DNA of 64,000 bases. Origin: an uncultured Lewinella sp. (GTDB lineage Bacteria > Bacteroidota > Bacteroidia > Chitinophagales > Saprospiraceae). The notes beneath the pieces are model-generated. The model had not been told where the DNA came from, searched no databases, and saw only the letters and a program-made list of their open reading frames with translations. The position numbers and the translations under genes were made by a program. Where the stretch lies: contig CAJXOS010000008.1 in the NCBI GenBank assembly GCA_913057725.1, positions 1 through 64,000 on the forward strand. The letters run 5' to 3'. Positions 1 to 64,000 of this stretch are shown piece after piece (the first letter of the stretch is position 1; every line of letters starts with the position of its first letter).

Positions 1-711
1 GAAGAGTACTTGCTCCCAGTTTTGGCCACCATCAAGGCTACGAAATACTCCGCGCTCATTATTGTTGGCAAAGAGGGTTCCCATTGCTGCCACATAGAGA
101 CGGTCAGGGTCGGTAGGGTCAATGAGTACGCGGCCGATGCTGCCGGCATTTTCTAGTCCTCTGCTTTCCCACGTTTGGCCACCATCGGCGGAACGGAATA
201 CGCCTAAGCCATCGTAGGCAATAGAACCACCGCCGGCGTTAGCTTCACCGGTGCCGGCGTATACAATATCTGGGTTGCTAGCTGATACTGCCAGGTCACC
301 TATAGCTAGCGTTGGCATATCGTCAAAGGTAGGTTCCCAGTTCAGCCCTTCATCTGTAGAGCGGAAAACGCCACCGGAGGCAGCCCCAACGAGGAGCGTA
401 CGTGGTGAACCAGGAATTACTTCTACGTCGGTGATGCGGCCGCCCACATTGAAGGGCCCATCGAATTGCCAAGGAGCATTGCTGAGGTCTTTGGTTGGCC
501 CTTGCTGTGCGGACAAAGTGGTTTGTCGTTGCTGCACCGCACGCTGGTAAGCTTTGTTATCCAGCTCTCCAAACGGGTAGGCCCTTTGGCGGAACAGCCA
601 GTCTGCTGGCCGCTGTTCGGGCTCAGCTTCGGGCAGGCTTTCCGAGGAGGTAGATTCGCAAGAAATTACAGAAAGAGATAATAGCAGAAAGAGGTAGTAG
701 ATTGGTTTCAT
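1..711 (-). CDS. BNR/sortilin-like beta-propeller secreted protein, N-terminal part (truncated by window start)
   Basis: Open frame read manually on the minus strand from ATG at 711 to the window edge (237 codons): MKPIYYLFLLLSLSVISCESTSSE (lipoprotein signal) then repeated GVFRSxDxGxxW motifs. Absent from the ORF track because no stop lies in the window. Confidence 0.85.
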   Translation of the reverse strand, partial: MKPIYYLFLLLSLSVISCESTSSESLPEAEPEQRPADWLFRQRAYPFGELDNKAYQRAVQQRQTTLSAQQGPTKDLSNAPWQFDGPFNVGGRITDVEVIPGSPRTLLVGAASGGVFRSTDEGLNWEPTFDDMPTLAIGDLAVSASNPDIVYAGTGEANAGGGSIAYDGLGVFRSADGGQTWESRGLENAGSIGRVLIDPTDPDRLYVAAMGTLFANNNERGVFRSLDGGQNWEQVLF

Positions 712-832
712 GGATCAAGGATACTAATGGGCATCCAAGATACATATTTCCGACCTGGCCCTCAGGGAATATACCTCCCACGTCAGTAGGAAGACCAGGA
801 GCCATCGCTCCAGTACCCTGAGGGCAGTTTGA

Positions 833-1606
833 CTAGGTGTAGAATACGAAACGATCTTTCCAGTACATCGCTGGTCGGACTTGTTGGTTGTCTAGTACTT
901 GCTGTAAATGCTCCACTAAAGTTGCCTTTATGGGACTCAATGGCCGACCGGTATGGGCTGCTGCTACGCAGCTCGTGAGTAAGCCACAGATCTGTAGGGC
1001 GTTGCTGGTGCGGGTGTCAGTAGCCTGGTAGTAGACCTTATGACTCGAGAAAAAATGCTGAGCATAGGCAGGGCTAGGTCCTAAGGGAGATTGGTATTTG
1101 ACATGAACCATGCTGTTTTGGACTTTGGCCTTGGCCAACAGTTGGTCATAGTATGCTTGTTTCTGTTGGAGTAACTGCCAGCGCGATGGTGCGTCGGGAA
1201 AATGTGAATTGTTGCTTGTGATAGGTTCCGAAAAGGCCATGACTTGAAAACGAGTATTGCTTTCTTCCAGCAACCAGCTGATTACCTGTTGTGCCAGTGG
1301 CACCTGAAAGCGATCATTACTACCAAAAGTCAGGCGAGGGAAATAATTGGATTGACGACGCAGCTGCCAAATACGGTCTTCAAACTCACCCGAGGCGGGT
1401 ACACTCAAAAGGCCAAGCGTGAAGGTGGAGTCTTTGCCAAGATTACCACTTTCGCAGATGTAGTAGGTGGTGTCACTCCTTGCTAAGGCCAAACGATAAT
1501 GCGGCAAATTTTGGGGTGGTTGATTCGACCAAGCCAAAGAATAAGCACTAAGGCCCAGGATGCTGCTTCCGATGAATTTTCTACGAGAGGTGGCATTCGT
1601 TTTCAT
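833..1606 (-). CDS. hypothetical protein with Tat-like signal (SRRKFIGSS)
   Basis: 257-aa ORF with N-terminal twin-arginine-type signal; no family recognised. Confidence 0.7.
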   Translation of the reverse strand: MKTNATSRRKFIGSSILGLSAYSLAWSNQPPQNLPHYRLALARSDTTYYICESGNLGKDSTFTLGLLSVPASGEFEDRIWQLRRQSNYFPRLTFGSNDRFQVPLAQQVISWLLEESNTRFQVMAFSEPITSNNSHFPDAPSRWQLLQQKQAYYDQLLAKAKVQNSMVHVKYQSPLGPSPAYAQHFFSSHKVYYQATDTRTSNALQICGLLTSCVAAAHTGRPLSPIKATLVEHLQQVLDNQQVRPAMYWKDRFVFYT

Positions 1607-1668
1607 AGCTGCTGTCTTTATCTATAAAAGCAGCGAGATCGGTAAATGTGACATTTTTTGTCGTTGAG

Positions 1669-1740
1669 TTCCCCCACCAGGAATCGAACCTGGTTCTCCG
1701 GATTAAGAGTCCGGAGCATCGCCAGCAATGCTTTGAGGGA
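1669..1740 (-). tRNA. tRNA-Lys(CTT)-like gene, atypical (no U8/A14, no encoded CCA)
   Basis: Cloverleaf by eye: acceptor TCCCTCA/TGGGGGA, D stem GCAT/ATGC with GG in loop, anticodon stem CCGGA-CTCTTAA-TCCGG, T arm CCAGG-TTCGATT-CCTGG, discriminator A. Confidence 0.6.
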
Positions 1741-1793
1741 AGGAATGGTAACCATCAATATGGATCATGAGAACGACCGCTCTCACTTTGATA

Positions 1794-1836
1794 AAAAACA
1801 AAAGCGTCCTTCGACCTAACGAAAGACGCTTTTGCT
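1794..1836 (-). terminator. Rho-independent, possibly bidirectional terminator
   Basis: Perfect arms AAAAGCGTC / GACGCTTTT; T-rich tract on the minus strand (TTTTGTTTTTT); downstream of CDS 1989-4619. Confidence 0.75.
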
Positions 1837-1988
1837 CATGTTCTGCTTTCACATACGACTTCCCTTAGGACCCATTGGCACCTTTTTTAGAAGTCTGTTT
1901 TTGTGAGTATGCAGCGTACATGTTATTTGCGTATTTGCCCCACATAACGCACCCATGGAGGGATCAGTTCCCGAGGGGCTGAATTTTT

Positions 1989-4619
1989 TTAAGATTTTAT
2001 GATAATCTGCCTGCTGATCCAGTCTGCACCGCTAAGGGTGATGAAGTAACTACCTGCCGGAAGCTGGTCTAGCTGCAGGTATGAACCCTGTAGTTCTTGC
2101 TGAATAACCGTCTGTGCCTGCATGTTCTGTAAACGGACCATAATTGCGGTGTTGGCTTGCAGATGGTCGGCCAGCTCAATTTGAAGACGATCTGTCACTG
2201 GGTTCGGAAACAACTTCACCTCGTCTGCTTGGACAGACTGCAGTGTATTGGTCAGAATACAGTCGTATTCGAACATGCCTTGTAATGTAAGGCCGGTGCA
2301 TTCCTGTTCGGCATCAGTAAGCGTTATGCTGTATTCCTCCAGTGATGCTGCAGATCCCGGTGCAGTGTTGAAGGTATGCGTGATACCGTAAGCTAGCGTT
2401 TGTACATCCATAGCGAAAGGCGGAATACTTGCACTAAAGTTATCAGAAGTGTTATTACCATTCACTAGTAAGCTTAGCTCATAAAAGTCATCGGAGGTGT
2501 CTTCAGGAGTCTGATTGTTATTGCAGCTGATATTGATCTCCTCTGGCGAAAGACTACAGCTTTCGGAGCAGGTGCCAGGGTTGACGAGTGTTGTTTCGAT
2601 TCCACAATTTGCTGTGAATATGTCTTCCAGAACGATGTTGTAAGAAGGAGCATCATCGGCATCTCCATTGATGGTAAATGAAGTGATGATGATTGGCGAC
2701 CCCGTACTTGGCGTGATTTCTATTCCGTCTGGTGAGCTGATGCGATATTCATCGGAAAGATTGTTGCCCATGACTTCCACATCGAAGGTGATGAAGTCAT
2801 CGCTAGGATCGTCATCGGTGCCATTGTCATTGCATTCCACACTGCTTATGTTGACTGCTGTGAAGTTGCAAATATCCGAACAAGGGCCCTCGAACATACC
2901 ATTCAATGTTACCCCTCCGCACTGTTGCTCGGTATCAAAAAAGGTGAAGCCCCAGCCTATTAAATCATCTGCTGAACCTGGTTCAGTAGTGAATTGATAA
3001 AGGGTGTTGTAATTCAGGATTTGAGCATTCACTTCAAACGGCTGGATAGTGGCGGTGTAAGTATCATTTACGTTAGTACCGGAGATCATAAGATCAAGTT
3101 GGTAAAAGTCATCCGAGTTGTCCTCTGGGGTGCCGTTGTCGTTGCAGGTGATGTCTAGGGTGTTAATGTCCAAAATGCAATTATTAGAGCAGCTACCAGG
3201 GTCAACTAAGGTTGCTTCTGTTCTGCAACTTGATATAGTAGCGTCCTCCAGTATAATCGTATAGAAATGCTCTTCCTCACCCGCTGAACCTGCATTAGTG
3301 CTGAAAGGAGTAATTGTCAATGAGGACCCTGTATTGGGCGTAAACACAATCCCGTCTGGCGAACTAATTTGATATTCGTCGGAAAGATTGTTACCCATGA
3401 CTTCCACATTGAAGGTGATGAAGTCATCAGAAGGGTCAAGGTCGGTGCCGTTGTTATTGCACTGAACGTTGGTGATGTCTACGCTGGTGAAACCACATTC
3501 ATCCGAACAACTCCCAGGATCCAGTACAGTGATAGTACGGTTGCAATTCATATTATCAGCATCTTCTATGATGATCGGAAAATCACCCATGCCTGCAGCC
3601 CAAAGTCCTTCGGTACTAATTGGATGACTGCTGGTGTAGTTGAAGGGGCCCTGCTCCGTTCCATCAGGGAAAACCAGGAAGTAGCCACTTTCGCTTCCGT
3701 TGAATCCCCAGACGGTGATCAAAAACTCTATATAATCATCGGCTGGATCGGTACCTGTGCCGTTGTCGTTGCAGCTTACGTTGAGCACTTGATGGGTGCT
3801 GATATTGCAATCGGGCGAACAGCTTTCCGGTGCCGTAAAGCCTTCGATGAAAATGCAATCTCCATCGTTGGCGGTAATGGTCAGGGCATAGTCTGCGCCG
3901 TTGGCTGTGCCTATACTATTTTCTACTACGCAGTTATTGCATTCCTGGGGAACAGAAGAAGGAGTAAGTGTTCCTTCGCTAATGGTTAGCTCCACATTGC
4001 CATTGATATTCGTACCCTCTACGAATGGGATGAAGGTAAAATAATCGTCCAGTGGATTATCAGTGGTGCCATTGTCTTCGCAAGTAAGTGCACGAATAAC
4101 GACATCGGTTATCGCACAGGCCACGTTCTCATCACAAATTGAGGGGTTAGCTTGTAGATAACCACTTGGATCCCTACGGTTGTCAGGATCTATTAGTTGA
4201 ACGGAGTTTCCAGCGTCTATCGACTCAAAAAAGGCAGTAGGGTCATCCCAAACGCCAGAGGAAAAGGCAAAGGTAGCCAAGGTCTGAACGCCACCCCATT
4301 GTACAAAGGATACTGGGGTATTGGCGGTATTGTTGAGCATCAGCTGTCCGCTGGCATTATCAATATTCATGTTGAAGGTGAAGACGGTGATTTCGCCGGG
4401 CGTAAGTACAAAGTCGCCGCATTCAGTAGGTACACTATTGTCAAAAAAGACATTGCCTTGCATCCCGTCAAAGATTTGACCACCCAGCATATTGATAACA
4501 TCATTGCCGATATTCATAATCTCGACTTGATTGGTTGCCGGGTAAACTTCGTTGATAACGACTTGGCTATAGCCGAAAAGGCCAGAAAAAAGAGAAAGGA
4601 GTAGAAGGTAATATTTCAT
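1989..4619 (-). CDS. T9SS-sorted secreted protein with lamin-tail-like (LTD) domain and six CxDNGTxxDxxDD repeats
   Basis: 876 aa; signal peptide; N-terminal INEVYP... LTD pattern; C-terminal LFPNPVTDRLQIEL...LPAGSYFITLSG...IIIKS sorting domain. Confidence 0.85.
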   Translation of the reverse strand: MKYYLLLLSLFSGLFGYSQVVINEVYPATNQVEIMNIGNDVINMLGGQIFDGMQGNVFFDNSVPTECGDFVLTPGEITVFTFNMNIDNASGQLMLNNTANTPVSFVQWGGVQTLATFAFSSGVWDDPTAFFESIDAGNSVQLIDPDNRRDPSGYLQANPSICDENVACAITDVVIRALTCEDNGTTDNPLDDYFTFIPFVEGTNINGNVELTISEGTLTPSSVPQECNNCVVENSIGTANGADYALTITANDGDCIFIEGFTAPESCSPDCNISTHQVLNVSCNDNGTGTDPADDYIEFLITVWGFNGSESGYFLVFPDGTEQGPFNYTSSHPISTEGLWAAGMGDFPIIIEDADNMNCNRTITVLDPGSCSDECGFTSVDITNVQCNNNGTDLDPSDDFITFNVEVMGNNLSDEYQISSPDGIVFTPNTGSSLTITPFSTNAGSAGEEEHFYTIILEDATISSCRTEATLVDPGSCSNNCILDINTLDITCNDNGTPEDNSDDFYQLDLMISGTNVNDTYTATIQPFEVNAQILNYNTLYQFTTEPGSADDLIGWGFTFFDTEQQCGGVTLNGMFEGPCSDICNFTAVNISSVECNDNGTDDDPSDDFITFDVEVMGNNLSDEYRISSPDGIEITPSTGSPIIITSFTINGDADDAPSYNIVLEDIFTANCGIETTLVNPGTCSESCSLSPEEINISCNNNQTPEDTSDDFYELSLLVNGNNTSDNFSASIPPFAMDVQTLAYGITHTFNTAPGSAASLEEYSITLTDAEQECTGLTLQGMFEYDCILTNTLQSVQADEVKLFPNPVTDRLQIELADHLQANTAIMVRLQNMQAQTVIQQELQGSYLQLDQLPAGSYFITLSGADWISRQIIIKS

Positions 4620-4721
4620 AATAAATATATTTTTCGTTGGACTGCTGTTAGCACTGTTTGATTCAATAGGTTAGTTCGATTTGGTGGCTTGGATCTAATC
4701 GGTTTTACTCGCTTTTTTACT

Positions 4722-6353
4722 TTAGAAGTTGAACTGAAACCCTAGCCGCGTTTGATTTTCCGCGAAGGCGGTTGCCTCCTGAATTAACTGGGTATAGTGT
4801 TGTAGAAAAACACGACTCTTATCGGATGTTTGGTAATTGATATCGCCATGTATCAGGTGAGTCCATTCCGACTGTTCATCAGACATTCTGCGGCTGGGTA
4901 CGTAGCGCACATTTATGCGCAGTTTGTTCTCAAGGGTAGTACTGCTTAGGCCCACGTTACCTCCTACGGAGGTGATATCAATCTCTGCTACGGAAGTGTA
5001 GTAGGTGTGGACGCCTAATTGTACCTGAAGTGATTTCTGTTGGTTGGAGTGTGTGAAATTGAATTGGCCATAGTAGAAGTCGGCTGTGGTGAGTGACGAT
5101 CCGAACTGGCTGTTACTATTACGCACATAATTCAAACTACTGCTGAAGTGACTCTGGCCCGCGGGTATGAACGTACTCAAGGCCATGTTGAGCGACTGAT
5201 AGGAGAAGTTGAAGGAATCTCTGCCTACGATAAATTCATTGGCTTTCTCCAGGTTGAAGTTGGATACGTTAAGCTGTACGCCTGCCCCACTTTGAGCCCG
5301 ATAACTGAGGTTGGCATTAGTGATTAAGCGATCAGACCGACCGGCACGTAGATCTCGAATATTGTTTTGCTCAATGCCTGTACTCACGTTTAGGATGAGC
5401 TTGTGCTTGAACATATGTACGCCCATTTTGATGGTGTACGCCCGCAGATCATTGAGTTGAAAGTTGCGCCCAAAAGTCTCGTAACCAGCGTCGACCTGTC
5501 GGAAGCCCAGTGCTAGATTGAAGCCTCGGGTATAGTAGCCGGCGTTCGCATCAAGCAGTAATCCAGTCTTGGTCGTCAAGTTGGGCATGCCACCTAGTAG
5601 TTCGCCTGTTTGTACGAGCCAATCTTCTTCTTCAAATAAAGGAAAAAGCGGTTCGCGAGAGCTTTCGGTGTAACTACCTGAGGTACTGATTTTAGTCCGA
5701 AACTTATCACCAAAACTCTTCCCTGCAACCAGTTCCACCACTCGATTTCGGCGAGCAATGGTATCTATGCTGTTTGCATTCTCTTTTGCCGCTAAGGCAG
5801 ATAGGGTGAGTTCATTGAACCCTTTCTTGTAGCCAGCCGCTGCTGCCCAGAAGGGGCGCTCACGCAGTGGACTAATCATGGTATTGTAAATGGTCCGCCC
5901 TAACCGGTCGCGATTAAGGATGCCTCGTGAGGCTTTAAAGTTGAAGTGCTTCACCTGCCACTCTAGCCCTAGGCCGTACTGTTGGATGTTGTTCAGGGTG
6001 TTGGTGGTGAATCGATTGCTGCGGTGACCAATGTGTAGGGTCAATCCCTTGTACTTGGGGCTCAAACCCCAGTAACGAAAAGCAGGAATGTCTGGCAGGT
6101 TGAGCTGATCCCCTAAGCGATAGCTAAACGGGAGTATGAATTGACCAATTTTTACATTGATTCTCGCAGCGCCGAGGTAGCCAAAATCACTATTGTTAAA
6201 GAGGTTCGGACGATTGGAATTGAAGAATCGAAGCCCTCCCGTGATACTTCCGCTGACCTCTACTGCTGGAGGTTTTACTTCCAGGTTTTCCAGATCTTGT
6301 GCATGTAGGCTAAAGCTAATGATCACGAAGATTATTAATAAGATCCTGTTCAT
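4722..6353 (-). CDS. outer membrane beta-barrel protein, hypothetical
   Basis: 543 aa; signal peptide; alternating amphipathic strands; C-terminal aromatic (RLGFQFNF). Confidence 0.75.
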   Translation of the reverse strand: MNRILLIIFVIISFSLHAQDLENLEVKPPAVEVSGSITGGLRFFNSNRPNLFNNSDFGYLGAARINVKIGQFILPFSYRLGDQLNLPDIPAFRYWGLSPKYKGLTLHIGHRSNRFTTNTLNNIQQYGLGLEWQVKHFNFKASRGILNRDRLGRTIYNTMISPLRERPFWAAAAGYKKGFNELTLSALAAKENANSIDTIARRNRVVELVAGKSFGDKFRTKISTSGSYTESSREPLFPLFEEEDWLVQTGELLGGMPNLTTKTGLLLDANAGYYTRGFNLALGFRQVDAGYETFGRNFQLNDLRAYTIKMGVHMFKHKLILNVSTGIEQNNIRDLRAGRSDRLITNANLSYRAQSGAGVQLNVSNFNLEKANEFIVGRDSFNFSYQSLNMALSTFIPAGQSHFSSSLNYVRNSNSQFGSSLTTADFYYGQFNFTHSNQQKSLQVQLGVHTYYTSVAEIDITSVGGNVGLSSTTLENKLRINVRYVPSRRMSDEQSEWTHLIHGDINYQTSDKSRVFLQHYTQLIQEATAFAENQTRLGFQFNF

Positions 6354-8371
6354 GATCTTGTGATTTGATTGGAGAAGAAGGTGGGGCTTTTGCGGCCAGA
6401 ATGGTGGATCACATAGGCTGCAACACGGAAGCTATTGGGTGTACTTCTCGGCAAGGTGTAATCCGTAGATTGGTGGTCTAATCGATCAAGGAATTGCAAG
6501 GGTTGATCGGCCGATTCCAGATAGAGATACAAAGCATCCCCGGCGGACAATTCGTGCTGAAGCAGGAGAATGTAGGCCTGATTTTCTTCAACAAGCGTTA
6601 GCGCCAAAGACGATGCTTCCGAACGCTGGTGTGCGAGTTCGACAACATTTCCACCTCGCTGATTTCCGGCTTGGTCTACGGCAAATACCTGGTATTGAAT
6701 GTTGCCATGAAGATGGCTAAACAAGCTGTCGGTATAGCTTCTACTACCTTGCGTCAGTCTGATCGTATCGGTCTTGTTCAGGCAAGAGCGTAGGAGGTAC
6801 GTACGCACCACGTCTTCACTACTGCTGGGACTAATTTGTAGCGTGATCTGATTTCCGCTTTTCTGGTACTTGATGATTTTTGGTGCAACCGGTGCGATAG
6901 TATCCGGCCGCTCCAGGATGAGCAGTGTCGAATAATCCGAGTGGTTGTTATTGAAGTCTACAGCAGCCACTTTGTAATACACCTCCTTCGTCAAAAACTT
7001 TAGGCCAACTGTGTCAACGAACTCGTTGCTGTGATGGAGCAAGTCGTGGGCATGGTAGTAGGTGCCATCCGGTCGATTGGAGGTATACACCCGGTAGCCA
7101 TCTAGATCGCGCTCCGCATTGGGGCGCCAGATAATTCTAGCAATCCCTGAGCTATCGATGTAGCCGTACAAACCACTCGGTGGAGCAGGGGCTAGAGTGT
7201 CAATGTAGTTCGCTAGGATGACGGAGCTAGACTGCTCAAACTCATCCTGATTGTAGGCCACCACTCGGTAGTAATGCATGCGCTCGTCGCGGATCACCGT
7301 ATCGGTAAACGAAAGCGTATTGGTAGGAAGATAACCAGGATGCAGTGCCTGGTATACACCCGCTTCTGAGTTTGCCTTAAAAACCCGTAGGCCCTTAACT
7401 TGATCTACTGTACCCGCCTCCTGCTGTGCCTCCCACCTGATATTGATTTGTTCATGATTGCCTTCGGCTTTGATGTTGATCGCTTCGTATCCAACCACTT
7501 GATCCTTGGCATAATGACTGAACTCAGTGGACATGGGGCCTTTAATCCCAAAGGGGGAATAGCCCTGAATGCGATAGTAGTACTGGGTGCTCTTTTGCAC
7601 CGTGTCCAGGAAGAAATGATGCTCCGCTTCGCCACTAGCTGTATAGATGGGGCTGTTGTTTAGTTTTTGGTAAGGAGCGTCTCTATCTTCCGCACGGAAA
7701 ATATCGTAGGCAGTGTAGATGGACGAATAATCTGCATAACTCCACTTCAATTGTAGCCTGCTGTGATTTTGCTCGAAGGCCAATTGCTGAACTGGCGGTA
7801 AGGAACCCAAAGTGCCATTGAAATAGTAGTAAGCCGTATCAACACCACTCGCCTCCGCATCCAGACCAATAATTCGGTAGATCGCCTTTTCGTTAGCCGG
7901 GAAATCACGTACCACATAGCGCAGACCGAGGAGGTCACCGGCAAGAGCGGAAATATCCGCTGATAACATCACGAAGTTGAGTGCTACCATTATGTTGTTG
8001 TGGTGATCAAAGGCTTCGGTAAGACCAACGTCTCCCTCGTGTGGGGTCACCAGCTGGTCTTGTAGCACATGCGCTGCAATTTGGGCAGCTTCGTCTTCGG
8101 GGTGCTGGAGTAGTTTCTCTTGAATGGAGGCCTCCGAGTACGGCCGGATGGTTCTCAGCGTGACGAAACGCTCATCATTGGCGGTTGCTTTCTGCAGGAG
8201 GTAGCCATGCGTTCTTCCTGCTTCAAAGGTGGCAGGATCATTGGTAGCCCAGCGCAGAATTAAGCTGTCTTGCGTAGGAAAGGCATCTAAGAAGAGTCCT
8301 TGACGGTCTTCTTGTGCAGCGGCGAGTTGGCACAGCACAAGTAAGAGGAAGAGGGTGTTTAGTGTTTTCAT
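6350..8371 (-). CDS. fibronectin type III domain-containing secreted protein
   Basis: 673 aa; signal peptide; repeated FN3-like segments (YYRIQGYSPFGIKGP, YYRVVAYNQD, YYKVAAVDFNNNHS). Confidence 0.8.
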   Translation of the reverse strand: MKTLNTLFLLLVLCQLAAAQEDRQGLFLDAFPTQDSLILRWATNDPATFEAGRTHGYLLQKATANDERFVTLRTIRPYSEASIQEKLLQHPEDEAAQIAAHVLQDQLVTPHEGDVGLTEAFDHHNNIMVALNFVMLSADISALAGDLLGLRYVVRDFPANEKAIYRIIGLDAEASGVDTAYYYFNGTLGSLPPVQQLAFEQNHSRLQLKWSYADYSSIYTAYDIFRAEDRDAPYQKLNNSPIYTASGEAEHHFFLDTVQKSTQYYYRIQGYSPFGIKGPMSTEFSHYAKDQVVGYEAINIKAEGNHEQINIRWEAQQEAGTVDQVKGLRVFKANSEAGVYQALHPGYLPTNTLSFTDTVIRDERMHYYRVVAYNQDEFEQSSSVILANYIDTLAPAPPSGLYGYIDSSGIARIIWRPNAERDLDGYRVYTSNRPDGTYYHAHDLLHHSNEFVDTVGLKFLTKEVYYKVAAVDFNNNHSDYSTLLILERPDTIAPVAPKIIKYQKSGNQITLQISPSSSEDVVRTYLLRSCLNKTDTIRLTQGSRSYTDSLFSHLHGNIQYQVFAVDQAGNQRGGNVVELAHQRSEASSLALTLVEENQAYILLLQHELSAGDALYLYLESADQPLQFLDRLDHQSTDYTLPRSTPNSFRVAAYVIHHSGRKSPTFFSNQITRS

Positions 8372-11300
8372 TGTTGATTAACTTGATAAGGGAGAATTCG
8401 GTACGTTTTGTCCAGCTCATTCACGAGTTTGATCTGGTAGTTGCCCAAAGGCAATTGCGTGTTTTCAAATTTCTGGTCTAGTAGATCTAGCGCTTGGAAG
8501 TAGAGCGGGAAGTTGTGGAGCTGTACTGCCGCTTCCACCTGGCTCACAGCATGCAGGTTGGCCCGTTTTCGATCTTGGTTTAGAGTGCGTGGAGTCCAAT
8601 CAATCAGCGCGTAGTAGCTGGTGAAGTTGGACTGAACATCAAAGCCCGGGTCGAAGTCTACATCTGATGGATCATCCACGGTCTGGAAGCTGTTGCTACC
8701 CGTTGGCGGGCTATAAGGAGTGTAGATGCCATAGGTTGTGCTCGTACCTGTTCCACTACCGTGGGTAGGGTCGGGTAGTAGACCTAAACTTCCGCTGCTC
8801 GTTTGATCGCTTGCGCCATCTATGAATCGATTAATTTCGGAATCGCGTAGTGGATGGGCAGGACGCTGAATCGTTACGTTATGCCCTGCACTCTGTAGTG
8901 CTCCTTCCAATAGGTTGTAGTTCTGCATCCAACGCTTCAGTGGTCCGTAACGCACCGGCTCGTAGAAGAACGGGTACCTATTGGGACGATGAATTGGGCT
9001 ACCAGCAGTCAAGTCATCAATGATGTTCTTGAGCGCTTCGTTCTGCAGGTCTTCAAAGTATTGATCGGCCCGCAGGTCAACCATCTGTGAGGTGTGGAAG
9101 TAGGAAACACCATGGAAAGGATTCAGAATAGGATCCACCCGACCACCACTGGCTAAAGGATGACGATAGCCAACGATATCAAAGTGGTCAAAAGGCTCTG
9201 CTATGCCTCCGGGATCAAGTAGTATGATGGGGACTTGGAAGGTCTTGCCTAAGGCAGCACTCTGTTGCGCAATCTGAAGGAAAGGCAAGTCCACTTCATA
9301 GGAGTAGCTGATCATTCGGGGCAGATAAATCGTACGATCTACCGAGAATGAACTAAGCTTTTCTTGATACGACTGGAATCTACTGGTTTGAGCATACCAT
9401 TGTGCCGCCGGATCAAGCAGGTTGATGTACTTGAATTTATTGACAAACTGACTTTTGTCCGTATACTCGTTTTGGAGTTGCTCATACTGGCCCGGATCAT
9501 TCGCGTCCAGCGTGAGGGTGTTACTGCCAGCATATGTGCTCTCTACTTCATCAAGATCAGCAGTGTTGGCCGTGAAGTAGCCTTCTTTTTCTCGGAAGCC
9601 AATATTGATGCGATATATTTCTTCCCGAGATAGCCGGTCTGCCGGAAAATCAAAGGCCAGGGTCTTGTCATTTTTACACCAGCAGGGCGTCTCCGTGAAG
9701 GTGCGGGTCCGGATATTAGTGAAGCGGATGATATTACCTTCCTCGAAATTGGATGCTTGGTTAGCGTCGAGAATTTCACTACAAACCGTCTTGTCCATCT
9801 GCAGCCATCCTTCGGCTCGCCCACCATCATCATTGTTGGTCATGAAGTAGCGTTGGCGAAACCCTGGGTAACTGGAGATTATATCCTCAAGGATGAACTG
9901 GTCTGGCCGATTACCAGTCTTGAAGGAGCTGGTCTCGGTTTCCTCGTAGATGGGATTTCCCCAACTACCATTCTTGTATTCGTAGCCTCGGATCAATATG
10001 CTGAACTCGTACCAGGTTTGTTCTGCTAGCCAGTCTTTTGGGGTTAGGCGCAAGGCCGAACGGGCATCATTCCAGTGAATTTCTTGCATGCTTACACCCC
10101 GCGTGGAACCACTTTCTTTGAGGAAGTAGTCGAAGGTGACGCGGTAGGTGTGGGTTTCTCCGCCCACCTCTGTGATCTCAAATACTTCGTCGTCGTTGAG
10201 GTTAAAACTCACCCGCGGATCGACGAAAACACTAACGTTTTCGGTGCCGTTTCCAGGGATGAATTCACCGATGTAGTCAAACTCAGCGAAGGGGTGTTCG
10301 TACCCATCCTGAATCTGCTCGCAACGATCACCAAACTCGAAATTGACACGGCGAGATCTGAACCGAATACGACCACCCAGAAGCTCTCCGCCAATGAATA
10401 CTCCCCCCTTAAGCCAGGAAGGATTTGGTAGTTCTGCCTGGAGGATGGCGCCAGCATGAATATTGACCAATGATTTTCTTAGCGTTCTACCCAAGAACTT
10501 CACCCGAGCACCCACCTCTCCATTGACGTAAGCATAGGCCTGCCCTTGCAGGTACCAATTGTTGAAACCAAGTCTGCTACCATCTGCACAGCCTAAGGTC
10601 TTGGAAAGTAGCCCATCTACGACCACTTCTGCGCTCATGTCGGCATAGAAAATGGGTACATTGTCGAGGGTGAAGCCAGCACGAACCCCAAGTCCAGTGC
10701 CGATGCCAAAGGTGCTAGAGAAGGGAGAATCCATAGCATTGAGGATGGTTTCGGCATCGCTACCATTTCGACTGACGCCAGCATTTCCAGCATCATCCGT
10801 TTGGTTAGTGATGTAATCTGGCAATGGTGGAAGCCCCGCATAGGTAGGAGGTGGGAAGTGATTGCCCAACATCATATAAGCACGGATGTCCACACCAGCT
10901 TTAAACACCGGGGTATCAATGCCCCGAGTAATCGCAATACGGGAATCATCGGAGAAAGGATCAGCCTGACTCCAGCGACCAACATGTAGATACCACTGCC
11001 GACTGTCTTGAGCAATGTTGTAAGTGGAATGAAAATCTACCGGTATGCTCACAGAAGAGAATAAGCCACTTAGCTCATGGTGGAGCGAAGCATGGATGGT
11101 GCGACTTTGGTTTTCGCGTTGAATCAACAATTCAAAGGCAGTTTCCGAGCTAGCAACCAGATCGAAGTCGGGAGTGGAGTCATCCGATAGCACTTTCATC
11201 ATTCGAAGTTTGCCTGCAAAGTGCACGCTGTTGATGGCAAAGTTGGGGTGCCGGTTGAAGTCCATCAGGAATTTACTCTTGACATTCCAGGCAGCGGGAG

Positions 11301-14300
11301 ATGCCGTGGAGCCGATAATAGAGTTGGCCAAAAAACCGGAGTTGTTGTTCTGTGGTGTAAACTGGAAGCCCGAATGAGTGCTTGCTGGATCAGAAGGATC
11401 GGCTACCGCACTACCAGAGAGTTCGTTGTAGGAAGTTGGTGAGCCTCCTGCCGATTGGTTAACCTGCATGTTGTAATAACCTCCTCCGCCAAAACCATAG
11501 ATAGAGACACCAGATGGGCCCAGCGCGATACCGGGCGATATCTCGTTCTTGTAATAGCCATCAAAATACCAGTAGCGATAATCGTTTACCTTACCAAACT
11601 GAATACTGAAGCCCGCGCCAAAGGCGGCACCAGAAGTCTTCAAGGCAATGTCGGCATCACCCTTGAAGCCATTACCAAAGGTGGCGTCTCGATTGAATAG
11701 ATTAATGGCTACGGAGGCCTCCGCAATACCGAGGTCCATGTCTCCAGTAATTTCATCTAAGCGGATGCGGTCGTAGCTGAAACCATTCTGGTACTTTGCC
11801 CAGACGGTCAGCTTCGTATTGGCTCCTGCTCCGAATGATCCACTGAGGATGCCGCCACCAAAAAGACTGAGCCCCAGGTCAAGTTCGAGGCCATACCTGT
11901 TGGGTTGGGCGGCGGTTCTACGTACGCTTACATCTCTTAGGGTGAAGTCGAAGTATTCGAAACTCAATTGTGGTGCACTGGGATTTTCCAGCTCAATGAA
12001 GGCAAAGTCGAGTTGTGGAACAAAGCCAGGGAGATCGCGGCCTTCAATGGTGAAGTCTTCAAAAGTTAAGGCGGGGATATTTAGTTGACTAAGGGTACCG
12101 GTAGCGGCAGGATTTTCAAAGTCGATTGTAATCCGACCGTTGAGGTGCGCCAGCAATCGGTACGCTCCACCGATACGATCTAGGCCAATACTTGAGCCTT
12201 CAAATATTTGAAATCCAGCCTTCCACATCGGCACATTGAAGTCGGACGCAGCGCTGGCTGTTAAGTTAATGCCCAGCTGGTTGTCAATGGAGGATAGAGT
12301 GGCCGTGTAATCAATGCCGCCACTCTGCTGGATCGGTAGCCGCAGTCTACCATCAAATGAACCGCTGTTGAGTTGGCCTTCCTCAATGTCCAATTGAAAT
12401 CCAGTGATGGAGAAAGGCCATTGGGCCAAGCGGCCAGCGCCGATACCGACAACGGTGCTTTGACGATTGAATTGGAGTGAGAGGCCATTGCCTGAAAGCG
12501 CAAGGCCACCAATGTTGAAGTTGACGTTTTCCCCTCCCAAACCAGATGGTAGGTGCACGTTTAGCTCAGGGCAATAGATACCCTGCCAGAGACTTGTCTG
12601 TCCAGGATACTTATTATTGAATTGACTATGATTCGCCTGATCAGAAAAGTCGAGGAGTGCTTGAGTGATATCTAGGGATAGGTCATTCAAGGCCGGATAA
12701 ACTACCTGCTCGTTAAGGGCGAGGTCGGCGCTGAACAAGTCATTCAAAGTGGGGATGCCCGTTTCTTCAACGATAAAGCTAACTTCATGAAGACTGGATT
12801 GATACCGCACGATACTCCGGTCGAAGCTCAGCTGGGCATCCAGGTCAAAAGACATCGAACCGTCCGTGTTGAATATGATTCGATTGCCATCTTGCGGCAG
12901 TGCTAACTCAACAAGATTGTTTTGGAAGGGGAGTGTGAGGTCTTCATTGAGTGTAAATGTCAGAGCATCCTCAACGTAGCCACCAGGGGTGATACAGACA
13001 TTATTATTGTAGTAAGGTATATACGGATCGCTATTGGCAGAGGTCTGAGGATAGGGGATAGGGATTGCCAGCTTTGCCTTGGAAAAGCCAGGGGTAAATA
13101 TGATGCCAGCAACCACCGCCTGCGTTCCGCTAATCCTAAAGGGAACACCCATCTGTGTGCTCGGGGATTCATGGTTGTTTAAGTAAGATTGGAAACCAGG
13201 TGGGAAATTGAGGTCTTGTGGCGTGTCATAGATGGAGGACACATTTTCGGGTACAATACTGGTGTTTTCGTTGGTGGCGTAGACCAGGCTTTGATCCCCA
13301 TACATTCGCAAATTGTTGTTGATCCGAATAGATTCGAATTGCACATCGATGGCTTGCTGAAGAAAGTCGAGATAGATAGAGCCACTGCCAGAATAGGTCT
13401 GTTGCGCTGCATTCAAGCTAAGCTGATTTAGCTCCATGGTAAAAGGGCCTACCGCGATGGACTGTCCTACAGATACTCCCGTGTTGAAGGAAGTGTTGAT
13501 AGCTTCGTCATAGGTGAGGCAATCATTTGCGACAAGGTTCGGACTCGTTGGTTCGACTTCAAAATCGGTACCTACAGGGTCAATGCCATTTCCAGAAGGG
13601 AGGTAGGTGAAAGCTGCTGGCTCACTCCAGCCGCCATTGATGTAGTTCAGTTCGTTGTCATCGTCGTAGGCTTGTACTCGCAGGGCATAAGTAGCGCCTT
13701 CTTGCAATGGTGGCCTGCTGATGTCGTAGTGGAAAAAGGTGGTCTGGAGATCATTTTGTTGGTAGGTGAAGACTTCGCCTTGGTAGTTGAATACATCGAA
13801 AGGATTGGTAAACTGATAATCCTCCGTGTTGACCAATTGAAAGCGGTACTTGGTGGTTTGGGGTAAACCAGTGGGCGTCCAGGTAAAGATGATATTTTGA
13901 GGGTTAGTAGCAGTCAAGCTTGCGCCTTGCTCCGGAAAAATAATGATGGGCGGATCATAGGCGATAATTGGGAAGAAACCACAGCTGCCATCCATCGACA
14001 ATTGCTCGTCGGTGAAGAAGTCGAGGGCTTCAATACAAAGGCTATAGGTGCCCTCCGGCAAACGTTCTTCCCGGATGATTTGCTCGTAGTTGAAGCCGTC
14101 AATGATAAAGTCGTTAGCGGTGACATCTCCATACAAAGCCCGTAGTTCGCGAAAGCGAATTTCTCTGACTTGGCCTGGTGATAAAGTAATTGGAGTGAGG
14201 CCGGGTATGCCGCGCTTCATCGTGAGGTTATGACCGCGTGTGATATCGGTAAGGCTGGCGATCAGCTTTATCTCCCGTACCCGAGTGGAGGTGTTGTTGA

Positions 14301-14460
14301 GGATAATGATGACTTCGCTCTCGAAGGAGATGATTTCAGCCAGGCTGGCTGGAGGCGGTGCGGTAGGGACTAAGACCTGGATACTTATGTCTTGCGAATA
14401 CCCGATTACACTTGTAAGGAGCAGAATGATACCTAGGCATATCTTCTTTACCGTGTTCAT
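8368..14460 (-). CDS. very large TANFOR-like / FN3-containing surface protein
   Basis: ORF annotated to 14514, but MNTVKKICLGIILLLTSVIGYSQ (signal peptide) begins at ATG 14460. N-terminus ISIQVLVP...LPEGTYSLCIEALDF...CGFFPIIAYDPPIIIFPEQGASL resembles TANFOR domain proteins of Bacteroidota. Confidence 0.8.
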   Translation of the reverse strand: MNTVKKICLGIILLLTSVIGYSQDISIQVLVPTAPPPASLAEIISFESEVIIILNNTSTRVREIKLIASLTDITRGHNLTMKRGIPGLTPITLSPGQVREIRFRELRALYGDVTANDFIIDGFNYEQIIREERLPEGTYSLCIEALDFFTDEQLSMDGSCGFFPIIAYDPPIIIFPEQGASLTATNPQNIIFTWTPTGLPQTTKYRFQLVNTEDYQFTNPFDVFNYQGEVFTYQQNDLQTTFFHYDISRPPLQEGATYALRVQAYDDDNELNYINGGWSEPAAFTYLPSGNGIDPVGTDFEVEPTSPNLVANDCLTYDEAINTSFNTGVSVGQSIAVGPFTMELNQLSLNAAQQTYSGSGSIYLDFLQQAIDVQFESIRINNNLRMYGDQSLVYATNENTSIVPENVSSIYDTPQDLNFPPGFQSYLNNHESPSTQMGVPFRISGTQAVVAGIIFTPGFSKAKLAIPIPYPQTSANSDPYIPYYNNNVCITPGGYVEDALTFTLNEDLTLPFQNNLVELALPQDGNRIIFNTDGSMSFDLDAQLSFDRSIVRYQSSLHEVSFIVEETGIPTLNDLFSADLALNEQVVYPALNDLSLDITQALLDFSDQANHSQFNNKYPGQTSLWQGIYCPELNVHLPSGLGGENVNFNIGGLALSGNGLSLQFNRQSTVVGIGAGRLAQWPFSITGFQLDIEEGQLNSGSFDGRLRLPIQQSGGIDYTATLSSIDNQLGINLTASAASDFNVPMWKAGFQIFEGSSIGLDRIGGAYRLLAHLNGRITIDFENPAATGTLSQLNIPALTFEDFTIEGRDLPGFVPQLDFAFIELENPSAPQLSFEYFDFTLRDVSVRRTAAQPNRYGLELDLGLSLFGGGILSGSFGAGANTKLTVWAKYQNGFSYDRIRLDEITGDMDLGIAEASVAINLFNRDATFGNGFKGDADIALKTSGAAFGAGFSIQFGKVNDYRYWYFDGYYKNEISPGIALGPSGVSIYGFGGGGYYNMQVNQSAGGSPTSYNELSGSAVADPSDPASTHSGFQFTPQNNNSGFLANSIIGSTASPAAWNVKSKFLMDFNRHPNFAINSVHFAGKLRMMKVLSDDSTPDFDLVASSETAFELLIQRENQSRTIHASLHHELSGLFSSVSIPVDFHSTYNIAQDSRQWYLHVGRWSQADPFSDDSRIAITRGIDTPVFKAGVDIRAYMMLGNHFPPPTYAGLPPLPDYITNQTDDAGNAGVSRNGSDAETILNAMDSPFSSTFGIGTGLGVRAGFTLDNVPIFYADMSAEVVVDGLLSKTLGCADGSRLGFNNWYLQGQAYAYVNGEVGARVKFLGRTLRKSLVNIHAGAILQAELPNPSWLKGGVFIGGELLGGRIRFRSRRVNFEFGDRCEQIQDGYEHPFAEFDYIGEFIPGNGTENVSVFVDPRVSFNLNDDEVFEITEVGGETHTYRVTFDYFLKESGSTRGVSMQEIHWNDARSALRLTPKDWLAEQTWYEFSILIRGYEYKNGSWGNPIYEETETSSFKTGNRPDQFILEDIISSYPGFRQRYFMTNNDDGGRAEGWLQMDKTVCSEILDANQASNFEEGNIIRFTNIRTRTFTETPCWCKNDKTLAFDFPADRLSREEIYRINIGFREKEGYFTANTADLDEVESTYAGSNTLTLDANDPGQYEQLQNEYTDKSQFVNKFKYINLLDPAAQWYAQTSRFQSYQEKLSSFSVDRTIYLPRMISYSYEVDLPFLQIAQQSAALGKTFQVPIILLDPGGIAEPFDHFDIVGYRHPLASGGRVDPILNPFHGVSYFHTSQMVDLRADQYFEDLQNEALKNIIDDLTAGSPIHRPNRYPFFYEPVRYGPLKRWMQNYNLLEGALQSAGHNVTIQRPAHPLRDSEINRFIDGASDQTSSGSLGLLPDPTHGSGTGTSTTYGIYTPYSPPTGSNSFQTVDDPSDVDFDPGFDVQSNFTSYYALIDWTPRTLNQDRKRANLHAVSQVEAAVQLHNFPLYFQALDLLDQKFENTQLPLGNYQIKLVNELDKTYRILPYQVNQQ

Positions 14461-14619
14461 AGCGGTGGGATTAGTGATTGTAACTCGTGGCCCTATATAA
14501 AAGCCACCTAGCACCGGTCTTCAGTGCTTTGCAACAAAGCTATTCCCACCCCCAGTGCTGCGCCTAGACTGAGGTTACCATTGCTTGTACTGTCGTTACA
14601 TCTTGAGTGAAATGCCTGG

Positions 14620-17600
14620 CTAAGGCCTTATTTCAGAAGGGCTCTGGCCGAATTGTTCCTTGTACACTCTGGAGAAATAGGCTGGGTCTTTGAAACCCGA
14701 GGCATAGGCGATTTCGGAAATGCTTTGGTCGCTTTCGCGCAATAATTTTTGCGCATGCTGTAGGCGGATTTGCCTTATGAATAGCGTGGGGGTGATACCG
14801 GTGAGTGCCTTGATTTTACGGAATAGCTGCACGCGGCTCAAGTGCAGTTGCTTTGCCAGTGCCTCTACGGAAAGATCTTCGTTATCGATTTCTTCCGAGA
14901 TGATTTTGGCAACCTGTTTCATGAAGGTATCGGTCGCTTGCGTTGTGGTTTGTATGCTGAAGTCGCCCGCTTGGTATTTTTGTTGTAAACGCCGTCTGCT
15001 GGTCAAGATCCCTTGAATTCGAATCAAAAGTTCTTCTCGATGAAAAGGTTTGGTGAGGTAAACATCTGCTCCTGCTTGCAGCCCACTGAGCCGATCCTCT
15101 TGACTTTTCTTTCCCGTGAGAAGTATGAGAGGGATGTGGTTGGTGCGCTCATTACCACGTATCCGTTGACTGAATTCTAAGCCAGATTCACCTGGCATCA
15201 TTACATCACTGATTACCAAGTCTGGTACTTCGCGTAGGCATATTTCCCAGGCAATTTTACCATTTTCGGCTTCGATAATTTCGTATTGGTCTGCCAGGCA
15301 TTCGCGCAGATAGGTCCGGATGGCGCGATGGTCCTCTGCAACTAGAATCAGCGGGCGATCTTTCTCTGAGGCAATTTGGGGCGTTACGCTTAGACTTTCT
15401 ATAGTCTGTATGGGAAGCAGAATGTTGAAGCAGCTTCCCTTGCCCAAAGAACTTTCGATTTCTATGGTGCCGCCATGTTGTTCTACCAGTGCTTTGGTGA
15501 GTGCCAATCCAATACCTGTGCCCTGTTTTTCTTGTTCTTTAGCTTGGGAGAAGGGTTCGAAAATGTGTTCGATAAATGCTGGCTCAATCCCTGATCCATT
15601 ATCGCTCAGCGAGTAATGTAATTGGCTTTCGTTATCCGTCGTAGAGACGTCTAGAGAAAGTGTAATTGTGCCACCTACAGGTGTAAAACGCAAAGCATTA
15701 CTGACCAGGTTACTCGTTATTTTGCGCCATTTGTCAGCATCGAAGGGGAAGTAGAGGGTATCCCTGCTGGTATGAAAAGAAAGCTGAATATCCTGCTCTT
15801 CAGCTAAGCTAGAAAAGGACAGTAACAGAAAACGTTGGTACTGTACGAAATCGGCGGACTCGGTTTGAAGCGGACTCCGATCAGCCTGTAGTTTAGCTAA
15901 CTCTAGGATTTCGTCCACTTGGCGTGTCAGGTATTGAGCCTGTTCATCTAGCTGTTTAAGTTGAGGGGTAACCTTGTCAGCTTCTTGTCTTTGCAGTCTG
16001 CGTTTCATCTGTTCAATCGCTCCAAAAACAAGGGTGAGCGGGCTGCGAAACTCATGGGCGATTTGTTGGAAGAAGCGCAGTTTTGAAGCGACCAGTTCTT
16101 TTGCCTGAGCTTGCTCTGCAGCAGCAAGTTGGCGAGCTAATTGTGTGCGGTAACCCAGGTAAATTACCCCCAAGACTGTCAATAGATAAATCAAATACGC
16201 TAGCGTAGTTCGGTACCAAGGAGGCTTCACCCGAAGGTAGATGGGTAAGGCATTAGCAATGATCTGCTTTCCTGGTACGTAAGACCGTACATGTAGGACG
16301 TAGCGACCCGGTGGTAGTTGGGACAGGCTGAGAATACCGTCATTCGGAGCCGGTAGCCAGTCGGTCTGCAAATTGTCTAATCGATATTCATAACGTTGTT
16401 GACCAGCATAGCGAAAGTTAAGCCAGGCAAACGAAAGTTGAACGGTATGATCGCCGGGGTGAATAATGAGGGGTTGCTCCTCGGAGTATTTGTCTTCTGG
16501 GAAGACTTCCTGTCTAATCGTGTCTGTCTGGTAGCGCAAGAGGGTCTGCCAGTGTAGGGTGTCAATCTCTTCAATCCTGTTTTTGACTTCCTCTGGCTTG
16601 AATCCATGTAGCCCAAGAGAAGATCCTAACCATAGCTGGCCATCTTGGTCGGTGTAAGAAGATCCGATGAGCATATCATCAGAATACAAGCCTTCGCGCT
16701 TGGTGAAAGACTGGAAGTGTTCCGTTGCTGGTTCGAACAAGAGGATGCCACGGCTAGCTGTGCTAAGCCATAGGTCCCCCAGCTTATCTTCAGTGATGTC
16801 TAGAATTTTGTCATCAGGCATATTGTCATCGCGGATCCAGCGCCGAAACTGTGACCCCGTACCTGTCCACAGATTTAGACCACCATCAGTGCCAATCCAT
16901 AGACGGTTTTCATGGTCGAGGTGAAGGGCCTGAATTAGGTTGGAGCTAATACTCGTGCTAAGGTCGGTTTCATGCAAATACTGTCGAAAGCTAGCCCGGT
17001 CTTCCGCTTCTAGCGTACTAACATTATTAATGGAAATTAGACCTTGTCTAATGGTTCCCAGCCATAGTCGGTCCTCGTGGTCAATCAGAAGATCCGTAAT
17101 TCCTAAGCTTTCTAGTTCGTTGGTTGGTAATTCCCCTAGGGTTAGGACAAAGGAGTTGCCATCTTCTGGGGAAAAGCAGATTACGTCTTGCCAGTTGCTG
17201 ATCCATAAACGCCCTCGTTGATCAGACTTGATAATCTTCCAGTTGCCACGATTTTGAGTGGCCAGCAATGGGCAGGGAAGTTGTTGGATTTGCCCATTTA
17301 GCATGTCGATTTTGATCAACTGCCAATTGTCATTTGTTTTTCCTACACCAAAGACGTTCGCTTGTTGGTCTTCGTGCAGGGACACGAATACCCCTCTGGT
17401 GATTTCTACGGGTGCGGTTTCCCCCGCTTGCCAATACAGTAGGGAGGTAGGGCTGGCAAAGAGGTAACGCTCGCCTTGTGAAATAACCGTCCTAATGTTA
17501 GGGAGGCGCCCAGCAGTAGAACTCAGCTGAGGATGGACGAAATTCTTGGTAGGACTGAGTTGTAATAAGCCCTGACTGGTACCCAGCCATACCACCTCAT

Positions 17601-18507
17601 TTGGGTCCACATGTATACAGTGAATACTTGGCAGCGATTCGCTTTGGTATGGAAGTAGTTCTCGTAGGGAGAACCAAGACCTTGTCTTGAGGTCGTGGCT
17701 AATTTGCCAAACGCCGTCCAGACCACTAGCCCATATATAGCCGCTAGGATCGCGATATAGAAATGGGGTATAGAAAAACTGCGGGTGGTTACGGGATTGA
17801 ATGTTCAGGTCCTCGGTGATCCATCTACCACTTTTGCTTAGGTAAAGCTTCACCAGAGATTGATCTTTGAACAGCAGCAGGCTGTCCGGGCCCAGTACTA
17901 AAATATCATTGATAGTTGCATCAGAGAGGATGGCTTCACAACTACCCGCCGTAGTACAGCGTAGTAAACGGTTGCGTGTGCCTGCCCAGAAAACTTCCGC
18001 ACTTTCTCTCCTAACTGGGTTAGTCGCCAATTTAGAAATGGGGGTTCCGTCGGTACTAAACCCTACCTGTGGACCTTCGGTATTCTGCTCTTTAGTGGAG
18101 TCATAGATCTGAAGTGGTTTGAATTGAAGAGATCCTTGATCGGCAATGAATTCATCTTTTGTAATATCCAATCTATTGTGCGCTGGCCCTTCAGGACTAA
18201 TCCATAAGATTTGATCACGATCAGCATAGAGCTGTCTGACCCAATTGCCGGATAGCCCGTGTGGCTCATCAGCACTATAAGTATAGGTGCGAAAGCTATG
18301 GCCATCAAAACGATTAAGGCCGTATTGAGTGCCAATCCACAGGTAGCCTTTTTCATCCGTTGTTAGGACTGAGACCCAATTGTTGGACAGTCCATCACGC
18401 GTGTCAAAATGCTGCACATGGTAGCGCGGCAAACTCTGTGCAATATTAGTTTGAGGAAGGCTCAGTAGTAAACCAATGCACCAATAAATGAGAAGGGATG
18501 GTCGCAT
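14620..18507 (-). CDS. hybrid two-component system protein (HTCS): two-component propeller, Y_Y_Y, histidine kinase, response regulator, AraC HTH
   Basis: WIGTxxGLNRFDG propeller repeats; HEFRSPL H-box; NALRFTP and GTGIGLALTKALVEQHGG; receiver VISDVMMPGESG; C-terminal AraC helix-turn-helix. Signal-peptide start MRPSLLIYW at 18507. Confidence 0.9.
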   Translation of the reverse strand: MRPSLLIYWCIGLLLSLPQTNIAQSLPRYHVQHFDTRDGLSNNWVSVLTTDEKGYLWIGTQYGLNRFDGHSFRTYTYSADEPHGLSGNWVRQLYADRDQILWISPEGPAHNRLDITKDEFIADQGSLQFKPLQIYDSTKEQNTEGPQVGFSTDGTPISKLATNPVRRESAEVFWAGTRNRLLRCTTAGSCEAILSDATINDILVLGPDSLLLFKDQSLVKLYLSKSGRWITEDLNIQSRNHPQFFYTPFLYRDPSGYIWASGLDGVWQISHDLKTRSWFSLRELLPYQSESLPSIHCIHVDPNEVVWLGTSQGLLQLSPTKNFVHPQLSSTAGRLPNIRTVISQGERYLFASPTSLLYWQAGETAPVEITRGVFVSLHEDQQANVFGVGKTNDNWQLIKIDMLNGQIQQLPCPLLATQNRGNWKIIKSDQRGRLWISNWQDVICFSPEDGNSFVLTLGELPTNELESLGITDLLIDHEDRLWLGTIRQGLISINNVSTLEAEDRASFRQYLHETDLSTSISSNLIQALHLDHENRLWIGTDGGLNLWTGTGSQFRRWIRDDNMPDDKILDITEDKLGDLWLSTASRGILLFEPATEHFQSFTKREGLYSDDMLIGSSYTDQDGQLWLGSSLGLHGFKPEEVKNRIEEIDTLHWQTLLRYQTDTIRQEVFPEDKYSEEQPLIIHPGDHTVQLSFAWLNFRYAGQQRYEYRLDNLQTDWLPAPNDGILSLSQLPPGRYVLHVRSYVPGKQIIANALPIYLRVKPPWYRTTLAYLIYLLTVLGVIYLGYRTQLARQLAAAEQAQAKELVASKLRFFQQIAHEFRSPLTLVFGAIEQMKRRLQRQEADKVTPQLKQLDEQAQYLTRQVDEILELAKLQADRSPLQTESADFVQYQRFLLLSFSSLAEEQDIQLSFHTSRDTLYFPFDADKWRKITSNLVSNALRFTPVGGTITLSLDVSTTDNESQLHYSLSDNGSGIEPAFIEHIFEPFSQAKEQEKQGTGIGLALTKALVEQHGGTIEIESSLGKGSCFNILLPIQTIESLSVTPQIASEKDRPLILVAEDHRAIRTYLRECLADQYEIIEAENGKIAWEICLREVPDLVISDVMMPGESGLEFSQRIRGNERTNHIPLILLTGKKSQEDRLSGLQAGADVYLTKPFHREELLIRIQGILTSRRRLQQKYQAGDFSIQTTTQATDTFMKQVAKIISEEIDNEDLSVEALAKQLHLSRVQLFRKIKALTGITPTLFIRQIRLQHAQKLLRESDQSISEIAYASGFKDPAYFSRVYKEQFGQSPSEIRP

Positions 18508-18694
18508 TTTTGGATTTATCGACGTCTGTAGTCTTGGGTTTATCAAAGATAGTTTGAATAGGTGAAGCTCCTAGTCTTTTGAGGGACCTAAGTCTACTCT
18601 TATTACAGCTTGCAGGCGAAAGGTTACTAAACCTTGGTGTCACGAATAGCTGATCGTGGTCTTCTATTACTGAAGAAATTAGACTCCTAAGCTT

Positions 18695-19390
18695 ATGTTG
18701 TTGCCTGTTCTGCGCCCTATCCTCGACCTCATGTCCCCGCCAGTATGTTTGGCGTGCCAGCAAGAGCTACCTGCTTCTGCCGAAATGCTTTGCCTACACT
18801 GTTGGTATGAACTCCCGGAGACTCACCAGCACGTTTGCCTGGAAAATGCTTTTGCCGAAATCTTCTGGGGGCGGGTACCCATCGTCGCTGGTGCGGCCTT
18901 GTATTATTTCAGTAAGTCGGGGCGTGTTCAGCGGTTAATTCATCAACTCAAGTACGAGCGTAAATCTGTGATTGGGATTGAGCTTGGGACCTACTATGGA
19001 AGTCAGCTTCGCCAAGTGGCTCCGTTTAATACGACACAAGTAGTTGTGCCGGTGCCTCTGCACCCCAAAAAAGAAAAAGATCGAGGATACAATCAGGCGA
19101 ACGTATTCGGGGAAGGAATGGCGAAGAGCCTTGGTGTTCCCGTCTGTTGTGAGGTGCTAAAGAAAAATGAGCATACGCTTAGTCAAACCCAAAAGAGTCG
19201 TTTGGGCCGTATGCAAAACGTGCAGCAAAGCTTCCGACTAGGAAATCCCGAAGATGTGAAAGGTAAGCATGTTCTTTTGGTGGATGATGTTCTAACAACC
19301 GGAGCAACGCTGGAGGCCTGTGCTAGCTTGCTGATGGAGGTAGAAGGAGTAAGCGTAAGTTTGGCCACTATTGCGATGGCCGGCGATTAG
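18695..19390 (+). CDS. comF: ComF family protein / phosphoribosyltransferase
   Basis: CLACQ...CLHCW zinc motif; PVPLHPKKEKDRGYNQA; VLLVDDVLTTGAT PRPP motif. Confidence 0.9.
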   Translation: MLLPVLRPILDLMSPPVCLACQQELPASAEMLCLHCWYELPETHQHVCLENAFAEIFWGRVPIVAGAALYYFSKSGRVQRLIHQLKYERKSVIGIELGTYYGSQLRQVAPFNTTQVVVPVPLHPKKEKDRGYNQANVFGEGMAKSLGVPVCCEVLKKNEHTLSQTQKSRLGRMQNVQQSFRLGNPEDVKGKHVLLVDDVLTTGATLEACASLLMEVEGVSVSLATIAMAGD

Positions 19391-19492
19391 GTCTTTATCA
19401 AATCCTTAGAGTAGTAACTATTAATAAAACTAAGCAGGAGCTAAAATGAAGACATATTATGTTCGTCGGGATAATCCCGGCGTACAAGCCCC

Positions 19493-20305
19493 CTAACTAA
19501 GATCTCGAATAACCGCTCTTACCATGTTTATCCTCGAAAGGTGGCCGCCGGACAACCAATAGGTTATCCTGTTTTCTTTGAATTTAAGCTGACTAAAGAT
19601 TTCCCGAGCCTGATAACCTTTGTGGTACAAGGCAGCTACGTCCTCGAAGAATCGCTCCAGAAAATTCAGTTTTTTCTCTAGCAGTATTTTCCCATCCTTA
19701 AACTGCGGATTATGCCCGCAAAAAAGAACATCAAAATCTAGTTCTAAGACGCGACGTATCGATTGAATTTGCTGCGCGATGCTTTCCTCAGGCAGCATGT
19801 AGCCAATGTAGTGGTGCACATATAAATCAGCAGAGAAAAGCCACTTTTGCTCAGGTTCATAGAGAACGATCATATCCTGAGCATGACCAGGTACAGGAAT
19901 AAGTTGAAATGTATGATGCTCCGTTACAAGCTGTTCTTGAATGGTTGTGAGTTTTGCGTATGCTGGACGATTGCCCCAGGTCATTCGTTGAGCAAAACTG
20001 ATAGGCGGCGGCGCCTTCATGATTTCACAACATTCCGGTGAGGCATACACCGGACAATCGAAATGTCTTTGAAGCAGATCAATATTCCCGCTATGATCTT
20101 CATGGTAGTGGGTTACAATAATCTGCCGGACAGGTAACTGGCCAATTTGTTCCAATAGTATTGAACGTACTCCCCGTTGGCCCGTGTCTATTAAGAGGCC
20201 GTCAACAAAGTAGACATGTGCATACATCAAAGGTTTCCCTATTGGGTTATATCCAAATTGGAACCCTTGTATACCATCATGTTCGAATTGCTTGCTGGTT
20301 CTCAT
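19493..20305 (-). CDS. MBL-fold metallo-hydrolase
   Basis: IVTHYHEDHSGN (HxHxDH motif), VPGHAQDM, FCGHNP. Confidence 0.9.
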   Translation of the reverse strand: MRTSKQFEHDGIQGFQFGYNPIGKPLMYAHVYFVDGLLIDTGQRGVRSILLEQIGQLPVRQIIVTHYHEDHSGNIDLLQRHFDCPVYASPECCEIMKAPPPISFAQRMTWGNRPAYAKLTTIQEQLVTEHHTFQLIPVPGHAQDMIVLYEPEQKWLFSADLYVHHYIGYMLPEESIAQQIQSIRRVLELDFDVLFCGHNPQFKDGKILLEKKLNFLERFFEDVAALYHKGYQAREIFSQLKFKENRITYWLSGGHLSRINMVRAVIRDLS

Positions 20306-20329
20306 GGGAGCTGTCGGTAGGCCAGGGCG

Positions 20330-20872
20330 CTAATCTTCCAACTGATAGATAGACTCCAGGTTTCTTCCTAAACCGTCATAATCTAAACCATAGCCAACCA
20401 CAAACTTCGGCGGAATCGTAAACCCAACGTGATCAATTTTGAGTTCCTTTTCCAGCATTTCGGGTTTGAAGAGGAGGGTCACCAGGCAGATGGAATTTGG
20501 GTTTTGCTCTTCTAGTATTGGAATAAACCGGTGCATGGTGTGGCCACTGTCAACGATGTCTTCTACGATGATAATGTCACGTCCCGTCACTTCCTCCGGG
20601 GTAGGGCCTAATAGAACTTCTACATTGCGCGTAGAAGAAGTTCCACTGTACGAACGAGTCCGAACAAAACTGATTTCTGGGAAGCCTTCATAGTAACGCA
20701 ATAGGTCGGTGGCAAAAACGAACGCCCCCTTCAGCATTACTAGAAATACGGGTTCTTTGCCTCCATATTCTGCTGTCAATTGCGCAGCAATTTCCTTCAC
20801 CCGCTTTTGGATGTCTTCTTCGCTCAGGTAAGGCTTGAAACGAAGATCATGCAATTGAATGGAGGTACTCAT
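20330..20872 (-). CDS. hpt: hypoxanthine phosphoribosyltransferase
   Basis: 180 aa; IIIVEDIVDSGHTM PRPP motif; VGYGLDYDGLGRNL C-terminus. Confidence 0.92.
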   Translation of the reverse strand: MSTSIQLHDLRFKPYLSEEDIQKRVKEIAAQLTAEYGGKEPVFLVMLKGAFVFATDLLRYYEGFPEISFVRTRSYSGTSSTRNVEVLLGPTPEEVTGRDIIIVEDIVDSGHTMHRFIPILEEQNPNSICLVTLLFKPEMLEKELKIDHVGFTIPPKFVVGYGLDYDGLGRNLESIYQLED

Positions 20873-20895
20873 GCGGCTTAGTGTTTAATGGGGCA

Positions 20896-20931
20896 AACAT
20901 ACTAATACGGCCTTACTTTAGGCCGTATTTA
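20896..20931. other. stem-loop overlapping the stop of the M28 peptidase gene
   Basis: AATACGGCC-TTACTTTA-GGCCGTATT inverted repeat; no T-tract on the coding strand. Confidence 0.5.
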
Positions 20932-22307
20932 TCTAACAAATAAACCAGGGAAGTGATCGCTGCTGCACCTAATTCTAATTCCCGCTTATTCACAGCCTCG
21001 AAAGTGTCAATAGCAGTATGGTGATAGTCAAAATACCGTTGCGAGTCAGGCTCAAAACCGGCCAAAAGACCCTTTTGGATTTTTAGCCCCGAAATATCAG
21101 CACCGGATCCGCCTTTGCTCAGGCTTAAGCCATAGGGCTCTAGTAAGGGGAGCCACTCATATACTTGCTGGAATTTCTCAGTGAATACTTCGTCGTCTGC
21201 ATCAAAGGTGAAACCACGCGGAGTAAATCCGCCACGGTCTGATTCAATAGCCGCCATATGGTATTCATTGGCCTCGTTCGAAGCTTGCCAGTAAGCACGA
21301 GCGCCACCTAAGCCACTTTCCTCGTTCATAAACAATACACAGCGGATGGTGCGCTTCGGCTGATAATTCATCTTGCGCAATAGCTCAATAACCTCCATGG
21401 CATGAACACAACCTGCACCGTCATCGTGGGCACCTTCACCAACATCCCATGAGTCAAGGTGACCACCAATCAGGATAATCTCATCGGGATGGGTGCTGCC
21501 TTTAATTTCACCGACTACATTATAGGAAGTTGCCGGTGGCGTACGCTGACAGTCAGAACGCATAAATACGCGTACTGCTTCCTTCTTGTTTAGGCGACTT
21601 AATAACTCCGCATCGTTGGTACTGATTGCCATTGCTGGAATCGGTTCTACTCCAGGAGCATAGCCCATGGCACCAGTATGGGGTACGTCATCCAGACGGG
21701 TGGTCATAGAGCGCACAAGCATGCCAATCGCTCCGTATTCGGAAGCTTTAGATGCCCCTATTCCTCGCTGATCAACAGCACCACCATAGGCAGAGAATGT
21801 GTTGAGCTGCGTTGGGTCCATGGGGCGGTTGTAGAACACAATCTTGCCTTCCACTCCGGCACGACCTAATTCTTCTACCTCATCCAGACTGAACACCTCT
21901 ACTATTTCACCTGCCAGGCCTTCTGGCCCAGTACCGATACTGTGCCCTAGCGCCAAAGCATGCAACTCTTGCGTACCTATTTGTTCAGAATTTACAATCC
22001 GTACCTGATCAGCATCACCTCGTACCCAAGTGGGCACAGTGCAAGGCTGTAAGAAGACGGTATCCATACCCAAGGTGTCCAAAATATGACGACCGTAAGA
22101 GACCGCTGCGGCAGACTCCGGGCTTCCTGCCAAACGGCCACCAATACCCTTAGTAAGATGGTAGAGCCAATCATAACAAGAGGCTTCCGTGAGGGCCATG
22201 TCATAGATCTCACGGATATAACGTGCGTCAGCTTCTTGTTGGGAAGTTTGACCGCTTAATGTGCTTGCTAAGAGGATGCCGGTGAAAAAAAATAGAACTT
22301 TTTTCAT
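20913..22307 (-). CDS. M28 family metallopeptidase (carboxypeptidase Q-like)
   Basis: 464 aa; signal peptide; GGHLDSWDVGEGAHDDGAG; MNEESGLGGARAY. Confidence 0.88.
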   Translation of the reverse strand: MKKVLFFFTGILLASTLSGQTSQQEADARYIREIYDMALTEASCYDWLYHLTKGIGGRLAGSPESAAAVSYGRHILDTLGMDTVFLQPCTVPTWVRGDADQVRIVNSEQIGTQELHALALGHSIGTGPEGLAGEIVEVFSLDEVEELGRAGVEGKIVFYNRPMDPTQLNTFSAYGGAVDQRGIGASKASEYGAIGMLVRSMTTRLDDVPHTGAMGYAPGVEPIPAMAISTNDAELLSRLNKKEAVRVFMRSDCQRTPPATSYNVVGEIKGSTHPDEIILIGGHLDSWDVGEGAHDDGAGCVHAMEVIELLRKMNYQPKRTIRCVLFMNEESGLGGARAYWQASNEANEYHMAAIESDRGGFTPRGFTFDADDEVFTEKFQQVYEWLPLLEPYGLSLSKGGSGADISGLKIQKGLLAGFEPDSQRYFDYHHTAIDTFEAVNKRELELGAAAITSLVYLLDKYGLK

Positions 22308-22422
22308 CTTTTGGAATAGTAGAAAAATGCTGGCCTCAGGACAGGAGTTTACTAACTAACTGATAGTAAGGGCTTCAGCATCAAGGTGATGGATTTAAAA
22401 AATAATTTTGCGCAAGATAATG

Positions 22423-22451
22423 AAGCGAAATTTAATTTGATTATTTCGCTT
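22423..22451. other. AT-rich hairpin in intergenic region
   Basis: Perfect 9-bp inverted repeat AAGCGAAAT-N11-ATTTCGCTT. Confidence 0.5.
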
Positions 22452-22589
22452 AAATCGTACAAAAATAACCCAACGGCTATCATGTTGTCCTGACGGTATG
22501 AAAGAGTGCCGAGCGGGATTTCTAGGATTCAAGGAGGAAGACAAGCATTAGGCGTCGTAATTATACACCATCAGCGAGTTAGGGGGTAA

Positions 22590-22620
22590 TTGTATTTTTT
22601 ACAATAAGTTATTATATTTG
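22590..22620 (+). promoter_or_regulatory. Bacteroidota-type promoter (TTG - 20 nt - TATATTTG)
   Basis: TTG at 22590-22592 and TAnnTTTG match TATATTTG at 22613-22620. Confidence 0.6.
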
Positions 22621-22626
22621 TTAAAT

Positions 22627-22718
22627 CATATCGAAAGAGCGTTTCTCTTTCAACGATATAATTTGGTTTTATTTGGTTAGGGCTGAGGTAGTGCTGTGGT
22701 GGCGCTGCCTCTTTTTTT
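22627..22718 (+). ncRNA. candidate small RNA (~92 nt)
   Basis: Starts ~7 nt after TATATTTG; 5' hairpin ATATCGAAAGAG-CGTTT-CTCTTT-CAA-CGATAT (22628-22659); U/G-rich linker; ends in hairpin plus T7. Confidence 0.6.
22685..22718 (+). terminator. Rho-independent terminator 1
   Basis: GAGGTAGTGC-TGTGGTG-GCGCTGCCTC + TTTTTTT; two G-U pairs only possible on the + strand. Confidence 0.8.
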
Positions 22719-22721
22719 AGC

Positions 22722-22766
22722 ACGGAGCCGCTTATGCTGTCAAGCTTAAGCGGCTCCGTTTTTTAT
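22722..22766 (+). terminator. Rho-independent terminator 2 (tandem)
   Basis: ACGGAGCCGCTTA ... TAAGCGGCTCCGT perfect 13-bp stem + TTTTTTA. Confidence 0.85.
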
Positions 22767-22800
22767 TAACCTTCTATCAGAAAGGAGATAAAATGGGAAA

Positions 22801-22829
22801 GGTGGGAGAGAACTAATGCTCTACCCACC
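22801..22829 (+). other. stem-loop between convergent terminators
   Basis: GGTGGGAGAG-AACTAATG-CTCTaCCCACC. Confidence 0.45.
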
Positions 22830-22850
22830 TCATGAGATTATAATTGGCAT

Positions 22851-22885
22851 AAAAAAACCGGACACTAAGGGGAAGTGCCCGGTTT
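22851..22885 (-). terminator. Rho-independent terminator (minus strand)
   Basis: Minus strand: AAACCGGGCACT-TCCCCTT-AGTGTCCGGTTT + T-run; the single non-Watson-Crick pair is G-U on the minus strand but A-C on the plus strand. Confidence 0.78.
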
Positions 22886-23000
22886 GGTACCCTAAAACTC
22901 AGATGTCCCGTCTTCACGGATCATCCTAAAAAACCGTGTAATCTTCAGGATCCTGTGATCCCGTTTTTCATGTGAATCTGATTTCCTTAATCCTTAATAA
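22851..23000 (-). ncRNA. candidate minus-strand noncoding transcript / repeat-like element
   Basis: TATCTTTG (TAnnTTTG) at 23013-23006 upstream, strong terminator at 22851, no convincing ORF between. Confidence 0.4.
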
Positions 23001-23249
23001 CAATTCAAAGATAGGTGGCTATTGGAGCCTGTACTAGGTCGAAAAGTGCTCATTTGTTGTTGGTTATTTTTGGTATAAAATGACTTAGTATTTGTTTAAG
23101 TATCTGTTTATTAATTGATTGAGTAAAATATATTTTCTCGTTTTTCATATAGTTTTTATTGTTTTGTGTGCCTACACTTGCCTTTTTCGTGTGCTTTTCG
23201 TCGAAATTTTTGGGGTTTTACTTGACAATTATCGATCCAGCCCTTATTT

Positions 23250-23269
23250 TTGAATGAACGTTTGGTCAA
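23250..23269. promoter_or_regulatory. candidate TetR-family operator
   Basis: TTGAATGAAC|GTTTGGTCAA, imperfect 20-bp palindrome (7/10 arm match) 8 bp upstream of TetR ATG at 23278. Confidence 0.5.
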
Positions 23270-23277
23270 TAATAAAT

Positions 23278-23874
23278 ATGTCGCCACGTACCTCAGCTCA
23301 GTTTGATGCCATTCGGCAGCGTAGTAGGAAACGCATCATGGATGCAGCTTTGGAGCTGTTTGGAACCCTGGGGTATCAGGCAACCTCAATCAGCAAGATT
23401 GCTCAGGCTGCTGGTATTTCGAAAGGGTTGATGTACAACTACTTTAGCGGAAAGCAGGAGTTGTTAGAGGCGATCATTATTGAGGAAGTAGAGCAGGGCA
23501 CGCAATGGTGGCATGAGGTATTGGAAAAGGACGTTTCTGCTTATGAAAAAATCCGGCAACTGACTTTTCGAGCAGTAGAGGCGGTGAAGGAAGATACCCA
23601 TCACTGGCGGTTATTGACCTCATTGGCTTTTCAGCCAAACGTCATGGAAAATATTGAGCCCATCATAATGGAGCAGAAGGGACCACTCATTGCAGAATCC
23701 ATTAATCTCTTCGCTCAGCTTGGGGTGCCAGATCCGGAGAAAGAAGCTTTCTTCTATGGTGCAATGCTCGATGGCTTTTTTCTGCATTACCTCTCCTCAG
23801 AAGCGCATTATCCGCTGGTGGAGATGATCGAATACGCCATGAAGCGGTATGAGGCTTACGATCAAAAAGAATAA
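23278..23874 (+). CDS. TetR/AcrR family transcriptional regulator
   Basis: RKRIMDAALELFGTLGYQATSISKIAQAAGISKGLMYNYFSGKQELLEAII; start MSPRTS preferred over the track start 23254. Confidence 0.9.
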   Translation: MSPRTSAQFDAIRQRSRKRIMDAALELFGTLGYQATSISKIAQAAGISKGLMYNYFSGKQELLEAIIIEEVEQGTQWWHEVLEKDVSAYEKIRQLTFRAVEAVKEDTHHWRLLTSLAFQPNVMENIEPIIMEQKGPLIAESINLFAQLGVPDPEKEAFFYGAMLDGFFLHYLSSEAHYPLVEMIEYAMKRYEAYDQKE

Positions 23875-23885
23875 AACCCTAACTA

Positions 23886-24659
23886 ATGAACAAACCACTT
23901 ATCCAAATGATACACAAGAAAATTCATCTAACCTTATTAGTACTGCTACTTAGCCTTGGCGCAGTACTAGCTCAAGATGCCAGCGAGATTATTCGCCAGG
24001 CAGAAGATAAACTCCGTGGTTCTAGCAGCTTCAGCGAATTGAAGATGACGGTAGTACGGCCAGATTGGTCACGGGAAGTAAGCATGAAGAGCTGGGCAGT
24101 AGGCCGCGATTATTCCCTCATCCTGATTACAGGGCCGGCACGTGATAAAGGCGTTGCTTTTCTTAAGCGCGAACGCGAAATCTGGAACTGGCAGCCGACC
24201 ATCGACCGGACCATCAAAATGCCACCGAGCATGATGATGCAAAGCTGGATGGGTTCTGACTTTACCAATGATGACTTGGTGCGAGAGTCTTCTATCCTAC
24301 GCGATTACGAGCACGAGCTCGTAGGCGAAGAAGTAGTGGACGGACGTAACTGTTGGAAGATTAAGCTAGTACCCAAACCGGAAGCAGCGGTAGTGTGGGG
24401 AGAAATCTTCATGTGGGTAGACCAGGCAGAATACCTCCAGTTGAAAACTGAGTTCTATGATGAGGATGCTTATTTGGTGAATACCATGCTGGGCAAAAAT
24501 ATTAAAGACATGGGTGGCAAACTCCTGCCGTCGATCATGGAAATTATTCCTGCAGAAGAGGAAGGACACAAGACAGTCTTGGAGTACCTGACACTCGACT
24601 TTGATATCGATGTCAAGGACAGCTTCTTCTCCATACAGAATATGAAACGTGTGCGCTAA
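23886..24659 (+). CDS. outer membrane lipoprotein-sorting protein (LolA-like fold)
   Basis: Signal peptide; DASEIIRQAEDKLRG...; MKSWAVGRDYSLILITGPARDKGVAFL; WNWQPTIDRTIKMPPSMMMQSWMGSDFTNDDLV. Confidence 0.85.
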   Translation: MNKPLIQMIHKKIHLTLLVLLLSLGAVLAQDASEIIRQAEDKLRGSSSFSELKMTVVRPDWSREVSMKSWAVGRDYSLILITGPARDKGVAFLKREREIWNWQPTIDRTIKMPPSMMMQSWMGSDFTNDDLVRESSILRDYEHELVGEEVVDGRNCWKIKLVPKPEAAVVWGEIFMWVDQAEYLQLKTEFYDEDAYLVNTMLGKNIKDMGGKLLPSIMEIIPAEEEGHKTVLEYLTLDFDIDVKDSFFSIQNMKRVR

Positions 24660-24675
24660 CCAAAAATCCTAAACC

Positions 24676-25905
24676 ATGCTGTTAACCCTAGCCTGGCGCA
24701 ACATATGGCGCAATAAACGGCGCACCTTCATCACCATCGCTTCCGTAGCCTTTGCGGTTTTCTTTGCGGTTTTCATGCAAAGTATTCAGAAAGGCGCCTG
24801 GGATCATATGCTCGATAATGTAGTCAACTTCTACTACGGTTATGCCCAAGTACAACAAAGCGATTATTGGGAAGAGCAATCACTGGACCGAGCTTTACCC
24901 TACACGGCTGACCTTCAAGCTGAACTTGAGGCTGTTCCTGGAGTAGGAGGAATGGCACCGCGTTTGGAGAGCTTTGCCCTGGCCGCTGGCGAGGGACAAA
25001 CTCACGGTGTGCTGGTAATTGGCGCCTCGCCCGAAGCAGAAAACGAACTGACTCAATTGAAGGATCGCCTGGTAGATGGTGCCTACTGGGATAATAATAA
25101 CAACGGAGCACTCATTGCCGATGGCGTAGCAGAACGATTGGAGGTAGCAATTGGGGATACCGTAGTACTCTTGAGTCAAGGCTATCGGGGCGTTAACGCT
25201 GCTGGAAAGTATGCAGTTACGGGGCTCCTACATTTCGGTTCGCCGGAACTCAATAAACGGATGGTCTATCTCCCCTTAGCGCAAGCAGAGCAATTCTTTG
25301 GTGCTGAAGGGTTAGCTACTTCTGTGGCTCTAGATATAGAGAGTAAAGAAGAAGTGCCGGCGGTACTGGCCGCTTTAGAAAGCACTATTGATACGACTGA
25401 ACTCGCAGTGAAAGGTTGGGAAGAAATGATTCCCGACCTCGTAGAGGCAAAAGAGTTGGATGCAGCAGGTAACAACCTGGTCTTGATCATCCTTTACCTG
25501 ATTATCACCTTCGGCATATTCGGCACCATCTTGATGATGACGCGAGAGCGTAGTTATGAGTTCGGCGTACTGATTGGCATCGGGATGCACCGTTGGCAAT
25601 TGAGCTTGATTGTCTGGATGGAAATCGTGCTACTAGGCCTGCTTGGAGCAATAGTCGGTATGCTGATTTCTTTTCCGCTCGTCTACTATTTCGCAGTTAA
25701 CCCAATTGACTTGAGCGTCATGGGGGAAGAGGCGGTCCAGACTTATGAGAAATTCGGAATGGAGCCTATTCTTCCTGCTGTGGTAGAACCGGGGATATTC
25801 ATCACACAGGCTATCCTGGTTTTTTTCATTACCAGTTTAGTGGCGCTATATCCCTGGCTGAAAATTCGGCGCTTACAACCGATTTCGGCGATGCGAGAAG
25901 CGTAA
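24676..25905 (+). CDS. ABC transporter permease (FtsX/MacB/LolCE type)
   Basis: AWRNIWRNKRRTFITIASVAFAVFFAVFMQS; C-terminal FtsX TM region; LQPISAMREA end. Confidence 0.88.
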   Translation: MLLTLAWRNIWRNKRRTFITIASVAFAVFFAVFMQSIQKGAWDHMLDNVVNFYYGYAQVQQSDYWEEQSLDRALPYTADLQAELEAVPGVGGMAPRLESFALAAGEGQTHGVLVIGASPEAENELTQLKDRLVDGAYWDNNNNGALIADGVAERLEVAIGDTVVLLSQGYRGVNAAGKYAVTGLLHFGSPELNKRMVYLPLAQAEQFFGAEGLATSVALDIESKEEVPAVLAALESTIDTTELAVKGWEEMIPDLVEAKELDAAGNNLVLIILYLIITFGIFGTILMMTRERSYEFGVLIGIGMHRWQLSLIVWMEIVLLGLLGAIVGMLISFPLVYYFAVNPIDLSVMGEEAVQTYEKFGMEPILPAVVEPGIFITQAILVFFITSLVALYPWLKIRRLQPISAMREA

Positions 25906-25955
25906 GTAAGACGTACTAAAACCCAAAAAATACTAACCGAAATAACCACCAATAT

Positions 25956-27170
25956 ATGCTGACTACAATAGCCTGGCGCAACATTTGGCGAGCGCGCACC
26001 CGATCGGGGGTGGTCATTGGGGCTATCATTCTGGGCATTTGGGCGCTGGTCTTTATGATCAGCTTCACTACGGGCATGGTGCAGTCGTACGTCGACAATG
26101 CCATAGCCACCAGTATTGGTCACCTGCAGGTGCATCAAGATAGCTTTCGGGAAGAACCCAAACTGATCTATTCCTTCACTACCGACGACGAAACCTTGCA
26201 ATACTTGGGCGAATTAGAAGGTGTGGCTGGTGCTGCCCCTCGTACGCTCGTTGATGCAATGGCTGGTTCCTCGCGTAGTACACGCGGTGTACAAATCCGT
26301 GGGATTGATCCAGCCGCTGAAATTCCGGTCACCGGTCTTGACCAGCAAGTAGTAGAAGGGGAGTATTTCCCGGAAAAAGGACGAAACCCTGTTCTTATTA
26401 GCCAAGCCCTGGCGAATAAGCTGAAGGTGAAGATTCGTTCAAAAGTGGTACTTACCTTCCAAGACAAGAACCTTGAAATTACCGCTGGCGCCTTTCGTGT
26501 CGTAGGTCTTTTCAATACGGGTAACAAACCATTCGATGAAGGCAATGTCTTCGTCCGTCGTTCCGATATAAATCGACTATTGGGAGAGGAGCAGATGGCT
26601 CACGAGCTCGCCTTCTTTCTCAACGATCCACAGCGCTTGGGCGCCGTTCAGCAAGAAGTACAGGCAAAGCTTCCGGACCTTCTGGTAGAAGATTACCGTC
26701 AGGTTGCGCCTGACCTTCAACTGTATGAGGGGCAAATCCAAACTTCAGCTACCATTTTCATGGTGATCATTATGCTGGCGCTCCTATTCGGTATCATCAA
26801 TACTATGCTCATGGCTGTTCTCGAACGCTATCGTGAATTAGGAATGCTCATGGCCGTCGGTATGAACAAGGTGAGGGTGTTTGGGATGATTGTCCTCGAG
26901 ACGCTATTCCTGGCTGTCCTAGCATTGATTCCTGGTCTTTTACTGGGATGGCTCACGGTAGTCTGGCTCGCTGATACCGGTATTGATTTATCAGCGTTTA
27001 GCGGAGGCTTATCTCAGTTTGGTATGTCGCAAATTGTATATCCTCAACTGCAGGCTGGCTTCTATGTACAACTAGCCTTGGCGGTAGCACTGACTGCACT
27101 CATTGGTGCCTTGTATCCTGCCTGGCGCGCGATTCGTTTGCGCCCGGTCGAAGCTATTCGGAAAATCTAA
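25956..27170 (+). CDS. ABC transporter permease (FtsX/MacB/LolCE type)
   Basis: AWRNIWRARTRSGVVIGAIILG; RYRELGMLMAVGMNKVRVFGMIVLE; ALYPAWRAIRLRPVEAIRKI. Confidence 0.9.
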   Translation: MLTTIAWRNIWRARTRSGVVIGAIILGIWALVFMISFTTGMVQSYVDNAIATSIGHLQVHQDSFREEPKLIYSFTTDDETLQYLGELEGVAGAAPRTLVDAMAGSSRSTRGVQIRGIDPAAEIPVTGLDQQVVEGEYFPEKGRNPVLISQALANKLKVKIRSKVVLTFQDKNLEITAGAFRVVGLFNTGNKPFDEGNVFVRRSDINRLLGEEQMAHELAFFLNDPQRLGAVQQEVQAKLPDLLVEDYRQVAPDLQLYEGQIQTSATIFMVIIMLALLFGIINTMLMAVLERYRELGMLMAVGMNKVRVFGMIVLETLFLAVLALIPGLLLGWLTVVWLADTGIDLSAFSGGLSQFGMSQIVYPQLQAGFYVQLALAVALTALIGALYPAWRAIRLRPVEAIRKI

Positions 27171-27181
27171 AAAACTCCATT

Positions 27182-27868
27182 ATGTCCATCATAAAAACCC
27201 GCGGTGTCACCAAAGTATATAACCCTGATAAGATTCCGGTTCATGCTCTGCGTGGAGTAGATCTGGATATTGAGGCGGGTGAATTCACTGCTATCGTCGG
27301 CCCATCCGGTTCGGGTAAAACCACTTTGCTAAACATTATTGGGGGCTTAGATCGTCCTTCTGGTGGTAGCGTTAGCGTAGGAGGTACATCCATCGGAGAG
27401 CTTTCGGATAATCAACTGATCGATTTCCGTAAGGAGAATATTGGCTTCGTTTTCCAGGCCTATAACCTCATACCTGTGCTCACGGCTCAGGAAAACGTGG
27501 AATTCGTGATGCTGCTGCAGAAACGTTCTGCTGAGGAGCGGCACCAGCGTTCAGAAGAGTTGTTGGCGGCGGTAGGGTTGGAGGATCAAATTAATAAGCG
27601 ACCGGCGGAAATGTCTGGAGGGCAGCAACAGCGCGTTGCAGTAGCTCGTGCCCTGGCACCGAAGCCCACCTTTATTCTCGCTGATGAACCGACCGCAAAC
27701 CTTGATTCTGCTTCTACGACTAACCTGCTAGACATCATGGCTCGCTTGAATCAGGAAGAGGGTGTCACCTTCGTATTCAGCACCCACGATCAGCGGGTGA
27801 TTGACCGTGCACGACGAGTAGTGACGCTGGACGATGGACAGATTATCAAGGACGAAGTACGGAAATGA
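27182..27868 (+). CDS. ABC transporter ATP-binding protein (LolD-like)
   Basis: Walker [10 protein letters not shown]; signature [16 protein letters not shown]; Walker [13 protein letters not shown]. Confidence 0.95.
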
Positions 27869-29073
27869 TAACCACCCATACCACAAGTTTGCTTAAGCGT
27901 TCACTTTTGATGTGTCTGCTACTCGGACTGGGTGCGTCCTTTTTATCTGCTCAGGATGAGGTGAAGTCAGAGTGGTATCTGAGTGGCTACGTGAAGCAGT
28001 TGCAGAACTTCAATTTCTTCAACGCCTCTTTCCCAGCACCGCCTACTTTTCAAGGAACGGATACGTTACTCCTCGATCAGTTTTTTCACAATCGTATCAA
28101 CCTGGAGTGGAGTAGGGGAGAGCACTGGCGCGTAAAGACTGGCCTCCGAACGCGATTATTCTACGGGGATATCGTAAAGGCCAACCCCTTGTACGCAGAA
28201 CAAATCTCTGCTGGTAGCAACGACTGGCTCGATCTGGATGCCGTATGGTTGGATAATGGTCAAATGGTGGGGCATAGTGTAGTAGACCGCTTATTTGCCG
28301 AGTACACCAATGAAGCCTGGGAAATTCGTGTCGGCCGACAGCGCGTCAATTGGGGCATCAGTACTGTCTGGAATCCGAATGATATTTTCAATGCCTACGC
28401 CTTTACTGACTTTGATTATGAAGAACGCCCCGGTGCAGATGCCTTACGAATCCGACGTTATTTAGGATTCAGCGGAAGCGCAGAATTGGCCATCCGAGCT
28501 GGCGATCGTTTGCGAGAGAGTGTAATTGCCGGGCGCTACATCTTTAATCAAGGCAGCTATGATATTCAGCTCATTGGCGGCTTCGCGCAGGATAATTGGG
28601 TGCTGGGAGGTGGCTGGGCAGGAAATATCAAAAATGCGGGCTTCAAAGGAGAGTTGAGCTGGTTTCATCAACCAGAAACGAGCGAGAACAGTCTGGCTGT
28701 TACTACCAATGTAGACTACGCTTTCGAAAAAGGGCTGTACCTAAATGTAGGAGGACTCTACAACAGCCGTGGACAAACAGAAGGAGGTATATTACAGCTC
28801 TTTACCTTCGAGTTGTCGGCACAGAATTTATACCCTTATCGTTGGGCGAGCTTCGTGAGTTTGTCCTATCCCGTTTCGCCCATTATCAACGCAGGCTTTA
28901 CCACTATCTACAGCCCGGTAGCTAGCCATGCTCTATTTGTGAACCCTACCTGCGCTGTATCTATCTCGGATAGTTGGAATATTGATTTGGTAGGGCAGAT
29001 CGTCTTTGATCAAACGGATACGTACAGTAGCCCGCTACAAGCTTTGTTCTTGCGGGTGAAATGGGCTTATTAG
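27865..29073 (+). CDS. outer membrane porin-like protein, hypothetical
   Basis: 402 aa; signal peptide; beta-barrel-like pattern; 4-bp ATGA overlap with the ATPase gene. Confidence 0.75.
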   Translation: MITTHTTSLLKRSLLMCLLLGLGASFLSAQDEVKSEWYLSGYVKQLQNFNFFNASFPAPPTFQGTDTLLLDQFFHNRINLEWSRGEHWRVKTGLRTRLFYGDIVKANPLYAEQISAGSNDWLDLDAVWLDNGQMVGHSVVDRLFAEYTNEAWEIRVGRQRVNWGISTVWNPNDIFNAYAFTDFDYEERPGADALRIRRYLGFSGSAELAIRAGDRLRESVIAGRYIFNQGSYDIQLIGGFAQDNWVLGGGWAGNIKNAGFKGELSWFHQPETSENSLAVTTNVDYAFEKGLYLNVGGLYNSRGQTEGGILQLFTFELSAQNLYPYRWASFVSLSYPVSPIINAGFTTIYSPVASHALFVNPTCAVSISDSWNIDLVGQIVFDQTDTYSSPLQALFLRVKWAY

Positions 29074-29110
29074 TGCGGAGATATCTTTAGCTTTACAGGC
29101 AGGACATTCA

Positions 29111-30010
29111 TTGTTAGTTACTTGCCCAGTGAAGGAACAAACGCCAATTCAAGTCAAGTTTGAAAATCGTCAGAACCCTAAATCGGGGTTCGATCTTGTC
29201 GCCTTGGAAGGTGTTCCTACCCGTAAGGAACTGGATCATTCACCTTATCAGCTCCATCTCGTCAATTTCTATATCATTATTCTTGTAGAGGAGGGACAAG
29301 GTTCCCATGTCCTGGATTTCACCGAGTACTCCTGCCAAACTGGAAGTATCCTTACCGTCCGGAAGGACCAGCTGCACCGTTTCGTGCGGGGTTCAGTGAT
29401 GAAGGGCGTAATGCTTCTTTTTACGGATGATTTCTTGGACAGCTACCTCGATAAGCCAGAGGCCCAGAAAACAATTCAGTTGTTTAATGAGCTTTTGGGC
29501 GTACCCAAGATTCAACTAACCGAAGAGCAACAGCAGGAAATCTTTGCCATTGTTGCTCGAATCAGACAGGAGTATCTCGGACGTGCAGATGAATACTCGA
29601 CCAGTATCATCCGAAGCGAATTGCATATCCTTATATCAAAACTCTACCGGATCAAGGCTGCGAATAAGGAAGTGATTTGCAGCCGTAAGTACTTGAGTGA
29701 ATTTATCGAGTTACAGCAATTGGTCGAGCAAAATGTTACCCGCTACCCAAGGGTAGGCGAATACGCCAGGATGATGGGGCGTAGTACCAAGACATTAAAT
29801 ACCATTACCCAGGAGATCGTCAATAAGTCAGCTAAACAGTTCATTGACGAAATCTTGGTAAAACAGATCAAGCGCCTACTTATCAATACGGACTATCCCG
29901 TAAAAGAAGTCGCAGACCTTGCTGGCTTCTACGAGGTAACCAACTTCTATAAATACTTCAAGCGTCATGCCGGGCAGACGCCTGAGGTTTTCCGACGCAG
30001 TCATGCCTGA
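29111..30010 (+). CDS. AraC family transcriptional regulator
   Basis: C-terminal HTH ...YPVKEVADLAGFYEVTNFYKYFKRHAGQTPEVFRRS; track start is TTG, true start uncertain. Confidence 0.88.
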   Translation: MLVTCPVKEQTPIQVKFENRQNPKSGFDLVALEGVPTRKELDHSPYQLHLVNFYIIILVEEGQGSHVLDFTEYSCQTGSILTVRKDQLHRFVRGSVMKGVMLLFTDDFLDSYLDKPEAQKTIQLFNELLGVPKIQLTEEQQQEIFAIVARIRQEYLGRADEYSTSIIRSELHILISKLYRIKAANKEVICSRKYLSEFIELQQLVEQNVTRYPRVGEYARMMGRSTKTLNTITQEIVNKSAKQFIDEILVKQIKRLLINTDYPVKEVADLAGFYEVTNFYKYFKRHAGQTPEVFRRSHA

Positions 30011-30108
30011 TTTTCCCATTTTTACAGTTCTTCGGCTTTTTTGTATATCCATTTTGGTGCTTTTGGACCTCACCTTTGTAGTGTAATAATTAATCAAAAA
30101 CACTGAAG

Positions 30109-30993
30109 ATGAAGTCTTTATCAATTGCTGGGCTAATGTTGCTCGGACTGTTCTTAGTCGCTTGTAACGCCAGTAAAGATTCAGAAGTACAATCAGAACA
30201 ATCAGAACAAAGCACCGAAATGGCACTAACAAACAAGGAAAAAGCAATCGCACTCATTGAGAGTTTGGAAAATGGTGATCAGACCCCAGTCTCCTACATC
30301 AACCCCCAAAAGTATATCCAGCACAACCTGGCTGTTGGTGATGGTTTGGAAGGTTTTGGAGCAGTAATGGCTAATGCACCGGCTGATGGTTTCAACGCAA
30401 AAGTCGTGCGCGCTTTTGAAGACGGCAACTTCGTTGTCCTACATACTGAATATGATTTCTTTGGCCCTAAAGTAGGCTTCGATGTCTTCCGCTTTGAGGA
30501 TGGGCTAATCGTTGAGCACTGGGATAATTTGGCAGAAATTACTCCTCCAAATCCCAGCGGTCGTACTCAATTGGACGGTACTGCCACCATCGTAGACCTT
30601 GACAAGACCGCAGCGAACAAGCAGCTGGTACAGGGCTTTGTCACTGATATTCTAATGAACGGAGAAACAGATAAGCTGACCAACTATATCAGCACAGAGG
30701 AGTACCTACAGCATAACTCAGCAGTTGCTGATGGCCTGGACGGTTTGGGAGCCGCTCTAGCTTACTTCGCTGAGAATGGCCTGGTGATGGAATACGAAAA
30801 AGTACATACGGTAATCGGTGAAGGTAACTTCGTGCTAACGGTAAGTGAAGGGAAGTTCGGCGCCGGTGACCACGTTTCTTACTACGACCTCTTCCGCATC
30901 GACAACGGCAAGATCGTTGAGCACTGGGATGTCATCGAAACCATCCTTCCTGAATCAGAGTGGAAGAACACCAACGGAAAATTCGGTTTCTAA
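30109..30993 (+). CDS. lipoprotein with two tandem SnoaL/NTF2-like domains
   Basis: Lipobox LFLVACN; two halves each with YxxHN...DGLxGxGA...FRxDxGxIVEHWD. Confidence 0.85.
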   Translation: MKSLSIAGLMLLGLFLVACNASKDSEVQSEQSEQSTEMALTNKEKAIALIESLENGDQTPVSYINPQKYIQHNLAVGDGLEGFGAVMANAPADGFNAKVVRAFEDGNFVVLHTEYDFFGPKVGFDVFRFEDGLIVEHWDNLAEITPPNPSGRTQLDGTATIVDLDKTAANKQLVQGFVTDILMNGETDKLTNYISTEEYLQHNSAVADGLDGLGAALAYFAENGLVMEYEKVHTVIGEGNFVLTVSEGKFGAGDHVSYYDLFRIDNGKIVEHWDVIETILPESEWKNTNGKFGF

Positions 30994-31027
30994 CTTTCAG
31001 CCATAACTGAGAATTTGAATCGAAAAC

Positions 31028-31076
31028 AAGAAACCATTGTTCAGGTCAACCTCAGGCTCGGACAATGGTTTTCTTA
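31028..31076 (+). terminator. Rho-independent terminator
   Basis: AAGAAACCATTGT ... ACAATGGTTTTCTT stem downstream of the SnoaL gene. Confidence 0.6.
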
Positions 31077-31124
31077 TATGCAAGCCCCAACTAACAAACC
31101 ATCAAACCATCAAACTAACTAACC

Positions 31125-31610
31125 ATGCCCTACACCATCCCCGCTCAAACTCGCATTGGTCATGTTCACCTCAAGGTGTCTTCCATTCCTAAAGCATTGG
31201 AGTTCTACCGTGATCTTTTAGGCTTCAAGGTTATGTCCACTTACGGAGAACAGGCGGCCTTTATCTCAGCCGGAGGTTACCATCACCATATCGGTCTGAA
31301 TACCTGGTACAGTAAGGGGGGGGAGCCAGCACCTAAAGGGAGTACAGGGCTATTCCACACGGCTATTCTGTATCCTACTCGCAAAGATCTGGCTATTGCA
31401 CTTAAGCGTTTAGTTGATGCCAAATATCCACTCACAGGCGCCGCTGATCATGGTGTCTCGGAAGCACTCTACTTAGATGACCCTGATGGAAACGGCGTTG
31501 AACTGTATTGGGATAAGCCAGAGAGCGAATGGCCGAAAAAAACTGACGGTAGCCTGGATATGTACACCAAGCGACTTGATGTGGAGGCGCTTTTGGCGGA
31601 GGCCAATTAA
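31125..31610 (+). CDS. VOC family protein (glyoxalase / extradiol dioxygenase-like)
   Basis: IGHVHLKVSSIPKALEFYRDLLGFKV; LYLDDPDGNGVELYWD. Confidence 0.9.
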   Translation: MPYTIPAQTRIGHVHLKVSSIPKALEFYRDLLGFKVMSTYGEQAAFISAGGYHHHIGLNTWYSKGGEPAPKGSTGLFHTAILYPTRKDLAIALKRLVDAKYPLTGAADHGVSEALYLDDPDGNGVELYWDKPESEWPKKTDGSLDMYTKRLDVEALLAEAN

Positions 31611-31669
31611 AAACAGAATTTTTTTCTTCATTCCCATTTTTTGACACTCCCGGCCTGCATATTGCCGGT

Positions 31670-32104
31670 ATGAAGAATACTACAACGCGCCTTATTACTG
31701 CAATAGCTGTATCGCTCCTTCTTGCGTGTGAGCCTGAGCAGGATATTCTACCGGCTAGCGAGCCACCCACTACAATCATTATTGATCTAGAAGAAGAGCA
31801 CTTCCTTTTTGAGGGGCATTGGTATCCGTGGGCGATTTCAATTATGCAGTGCAGCCCGGCTTTTAGCTTAGACTTGAATTGGGAAGAAGGAATACTAACT
31901 ATTAAGCACTGCCAGGCTGCCTTAGGACCAGCTCTAGAGAATATCGTTTTATATCATTCCACCTGCCCGGACGCAAATGTTATGGAGTTTGAGATTCGCG
32001 AAGAACGTTCGATTCTAAACTACATTGCGCAAATTCCAACGGCGGGGATCACTTGTCTGCGCCAAGAAGATTCCTGGCTGGAGCTCCAACTCGAATGGGA
32101 GTAA
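31670..32104 (+). CDS. hypothetical lipoprotein
   Basis: 144 aa; lipobox SLLLACEPEQ. Confidence 0.65.
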   Translation: MKNTTTRLITAIAVSLLLACEPEQDILPASEPPTTIIIDLEEEHFLFEGHWYPWAISIMQCSPAFSLDLNWEEGILTIKHCQAALGPALENIVLYHSTCPDANVMEFEIREERSILNYIAQIPTAGITCLRQEDSWLELQLEWE

Positions 32105-32284
32105 TGTCGGATGCCCAACCAATCCGACTGACCTTGCTAACTCAACTAACCAACTATCCCGTTATTCTTTGTCTCCTCTACGCTAATTGGAGAAGCGCTT
32201 TTGGAGCGAGCGGGTATTTCGGTTAATTTTGATGCACTTTGGAAATTTAACGCAAGAAAACAATCATCAAACAACCTAGGGACT

Positions 32285-35200
32285 ATGCAGAAGCAACTAA
32301 TTACGCTTTTGCTGCTATTGTCAACGGTATGGCTTTCGCTCAATAGTCAAACTATCGCACAACTGGCAGCTGGCACCAAGCATTTGGATGCCATCGAAAA
32401 ACTACAGCTTCCCGCTTTAGATAACGAAGCTCTTCTTGAACAAGAAATGGCCCGTCGTGGCCCCGGCATTGCACCTCGTTTTGCCGAAAGTATGATCGTT
32501 GATGTTTCTCCCGAAACACACGGTAACTGGACTTATCGCGGCGGTAAAGCCATCTGGCGCCTACGCGTACCTTCTCCGGGAGCAAAGTCGCTAAACTTTG
32601 GCTTTGATAAGTACGTGATGCCTCCTGGCGGTAAGCTCATGCTGTTCAGTGCTGACCTAAAGGAGATACAAGGACCGTTTACACCAGCTGATAATGAAGA
32701 GCATGCTGAGCTTTGGACACCAGTTGTACCAGGCGACGATATCATCATTGAGGTAAGCGTACCGGAAGGACTAGAGCAAGATCTACAGTTGCACCTGAAG
32801 TCGGTAAACCACGACTTCTTGGGCTTCTCTGATGTAGCATCTAGTGTGTTGTCGGGTTCTTGTAACCTAGACGTAGCTTGTGGGTCTGAGGACGGATGGG
32901 CTATTGTCGACCAATACCGTGATATCATTCAATCGGTAGCCGTATACGGACAAGGAGGTAACACCTTCTGTACTGGTTTCCTCGTAAATAATGCTCGTGA
33001 AGATTGTACACCTTTCTTCATGACTGCCGATCACTGTGGTGTTGGGCCAGGTAATGCTGCTAGTATCGTAGTGTACTGGAACTACATGAACAGCGAATGT
33101 CGCCAGCCAGGTTCTGTGGAAAGTGGACAGAATGGAGATGGCTCCCTAGCTGATTTCAATACGGGCAGTATTTTCCGTGCAGCTTACTCGCCATCCGATA
33201 TGGTATTGGTAGAGTTGGACGATCCTGTTTCAGAAACAGCAGATGCTTTTTTCGCGGGCTGGGATGCTCGCGAAGTATTGGAGCAGGATACGATCATTGC
33301 GGTACACCACCCGAGAACGGAGGAGAAGCGCATCAGCTTTGAATTTGACGGCGTTTATCGTGGGGCTTGGGGCCAGGGTGCTGCTCCAATAGCAGATGGT
33401 AATCACCTGGTAATTGCTGACTGGGATATTGGTACTACGGAGGGTGGATCTTCAGGTTCGCCAATCTTTGATAGTGATAAACGCGTAGTTGGTCAGTTGC
33501 ACGGTGGTGCGGCTGCTTGTGGCAATGATGCTTACGATAGCTACGGTTGGTTTGCTACCTCTTGGGTAGGGGGTGGAACTTCTTCCTCTCGCCTGAGTGA
33601 TTGGCTTGATCCGGATAATACCGGGATCATGATGATCGACGGTCGTGCCCAAATCCGTTGTAGCTTCTTTGCGCTTGCTGAGCCAGCTGCACAGACCCTT
33701 TGTGCACCGGAGATTGCCACTTACGATATTAGTGTGAGCGAGAACTTTGTTTCACCAGTAACGCTGAGTATTCCTAACCTGCCAGCTGGGCTCACCGTAG
33801 TGTTTGATGAAGACACAGTTGCACCAGGAGGAACAACACAGATGACCATTACCGGTACCGAGAACCTAGGTGCAGGAACCTATTCCTTTAACCTACTGGG
33901 TACGGATGGGAATGAAAATAGTGATCAGGTGCTTACGCTAAACATCTTTGCTAGCGCGCCTGGAGCACCAATGCTCACCACGCCAGTTGATGCTGCTGTT
34001 GATCAGCAAACAACTTTATTGCTGGATTGGGCAGCTACTCAATTCGCAGAAGGATATGATATTGAATTAGCGACCGACCCTGCATTTAGCACGGTAGTTG
34101 CCAGTGCATCTGATTTGTCGGAGACTTCTTACTTCGTACCAAACCTCGAGACGCTAACAACTTATTACTGGCGTGTTCGTGCAAGCAATCCTTGTGGAGA
34201 CGGTGCCTGGTCAGGAGACTTTGAATTTACTACTGCTGATCAAGCTTGTGGTTTCGCACAAGCGGATACCGATGGACAAAGCATTGGGCCTAACAATGGT
34301 GCGGTGACGAATTCAGAATTGGTGATTACTCAGACGGGAGAAATTGCTGAGATTAAACTGACCAACCTTAGCACAGACCACACTTGGGTGGGTGACTTAA
34401 GCGCGACCTTGACCTCGCCAGAAGGAATCACGATTAACCTGTTTAATCGCCCGGATTGTGATGAGCCAGGTTTGTTGGTAGATTTCGCCGATGACGCTAC
34501 TGCTACTTCCACTGATTTCGTCAACACCTGTACTCCTGGTGGAGCGGCTATCGAAGGCGAATTCCAACCGGCAGAACCACTGTCTACTTTTGTCGGCCGC
34601 GAAGCGTCTGGTACGTGGACACTTTCCATTCGCGATAATGCCAACTTTGATGGTGGTAATCTTCTAGGTTGGAACCTAGAAATTTGTACCGCAGTTACTT
34701 CTCAAGCGACCTTGTCCACCTCTGCTGACGACCTGGAAGCTTGTATCGGTGTAGATGCCAGTTTAGAGCTAACTATCGGAACAGACTTTGCTTCAGATGT
34801 TACGCTTGATGTAGATGGTTTACCAATGGGCGCCTTGGCGAACTTTGAAAGCAATCCGGCAGATCCTGGTGCTACTGTGAATGTAAATATCACTGGCCTT
34901 ACCGCTGCTGGAGCTTATACTCTGACGTTTTCTGCCAATGATGGCTCCCAGAATGCGTCTGTAAACGTAGCTTTAGAAGTACAATCTCCACCTGCTTTGA
35001 GTGCACCGCAGTCGCCAGCTAATAATGCTGAGTTTATGGGTGGTAATTCAATTGGTTTCAGTTGGGCATCGGTGTCGAATGCGGAGGAATATCGCTTGCA
35101 GATTGCTACTGATGATAACTTCAGTAATATCATCGTAGACCAAGTGACAACCATGACTTCTTTCTCGAATACACTTGACGAAGGTCAATACTACTGGCGC

Positions 35201-35533
35201 ATCGTATCGAGTAATGAATGTGGTGATTCGGTTACCGGCTTCCGTGCCTTTACCGTTTCTTCTCCAAATGCTACGGTTGAGGTGGCAGGGGCATCGATTG
35301 AGATCTGGCCTAATCCAACCACTGGTCCATTGCGAATTACTTTGTCGCAGGATATTCAGTCAGATTTGATGGTTACGCTATTGAGCATTAACGGTCAACT
35401 CTTGCAGCGCAATGTGTTGAGTCCTCAGGCAGGAACAACTACGCTTGATATGAGTGATCTTCCGAGTGGTGTTTATCTGTTGCAATTGCAACATGAAGGC
35501 ACTCGTAAGGCAGTACGAATTGTACGCCAGTAA
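32285..35533 (+). CDS. secreted trypsin-like serine peptidase with P-domain and T9SS sorting domain
   Basis: Signal peptide from ATG 32285 (MQKQLITLLLLLSTVWL); triad motifs FMTADHCG, DMVLVELDD, GGSSGSPIFD; P-domain-like GTWTLSIRDNANFDGGNLLGWNLEIC; C-terminal EIWPNPTTGPLRI...GVYLLQL. Confidence 0.9.
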   Translation: MQKQLITLLLLLSTVWLSLNSQTIAQLAAGTKHLDAIEKLQLPALDNEALLEQEMARRGPGIAPRFAESMIVDVSPETHGNWTYRGGKAIWRLRVPSPGAKSLNFGFDKYVMPPGGKLMLFSADLKEIQGPFTPADNEEHAELWTPVVPGDDIIIEVSVPEGLEQDLQLHLKSVNHDFLGFSDVASSVLSGSCNLDVACGSEDGWAIVDQYRDIIQSVAVYGQGGNTFCTGFLVNNAREDCTPFFMTADHCGVGPGNAASIVVYWNYMNSECRQPGSVESGQNGDGSLADFNTGSIFRAAYSPSDMVLVELDDPVSETADAFFAGWDAREVLEQDTIIAVHHPRTEEKRISFEFDGVYRGAWGQGAAPIADGNHLVIADWDIGTTEGGSSGSPIFDSDKRVVGQLHGGAAACGNDAYDSYGWFATSWVGGGTSSSRLSDWLDPDNTGIMMIDGRAQIRCSFFALAEPAAQTLCAPEIATYDISVSENFVSPVTLSIPNLPAGLTVVFDEDTVAPGGTTQMTITGTENLGAGTYSFNLLGTDGNENSDQVLTLNIFASAPGAPMLTTPVDAAVDQQTTLLLDWAATQFAEGYDIELATDPAFSTVVASASDLSETSYFVPNLETLTTYYWRVRASNPCGDGAWSGDFEFTTADQACGFAQADTDGQSIGPNNGAVTNSELVITQTGEIAEIKLTNLSTDHTWVGDLSATLTSPEGITINLFNRPDCDEPGLLVDFADDATATSTDFVNTCTPGGAAIEGEFQPAEPLSTFVGREASGTWTLSIRDNANFDGGNLLGWNLEICTAVTSQATLSTSADDLEACIGVDASLELTIGTDFASDVTLDVDGLPMGALANFESNPADPGATVNVNITGLTAAGAYTLTFSANDGSQNASVNVALEVQSPPALSAPQSPANNAEFMGGNSIGFSWASVSNAEEYRLQIATDDNFSNIIVDQVTTMTSFSNTLDEGQYYWRIVSSNECGDSVTGFRAFTVSSPNATVEVAGASIEIWPNPTTGPLRITLSQDIQSDLMVTLLSINGQLLQRNVLSPQAGTTTLDMSDLPSGVYLLQLQHEGTRKAVRIVRQ

Positions 35534-35551
35534 GGTTTAATTCAGAAAAAT

Positions 35552-35598
35552 GAAGTCGGAAATCGGGGAGTCTTGACCTTGGTTTTCGACTTTTTTTT
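35552..35598 (+). terminator. Rho-independent terminator
   Basis: GAAGTCGgAAA ... TTTtCGACTTTTTTTT downstream of the peptidase stop. Confidence 0.6.
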
Positions 35599-35614
35599 GC
35601 GCGATGAATCGCGC
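35599..35614. other. GC-rich tetraloop hairpin
   Basis: GCGCGA-TGAA-TCGCGC. Confidence 0.4.
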
Positions 35615-35635
35615 TATCTAGTATCGTTTTTCTTT

Positions 35636-35656
35636 CCCACTTCCCACTTCCCACTT
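35636..35656. repeat. tandem heptamer (CCCACTT)x3
   Basis: Direct reading. Confidence 0.9.
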
Positions 35657-35660
35657 ATGA

Positions 35661-36182
35661 TCATTCTTTAAACCAACCCGCGTATTTCAGGTAGGCGTTG
35701 GAGATACGATCGATGGTATCGCCAAACTGTTCGGCGCTTAGGGCTTTTACTTTTTTGGCGGGTACGCCAGCGTAGATGTAGCCACTTTCACAACGCATAT
35801 CCGCCAGAACAACTGCACCAGCAGCAATGAGTACGTGTTCTTCGATCACGGCATTGTCCATTACTATGGCACCCATGCCTATGAGGACGTTATCGTGAAT
35901 GGTACAGCCATGTACAATGGCTCGGTGGCCAATACTCACATTGTTGCCGATATGAGTGGCGGCCCGTTCAAAAGTACCGTGGATAACAGCCCCGTCTTGG
36001 ACGTTCACTTTGTTTCCCATTCGGATACTGTTGACATCACCGCGGACAACAGCTTGGAACCAGATACTACAATCATCGCCCATTGTGGTGTCTCCTATGA
36101 TGGTAGCGTTTTCGGCTAGAAAACAATTCTCTCCCCATTCCGGCGTAAAGCCACGTACAGATTTTATCAGCGCCATTCTCAT
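35661..36182 (-). CDS. gamma carbonic anhydrase family protein
   Basis: Left-handed beta-helix hexapeptides; GDDCSIWFQAVVRGDVNSIRMGNKVNVQDGAVIH; IGHRAIVHGCTI. Confidence 0.92.
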   Translation of the reverse strand: MRMALIKSVRGFTPEWGENCFLAENATIIGDTTMGDDCSIWFQAVVRGDVNSIRMGNKVNVQDGAVIHGTFERAATHIGNNVSIGHRAIVHGCTIHDNVLIGMGAIVMDNAVIEEHVLIAAGAVVLADMRCESGYIYAGVPAKKVKALSAEQFGDTIDRISNAYLKYAGWFKE

Positions 36183-36209
36183 GTGTTTGATGAATAGCCC
36201 TAAGATATT

Positions 36210-36854
36210 TTAATTCGCGGAGAATGCTTGTTCTTTTGGGGTCATCGCCTCCGTGAGGATTCCACGTAGGTGCGATCCTGTCATACCTAAGGCTTGAGCC
36301 ATTTCTTGGAGCAAAGCCAATTCACTGTCGTCGATATGATTGTCTGCTGCGGCAACGGTAAGGGCACACTTAATGACGATCTCTTTGCCGTGCCCATTCA
36401 AGCGCGGAGCTACTCGCTTCAAGTAGGTGCTTACATCTTCTGGCTTTCTTTGTACCTCAGCGATGTACTGGTCCAATTGAGACATGTCAATATCGTTGTG
36501 GCTAAACTTATTGACCACCTGAAGAACCACATCCTTCTCCCGATCATCGATTTCGCCGTCCGCCAACATCATCAATACTGCAGAGTGCTTGATTGCTTTT
36601 TCGTATTCCGAAAGGAATTGATCAGAACCCTGGTCTTGCTGGTATTCCAGAACGCGAGGTACAAAGGTGCCACGGCAAGAGCGGCATTCTACGTACTCGC
36701 CCAACTTATCAAGCGGGATCAGCGGAATAAAATACAAGGTGAAAAAGCGACGAGCAGACTTGTGCTTGTATTTCGTCTTGCAATTACACTGTGGACAATG
36801 AAATTCTCCTTCTTCTTTGGTGAATTTTACGCTGCGGGTTCCGAAAATGATCAT
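36210..36854 (-). CDS. zinc-ribbon / TerB-like protein
   Basis: N-terminal CPQC...CRSC ribbon; TerB-like LMMLADGEIDDREKDVV and CALTVAAADNHIDDSE. Confidence 0.8.
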   Translation of the reverse strand: MIIFGTRSVKFTKEEGEFHCPQCNCKTKYKHKSARRFFTLYFIPLIPLDKLGEYVECRSCRGTFVPRVLEYQQDQGSDQFLSEYEKAIKHSAVLMMLADGEIDDREKDVVLQVVNKFSHNDIDMSQLDQYIAEVQRKPEDVSTYLKRVAPRLNGHGKEIVIKCALTVAAADNHIDDSELALLQEMAQALGMTGSHLRGILTEAMTPKEQAFSAN

Positions 36855-36943
36855 GTGTAGCGGTTTTGCAGAGTGCTTTTGGCGACTCCGGTGTAAGAAT
36901 GATTTTCACCTTCATTGCCGCTCTGCAGAAAAGGTAACCGCTA

Positions 36944-38092
36944 CTATTGCTCAAATTGTAAACACACTGGCGTCTTGACCGTCCATTCCCGGAGGTGGGT
37001 TAGTACGCCGGTCTCCTTATCAATGCGGAACTGGGCGATATTATCTGTGTTTTGGTTGGCTACCAAAAGGTCTTCACCACCTGGGTGAATGACGAAGTTT
37101 CGAGGGAAGTCCCCGCGGGTAGGATAGTGTCCAATGTAGGTCAGCGTGCCTGTTTCCCGATCCACTGCATATCCGACTAGGGAGTTGTGGCCCCGGTTGC
37201 TCGCGTAAAGAAAAGCGCCATCGGGAGTTAGATGAATATCAGCGCCTAGACTGGTACTATCGGCCCCTTCGGGTAGAGTAGGGTAGTGATCTATGATATT
37301 CAGTGCTCCATTTTGGGAGTTGTAATGAAAGGCAGTGACAGTATTATTTAATTCATTTAGAACATAAGCAAATGGTGCCTTTGGATGGAAGGCCAAATGC
37401 CGAGGTCCTGAGCCAGCAGGTAGTTCGGTGGTACTTACCAGTTCCCATTCTGCATTGTCAGCTTGATAAGTGTGTAAGTAATCGGTGCCAAGGTCGGCCA
37501 CTATTACCCAATTGCCTTCCGGACTAACAGTAGTAGAGTGCGGGTGTGAGCTTTCTTGTCGAGGATTCGGCCCTTCACCAGCCAATCTTTTTATATCACT
37601 TACTGCTTTGATTTGGCCGTCAGCGGCAAGTGGATAACGAGCTATCACTCCGCCCACATAGTTAGCTACATACAGCCATTGTCCATTGGGGTGTATACTC
37701 ACATGACACGGCGCAAAACTGTAAGTGGGGCGCCGGTTGAGCAGCAGCAATTCTCCTTCCTCAATTCGGTAGCTATACACGTAGCCCGTTGTATCTACGT
37801 CGCCTCCCAACTCACTAACCGCATATAGAACAGTATTATCTGCATTCAGGCAGAGGTAAGAAGGATTAATGATGTCCTCGTGTGTATGCTCAATGCGAAG
37901 TTTTTTCCACTTGTAAAGCAGGCCATAAATCCCATCCGCTTTGCCATCTACATGGCCTTCGGTCCGGGTGTAGGTTCCAGCCCATAGACGTGCTTCTTTC
38001 ATGCCTTTATCGTCTTGCGGAGGTTCATAACAAGCGGTGAGAATAATGGCAAGGAATAGGGCTTGGACGGTGCTTTGTAACCAAACTTTCAT
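36944..38092 (-). CDS. lactonase family protein (7-bladed propeller, 6-phosphogluconolactonase-like)
   Basis: GPRHLAFHPKAPFAYVLNELNNTVTAF; DIHLTPDGAFLYASNRGHNSL; FVIHPGGEDLLVANQNTDNI. Confidence 0.92.
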   Translation of the reverse strand: MKVWLQSTVQALFLAIILTACYEPPQDDKGMKEARLWAGTYTRTEGHVDGKADGIYGLLYKWKKLRIEHTHEDIINPSYLCLNADNTVLYAVSELGGDVDTTGYVYSYRIEEGELLLLNRRPTYSFAPCHVSIHPNGQWLYVANYVGGVIARYPLAADGQIKAVSDIKRLAGEGPNPRQESSHPHSTTVSPEGNWVIVADLGTDYLHTYQADNAEWELVSTTELPAGSGPRHLAFHPKAPFAYVLNELNNTVTAFHYNSQNGALNIIDHYPTLPEGADSTSLGADIHLTPDGAFLYASNRGHNSLVGYAVDRETGTLTYIGHYPTRGDFPRNFVIHPGGEDLLVANQNTDNIAQFRIDKETGVLTHLREWTVKTPVCLQFEQ

Positions 38093-38245
38093 TCGTGCTG
38101 TTTAAGATAGGCAAGTTAATAATAGATACAAGTGAATGGGCTAAGATAGCAATAAGCAGATTGTGTGCATAAGGAAGCAAGTGCGCGCAATACTGCGTAT
38201 TTATTGCGGCCTGATTAACTTTGCAGCTTAAGCACAACCAAACGC

Positions 38246-39304
38246 ATGGCCGAACAAGAGAAGCAAACGCAACGTACAGATGTCAATTCCCTGGGGGAAT
38301 TTGGCTTGATTGAGCATTTGACCCAGCAATTTCCTTTGCTGAATGAATCGACAAAGAAGGGCATTGGAGATGATGCTGCAGTGATTGATAATGGTAAGTT
38401 TCAGACGGTTGTCTCTACAGATATGCTCGTTGAGGGTATCCACTTCGATCTTATGTATACGCCACTCAAGCACCTGGGCTATAAGTCGGTAGTGGTGAAC
38501 CTATCGGATATCTATGCGATGAATGCTTTGCCAAAGCAGATTACTGTGTCGATTGCTTTGTCAAATCGTTTTTCAGTAGAGGCCTTAGAAGATCTATATG
38601 CCGGTATCTATCTAGCCTGTGAACAGTACGGTGTAGATCTAATTGGAGGGGACACAACCTCCTCTAACAAAGGTCTTATCATCAGCGTAACGGCTATTGG
38701 GCAAGGAGAGCCGGATAAGTTAGTTTACCGTTCTGGCGCTAAGGTGGGTGATCTGATTTGTATCACTGGAGATGTGGGGGCAGCCTACCTAGGTCTGCAA
38801 ATCCTCGAGCGTGAAAAGCAGGTGTACCTCTCATCACCAGAAGTGAAGCCAGACTTGGAAGAGCAGGCCTATTGTATTGGTCGTCAATTGAAGCCAGAAG
38901 CGCGCCGCGATATGATTGTGCAATTCGATAAGGCTGGTGTTGTGCCTACTTCTATGATTGATGTTTCTGATGGCGTAGCCAGTGAGCTCTTCCATCTATG
39001 CCGGGCCTCTCGCGTAGGCGCCTTCCTGGAGGAAAGTGGTGTGCCTATTCATCCGGATGCACAGATGCTTGCGCTGAAATTCAAACTGGATCCTATTACC
39101 TGCGCCCTTAGCGGAGGTGAGGATTACGAGTTGCTCTTCACTATCGATCCAAAGGATGTAGAAAAGGTGAAATACCTTCCGGATATCTACATCGCGGGTG
39201 AAATCACAGCAGCTGACGATGGCGTGAAACTCCACACTAAAGGGGGGAATATCCACCCATTACAAGCACAGGGCTGGGTGCACTTTGATCCTAATAAAGG
39301 GTAA
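38246..39304 (+). CDS. thiL: thiamine-monophosphate kinase
   Basis: GIGDDAAVID; VSTDMLVEGIHFDLMYTPLKHLGYKSVVVNLSDIYAMNA; GGDTTSS; DVSDGVASE; LSGGEDYELLFT. Confidence 0.95.
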   Translation: MAEQEKQTQRTDVNSLGEFGLIEHLTQQFPLLNESTKKGIGDDAAVIDNGKFQTVVSTDMLVEGIHFDLMYTPLKHLGYKSVVVNLSDIYAMNALPKQITVSIALSNRFSVEALEDLYAGIYLACEQYGVDLIGGDTTSSNKGLIISVTAIGQGEPDKLVYRSGAKVGDLICITGDVGAAYLGLQILEREKQVYLSSPEVKPDLEEQAYCIGRQLKPEARRDMIVQFDKAGVVPTSMIDVSDGVASELFHLCRASRVGAFLEESGVPIHPDAQMLALKFKLDPITCALSGGEDYELLFTIDPKDVEKVKYLPDIYIAGEITAADDGVKLHTKGGNIHPLQAQGWVHFDPNKG

Positions 39305-39308
39305 GGCT

Positions 39309-39349
39309 GGTTGGAAGGTTAGGTGGTTTGAGGGTTAGAAGGTTGGGGG
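39309..39349 (+). repeat. GG-rich degenerate repeat (GGTTGGAAGGTTAGG...GGGGG)
   Basis: Direct reading; multiple closely spaced GG runs. Confidence 0.6.
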
Positions 39350-40357
39350 CTAATTGTCCCTTCCTCGGAATTCGTCCCAGACTCGGGTGCCGCCATAAAG
39401 AGTGCCATCGATTAAGACCAAGTCAAAGAAAGCCATGTTTTCGATTGGGTAAATAAGCTGCCAGCTTTGTCCTTGGTCAGCGGAGCGATGTAGGCCATAG
39501 TTGTTGCTGAGCAGCTGGTAAGGGCCAAGGTCGATAATCTCATATACATAAGATCCCTGGCGTGGGCCGTAAAGGGTCTGATGCCACTGTTCGCCCCAAT
39601 TATCGGAGTAGACGACATCACCACTTAGGACTAATTCAATGATCCTAGGGCCAATGTTATGGGTGTAGTGCACAGCTCCTTCTCTCCGAATCCATTCCCA
39701 AGTGGTGCCTTGATCATATGATATAGCGGTCCCTTCACTCGTGCCAGCAATAAGCTTTTTATCGTACTCGTAGATGCTTAGGACTTGGGTTTTTAGGTTG
39801 GTTGATTGCCAGCTGGATTCACCTTGAGTCAAAATGAAAACGCCATCATCTGTACCGGCCAAGATGCGATTACCCGTTGTTAAGATAGATTGTACCGTGA
39901 GGCTCGGGAGATCATGATTAAGGCTCTCCCAGTTCTTGCCTTCATCCTTAGTGCGATAGAGGCCTTTCTTGAAAACGCCAGCGTAGATAAACTGACCTTC
40001 GATATGCAATGCATTTATCTTTTTGCTGGGTAAGGATTCACCGATAGGGTTCCAGTTGGTTCGGCTATTGGTACTGAGAAAAACGCCATAGTTGTCGCTA
40101 GCCAAAGCGAGCTCTTGTCCCTTTTGTGCTAGAAAGGAGACTTGCAGGTCGCTAGGTAAATTGTAACTGGCGTCTTCCCAATTCTCCCCATGGTCATTGG
40201 AAATGAAAATCGGACGATGGGCCAAGGCTTTTGTGGGTTGAATAGGCGAAAATGAGGTCATTGGTGCAGTGGCATTCACCGGCTGCTGCTCTTGCCCCTG
40301 ACAACAGATAAGCTGTAGGGAGAGTATCATATACAGTAAATAGGGTAACCTACGCAT
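39350..40357 (-). CDS. BNR/sialidase-like propeller lipoprotein
   Basis: FISNDHGENWEDASYNLP; LYRTKDEGKNWESLNHDLP; LHRSADQGQSWQLIYP. Confidence 0.85.
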   Translation of the reverse strand: MRRLPYLLYMILSLQLICCQGQEQQPVNATAPMTSFSPIQPTKALAHRPIFISNDHGENWEDASYNLPSDLQVSFLAQKGQELALASDNYGVFLSTNSRTNWNPIGESLPSKKINALHIEGQFIYAGVFKKGLYRTKDEGKNWESLNHDLPSLTVQSILTTGNRILAGTDDGVFILTQGESSWQSTNLKTQVLSIYEYDKKLIAGTSEGTAISYDQGTTWEWIRREGAVHYTHNIGPRIIELVLSGDVVYSDNWGEQWHQTLYGPRQGSYVYEIIDLGPYQLLSNNYGLHRSADQGQSWQLIYPIENMAFFDLVLIDGTLYGGTRVWDEFRGRDN

Positions 40358-40479
40358 AAGGCTTCAAATTGCTGAACATGCGCTAAAATCAACACTTTCA
40401 ATTAGACCACCTACTAGCAGCACCTATTTGGCTGCTCCTTAACAAGTTTTGAAAACTCTTTAACAGCTACTGATTGTCA

Positions 40480-42033
40480 CTATTCTGAAAGTGGTATCCA
40501 GTGCACCGATAGATCCGGATCTGTCATATCCTGATCTATAGGGTACATCGGGCGTTGGATGCGTTGATAACCTAGTCGCTCCAAATCTTGGTCCACACCA
40601 CCTGGTGTCAGGGCCATGATCCATCCTTTGCGCATGTCGTAGAGTTCGGGTACGAGATAGCCAATTTTTACGACTACAATATCAGTAGCGCGAGGGGCGA
40701 GATCTAGCTGTGTGAAATCTACCTCCTTGTGGTAAGGCTTTCGCTTTTTCGTGACGATGACGAAAATGCTCCCCACTTGCACGACCACTTCTGTCTCAGC
40801 ATGTTTATCACCATGGTGGATAGCAGTCACCTTTCCCTTTAGTTGTGCGGGCGGTGCATAACGATCATCGATTACCGCTCCTGCCGGGGCATCAACCATT
40901 CCGCCCACACCAACCTCAACTGCTTGCGCTACGAGTTCTGGCCCGGGAATGGAGGCGTAGATCAATGAAGGGCCATCCGCTGTCTTGAATTCTGGGCGAC
41001 CCAGTAATTGTGTCAGAGTCCAGGTAACATCACCTGCGCCGCCAGCAGTAGGGTTGTCACCCATGTCGCTGATGATAAAGGGAGCTTCCGTACTGGCTAA
41101 AGCCAACTCAAGACTTTCTTCTAGTGTAGCAGTAGGTGCCACAAAATCGAAATCATGACGAGCATTCCAGAAGCTCTGTGCGAGGTCTTTGGCCGCTGCT
41201 TGCACGGCCTCCTGATCGTCACCAACTGCCATGACGACGGCATGGTTTCGTGGTTCATCAGCCCAGGGATAACCCACCCAGATAGCAGCGTCGACAATAC
41301 CTTCCGTATTGGCATGTGGCGCTACTTTTGCATACAGGCTTTTCCCGGGATCAATGCGGGTGCTTGTCTGTTCGCCGGGTAAAAGAATAGGTACGGGTAT
41401 CCACGCTTTGTAGGCTGGTTTACCGCTGCCGGTTTCCAGGCGTTCCAGCAGGTTTTCAATAGCACGTTTTTTAGAAGTCAATTCGTCTTCATGCGGAGCC
41501 ATGCGATGGCAAGTAATGATGTCTGATTGTTCGGCCAGTCTTTGGGTTACATTGCCATGTAAGTCCATGAAGGTGGAAATGATAGGCTCCTGGCCAATAG
41601 CTTCCCGAACTCGAAGTATGAGGTCTCCTTCGGGGTCATCTATTCCTACGACACTCATGGCGCCATGGATGTCGAAGAATAGTCCGTCGTATGGACCATT
41701 TGCTTTTAGTCTGCTTATTATTTTTTTCACCAATGACTCATAGGCTTCCCGGGTAACAATTCCCCCAGGTAACGCATGACCATACAGTGTAGGAATCCAA
41801 GTTGCTCTTTTCCGATGGAGTGAATCTTGAGCCAGGAAGGGGTAGTACGAAAATACATTGCTATCTACCTGCGCATGAAAGGCCTCCTCGTGTGTTTGAG
41901 CGGGAGAAAAAGTGCTGGATTCAATGGCAATTCCGGCAATGGCAATACGTGGTAATGCTTGCTGGTCGGTTGTAGGATTAGAGCAAGAAACGATCATCAG
42001 GACTAAGACGATCAGCGCAAAATAATTCCGCAT
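40480..42033 (-). CDS. M81 family metallopeptidase (MlrC-like)
   Basis: IAGIAIESSTFSP; GLFFDIHGAMSV; FMDLHGNVT; SDMGDNPTAGGAGDVTW. Confidence 0.92.
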   Translation of the reverse strand: MRNYFALIVLVLMIVSCSNPTTDQQALPRIAIAGIAIESSTFSPAQTHEEAFHAQVDSNVFSYYPFLAQDSLHRKRATWIPTLYGHALPGGIVTREAYESLVKKIISRLKANGPYDGLFFDIHGAMSVVGIDDPEGDLILRVREAIGQEPIISTFMDLHGNVTQRLAEQSDIITCHRMAPHEDELTSKKRAIENLLERLETGSGKPAYKAWIPVPILLPGEQTSTRIDPGKSLYAKVAPHANTEGIVDAAIWVGYPWADEPRNHAVVMAVGDDQEAVQAAAKDLAQSFWNARHDFDFVAPTATLEESLELALASTEAPFIISDMGDNPTAGGAGDVTWTLTQLLGRPEFKTADGPSLIYASIPGPELVAQAVEVGVGGMVDAPAGAVIDDRYAPPAQLKGKVTAIHHGDKHAETEVVVQVGSIFVIVTKKRKPYHKEVDFTQLDLAPRATDIVVVKIGYLVPELYDMRKGWIMALTPGGVDQDLERLGYQRIQRPMYPIDQDMTDPDLSVHWIPLSE

Positions 42034-42057
42034 GAACTGTTGAGTTTAGGATGGTTC

Positions 42058-42471
42058 CTAGGGGGCGTAAAAGTCATCCTCTGGCACTACCAAGGTGGTC
42101 AGCTCTACCGTGTGGCCGTCAGGATCTTTTGTATAGATCGAGTGAAAATAGTGATGATCCTGGAATTCGTAGGCAATTCCAAGTTGTTCATAATGCGTAC
42201 GAGCTTTGGCGAAGTTCTCCGCATTGAGCTGAAAAGCAAAATGATCAATCTTTACATTTTTGGAAGCAGGATCGAGAGAAGGGTGATCCGTATTCGCTGG
42301 AAAGAGGGCAACGCCAGTTTTGCCGGCAAGGAGGAAGATGGGAAAAGGTTGCCACTCTTTAAGGCTATAGCGTTGTAGCCCGAGAACGCGTTCATACCAT
42401 TGGGCAGCGACTTCCAGGTCTTTCACCCGAATCGCTACGTGATCGAGAAAATCAACCTGGAAGTCTGCCAT
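42058..42471 (-). CDS. VOC family protein
   Basis: LDHVAIRVKDLEVAAQWYERVLGL; YTKDPDGHTVELTT. Confidence 0.9.
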   Translation of the reverse strand: MADFQVDFLDHVAIRVKDLEVAAQWYERVLGLQRYSLKEWQPFPIFLLAGKTGVALFPANTDHPSLDPASKNVKIDHFAFQLNAENFAKARTHYEQLGIAYEFQDHHYFHSIYTKDPDGHTVELTTLVVPEDDFYAP

Positions 42472-42477
42472 GTAAAT

Positions 42478-42969
42478 TTAGTTGTGGTAAGCCTGGTTAT
42501 GCGCTAGCTGACCACCACAGTTGCTACAAGTACCTGCTGCACCTGCACCGCCTGCACATCCTGCATTGCAGGTGTAGTGCCAAACGCCGGCAGCATTCTG
42601 TGCTGGTTCGGCAGTAGGAGGAGCTTGAATAGCTGGTGCTGCTGCTGGTGCTGCTGACTGATCCTGAAACATTGGATTTGTCGCAGGAGCTGCTGTCGTA
42701 GTAGTGTTGTTGTGAAACGCTTGGTTGTGTACCAATGCCACACCACACTGTGAACATGTGCCTTGCGAAGCACTACCATAGCCTACGTGTCCTGCTGGGC
42801 AGGTGTAGTGCTCTACAGCAGCATTAGTTGTTGCTGGAGGAGCAGTAATCGGAGCTGCTGGTTGGTTAGGAGCAGCAGCACTGTTAGTGCTTGCTTTGTC
42901 GTTTTGGCAAGCCGTGAATATCAGGGCTGTTACCAAACTTAACGTTAGGTAAATTATTGTCTTCTTCAT
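42478..42969 (-). CDS. lipoprotein with two zinc-ribbon-like CxxC/His modules
   Basis: MKKTIIYLTLSLVTALIFTACQND from ATG 42969; YTCPAGH...CSQCGVALVHNQAFHN and YTCNAGC...CSNCGGQLAHNQAYHN. Confidence 0.75.
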   Translation of the reverse strand: MKKTIIYLTLSLVTALIFTACQNDKASTNSAAAPNQPAAPITAPPATTNAAVEHYTCPAGHVGYGSASQGTCSQCGVALVHNQAFHNNTTTTAAPATNPMFQDQSAAPAAAPAIQAPPTAEPAQNAAGVWHYTCNAGCAGGAGAAGTCSNCGGQLAHNQAYHN

Positions 42970-43172
42970 ACCATATACTTGATCAAAAAAAATATTCAGT
43001 AAAATTAGAGAGAAAAGATAGGAAAGGTGTAAATAAGCTGTTAATTCCTTCAAATTGTCCGTCAAAACATGCTTGCTACGGGGGCTCAAATGACGCTGAA
43101 TTTGCTTCAGTTTATATCATTTTGAATGCTTTATCTTACTGCCATTAACGCAGAACACCAATCAATATACCA

Positions 43173-44132
43173 ATGCTTAAGCGACTCTTTGACTTGTTTT
43201 TCTCTGAACAAACGGATGTAGACACGCCGGTCGAATATGATCAGGAATTACTTATTTCTTCCATGGAATCGGATGTACAGAGCGCCCAGTCGATGGGAGA
43301 CTATGTACAGTTGCATGCGATATCTGAGCAGGACCTCCCGCGTATGCGTCAAATGGGGACTTGTATGCGTATTCGGTTTTCGGCGGGCAAAGTAGTTCAG
43401 GTAGTAGAGGTGGATGAATTTGAAGAAGATCCAGTATCCATTCGCCCCTTTATCAAGCAACTCAAATGGGCGGAATACACGCCTCATGAGATGTCTTTTC
43501 TAGTTCCCACAGAGGATGGTTCTGTTAGTTCGCACCTGGGAGGCTCACCCCCAGCGGGCTTTACTATGCCTAGTAGTCCTGAGATTGCTTCACCTTTCCA
43601 ATATGTTGGAGCTATTGGTAATGAAGCTACTAGTTTTCCCCTACCGATCCCGGCGCTTCATCTGGCCTATCCCTTATTTGTAACGATACCTGGTTTTCTT
43701 TTTCTAGACTATTCAGACCCTGATCAGCCGGTGGTGCTCGATGGGTTTGAAGTGCTAGAATATCCCTACGGAGAGTGGGCTTCGGGTAGTATCCATGAGT
43801 TTAAAGAAGTACCGATACAAACCTTACCAATTGGCGAGGTAGAGGATGAAGATGATCTAACCTTTGATTACTGGAATTATGGCTACGCTGGCTTGCCCAA
43901 TTGGGCGCAATACCCGAAAATTCCATATTGCCCGAAATCAGGAGAGCTTATGGAGTTCGTTTGCCAAATTGATACCTTCGGTAAGATAGAAACGGTCCAA
44001 AGTGACCTCGCTTTCTCCGGAGAGTATTTTGACCTCTACTCCAAGCACCTCAATTTTTGGGGCGATGGTTGCTTGTTCGTATTTATGCACCCGGAAACGA
44101 AGGTGGTGGGGTATTTGATTCAAAACACGTAG
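43173..44132 (+). CDS. hypothetical protein (weakly YwqG/DUF1963-like)
   Basis: 319 aa; HLGGSPPAGF, FQYVGAI, CPKSGELMEFVCQID; family assignment tentative. Confidence 0.6.
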   Translation: MLKRLFDLFFSEQTDVDTPVEYDQELLISSMESDVQSAQSMGDYVQLHAISEQDLPRMRQMGTCMRIRFSAGKVVQVVEVDEFEEDPVSIRPFIKQLKWAEYTPHEMSFLVPTEDGSVSSHLGGSPPAGFTMPSSPEIASPFQYVGAIGNEATSFPLPIPALHLAYPLFVTIPGFLFLDYSDPDQPVVLDGFEVLEYPYGEWASGSIHEFKEVPIQTLPIGEVEDEDDLTFDYWNYGYAGLPNWAQYPKIPYCPKSGELMEFVCQIDTFGKIETVQSDLAFSGEYFDLYSKHLNFWGDGCLFVFMHPETKVVGYLIQNT

Positions 44133-44176
44133 TGTGGCAATTAATTCCTAGTGCCGAGTGTGACCAATAGTAGCAT

Positions 44177-45124
44177 ATGAAGGAATCATTTAGATCAAGC
44201 ATTTTGGAGAAAACAGGAGCTTCTTCTTTGACTGAAAAGGAGGTGATCCAGGAATTGTGGAGTGGGTATGGCAAGATCATACGTGTCGGTCTAGAGAATG
44301 CCGCAGTGAAGAGTATAGTGGTCAAACACGTGCAGCTGCCAATTCATAAAAATCATCCACGTGGATGGAATACGGATATTGGACATGAACGGAAAGTAAA
44401 ATCGTATCGGGTAGAAACAGCTTGGTATGATTCCTACAGCAGGAACAGTACTGCGCGCCTGCCAAATTGCTTGGCGGTTGAGACCGAAGGGGATGAGGTG
44501 TTGATGATCTTGGAGGATTTAGATGAAGCTGGCTATTCGCTGCGTAAACGTTCCGTTTCCTGGAAGGAGATTTCGGCTTGCTTAGAGTGGTTGGCGCAGT
44601 TTCACGCTAGTTTTCTGGGTGAGGTCCCGGACGGCCTTTGGGAGGTAGGCACCTATTGGCATTTGGCCACCCGACCAAATGAACTTGAGGTGTTGGCAGA
44701 TCAGCGATTAAAAGCGGCGGCTACTGCTATCGATGAAAAGCTTAGCAGTTGCACGTACAAAACCTTCGTGCACGGCGATGCCAAACTGGCCAATTTCTGC
44801 TTTGCTCCTGATGGTAAGGTGGCAGGTGTAGACTTTCAGTATGTAGGTGGTGGTTGTGGCATGAAGGATGTGGCCTACTTTGTCGGGAGCTGCCTGAATG
44901 AGCGTGAGTGTGAGCGCCTGGAAGCACAAATATTAGATACTTATTTTATGTATTTGCAAACCGCGCTGGGGGAAAGGAATGAAGAACTGGAAAGAGAATG
45001 GCGTTCTTTGTATCGAGTTGCTTGGGCAGATTTTCACCGTTTTCTAAAGGGTTGGAGCCCGGGGCATTGGAAGATCAATAGTTACAGTGAACGCGTTACC
45101 GCAGAAGTTGTCAATAGCTTATAA
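44177..45124 (+). CDS. phosphotransferase (aminoglycoside/choline kinase-like)
   Basis: [14 protein letters not shown] and [20 protein letters not shown] catalytic motifs. Confidence 0.85.
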
Positions 45125-45126
45125 GT

Positions 45127-45960
45127 ATGGACCTGTTACTGCTCAAGGATGTCGCTATAGAAGCAGCTCTAGCTGCCGGAAAGATCATTCAAGGTTACAT
45201 GAATGAAGAGGTTATAGTAGAGCACAAAGCAACAGGGACAAGCCATGCCGCACAAGTCGTGACTGTGGTGGATCGGGAATGCGAAGCAGTCATCCTTACC
45301 CACCTACTTCCCACCTGCAAAGCATTTGATCTAGCGCTACTCTCCGAAGAGACGGAAGATGATGGCAGCCGTTTCAACAAAGACTTCTTTTGGTGCATCG
45401 ACCCGATGGATGGAACGCTTCCCTTCATCAATAAACGACCTGGCTTTTCCGTGTCTATTACTTTGGTGGCAAAAGATGGTACACCCTGTATTGGCGTAGT
45501 GTTCGATCCCAATAGCAATACGCTATATCACGCTGTCAAAGGACATGGGGCTTATAGGAATGGGGCGCCATGGGTAGTTGAGCTTGTCAATAGGCACATC
45601 ACCTACGTAACCGACCGCAAGCTCAGGGATACGCCCCATGCTACCCAAATTGAAGGCTGGCTGAATGAAAAAGCACAGGAACTAGGGTTAGATGGCGTTC
45701 AGGAAATAGATGGATCAGGTTCCGTTATGAACGCAATACTAGTACTGGAAAATGGTCCAGCCTGTATGCTGAAGTACCCCAAAAAAGAACGTGGTGGTGG
45801 CAGTATCTGGGACTTCGCCGCTACAACCTGCATTTTTCAGGAATTAGGCTTGCCTGCCACCAATTTTAAGGGTGGTCCACTAGACTTGAATCGAGCAGAT
45901 AGCACCTTCATGAATCACCAAGGCGTCTTCTATGCCAATCCTCTGGAATTAAAACGGTAG
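45127..45960 (+). CDS. inositol monophosphatase / 3'(2'),5'-bisphosphate nucleotidase-like
   Basis: SEETEDDGS; WCIDPMDGTLPFINKRPGFSVSI; IWDFAATTCIFQELG. Confidence 0.85.
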   Translation: MDLLLLKDVAIEAALAAGKIIQGYMNEEVIVEHKATGTSHAAQVVTVVDRECEAVILTHLLPTCKAFDLALLSEETEDDGSRFNKDFFWCIDPMDGTLPFINKRPGFSVSITLVAKDGTPCIGVVFDPNSNTLYHAVKGHGAYRNGAPWVVELVNRHITYVTDRKLRDTPHATQIEGWLNEKAQELGLDGVQEIDGSGSVMNAILVLENGPACMLKYPKKERGGGSIWDFAATTCIFQELGLPATNFKGGPLDLNRADSTFMNHQGVFYANPLELKR

Positions 45961-46044
45961 TAAAAATTGAAGTGAACGTCAAAGCTAGTATAGCTGGATA
46001 CTAACCCAACTAAATTCACTAATCCAACTAACCAATACCCTACT

Positions 46045-46086
46045 CGTTCCCGAGCGTCCGTTCCCAAGCGTCCGTTCCCGAGCGTC
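46045..46086. repeat. three tandem copies of 14-mer CGTTCCC(G/A)AGCGTC
   Basis: Direct reading. Confidence 0.9.
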
Positions 46087-46105
46087 CCCCGACGCGAGGA
46101 AAAAA

Positions 46106-48862
46106 TCAATCCTCCTTCACCTCCGCAACCGCATCATTCAGATCATCAGTAGCCTTCTTCAGCTCCTCTACCTGATCCTTACGTTTTTTGCTCGCACGGC
46201 GGCGACGCTTTTTAGCGGCCGTTTCTCCGGTGGGGGTGAAAGTCGCATTGGGGTCAAAAGGCTCTTTGCTGTAGCCAAGCTTATCACCGTCTAGATCGAT
46301 GTAGATGGTATCTCCGCGCTCGAAGTTGTCGGCGATGATTTCGCTAGAAAGACCGTCTACCAGGTCGCGCTGTAGGACGCGCTTCATTGGACGCGCACCA
46401 AACTGCGGGTCATAGCCCCGTTCGGCTAGCCAATCCAAGGCACGCTCGCTCACTTTGAGCACCATACCCTTGCGCGCCAGCATCTTTTCTGTCTTGCGAA
46501 GTAGCAACTTGAGGATCTTCTTGATCTCCTCCTGAGTCAGCGGCAAGAACATGATGCGCTCATCGATCCGGTTCAGGAACTCGGGGCGAAGATTATCTTT
46601 CAAAGTCTCAAAGACTTCTTCTTTTGTGGTTTCCAGGATGTCCTGGCGGTGTTCTTCACCAACGGCCTCCAGGTCTTCAAAGTTCTCCAGGATCACCTCG
46701 GCTCCCATGTTGGAAGTCATGATGATGATGGTGTTCTTGAAGTTGGCAATACGGCCACGGTTATCGGTCAGCTGGCCATCATCGAGCACTTGCAGAAGGA
46801 TGTTGAAAGTGTCAGGGTGTGCTTTCTCGATTTCATCCAATAGTACAATGCTATATGGGCGTCGGCGTACCGCTTCCGTTAGCTGGCCACCTTCATCGTA
46901 GCCCACGTATCCGGGAGGCGCACCTACCAATCGGCTTACTGCATGGCGCTCCTGGTACTCACTCATATCGATACGGGTGATGGCCCGCTCATCGTTGAAG
47001 AGTACTTCCGCTAGCGCTTTGGCCAACTCGGTTTTACCCACACCAGTAGGGCCCAAGAAAATAAACGATCCGATGGGACGACCTTCGTCTTGCATGCCTG
47101 CTCGACTACGACGCACTGCATTGGCAACAGCTGTGACTGCTTCGTTCTGTCCAATCAATCGTTCGTGTAACTGATCCTCTAAGCGGAGGAGCTTTTCCTT
47201 TTCGCTTTGCAGCATACGCGCCACGGGGATGCCCGTCCAGCGGCCTACTACTTCAGCAATGTCATTGGCAGTTACTTCCTCGTTGGTGAAGCGTTTTTCA
47301 TCCGGAAGCTTGTCCAGCTTCTTTTCTGCTGTCGCGAGTTCCTTTTGGAGTTCTTGCAGCTGACCGTAGCGGATCTTTGCCACGGTTTCAAAATCACTAT
47401 GGCGTTCGGCTTTGTCGGCCTCCAACTCTAGCTCTTCCATTTGCTTCTTGATGCCCTGCACCAGGTCAACGATTTCTTTTTCGCCCTGCCAGGCGGCACG
47501 TAGATTGTCGCGCTTCTCCTTGGCATTAGCAATTTGGCCGTTGATCTTACCGAGCTTCTCCTTGTTCTTTTCGCGCTTGATGGCCTCCCGCTCAATCTCC
47601 AGCTGACGGACCTTGCGCTCCCATTCGTCTACTTCCTCTGGTACACTATCTAGCTCCAGACGTAGGCGGGCAGCACTTTCGTCAATCAAGTCAATGGCCT
47701 TATCTGGCAACTGTCGGTCAGAGATGTAGCGGTTACTGAGTTCGGCAGCAGCCACGAGGGCTTCATCCAGGATCTCAATTTTATGGTACACCTCGTAACG
47801 CTCCTGCAAACCACGTAGGATGGAGATGGTATCCTCTACACTAGGTTCTTCGATAAGTACCGTCTGGAAACGGCGCACCAGCGCTTTGTCTTTTTCGAAG
47901 TACTTCTGGTATTCGTCGAGGGTAGTCGCACCAATGGTACGGAGTTCGCCCCGAGCCAAGGCTGGCTTCAGGATGTTGGCAGCATCCATGGCACCATTGC
48001 CGCCACCAGCACCAATGAGCGTATGGATTTCGTCAATAAAGAGGACAATCTCGCCACTGGACTCAGTCACTTCTTTGATCACACCCTTGAGACGCTCCTC
48101 AAATTCGCCTTTGTATTTAGCACCAGCAATCAGGGCAGCAATATCCAATACGAAGATGCGCTTGCTCATGAGGTTCTCCGGTACATCACCCTTGACGATT
48201 CGCCAAGCGATACCTTCGACAATAGCTGTTTTACCAACACCTGCTTCACCAATGAGAAGTGGGTTGTTCTTTTTACGGCGAGACAGAATTTGAAGCACCC
48301 GACGCATTTCCTCATCCCGGCCGATAATCGGGTCAAGTTGACCATTTTCAGCACGCTCGTTCAGGTTGATACCAAATTTGGCAAGGGCGTTGTAACTCTC
48401 TTCAGCGCTTTGGTCGGTTACCTTCCGGCCTTTACGTAGTTCGAGGATGGCAGTGCGTAAACCATCATTGGTCAATCCCATGTCTTTTAGTACCTGGGCG
48501 CCTTTGCCTTTACCCTGCAGAATACCCAGTAGTATTAATTCTACCGAGATATATTCGTCGCCAAAGTCGGGCAGCATTTTCTTGGCCCGGCTGAGTGCTT
48601 TGTTAGCGGTATCGGTCAGGAACTGCTTTTCGCTACCAGCCACCTTTGGGTACTCGCGGGTAATGCGATCCAGTCGGTTGGAGAGTTCTTGCAGATCGAG
48701 GTTGTTCTTTTCCAATAGAAAGCGTACGACGCTTTCGTCGGTATCTAAAATTCCTTTTAGTAGGTGTGGGGTGTCTACTTGTTGCTGGCTTAGGCCTCCA
48801 GCTACGCGCTGGCCTTGCATGATGGCCTCCTGGGCGCGAGTAGTGAAATTGTCGTAGGTCAT
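46106..48862 (-). CDS. clpB: ATP-dependent chaperone ClpB
   Basis: 918 aa; Clp N domain; [39 protein letters not shown]-domain; typical AAA+ motifs. Confidence 0.97.
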
Positions 48863-48936
48863 ATGTTGTGCTGTAGTCGCAGGGGCGTTTAAGCCCTCAA
48901 TTTTCTTTTACGGAGCTGTATTTGTTGCTCAGTGCT

Positions 48937-48944
48937 CAAATATA
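48937..48944 (-). promoter_or_regulatory. candidate -7 element for clpB (TATATTTG)
   Basis: TAnnTTTG on minus strand, ~75 bp upstream of clpB ATG; no clear -33 seen. Confidence 0.35.
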
Positions 48945-49196
48945 AGAAACGACCGATTACCGCTTCGGATATTTCTACGGGGAAGGGTAAAAGTTCGGCT
49001 AAGGGGTTTTCGGAGCACTACTTGCTGACTAACTACTATAGATTCATAGTGGTCGCCAGATACATCAAAGTAATAGGTCGGAATAGAAGTTATCCTGAAA
49101 ATGTTGCTCAAAGACGAAAGACCATTTAGCCGCTGACGTCCGGGAAATTTCCAGTACCTTTTCACCAATTACCATCACCCTAAACTTACTAGGCTC

Positions 49197-51035
49197 ATGC
49201 GCCTGTCCAGGTCTGCCTCTTTCTGGATTTACTTGTTGGTATGTTACGTGCTCTTAAGAACCTGCTTTGTAGCTGCGTCTTGGCGAGAAGGTAAGGCCAT
49301 TAGCTATGACCCTGCGGGTTACTATTTGGCGCTGCCGGCTCATTTTATCTATGACGATTTAGCTACAGTTAGCTTTTACGATTCCCTTGCATTGGAGTAC
49401 GGCATTGGTGATGCAGTAAGCCACACCACAGACTTACCCAACGGTAATCGAGTGATGAAATACTCGCTTGGCATGGCAGTTTTGTCCAGCCCGGGCTTTT
49501 TGGTGGGGCACCTCAGTGCTTTGAGCAATGATACTTTCGCTGCCGACGGATATTCCCATCCCTACTATTTCTGGCTATCTATGTGGTCTTTACTCTGGGC
49601 CTTTATGGGGCTTTGGGCACTTCGGCAAGTACTACTGGCTTATTTCGATGAGTGGCCCGTAGCACTGACCTTACTGGTGCTTGTCTTGGCGACCAATTAT
49701 ATTGTGTATGCTGGCATCAATAATATGATGTCGCATTCCTTCCTGTTTACGCTCTATGCATTTTTGCTCAACCTGACCTGGCGCTGGCATCGATCACCCA
49801 ATTGGTATGCCGCCGCGGGTATTGGAGTGGTGATCGGATTGCTGGCACTAAGTCGACCCACTGATATTGTCGCTGCTTTGATCCCTATCCTTTGGGGCGT
49901 ACACTCGTCTTCGGTCATCAAGCTACAAGCAGCAAAGTTCAGAGCGCACCTTCCTCAGTTGTTACTCGCTGTATTGGTGGTTTTAGCTATTGGGTCTGTC
50001 CAGCTGCTGTATTGGAAATCGATAACGGGGCAATGGTTGTACTATTCCTATGATAACCAAGGCTTCAATTTCTTACGCCCGAGAATTTACAGGGGCCTAT
50101 TCAGCTTCCAGAAAGGTTGGTTGATCTATACACCCGCTATGATTTTTGCGGTGGTAGGTCTATGGCAACTCTATCAGAAAAAGAGATCTGTTTTTTGGAG
50201 CATTTTTCTTTTCAGTGTTATCAATGTCTATATCATCTTTAGCTGGAAAACCTGGATGTACGGAGGTAGTGTAGGCTGCAGAGCGATTATCCAGTCCTAT
50301 GCAGTGTGGGCGTTCCCGCTGACAGCTTTTATTCAATATGTGGTTTGGAAAGGGAAACACTATTGGAAGGTCGTTTTTGGCATCCTCCTCTTGTTCTTCA
50401 TTGATTTGAATTTCTTGATGGTTTGGAATGCCCATGCGACGAATGGTAGGTGGCACGCGGCTTACATGTCGCAGAAGTACTACTTCAAAATTATGGGGCG
50501 GGCTCATGTGCCGAAAGACACCAAGAAATTTCTGGACGTAAAGACCGAATTGCCTAATCGTCCCATCAAAGCACTTGATACACTGATTTATAAATCGTTC
50601 GACGAGCCCGCGGATAGTGTCATTGTGGGAAGATCGTACGAGCGCATGAAGGACGGGGCAGGCATTATCATCAACCAGGATAATCCACTTTATGAAGTAT
50701 CAACGAAGCTGCCAGCAGTAGATGGTTATCGTAAAGTCTGGCTGCGCGCCAACGTCAGGAGCTTCTTTATCAATATGGAGTGGCACGAGTGGCGGCAGGC
50801 TCGCCTAAAGATGAAGTTTTACAGAGACGGCCAAGAAATCGGAAAGCAGAGTATCCGCATACATTGGCTGCATGACAATTGGACCTGGCACCATGCGTAT
50901 TTTGAATTTCCGCTAAAGAAAGCTTTTGGTGAGCCTTCAGCAAGTGATGAAGTTCGGCTCATACTGGATCATGAAGATGGCTCTCACGATGTGTTCTTTG
51001 ATGATCTTACTTTGGAGTGGATTGAGTTGGAGTAA
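49197..51035 (+). CDS. multi-spanning membrane protein, glycosyltransferase (PMT/ArnT-like topology)
   Basis: 612 aa; ~10 hydrophobic segments; early YDPAGYYLALPAHFIYDD; soluble C-terminal region. Confidence 0.6.
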   Translation: MRLSRSASFWIYLLVCYVLLRTCFVAASWREGKAISYDPAGYYLALPAHFIYDDLATVSFYDSLALEYGIGDAVSHTTDLPNGNRVMKYSLGMAVLSSPGFLVGHLSALSNDTFAADGYSHPYYFWLSMWSLLWAFMGLWALRQVLLAYFDEWPVALTLLVLVLATNYIVYAGINNMMSHSFLFTLYAFLLNLTWRWHRSPNWYAAAGIGVVIGLLALSRPTDIVAALIPILWGVHSSSVIKLQAAKFRAHLPQLLLAVLVVLAIGSVQLLYWKSITGQWLYYSYDNQGFNFLRPRIYRGLFSFQKGWLIYTPAMIFAVVGLWQLYQKKRSVFWSIFLFSVINVYIIFSWKTWMYGGSVGCRAIIQSYAVWAFPLTAFIQYVVWKGKHYWKVVFGILLLFFIDLNFLMVWNAHATNGRWHAAYMSQKYYFKIMGRAHVPKDTKKFLDVKTELPNRPIKALDTLIYKSFDEPADSVIVGRSYERMKDGAGIIINQDNPLYEVSTKLPAVDGYRKVWLRANVRSFFINMEWHEWRQARLKMKFYRDGQEIGKQSIRIHWLHDNWTWHHAYFEFPLKKAFGEPSASDEVRLILDHEDGSHDVFFDDLTLEWIELE

Positions 51036-51191
51036 CCACGTCTTTTAGCGAATAGTACTATAGCATTAATAGACCTGAATAGCTCCGATAGATCTATGCC
51101 CTGTCCTCTTAGAAAAGGGTAAAGCGAAGCACTAGCATATTTCCCTCAAAAAAATAAATGATAGTAATACTACTTTTTTGGACCCAGTCCT

Positions 51192-51199
51192 TATCTTTG
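51192..51199 (+). promoter_or_regulatory. candidate -7 element for carB (TATCTTTG)
   Basis: TAnnTTTG ~90 bp upstream of carB ATG. Confidence 0.35.
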
Positions 51200-51286
51200 C
51201 CCGCAATTTGTGCCGAACCTAAACTTTTGCGGTCCCATACCCACCTATAATTTCGGGATCGCAAGGAAAGCAAAAATTGCAGCATC

Positions 51287-54103
51287 ATGCCAAAAGATCA
51301 GTCTATTCGTTCCGTTCTCATCATTGGGAGTGGCCCTATTATTATTGGACAAGCTTGTGAGTTTGACTACTCCGGTAGCCAGGCCTCTCGTTCCCTCCGG
51401 GAAGAAGGTATTGAGGTAACCCTCATCAATAGCAACCCGGCGACCATCATGACGGATCCCGTCACCGCCGACCATGTTTACCTTTTGCCACTGACGGTGG
51501 AAAGCTTGGAGCAAATCCTCCGCGAACGCGATATCGACGCCGTACTACCTACTATGGGTGGACAAACGGCTTTGAACTTAGCCATTGAAGCCGGTTCGCA
51601 GGGCCTTTGGGAAAAATATGACGTAAGACTTATCGGTGTTGACCTCGATGCCATCGAACTAGCTGAAAACCGGGAGGCATTCCGTCAGCATATGATCGAT
51701 AACGGATTGGCGGTCGCACCTTCGCGAATCGCCAATTCTTTTTTGGAGGGTAAGGAAGCCGCGCAGGAAATTGGTTTTCCGCTGGTAATTCGTCCTTCTT
51801 ATACCCTGGGTGGTACCGGTGGTGGTTTCGTACACACCGCGGAGGAGTTTGATGCGAAGTTGCGCCACGGCTTGAATATGAGCCCGACGCACGAGGTATT
51901 GGTGGAGAAAGCTGTATTTGGGTGGAAAGAATATGAGTTGGAGCTGCTGCGTGATGCTGCGGACAATGTTGTGATCATCTGTACCGTGGAGAACCTTGAT
52001 CCAATGGGTATCCACACGGGTGATTCGATTACGGTAGCCCCTGCTATGACGCTTTCTGATACGGCCTACCAGGAGATGCGTGACCAGGCGATTCTGGCGA
52101 TGCGCTCCCTCGGTAACTTCGCTGGTGGTTGTAATATCCAATTCTCGATCAATCCGGAAACGGAAGACCTGATCGTGATCGAGATCAACCCACGTGTGAG
52201 TCGTTCTTCGGCGCTAGCCAGTAAAGCTACTGGTTATCCGATTGCCAAAATTGCTGCAAAATTGGCGATTGGCTACACGCTGGATGAACTGAAAAACCAA
52301 ATTACCAAGACTACCTCAGCCTACTTCGAACCAACCCTTGATTATGTAATCGTGAAGATGCCTCGTTGGAATTTCTCTAAGTTCCCTGGCGCTGACCACG
52401 AGTTGGGCCTACAGATGAAATCGGTAGGAGAGGTAATGGGTATCGGCCGCAACTTCCTGGAAGCACTGCAGAAGGCCTGCCAGAGTTTGGAGCAAGACCG
52501 CGCCGGACTAGGAGCTGATAAGAAAGAATGGATCAAGACGGATGATATCCTGATGCGTCTGGAAAAGGCCAGTGATGACCGGATTTTCCGCTTGAAGGAT
52601 GCCCTACGTTTAGGTGTACCGAGCAAGACTATCCATAAACTCACCAAGATTGATCCTTGGTTTATCAAGCAGATCAAGCGCCTGGTAGATATGGAAGAAC
52701 GCCTGATGCGCTTCAATGTAGCAGAGGATATTCCAGAATCGTTCATGCGCGAGCTGAAGGTGGTTGGTTTCTCTGATGCGCAGATCGCTTGGACCCTCCG
52801 GGTAGAAGAAGAGCAAGTAACGCGCCACCGTAAGAAGTTGGGCGTACGCCGGACGTACAAGATGGTAGATACCTGTGCTGCGGAGTTTGAGGCACAGACC
52901 CCTTACTTCTACAGTACCTTCGACGAGGAGAACGAAAGTATCCCAACGGATAAGAAGAAGATTATCGTACTGGGCTCCGGACCAAACCGTATTGGCCAGG
53001 GTATCGAGTTTGACTATTGCTGTGTCCACGGTTTGTTGGCGATCAAAGAAGCAGGTTATGAGGCGATCATGATCAACTGTAACCCAGAGACGGTTTCCAC
53101 CGACTTTGATATGGCCGACAAACTCTACTTCGAGCCAGTATACTGGGAACACTTGGAGGAAATCATCGAACTAGAACAACCAGAAGGTGTAATCGTACAG
53201 CTGGGTGGCCAGACAGCCCTGAAGCTTGCCGAAACACTACATAAGAAAGGCATTAAAATTATCGGTACGGATTTCCCAAGCATGGACTTGGCCGAAGACC
53301 GCGGTGCCTTCTCTGACTTGCTGAAAGAACTAGAAATCCCATACCCACGCTACGGTGCGGCTAATGATGCGGATAGAGCACTAGAGGTAGCCAACGAAGT
53401 AGGCTATCCGGTACTGGTGCGTCCAAGCTACGTACTGGGTGGACAGGATATGCGGATTGTAATTAATGATGCAGAACTAGAGCGCCACGTACTGCATATC
53501 TTCAAGCACATGCCAGACAATCGCGTACTGGTAGATCACTTCCTGGATCGTGCTAAGGAAGCTGAGGTTGATGCCATCTTCGACGGTGAGCAAGTACACG
53601 TAATGGGTATCATGGAGCACATCGAGCCAGCCGGTGTCCATTCCGGCGATTCCGCTGCGGTACTTCCTACCTACAGCCTTTCTGTAGATGCTGTGAACAA
53701 GATGGTAGAGATTACCGAGAAATTGGCAAAAGCCCTCAATATCCTCGGTTTGATCAACATCCAGTTTGCGATCAAGGACGACAACGTGTACGTAATCGAG
53801 GCTAACCCTCGTGCGAGTCGTACTACACCATTTATTGCCAAAGCCTACCAGGTACCTTACCTGAAGATTGCTACGGAGGTGATGATCGGTGCGAAGAAGT
53901 TGAAAGACTATCACATCCAAGCACGACCAAGTGGCTTTGCGATTAAGGTGCCGGTCTTTAGCTTCAACAAGTTCCCTAATGTGGACAAGCAACTCGGGCC
54001 TGAGATGAAGTCAACCGGTGAGGCCATCCGCTTCATTAAGGATTTGACGGATCCATTCTTCCGAGAGTTGGATAAGCAACGGTACATGTACCTGACACGA
54101 TAA
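51287..54103 (+). CDS. carB: carbamoyl-phosphate synthase large subunit (no C-terminal MGS domain)
   Basis: 938 aa; IGSGPIIIGQACEFDYSG; ATP-grasp halves; GSGPNRIGQGIEFDYCCVHG; followed directly by a terminator. Confidence 0.96.
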   Translation: MPKDQSIRSVLIIGSGPIIIGQACEFDYSGSQASRSLREEGIEVTLINSNPATIMTDPVTADHVYLLPLTVESLEQILRERDIDAVLPTMGGQTALNLAIEAGSQGLWEKYDVRLIGVDLDAIELAENREAFRQHMIDNGLAVAPSRIANSFLEGKEAAQEIGFPLVIRPSYTLGGTGGGFVHTAEEFDAKLRHGLNMSPTHEVLVEKAVFGWKEYELELLRDAADNVVIICTVENLDPMGIHTGDSITVAPAMTLSDTAYQEMRDQAILAMRSLGNFAGGCNIQFSINPETEDLIVIEINPRVSRSSALASKATGYPIAKIAAKLAIGYTLDELKNQITKTTSAYFEPTLDYVIVKMPRWNFSKFPGADHELGLQMKSVGEVMGIGRNFLEALQKACQSLEQDRAGLGADKKEWIKTDDILMRLEKASDDRIFRLKDALRLGVPSKTIHKLTKIDPWFIKQIKRLVDMEERLMRFNVAEDIPESFMRELKVVGFSDAQIAWTLRVEEEQVTRHRKKLGVRRTYKMVDTCAAEFEAQTPYFYSTFDEENESIPTDKKKIIVLGSGPNRIGQGIEFDYCCVHGLLAIKEAGYEAIMINCNPETVSTDFDMADKLYFEPVYWEHLEEIIELEQPEGVIVQLGGQTALKLAETLHKKGIKIIGTDFPSMDLAEDRGAFSDLLKELEIPYPRYGAANDADRALEVANEVGYPVLVRPSYVLGGQDMRIVINDAELERHVLHIFKHMPDNRVLVDHFLDRAKEAEVDAIFDGEQVHVMGIMEHIEPAGVHSGDSAAVLPTYSLSVDAVNKMVEITEKLAKALNILGLINIQFAIKDDNVYVIEANPRASRTTPFIAKAYQVPYLKIATEVMIGAKKLKDYHIQARPSGFAIKVPVFSFNKFPNVDKQLGPEMKSTGEAIRFIKDLTDPFFRELDKQRYMYLTR

Positions 54104-54111
54104 AGACGAAG

Positions 54112-54137
54112 GGGGGCTGCACTGCAGCCCCCTTTTT
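54112..54137 (+). terminator. Rho-independent terminator of carB
   Basis: GGGGGCTGC-ACT-GCAGCCCCC + TTTTT. Confidence 0.88.
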
Positions 54138-54152
54138 ATTTTGTGTTTTGCA

Positions 54153-56625
54153 CTAGTTGTGAATGGTGCCATGAATACTGACTTCAACATCTACCTGCTC
54201 GATCTGTAGCTGCAGTTCAGCGTAGAGTAAGCGAATAGTGAGCGGACGCTTGTCCACATCTTCGGGTATCCGCAAATCATATAGGCTGAACTGGGATGTC
54301 ATAGGATTGGGGCTAATTTCTTCTTCCCCGTCCAGGATTATGTTGGCAGCGATCAATACGGAAAGATCTTCTTGAGCTAATTGGTAGTGGACATACGTCT
54401 TGTCATCGATGTCGTCCGTGAAGGCGGATCGCTTAAAGTGAACAATGTGCCCAGCCACTTCTAGACTGATCTGTTCTTGTTTTTCGTAAGTTATTGTCTG
54501 CTCGGCCACGGTTAGGTCGTCGTCTGCAGCGGTGTAGTAGGCGATCGTTGCTTTACCTTGCACCTGATGTGCTCCTGGGCCCGGTGCTAGATGCGAGTAC
54601 ACATTAAAGTTGACCTGGCTCATAGGCTCGCCATAGCGGTACGTCCGGATATCAGGGCGGAGCGTCAGGAAGGGGCGGTCCATATTTCGAGGCTCCTTCA
54701 TGCGTTTGTTTAGCTCGTACTGCATAGCCTCTGCCTCCGCTTGTGCGAGGAGTAGATTTTTGCCGGTGTTGTCCTGCAGTTGAGTCAATTGACTCTGCTG
54801 CATATCCATTTTTACGTAGTTGTGCCCCAATGGCACCGCTAGAGCGTATTTCGCTTGGAGGTTGTGGGTGTTTCTAGGTCCGTCGCCACCAATTTTGAAT
54901 TCATAGGCCGATAGCGAAGTCATCTCCTGAATACTCTCCTCTATTTTAGCTGCTGTAGCAGTTTGGCTCGTGCTAAGCTGTAGGGTGTCCTGCCAGGGGT
55001 GGGTGGCCCAGTTGCCATCGGGGGTTTGATAATGGAGGAGACCTTCCAAATAGATTTGGCTGGCTTTAGCTGCTGGCTTTTCCCATAATCCTATTTCCAG
55101 ATGATAGTGGTCACTTGGCTTGGCGTCGGCATGTAACCCCCAACTAAAGCCTTTCTTCCACTGGTCTTCAATGGGGCGTTCCCACCAGTAACGGTCTTCT
55201 CCGAGCGCCGCTAGACTTTCATTGTAGGCATCAATGCTATCTGCTTGATGAAGGAGTAAGTCTTTTCCCGTGTTGTCATAGGCGCGTTCTAGCGTAAAAC
55301 TATCCTGCCCACTGTGATGCGGTGTGTAGATATCATACACAGCACTGATTCGGTGTTGCCCATCGTGTTTAACGCTAAAACGGTAGCGCTGACTATACAT
55401 CTCACCAATGCTGAATCCTGGGTCCAACGTTTCGCCTGGCATTGACAGCGTGAAGGGGACTTTCACCTGTATCTGCTTCTGGCGGACCAGGTGGACGAAA
55501 TATGTTTGGCCGGGGAGTGGCCTGAACTCCAATTCTAGTGGTTGCTGGGCAGGTGTGAAATGGGCTACTGTATCTCCATTTTCTTTTAGAAATGTGGCAC
55601 TCACCCAACGGCTGTTCGGATAGTAGGCTAGGCCCGTTCGGAAGCCTTCACCTTGAGCTGCATCTGAGATGTAGAGCGTACCTTTTTCGTCGAGTTCAAA
55701 AACGTAGTTGTTTTCAGCTTCGAAATAGGTGAAAGGCTCCGCAAGTACTTCGGTGCTGCCATTGGTGACCATTAACTGAACGTAGCCAGCAGCTTCCACT
55801 GCGTCGGTCGGGATATGCGTATCAGCAGCCAGCATATACTGTACATTCCAATGGTTGGGATCAATGGTAGACATTGCGCGATGATTGCCCAGTTCTTCCT
55901 TCCAGATAGTGGCCCGGTTATAGCCTACCAGTTGATTACTGGCGTGGCCATTGGTGATGAGCTTCGCCTTCCAGGGGGCTACCGTTACTGCTGGGTAATA
56001 CTGGTAATCACTACTCCGTAGATGATAGAGCTGGGGCTTTAGTACCTCGAGAAGTTCTAAGGAGTCTGGAAGCTGACCCGCAAGATCAAGGATCCAATTG
56101 CCGTCTTGCCGAATCATCAGTTGACCATTCACTTGAGCCAGCAGTTCATTGTCAATAGCCTGCGTGGGGGGGAGCTGGTTGTTAAGTAGTTTCTCCAGGT
56201 AGGGAGAGGCTGGTGAAACTGGGTTTATGTCGTGCGCAGCAAGGCAGTTGTCGAAGTAAAACTCCTCCGGAAGATCAATATCCGAGGCGAATTGGTAGGC
56301 GCCAAACCGGTCTTCTGAAAAATTGTGAGCAATGCCCTCGAAGTACGTTTGAAGAACTTCATAGTCGCATTGACAGAGGATTTGATTTCCTCGCTCAAAC
56401 TGCTCGTAGTAGGTGAGCAAAAACCATTCTCCCTGTTTTTGGTAGGTCTCAAAAAAGAAACGGATCGGTGCGGAAGGCCGCTAGCCCGGTCGTGTCAAGC
56501 TTGGTGCTAGTTGGCTTTTGTTGGGCTACATTTTGGATAAACTGTTCCCAGGAAGTGGTTTGTTGTGCGGGAAGTAGGTGTACGAAAAATGAAATACTAA
56601 GAAATAGGACAAGGCATCTGTTCAT
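54153..56625 (-). pseudogene. secreted hypothetical protein gene split by an apparent frameshift (signal peptide in another frame)
   Basis: Main frame 54153-56420 (755 aa) begins only at a TTG. Upstream in another frame ATG 56625 encodes MNRCLVLFLSISFFVHLLPAQQTTSWEQFIQNVAQQ...AAFRTDPFLF and stops at the T6 run 56452-56457; with one T removed it reads ...DPFLFETYQKQGEWFLLTYYEQFERGNQ. Confidence 0.75.
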
Positions 56626-56680
56626 TGAGGTTGTGGGTTTTGGTGTTATATCAGCGGAAACAAAAAAATCTTACCCTTAC

Positions 56681-56846
56681 TAGAGTTTATGTAGGTGAAT
56701 TTTGTCTAGAGAATCAAATTAGATTTTTTTGACAATCAAGACAAAGGTTCTTTTTCTTAGCCCTAGCTAAGGAAAATGGTTCTTAAACGAAGAGTGGCAG
56801 AAAAAGATATTTTAGGCTCAGACGAAATCTGCGTACATAAACTCTA
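56681..56846. mobile_element. MITE-like element with perfect 13-bp terminal inverted repeats
   Basis: TAGAGTTTATGTA (56681-56693) and TACATAAACTCTA (56834-56846); internal hairpin TTTTTCTTAGC-CCTA-GCTAAGGAAAA (56751-56776). Confidence 0.4.
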
Positions 56847-56888
56847 CCAACTCTTTTTTATGCCATTTTAATGTGTAGACGTTACCGC

Positions 56889-57470
56889 TTATTTGATTTC
56901 TTCCGCTTCGCGCCGTTTCCGGTAGGCTACCGCTCCTCTATACACCAGGCCAGCAAATAGGCCTACGCCTAATAGCAAATACAGATAGTTCAAACGCCCC
57001 GATTTTCCGTAGACGGCGATGAAGGAAATACTCACGAGGAAGAGGGTAGGAATCTCATTGAAGAGACGATACTGCCAGGCACTGAGTGGTTGTTCGCCCT
57101 GTTCCATGCGGCGCAAGAGTCGGCGGCAGTAGAGATGATAGCCTACTAATAGCACTAGTAATAACAGCTTGAGGTGGAGCCATCCGGGAGTACCACCACT
57201 GAAATAAGCAAAGGAGGTGACGCCTGCTAAGTCAAGCCCAATCATCATCAAGCCTGCAAACCAGGTGATAAAGGCAGCTGGATTACAAATGATTTTGTAG
57301 ACACGCTGTGCCATGGTGAGAAATTGCTCTCCCAGGATGCTACGGGCAGGCTCTTCGCGCTCGCTGGCTTCCATGATGTAGACAAACACCCGCACCAGGT
57401 AGAATAGACCTGCAAACCAGGAAACGAAACCGACTACGTGCAAAGACTTGAAAAAGAAGTTAGCATCCAT
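56889..57470 (-). CDS. hemJ: protoporphyrinogen oxidase HemJ / CopD family membrane protein
   Basis: FFKSLHVVGFVSWFAGLFYLVRVFVY; LKLLLLVLLVGYHLYCRR; RLFNEIPTLFLVSISFIAVYG. Confidence 0.88.
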   Translation of the reverse strand: MDANFFFKSLHVVGFVSWFAGLFYLVRVFVYIMEASEREEPARSILGEQFLTMAQRVYKIICNPAAFITWFAGLMMIGLDLAGVTSFAYFSGGTPGWLHLKLLLLVLLVGYHLYCRRLLRRMEQGEQPLSAWQYRLFNEIPTLFLVSISFIAVYGKSGRLNYLYLLLGVGLFAGLVYRGAVAYRKRREAEEIK

Positions 57471-57585
57471 CTGCGCTCAATTTGCTGCTAAGGTAAACAC
57501 CATTTTTACGCTCTTCGTCATCTTAATAACAAGTTCATAGGCTACCAGCTAAGAATTGAGAATTTCATGACAAAACTTAGCTGAT

Positions 57586-58137
57586 ATGAAACGTACCATT
57601 GCCCGCCGCAAAGCACCGGAAGTGAACGCCGGAAGCATGGCGGATATCGCGTTCTTACTCCTGATCTTCTTTCTGGTGACCACTACTATTCTTTCGGATA
57701 GTGGCTTACTCATTAAGCTGCCACCCTTTGATCATGATCCGCCGCAAACAGAGATCAACACCCGAAACCTTTTTCGGGTAGCTATCAACGGACAAAATCA
57801 AATTTCTGTTCGTGGTGAAATAATCTCCTTGGCAGACCTACAAAGTGAGGTAAAAACCTTCATTATGAATCCGGCTGGCTTGCCCGATTTGGCCAAAGCA
57901 CCCAATAAGGCGGTAGTATCCCTGATCAATGACCGTTCAACGAATTATGATACCTACCTGCAAGTCTACAATGAGCTAAAGGGCGCTTATAACGAGCTAT
58001 GGGAGGCAGCTGCGCAAGACCGATTTGGCCAGGCCTATAACACCTTACCCATGGCCCATCAGCAAAGCATTCGCGATGAGATTCCATTGGTTATCTCTGA
58101 GGCGGAGCCAACGGACCTGTTTGGAGATCAAGAATAA
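57586..58137 (+). CDS. ExbD/TolR family biopolymer transport protein
   Basis: APEVNAGSMADIAFLLLIFFLVTTTI; FRVAINGQNQISVRGEIISLADL. Confidence 0.92.
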   Translation: MKRTIARRKAPEVNAGSMADIAFLLLIFFLVTTTILSDSGLLIKLPPFDHDPPQTEINTRNLFRVAINGQNQISVRGEIISLADLQSEVKTFIMNPAGLPDLAKAPNKAVVSLINDRSTNYDTYLQVYNELKGAYNELWEAAAQDRFGQAYNTLPMAHQQSIRDEIPLVISEAEPTDLFGDQE

Positions 58138-58145
58138 GATCAGCG

Positions 58146-58595
58146 TTAATGAAGTGCCTGTAATTGCTCTTTCCGGCCATTAATCTGAATACTCTCATCG
58201 ACAGCTTTACCCAAGAGGAGCTGACTGATCGGCGCCTCTGGCGAGATACAGAAGTAGGTCTTTCCTTCCAGTACAACCTTGCCCAAGCTTACACTCAGGT
58301 AGTAAGTGCGGGCATTGGTTTGTACCATACTGCCTAACTCCACACGATCTGAAGATAGAGTAAGGTCAAGCTGGGTGAGCTGTAGGCGCATCTGTCGGGT
58401 GTTATCCAGGCGGGCCAGGAGTTTATCTTCTTCTTGTTGCATCATCGCGCGCCCGGTTTCGTACTTGTCTCCGGCGCTGCTCTTGGTTTCGTTGTTGCGC
58501 GATTCCTGTACGGTGGCAATAGCCGTTTGGAGTTCTTCTAGACGGACGTCTATCAGTTGCAGACAATGAGCGTGGAGTTGTGCTTTCGTTGTCAT
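58146..58595 (-). CDS. GreA/GreB-like C-terminal domain protein
   Basis: 149 aa; N-terminal coiled coil with SSAGDKYETGRAMMQQEED; C-terminal VELGSMVQTN...ISPEAPISQLLLGKAVDESIQING. Confidence 0.7.
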   Translation of the reverse strand: MTTKAQLHAHCLQLIDVRLEELQTAIATVQESRNNETKSSAGDKYETGRAMMQQEEDKLLARLDNTRQMRLQLTQLDLTLSSDRVELGSMVQTNARTYYLSVSLGKVVLEGKTYFCISPEAPISQLLLGKAVDESIQINGRKEQLQALH

Positions 58596-59351
58596 CTATT
58601 TCGGTGGATGATTAGGAGGGTAAGCAGTCCAGGCGCGGAGCTCTCGGTCTGTCCATTCCTTGTAGCCATACGTGAGATCTCCGCGAAAGGCACAGCGCAC
58701 TATATTGTAATGTGTAAATAGCGCATGAAGCAGAGCATGATCACCTTTATGACTTACCCAGCCAGTTCGAAAGCCGGGATAAGTTTGGCGCCCTATCTGG
58801 AACGGCATGAAGATGCGATCCGGAAAATCTTTCTGGAATTGCTTATGAACTGCCTCAAATAATGCCTTGTACTCATCAATAGGCGATGCTGTGATAATCG
58901 GGTCGAAAACTATGGAGTTATACTCACCATTGTTGTAGTGTACCCTATTAACGCCAAAAATGGTATAGAATGGTCCCAAGAGACTATGGTATGTATGCAG
59001 TTTTTGGGTAATGGTGAATCCGTCGTATGTATCGTCTTTTAACGTAAAGATGGCACCCACGCCAGGCTGTAGTTTGATGTCACGTTGGATTTCAGAATCA
59101 GGGAAATACGCTCTGAGTTGTTCAACATAGGCTTTCCAGGCGTTTAGTTGTTCACTGCCAGTACCAATAGTTCGCATGAGATCCTGATACGCAGAGGTAG
59201 TAGTTGGATCTTTATCTGGGTCAACAACGAATTGGTAATACTTATTCATGGTCTCCTTGAGGAGGGTGCCGGCAGTCTTATCCCATTCTGCAAATGGAGG
59301 ATTCGGCCAATCCTTATAGGTAGTATAGATGTTTAGGTCTTCAGACTTCAT
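58596..59351 (-). CDS. hypothetical protein
   Basis: 251-aa ORF, no signal peptide; family not recognised. Confidence 0.6.
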   Translation of the reverse strand: MKSEDLNIYTTYKDWPNPPFAEWDKTAGTLLKETMNKYYQFVVDPDKDPTTTSAYQDLMRTIGTGSEQLNAWKAYVEQLRAYFPDSEIQRDIKLQPGVGAIFTLKDDTYDGFTITQKLHTYHSLLGPFYTIFGVNRVHYNNGEYNSIVFDPIITASPIDEYKALFEAVHKQFQKDFPDRIFMPFQIGRQTYPGFRTGWVSHKGDHALLHALFTHYNIVRCAFRGDLTYGYKEWTDRELRAWTAYPPNHPPK

Positions 59352-59378
59352 TCTATTATTCTGATTTTCACTCTAATT

Positions 59379-60881
59379 CTACTTCCGTACCTCATCCGAC
59401 CCCAAGTATCTCCGGTCACCATGCGTGTACCAATGTCTTTTGGCGGGAAATTTGATGCCATTGATTTCCTCTTCCTCTTCCAGAAGGATGTATTCTCCAT
59501 CGTTATCAGCTTCATCATGGTAGAAACGGTAGCCACTCATCGCATAGGTGTCGGGGTGGAAATAGAAGTACCAGATGTCGGCACCGACCTCTTCGCTATA
59601 GGTGACCTTTACTTCCAAAAGTTCCTGGCCAAAGAAATCCACGCGGTGGGCTTTGTCGGCAATGATAGTACCCGAATCCTTAAGCTTCATGGGTAGACCC
59701 CAGAGGTAGCTGTAGTAGTTTTTGTAAAGTTCATTGCCTTCGCAGCTCAGGCGGTATTGTCGGATTTGGGCTTCAGAAAAGCCACTTTCCTGGCCATTCA
59801 GTTTCGTCACGCACTGTTCTGGGGCAAGTTTACGGTAGACATGATCCCGACCACGCTGCTGATCCAAGACAAATGTTTCTTGATCGATGTTGATCAACAA
59901 GTCGGACAAGCGGTAGCCACCACCCGGGCGGGATTCATAAAGCTTCAAGTTGATGTCTTCGGTTTCCCAAGCGCTATTCGGGTCATGGTATTGAATACTG
60001 CGAGCCACAAGCTCAGCTCCGGTCATTCCGCTTACTTCTTCTTTGGCCCATTCGCGTAGCGTCTTTGTATTCATACGCACGTAGTGTGGGTTAGGCCGTT
60101 CTTCAGCCAGTTCCAGTGAACGTCGCATGATGCGCTCGGCTTCTTCCAGGTTGCCCAGTTTACGTTCAATGAAAGCCTGGTAGCGCATAATGCCAAACTG
60201 CTCACCACCCAGCTCGAGGCGTTTGTCCATCCACTCCTTGGCTTGTTGCAGGTCTAGATTGTTGTCCAGATAATAACGAGCTGCTCGATAATATTCACCG
60301 CCATTAGTATTGGAGGCAGTAAGCGTTTTGCCAATGCTGTTATTCACCTGCTCGTGTGTCTTCAACTCGATAGGAAGACGGAGGCGCACGTTCTCCCATT
60401 CTAGGCAAAGGCTCGCACTGGTATGCGTGATATTCATCCAGCGGAATTCCATGGTCTCAATGCGTTCCGGGAGCTCTTGAACTCGCCACTCTGCCCGAAC
60501 AACGTCCTTGCTTTCATCATAACCTCGCGCACCCCAAAGCGTGGTGTCTGCGTTGAGGATGAATGTCCAGTTGCCTTCTTCTTTAGGAATGGTATAAATA
60601 GAATAAGTGCCGGGCTCAATATCCTGGTCTGCAATGCGAATCGGACGATCTAAAAGTATACGAGTAGCCTCATTGGCACCGGTGCGCCAAACCTGATCGT
60701 AGGGTAGAAGATCGCCAAAAATGACTCTTCCTTTCACGCCGGGGCGATGATAGGTAATGTCGAAATTGGTAAGCCCTATCTGTGTGCTCAATTGAGCCGG
60801 AGCACTGGATGGTGGGATGGTCAGTTGGCAGAATAAGGTACACGGTACGATTGCGATGAGAAGTAGGATGAAATGACGCAT
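59379..60881 (-). CDS. DUF2911 domain-containing protein
   Basis: LTIPPSSAPAQLSTQIGLTNFDITYHRPGVKGRVIFGDLLPYDQVWRTGANEATRI. Confidence 0.9.
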   Translation of the reverse strand: MRHFILLLIAIVPCTLFCQLTIPPSSAPAQLSTQIGLTNFDITYHRPGVKGRVIFGDLLPYDQVWRTGANEATRILLDRPIRIADQDIEPGTYSIYTIPKEEGNWTFILNADTTLWGARGYDESKDVVRAEWRVQELPERIETMEFRWMNITHTSASLCLEWENVRLRLPIELKTHEQVNNSIGKTLTASNTNGGEYYRAARYYLDNNLDLQQAKEWMDKRLELGGEQFGIMRYQAFIERKLGNLEEAERIMRRSLELAEERPNPHYVRMNTKTLREWAKEEVSGMTGAELVARSIQYHDPNSAWETEDINLKLYESRPGGGYRLSDLLINIDQETFVLDQQRGRDHVYRKLAPEQCVTKLNGQESGFSEAQIRQYRLSCEGNELYKNYYSYLWGLPMKLKDSGTIIADKAHRVDFFGQELLEVKVTYSEEVGADIWYFYFHPDTYAMSGYRFYHDEADNDGEYILLEEEEEINGIKFPAKRHWYTHGDRRYLGSDEVRK

Positions 60882-60980
60882 GGTACTTGTTTAGTTGATC
60901 GAAGTGAAGATAAACATTCTTCGGTCCATGCGAAGTCTGCCAATAAGACTAAGATTTAGGTGACTGACTACTAGCTAGCT

Positions 60981-60996
60981 TGTGATACGTGTCACA
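60981..60996. promoter_or_regulatory. CRP/FNR-family palindrome TGTGA-N6-TCACA
   Basis: TGTGATACGTGTCACA, within 16/18 symmetric TTGTGATACGTGTCACAA, in the divergent intergenic region. Confidence 0.6.
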
Positions 60997-61067
60997 ATTT
61001 TGTGCGGACTTTTTGAGGACATTTGCGTGTCCTTCGTATTATGCTCGCCCACACAAAATGCCACCGT

Positions 61068-62249
61068 ATGAAAGCGATTGCCAACTTTGTCTTATTCGGG
61101 TTTCTTCTTTTAAAGCTCTCTGCTTGTTCATGGCAACCTCCTTTATCAGGGACGATCCAATTAGATGATTCGGATTGGAACCAGGTAGTGTATCTGGTGG
61201 CTCCTGCGAACTGGAAGGCTGCGGCGAGCAGTTATGTAGGCACTGTCTTAGACTCTGCTCAGATAGACGAAAATGGGCAATTTGCTTTTGAACAAATGCC
61301 GGCGGCTCAGGAGCCGGTACTATGGCAGCTGGCGGTACAACGTCAGGGCGAGCGCTTCCTGAATCGTTTGGATAATGAGGTGCCTGCCCTATCCAATTAC
61401 ATGCCTCTGGTTTGGCAAGATGGCTATCAGGAAGCTATCACGGCTAGTATTAGTCGCTTCCAAGAGAGTTTTCAGTTCATCGATCCGAATCCACAAAATG
61501 CTTTGCTGGTAGAACTACGCGATCTGCGTTTAGCCGCTCATACTCTACATTTGGGAGCAGAGGAAGATCAGTCAGAACATGCTCTACTGGAAGAAGAGGA
61601 AGCCATGCTGGCGTACCAGAAATCGTTGATGCAGTTTGCAGCAACGAGTGAGCACTTGCTACCCTCACTGGTGGCTGTTCGCTGGGCTAGTATTGAAGGT
61701 TACTATGAGCGTTTTCCAGAGCTTATCGTAAGGCAGGCTGAACGTTGGCAGGTGGAAGTTCCTGATCACCCTTGGGTACAACAGTTGGCCAATGCCGCCG
61801 ACCGCAAGAAGATGCCAGTGCTGCTTGGAGATCAGATTCCTGATTACCCCATGCCGCTTTTAGGTGGGGATACCGTGCGTCTCAATACCCTGTTGGGGGA
61901 GCGTTTGACGCTGCTCGACCTATGGGCTTCCTGGTGTGGTCCTTGTCGCGTGCAGAACAAGGAATACTTGGTGCCACTATGGGAGGAATATGCTGAGGCT
62001 GGGTTTCAAATCCTGGGTTACGGCTTAGAAGCGAGTGAACGTGCGTGGTTGCGTGCCATTGAGGCCGACGGTGTGCAAAAATGGCCCCACGCTTCTGATT
62101 TAATGGGAGATGACTCTCCCTTGTTTGATCAATTGCGCATCAGCACTATTCCGGCAAATTTTCTGCTCGATGCTGAAGGCAAAGTGGTAGCGAAGAATCT
62201 GCACGGCGAAGCTTTAGTTGACTTCATACGCGATTATTTACGGGAGTAG
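61068..62249 (+). CDS. TlpA family thioredoxin-like lipoprotein
   Basis: Start MKAIANFVLFGFLLLKLSACS at ATG 61068; LLDLWASWCGPCRVQNKEY; ISTIPANFLLDAEGKVVAKNL. Confidence 0.92.
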   Translation: MKAIANFVLFGFLLLKLSACSWQPPLSGTIQLDDSDWNQVVYLVAPANWKAAASSYVGTVLDSAQIDENGQFAFEQMPAAQEPVLWQLAVQRQGERFLNRLDNEVPALSNYMPLVWQDGYQEAITASISRFQESFQFIDPNPQNALLVELRDLRLAAHTLHLGAEEDQSEHALLEEEEAMLAYQKSLMQFAATSEHLLPSLVAVRWASIEGYYERFPELIVRQAERWQVEVPDHPWVQQLANAADRKKMPVLLGDQIPDYPMPLLGGDTVRLNTLLGERLTLLDLWASWCGPCRVQNKEYLVPLWEEYAEAGFQILGYGLEASERAWLRAIEADGVQKWPHASDLMGDDSPLFDQLRISTIPANFLLDAEGKVVAKNLHGEALVDFIRDYLRE

Positions 62250-62344
62250 CGCATTGTTCTACTCCAGGTAGTTTTCGGCAGCGACTTTTTGTGTATTTTC
62301 TCAGCACAATTCTTTCAAGCCATTATTGGTGCTCATAGAAAATC

Positions 62345-62896
62345 ATGAAAGGGCAGAAGAAACAGGAGTGGATTAATGCAGGATGTCAGCTAGTTGCTCA
62401 AGAGGGCTTTCCTGCTGTGCAAGTTGAGGTATTGGCTCGCCAATTGGGGAAGAATAAATCCTCCTTCTACTATTACTTCGGCGACCTAGAGATCTTCGAA
62501 GAGGCACTATTGGAATTCCACCTTAGCCGTACGGAGTCTCTAGTTGTTTTGCTGAAACAGTCCAATACAATTAAGCCGGGCATGCTCGATGCCTTTGTGG
62601 ATTTTAAGACTGATCTTTTCTTTCATAAACAGCTACGAATTCATCGACGCAGGCCAGCTTTTAAGGCTTGTTTCGAAAAGGTATTCGAACAGTTTGCAGC
62701 GGCAGTGCTCGATCCTTGGGCCTTTTTCCTCGGGCTTCAAAACCAGAAGCTCTTGGCACGGGCTTTTCTACAACTTGTCGCCGAAAATTTCTTGCTTCGG
62801 ATTACCTGGGAGGAATACTCCTATGCCTGGATGGAAGAATACCTCGACGAAGTGGCCGTGTTGCTAAAGCAGATGCATAGCGGCGGAGAAAATTAA
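62345..62896 (+). CDS. TetR/AcrR family transcriptional regulator
   Basis: WINAGCQLVAQEGFPAVQVEVLARQLGKNKSSFYYYFGDLEIFEEALLEFHL. Confidence 0.88.
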   Translation: MKGQKKQEWINAGCQLVAQEGFPAVQVEVLARQLGKNKSSFYYYFGDLEIFEEALLEFHLSRTESLVVLLKQSNTIKPGMLDAFVDFKTDLFFHKQLRIHRRRPAFKACFEKVFEQFAAAVLDPWAFFLGLQNQKLLARAFLQLVAENFLLRITWEEYSYAWMEEYLDEVAVLLKQMHSGGEN

Positions 62897-62900
62897 GGGC

Positions 62901-62920
62901 TTTAGACGCCGCCGTCTAAA
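62901..62920. promoter_or_regulatory. candidate TetR-family operator
   Basis: Perfect inverted repeat TTTAGACG-CCGC-CGTCTAAA (TAGAC-N6-GTCTA) between the TetR stop and the desaturase start. Confidence 0.55.
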
Positions 62921-62975
62921 AGCATTTCATGCAGAGAACTAGTTTTATGGCATCATTAGCGAAAAATGATCGGTC

Positions 62976-64000
62976 ATGAGCATCACTGCTAACAATCTGA
63001 AAGTTCGAGAAGTCATTCATCAGGTAGTCAATGACCCTGCCTACCGGGAGGTTTCGGCGGTTCCTTTGATTGCTTATCAACAGTTGGGTTTGATTCTTCT
63101 GGCTTATGCCGGTGTATTTGGCGGCATGGCCTTGCATGTCTACGCTGGCCTGACGCTTTGGGTGGTCTATCCGATCATGGTTTTTTCGTTTTACGCGGCC
63201 TTCACGCCACTACATGACGCTACCCATCGGGCGGTGTCCTCTAATGAATTTCTGAACGATTTGCTGGGTACTATTTCAGCTAGCGTTCTCTTCCCTTTTG
63301 CGACTACCGCGGTGTATCGCTTCCTGCATATGGCGCATCATCGCTACGTTGGTGATGAGGAGTTGGACCCAGATGAAAGCCTCGTGACTATCCCGAATAA
63401 GTACTACCCATTGGGTTATCTGATTTTGATTTTTCCGGATGTAATCTGGGTTTATTGGCTATTTGCGAAAGCCTGGGATCGCACCCCAACTCATACTCGT
63501 CGGGCAACTTTGTTCATGTTCTCCGGCTTATTCCTGTTTAACCTTGTCTGGTTTCTGAGTCCCTATGCTTATGAATACCTGATCCTGTTTTTTATTCCCA
63601 ATCGTTTGGGCATGACCTACATTGCGTATTCTTTTGCGCACATTCAGCATCCGGAGGGTATGGTATGGAACGAAGAACCTTTCCTGTCGACGTTTAAGCT
63701 AAAGGGCAATAAGCATTACCTCAAGACCTTCTTGGGACAGGCGGATCATGCTATGCATCACTTTCTACCCCACGTACCTTGGTACAAGTATGACAAGGTT
63801 TGGGATCTGGCGAATGGCGTTTTCCGACAGCAAGGCATACCCGAACGCCATGTGATCTGGCGATCTGACAATAATTTTGCAGCCTTGAAGGCGGCGCAAA
63901 AAGAAAACAACGCTGAAGGCAGAATAACGATGCGCGTTGTTGAGACGAAAGTAGTAGCCAAGGGAGTGAAGCACTATATATTGGAAGCAGCAGATGCCGC
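62976..64000 (+). CDS. fatty acid desaturase-family protein, apparently fused to a reductase-like domain (truncated by window end)
   Basis: Manual translation from ATG 62976: His boxes HDATH, HMAHHRYVGDEELDPDE, HAMHH; after the desaturase, ...GRITMRVVETKVVAKGVKHYILEAADA like an FNR N-terminus. No stop before 64000. Confidence 0.8.
   Translation, partial: MSITANNLKVREVIHQVVNDPAYREVSAVPLIAYQQLGLILLAYAGVFGGMALHVYAGLTLWVVYPIMVFSFYAAFTPLHDATHRAVSSNEFLNDLLGTISASVLFPFATTAVYRFLHMAHHRYVGDEELDPDESLVTIPNKYYPLGYLILIFPDVIWVYWLFAKAWDRTPTHTRRATLFMFSGLFLFNLVWFLSPYAYEYLILFFIPNRLGMTYIAYSFAHIQHPEGMVWNEEPFLSTFKLKGNKHYLKTFLGQADHAMHHFLPHVPWYKYDKVWDLANGVFRQQGIPERHVIWRSDNNFAALKAAQKENNAEGRITMRVVETKVVAKGVKHYILEAADA

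Follow-up and report, generated by a model that had tools for sequence, protein, structure and literature searches.

The intergenic region beside a divergently transcribed gene for an M28-family peptidase (Pfam PF04389; 20913-22307, - strand) raises the question of whether it encodes a stand-alone regulatory RNA and, if so, which genes such an RNA would act upon. It lies in a 64,000-nucleotide stretch of DNA from an uncultured Lewinella sp., hereafter the window. The original prediction had placed a promoter, a 5' hairpin and a terminator here without any ORF to explain them, and all of these elements hold. No ORF accounting for the locus was found on the + strand, the sole overlapping one being a 50-aa ORF with a GTG start on the - strand, and a 151-nt stretch reaches a folding energy of -63.2 kcal/mol (z = -7.8), a value that none of 200 shuffles equalled. 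The promoter (22586-22620, + strand) consists of a TTG at 22590-22592, 20 nt and TATATTTG at 22613-22620, belongs to the block conserved in relatives, and contains an inverted repeat, ATTGTA-N5-TACAAT (22589-22605, + strand). The predicted sRNA of approximately 93 nt (22626-22718, + strand) would start at the position set by this promoter and end at the first terminator, in agreement with the conserved stretch. It opens with a hairpin with a 3-nt bulge (22628-22659, + strand) and closes with intrinsic terminator 1 (22685-22718, + strand), a 10-bp stem and loop with arms GAGGTAGTGC/GCGCTGCCTC at 22685-22711, followed by T7. The stretch in between, originally taken for a U/G-rich linker, is indeed present, but is no mere linker: aligned with its relatives it turns out to be a near-invariant seed, AATTTGGTTTTATTTGGTTAGGGCTGAGG (= AAUUUGGUUUUAUUUGGUUAGGGCUGAGG; 22660-22688, + strand), and the core of the molecule, whose complement recurs at the start sites of the genes discussed below. 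The seed contains two UUUGGUU repeats, and its final nucleotides double as the 5' arm of the terminator 1 stem.

The sRNA is conserved throughout the family, here meaning Saprospiraceae and relatives. With at most three mismatches allowed, its motif TTTGGTTTTATTTGGTTAGGGCTGAGGT was found in 122 of 247 genomes of the family, representing 62 of 113 genera, and almost every such genome has a single copy; the reversed motif gave zero matches in any listed genome. At least 117 contigs of public genomes carry the exact 21-mer, with titles that nearly all name Saprospiraceae, Lewinella, Neolewinella, Phaeodactylibacter or other Bacteroidetes; the cultured relatives Phaeodactylibacter xiamenensis and Neolewinella persica are among the carriers. 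An order-wide motif search remained confined to the family, bar one weak match, and a covariance model added the sRNA in at least seven further family genomes; this model also matched elsewhere in the class, where the matches inspected were ordinary terminators at gene ends and were rejected as homologs. DNA searches of relatives returned strong matches family-wide, with 92-100% identity over 22658-22718 in many different genera. In an alignment of 55 distinct sequences, the seed region holds 22 invariant columns, and the near-invariant pairing region spans 23-29 nt. Compensatory changes, proposed beforehand as a check, are found in the stem of terminator 1, where 98.4% of cells are paired and 8 of 10 pairs show two-sided changes (0/500 shuffles). 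A weak G.U-rich hairpin, which closes part of the seed in the minimum free energy model of the window's own RNA, was set aside as improbable: its variants break pairs (15 broken cells, no two-sided change), and comparative counts lend it no support.

A search of Rfam 15, the other check proposed, gave no family matching the locus at gathering thresholds; at relaxed thresholds nothing came near them (best sub-threshold match 26.1 bits versus 50), so that a known Rfam family is rejected. The M28 gene lies divergent from the sRNA in 94 of 133 loci, and the gene downstream varies. Together, the conserved promoter, the covarying terminator, the conserved position divergent from the M28 gene and the lack of an Rfam match support the idea of a stand-alone regulatory RNA. 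Having a promoter and an intrinsic terminator to itself, the locus is built like the stand-alone gene of a trans-acting sRNA, and by sequence it would represent a new family of this known kind, the trans-acting base-pairing sRNAs. Paralogous sRNA-like copies were seen at three further loci, L210 (G137), L202 (G161) and L203 (G230), in which the seed is followed by an unrelated GC-rich terminator; the latter two lie 3' of a gene for a PhaC-like alpha/beta hydrolase.

The region upstream of the seed is conserved in a different manner. Of 136 loci, 87 have a TAnnTTTG element 25-75 nt 5' of the seed (versus 5% expected), and in 58 of those 87 a TTG lies 17-22 nt ahead of it; the promoter is conserved and, judging from these elements, of the sigma-ABfr type. 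The 5' hairpin region has z ≤ -1.5 in 44 of 87 loci, and the hairpin, variable in sequence across species, is apparently conserved solely as a folding tendency. Within the genus of the window, close relatives of the promoter inverted repeat (window 22586-22609) also occur near pyk/acpP and gap (L206-L208, L212). The repeat may thus be a general promoter feature, or else the site of a shared regulator.

Terminator 2 (22722-22765, + strand) has a 13-bp stem and a 12-nt loop (stem-loop 22722-22759) and, as predicted, a T tail, yet it does not belong to the family-wide conserved RNA. The conserved homology stops earlier, at approximately 22718-22722, and terminator 2 therefore seems to be a local addition; only 8 of 132 loci have a further terminator within 70 nt. 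In the genus of the window, three of four species (L001, L002, L003) have one, with differing stem sequences, and it may serve as a backup terminator of the genus, its conservation apparently not reaching further. It had also been proposed to insulate the sRNA against a converging transcript. Insulation is unlikely as a general function, since the complete genome G001 has a second terminator while its converging element lies elsewhere in the genome. The converging element of the window (22840-23020, - strand) is another intergenic element that possesses a terminator (22885-22855, - strand). It is conserved only in the three other species of the same genus, at 77-90% identity, and in G001 it is located near the ortholog of the window's gene at 23886, far from the sRNA. 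It is possibly a second, genus-level RNA.

What would the sRNA act upon? Searching for the seed complement led to start codons, with sites at the AUG or just 5' of it in catabolic genes: hppD, in which the site AACCAAATAAAACCAAATT of G225 is a perfect complement of 19 nt directly 5' of the ATG, that of G021 an extended match (CCTCAGCC..AACCAAATAAAACCA) and that of the window's genus GCCTCAGTCCTAACCAACCAAAATC; genes for acyl-CoA dehydrogenase (G005 and the window's own genome), 3-hydroxybutyryl-CoA dehydrogenase (the window's own genome), tyrosine phenol-lyase (G004), alanine dehydrogenase (G021) and P5C dehydrogenase (G161); paaG (G019); and, in G152, the E1 subunit of a 2-oxoacid dehydrogenase together with hppD. 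One further site precedes an ammonium transporter gene (G158). Enzyme names of the target genes were checked by profiles; for the E1 protein these point to 2-oxoacid dehydrogenase E1 at large, the assignment to branched-chain substrates being our inference. The best sites end at a median of 3 nt 5' of the AUG, and their pairing takes in most of the seed, GGGCUGAGG among it. This reach of the pairing into GGGCUGAGG would account for a terminator 5' arm whose sequence is conserved along with its pairing. A seed complement was also observed at L201 (G149, 1503-1530), 65 nt ahead of the ATG in the 5' region of a gene for a paaE-like reductase, within an imperfectly flanked inverted repeat (GGTATCAAGCT ... 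AGCTTGATACC).

Start regions of three ortholog sets (hppD, acyl-CoA dehydrogenase and E1) from 38 sRNA-bearing genomes were then compared with the seed, using 200 dinucleotide-shuffled seeds as the null. Mean pairing energies were -21.3 kcal/mol for acyl-CoA dehydrogenase (versus -14.3 for shuffled seeds), -19.7 for E1 (versus -15.5) and -19.2 for hppD (versus -14.4), and in no set did any of the 200 shuffles reach so low a mean; control start sites (n = 529) had a mean of -14.3 kcal/mol. With the discovery genera left out, z was still -8.6 for acyl-CoA dehydrogenase, -5.4 for hppD and -4.5 for E1, compared with -0.4 to -1.7 for eight groups of control orthologs taken from these genomes. The seed is therefore not only conserved and accessible, but complementary beyond chance to the start regions of several unlinked genes. 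Not every ortholog carries a site: energies of -22 kcal/mol or lower were reached at 6 of 28 hppD and 10 of 26 acyl-CoA dehydrogenase start sites. One case counts against the pairing, as in genus g3 the seed has changed from U to C at one position, a change that the acyl-CoA dehydrogenase site has not followed. Of the exact 14-mer complements that have an ATG after them, 15 of 27 fall at a gene start in sRNA-bearing genomes versus 3 of 22 where the sRNA was undetected (p = 0.0026), in a 2x2 table tallied by hand that serves as an indirect control for sRNA-lacking genomes.

An energy scan of G001, covering 2 Mb chosen to include the three known targets, gave 48 strong sites at -22 kcal/mol versus 28 for shuffled seeds (maximum 51). 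Being barely above the shuffles, this total means that target lists drawn from energy alone hold many false positives; the scan is too weak by itself, and we take it as supporting evidence only. Its best intergenic matches are largely catabolic (hppD, hmgA-like, E1, an E2 subunit and acyl-CoA dehydrogenases, together with thiolase, CoA transferase, 3-hydroxybutyryl-CoA dehydrogenase, acyl-CoA carboxylase and gcvT), several of these names having been assigned by eye from the protein sequence. Computationally, the locus combines family-wide conservation, a promoter, a covarying terminator and an invariant seed with preferential seed complementarity at the start sites of three ortholog sets.

Since complements of the seed sit at the start sites of genes for amino-acid and fatty-acid breakdown, the sRNA probably shuts off their translation. 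We consider it probable that the locus encodes a stand-alone, trans-acting sRNA of approximately 93 nt that blocks translation initiation on mRNAs of amino-acid and acyl-CoA catabolism; its expression, its pairing in the cell, its repressive effect and its purpose are all read from genome comparisons. The sRNA would be transcribed by the housekeeping sigma factor up to terminator 1, and its single-stranded, GU-rich seed UUUGGUUUUAUUUGGUUAGGGCUGAGG would pair with the CA-rich element CCUCAGYCCUAACCAAAUAAAACC, or parts of it, across or just 5' of the start codon of these mRNAs. The phylum uses little Shine-Dalgarno pairing, and a seed covering the start stretch would block the binding of ribosomes. 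The catabolic pathways would then be repressed for as long as the sRNA is made, so that amino acids might be spared when other substrates are available.

The tandem arrangement of UUUGGUU within the near-invariant block could instead point to an RNA that mainly binds a protein, for instance of the RRM (Rbp) type, or acts as a sponge, the start-site matches being secondary. Bacteroides sRNAs are indeed bound by RbpB (PMC11697453), and sense copies of the motif occur between apparent rhaD-type and rhaI-type genes in G023, G226 and G261 (L197, L198, L199). We nevertheless judge this explanation unlikely, because specific catabolic start sites carry the complement and not the sense motif, the complementarity extends past UUUGGUU into GGGCUGAGG, and the z-scores of the targets stand far above those of control genes. 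The sense copies at L197-L199, each with a hairpin behind it that lacks a T tail, stand just before the start codon of the second gene and might constitute either a sponge or an internal RNA.

It is quite improbable that AACCAAATAAAACC-like stretches before start codons are an independent translation enhancer or another mRNA signal that the sRNA matches by coincidence. Start regions of the phylum are A-rich, CA-rich elements do enhance translation in GcvB targets (PMC3879156), and the genome-wide excess of sites is modest; yet seeds shuffled with their composition preserved never equalled the real one on the three target sets, control ortholog groups showed no excess, matches reach at least 19 nt in coherent pathways, and the enrichment at gene starts is seen only in sRNA-bearing genomes. 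The idea that the element is a leader or attenuator acting in cis on a neighbouring gene hardly deserves credence: terminator hairpins also occur in 5' leaders and the position beside the M28 gene is conserved, but that gene is divergent and, with a start-site pairing of z = -0.4, is rejected as a target as well, while on the other side the next gene of the window begins approximately 550 bp away and the downstream genes vary, on which ground a leader for these is rejected.

The base-pairing sRNA thus preferred resembles known systems without belonging to them. The R1 region of GcvB is unstructured and GU-rich and pairs with CA-rich elements within or close to the start regions of numerous amino-acid metabolism mRNAs, most of which are thereby repressed (PMC3879156). 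The Saprospiraceae sRNA shares with this RNA of enteric bacteria the conserved, unpaired GU-rich seed facing CA-rich start-site elements, although it belongs to another phylum, lacks any match to the Rfam GcvB model or relation in sequence, and has catabolic enzymes as predicted targets where GcvB has mainly transporters. GcvB is also about twice as long. By analogy, the sRNA would work like GcvB while not being a member of its family. Within the phylum, FopS of Bacteroides thetaiotaomicron combines a seed with an intrinsic terminator and blocks translation by pairing near the start codon (PMC11697453). FopS/GibS and the sRNA described here have in common a sigma-ABfr promoter and a single-stranded seed followed by an intrinsic terminator. 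FopS, however, is a multicopy family with a seed at the 5' end that targets susC of polysaccharide loci, whereas our sRNA, nearly always present in one copy, has a different, internal seed and predicted catabolic targets; it matches no Rfam model of FopS/GibS. Rfp18 of Flavobacterium, another conserved sRNA from environmental Bacteroidota for which base-pairing targets are predicted (PMC9723704), is set apart by its description: its third stem-loop does the pairing, and its effect is on metalloproteases.

In Bacteroidota other than Bacteroides and Flavobacterium, few base-pairing sRNAs are understood, and none from Saprospiraceae was found in the literature searched. We lean, with some reserve, towards a broader reading, in which a master sRNA, shared by Saprospiraceae-type bacteria across the family, coordinates amino-acid and acyl-CoA catabolism as a whole through one invariant seed, covering tyrosine, phenylacetate, branched-chain, proline, alanine and short-chain acyl-CoA steps, as a convergent counterpart of GcvB. 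If this is true, target sites would be gained and lost from lineage to lineage while the seed stays fixed, and two unrelated RNAs would have converged on one logic, in which a GU-rich seed faces start sites rich in C and A in amino-acid metabolism. With its deep conservation and readable regulon, the sRNA would make post-transcriptional control directly testable in a large environmental family.
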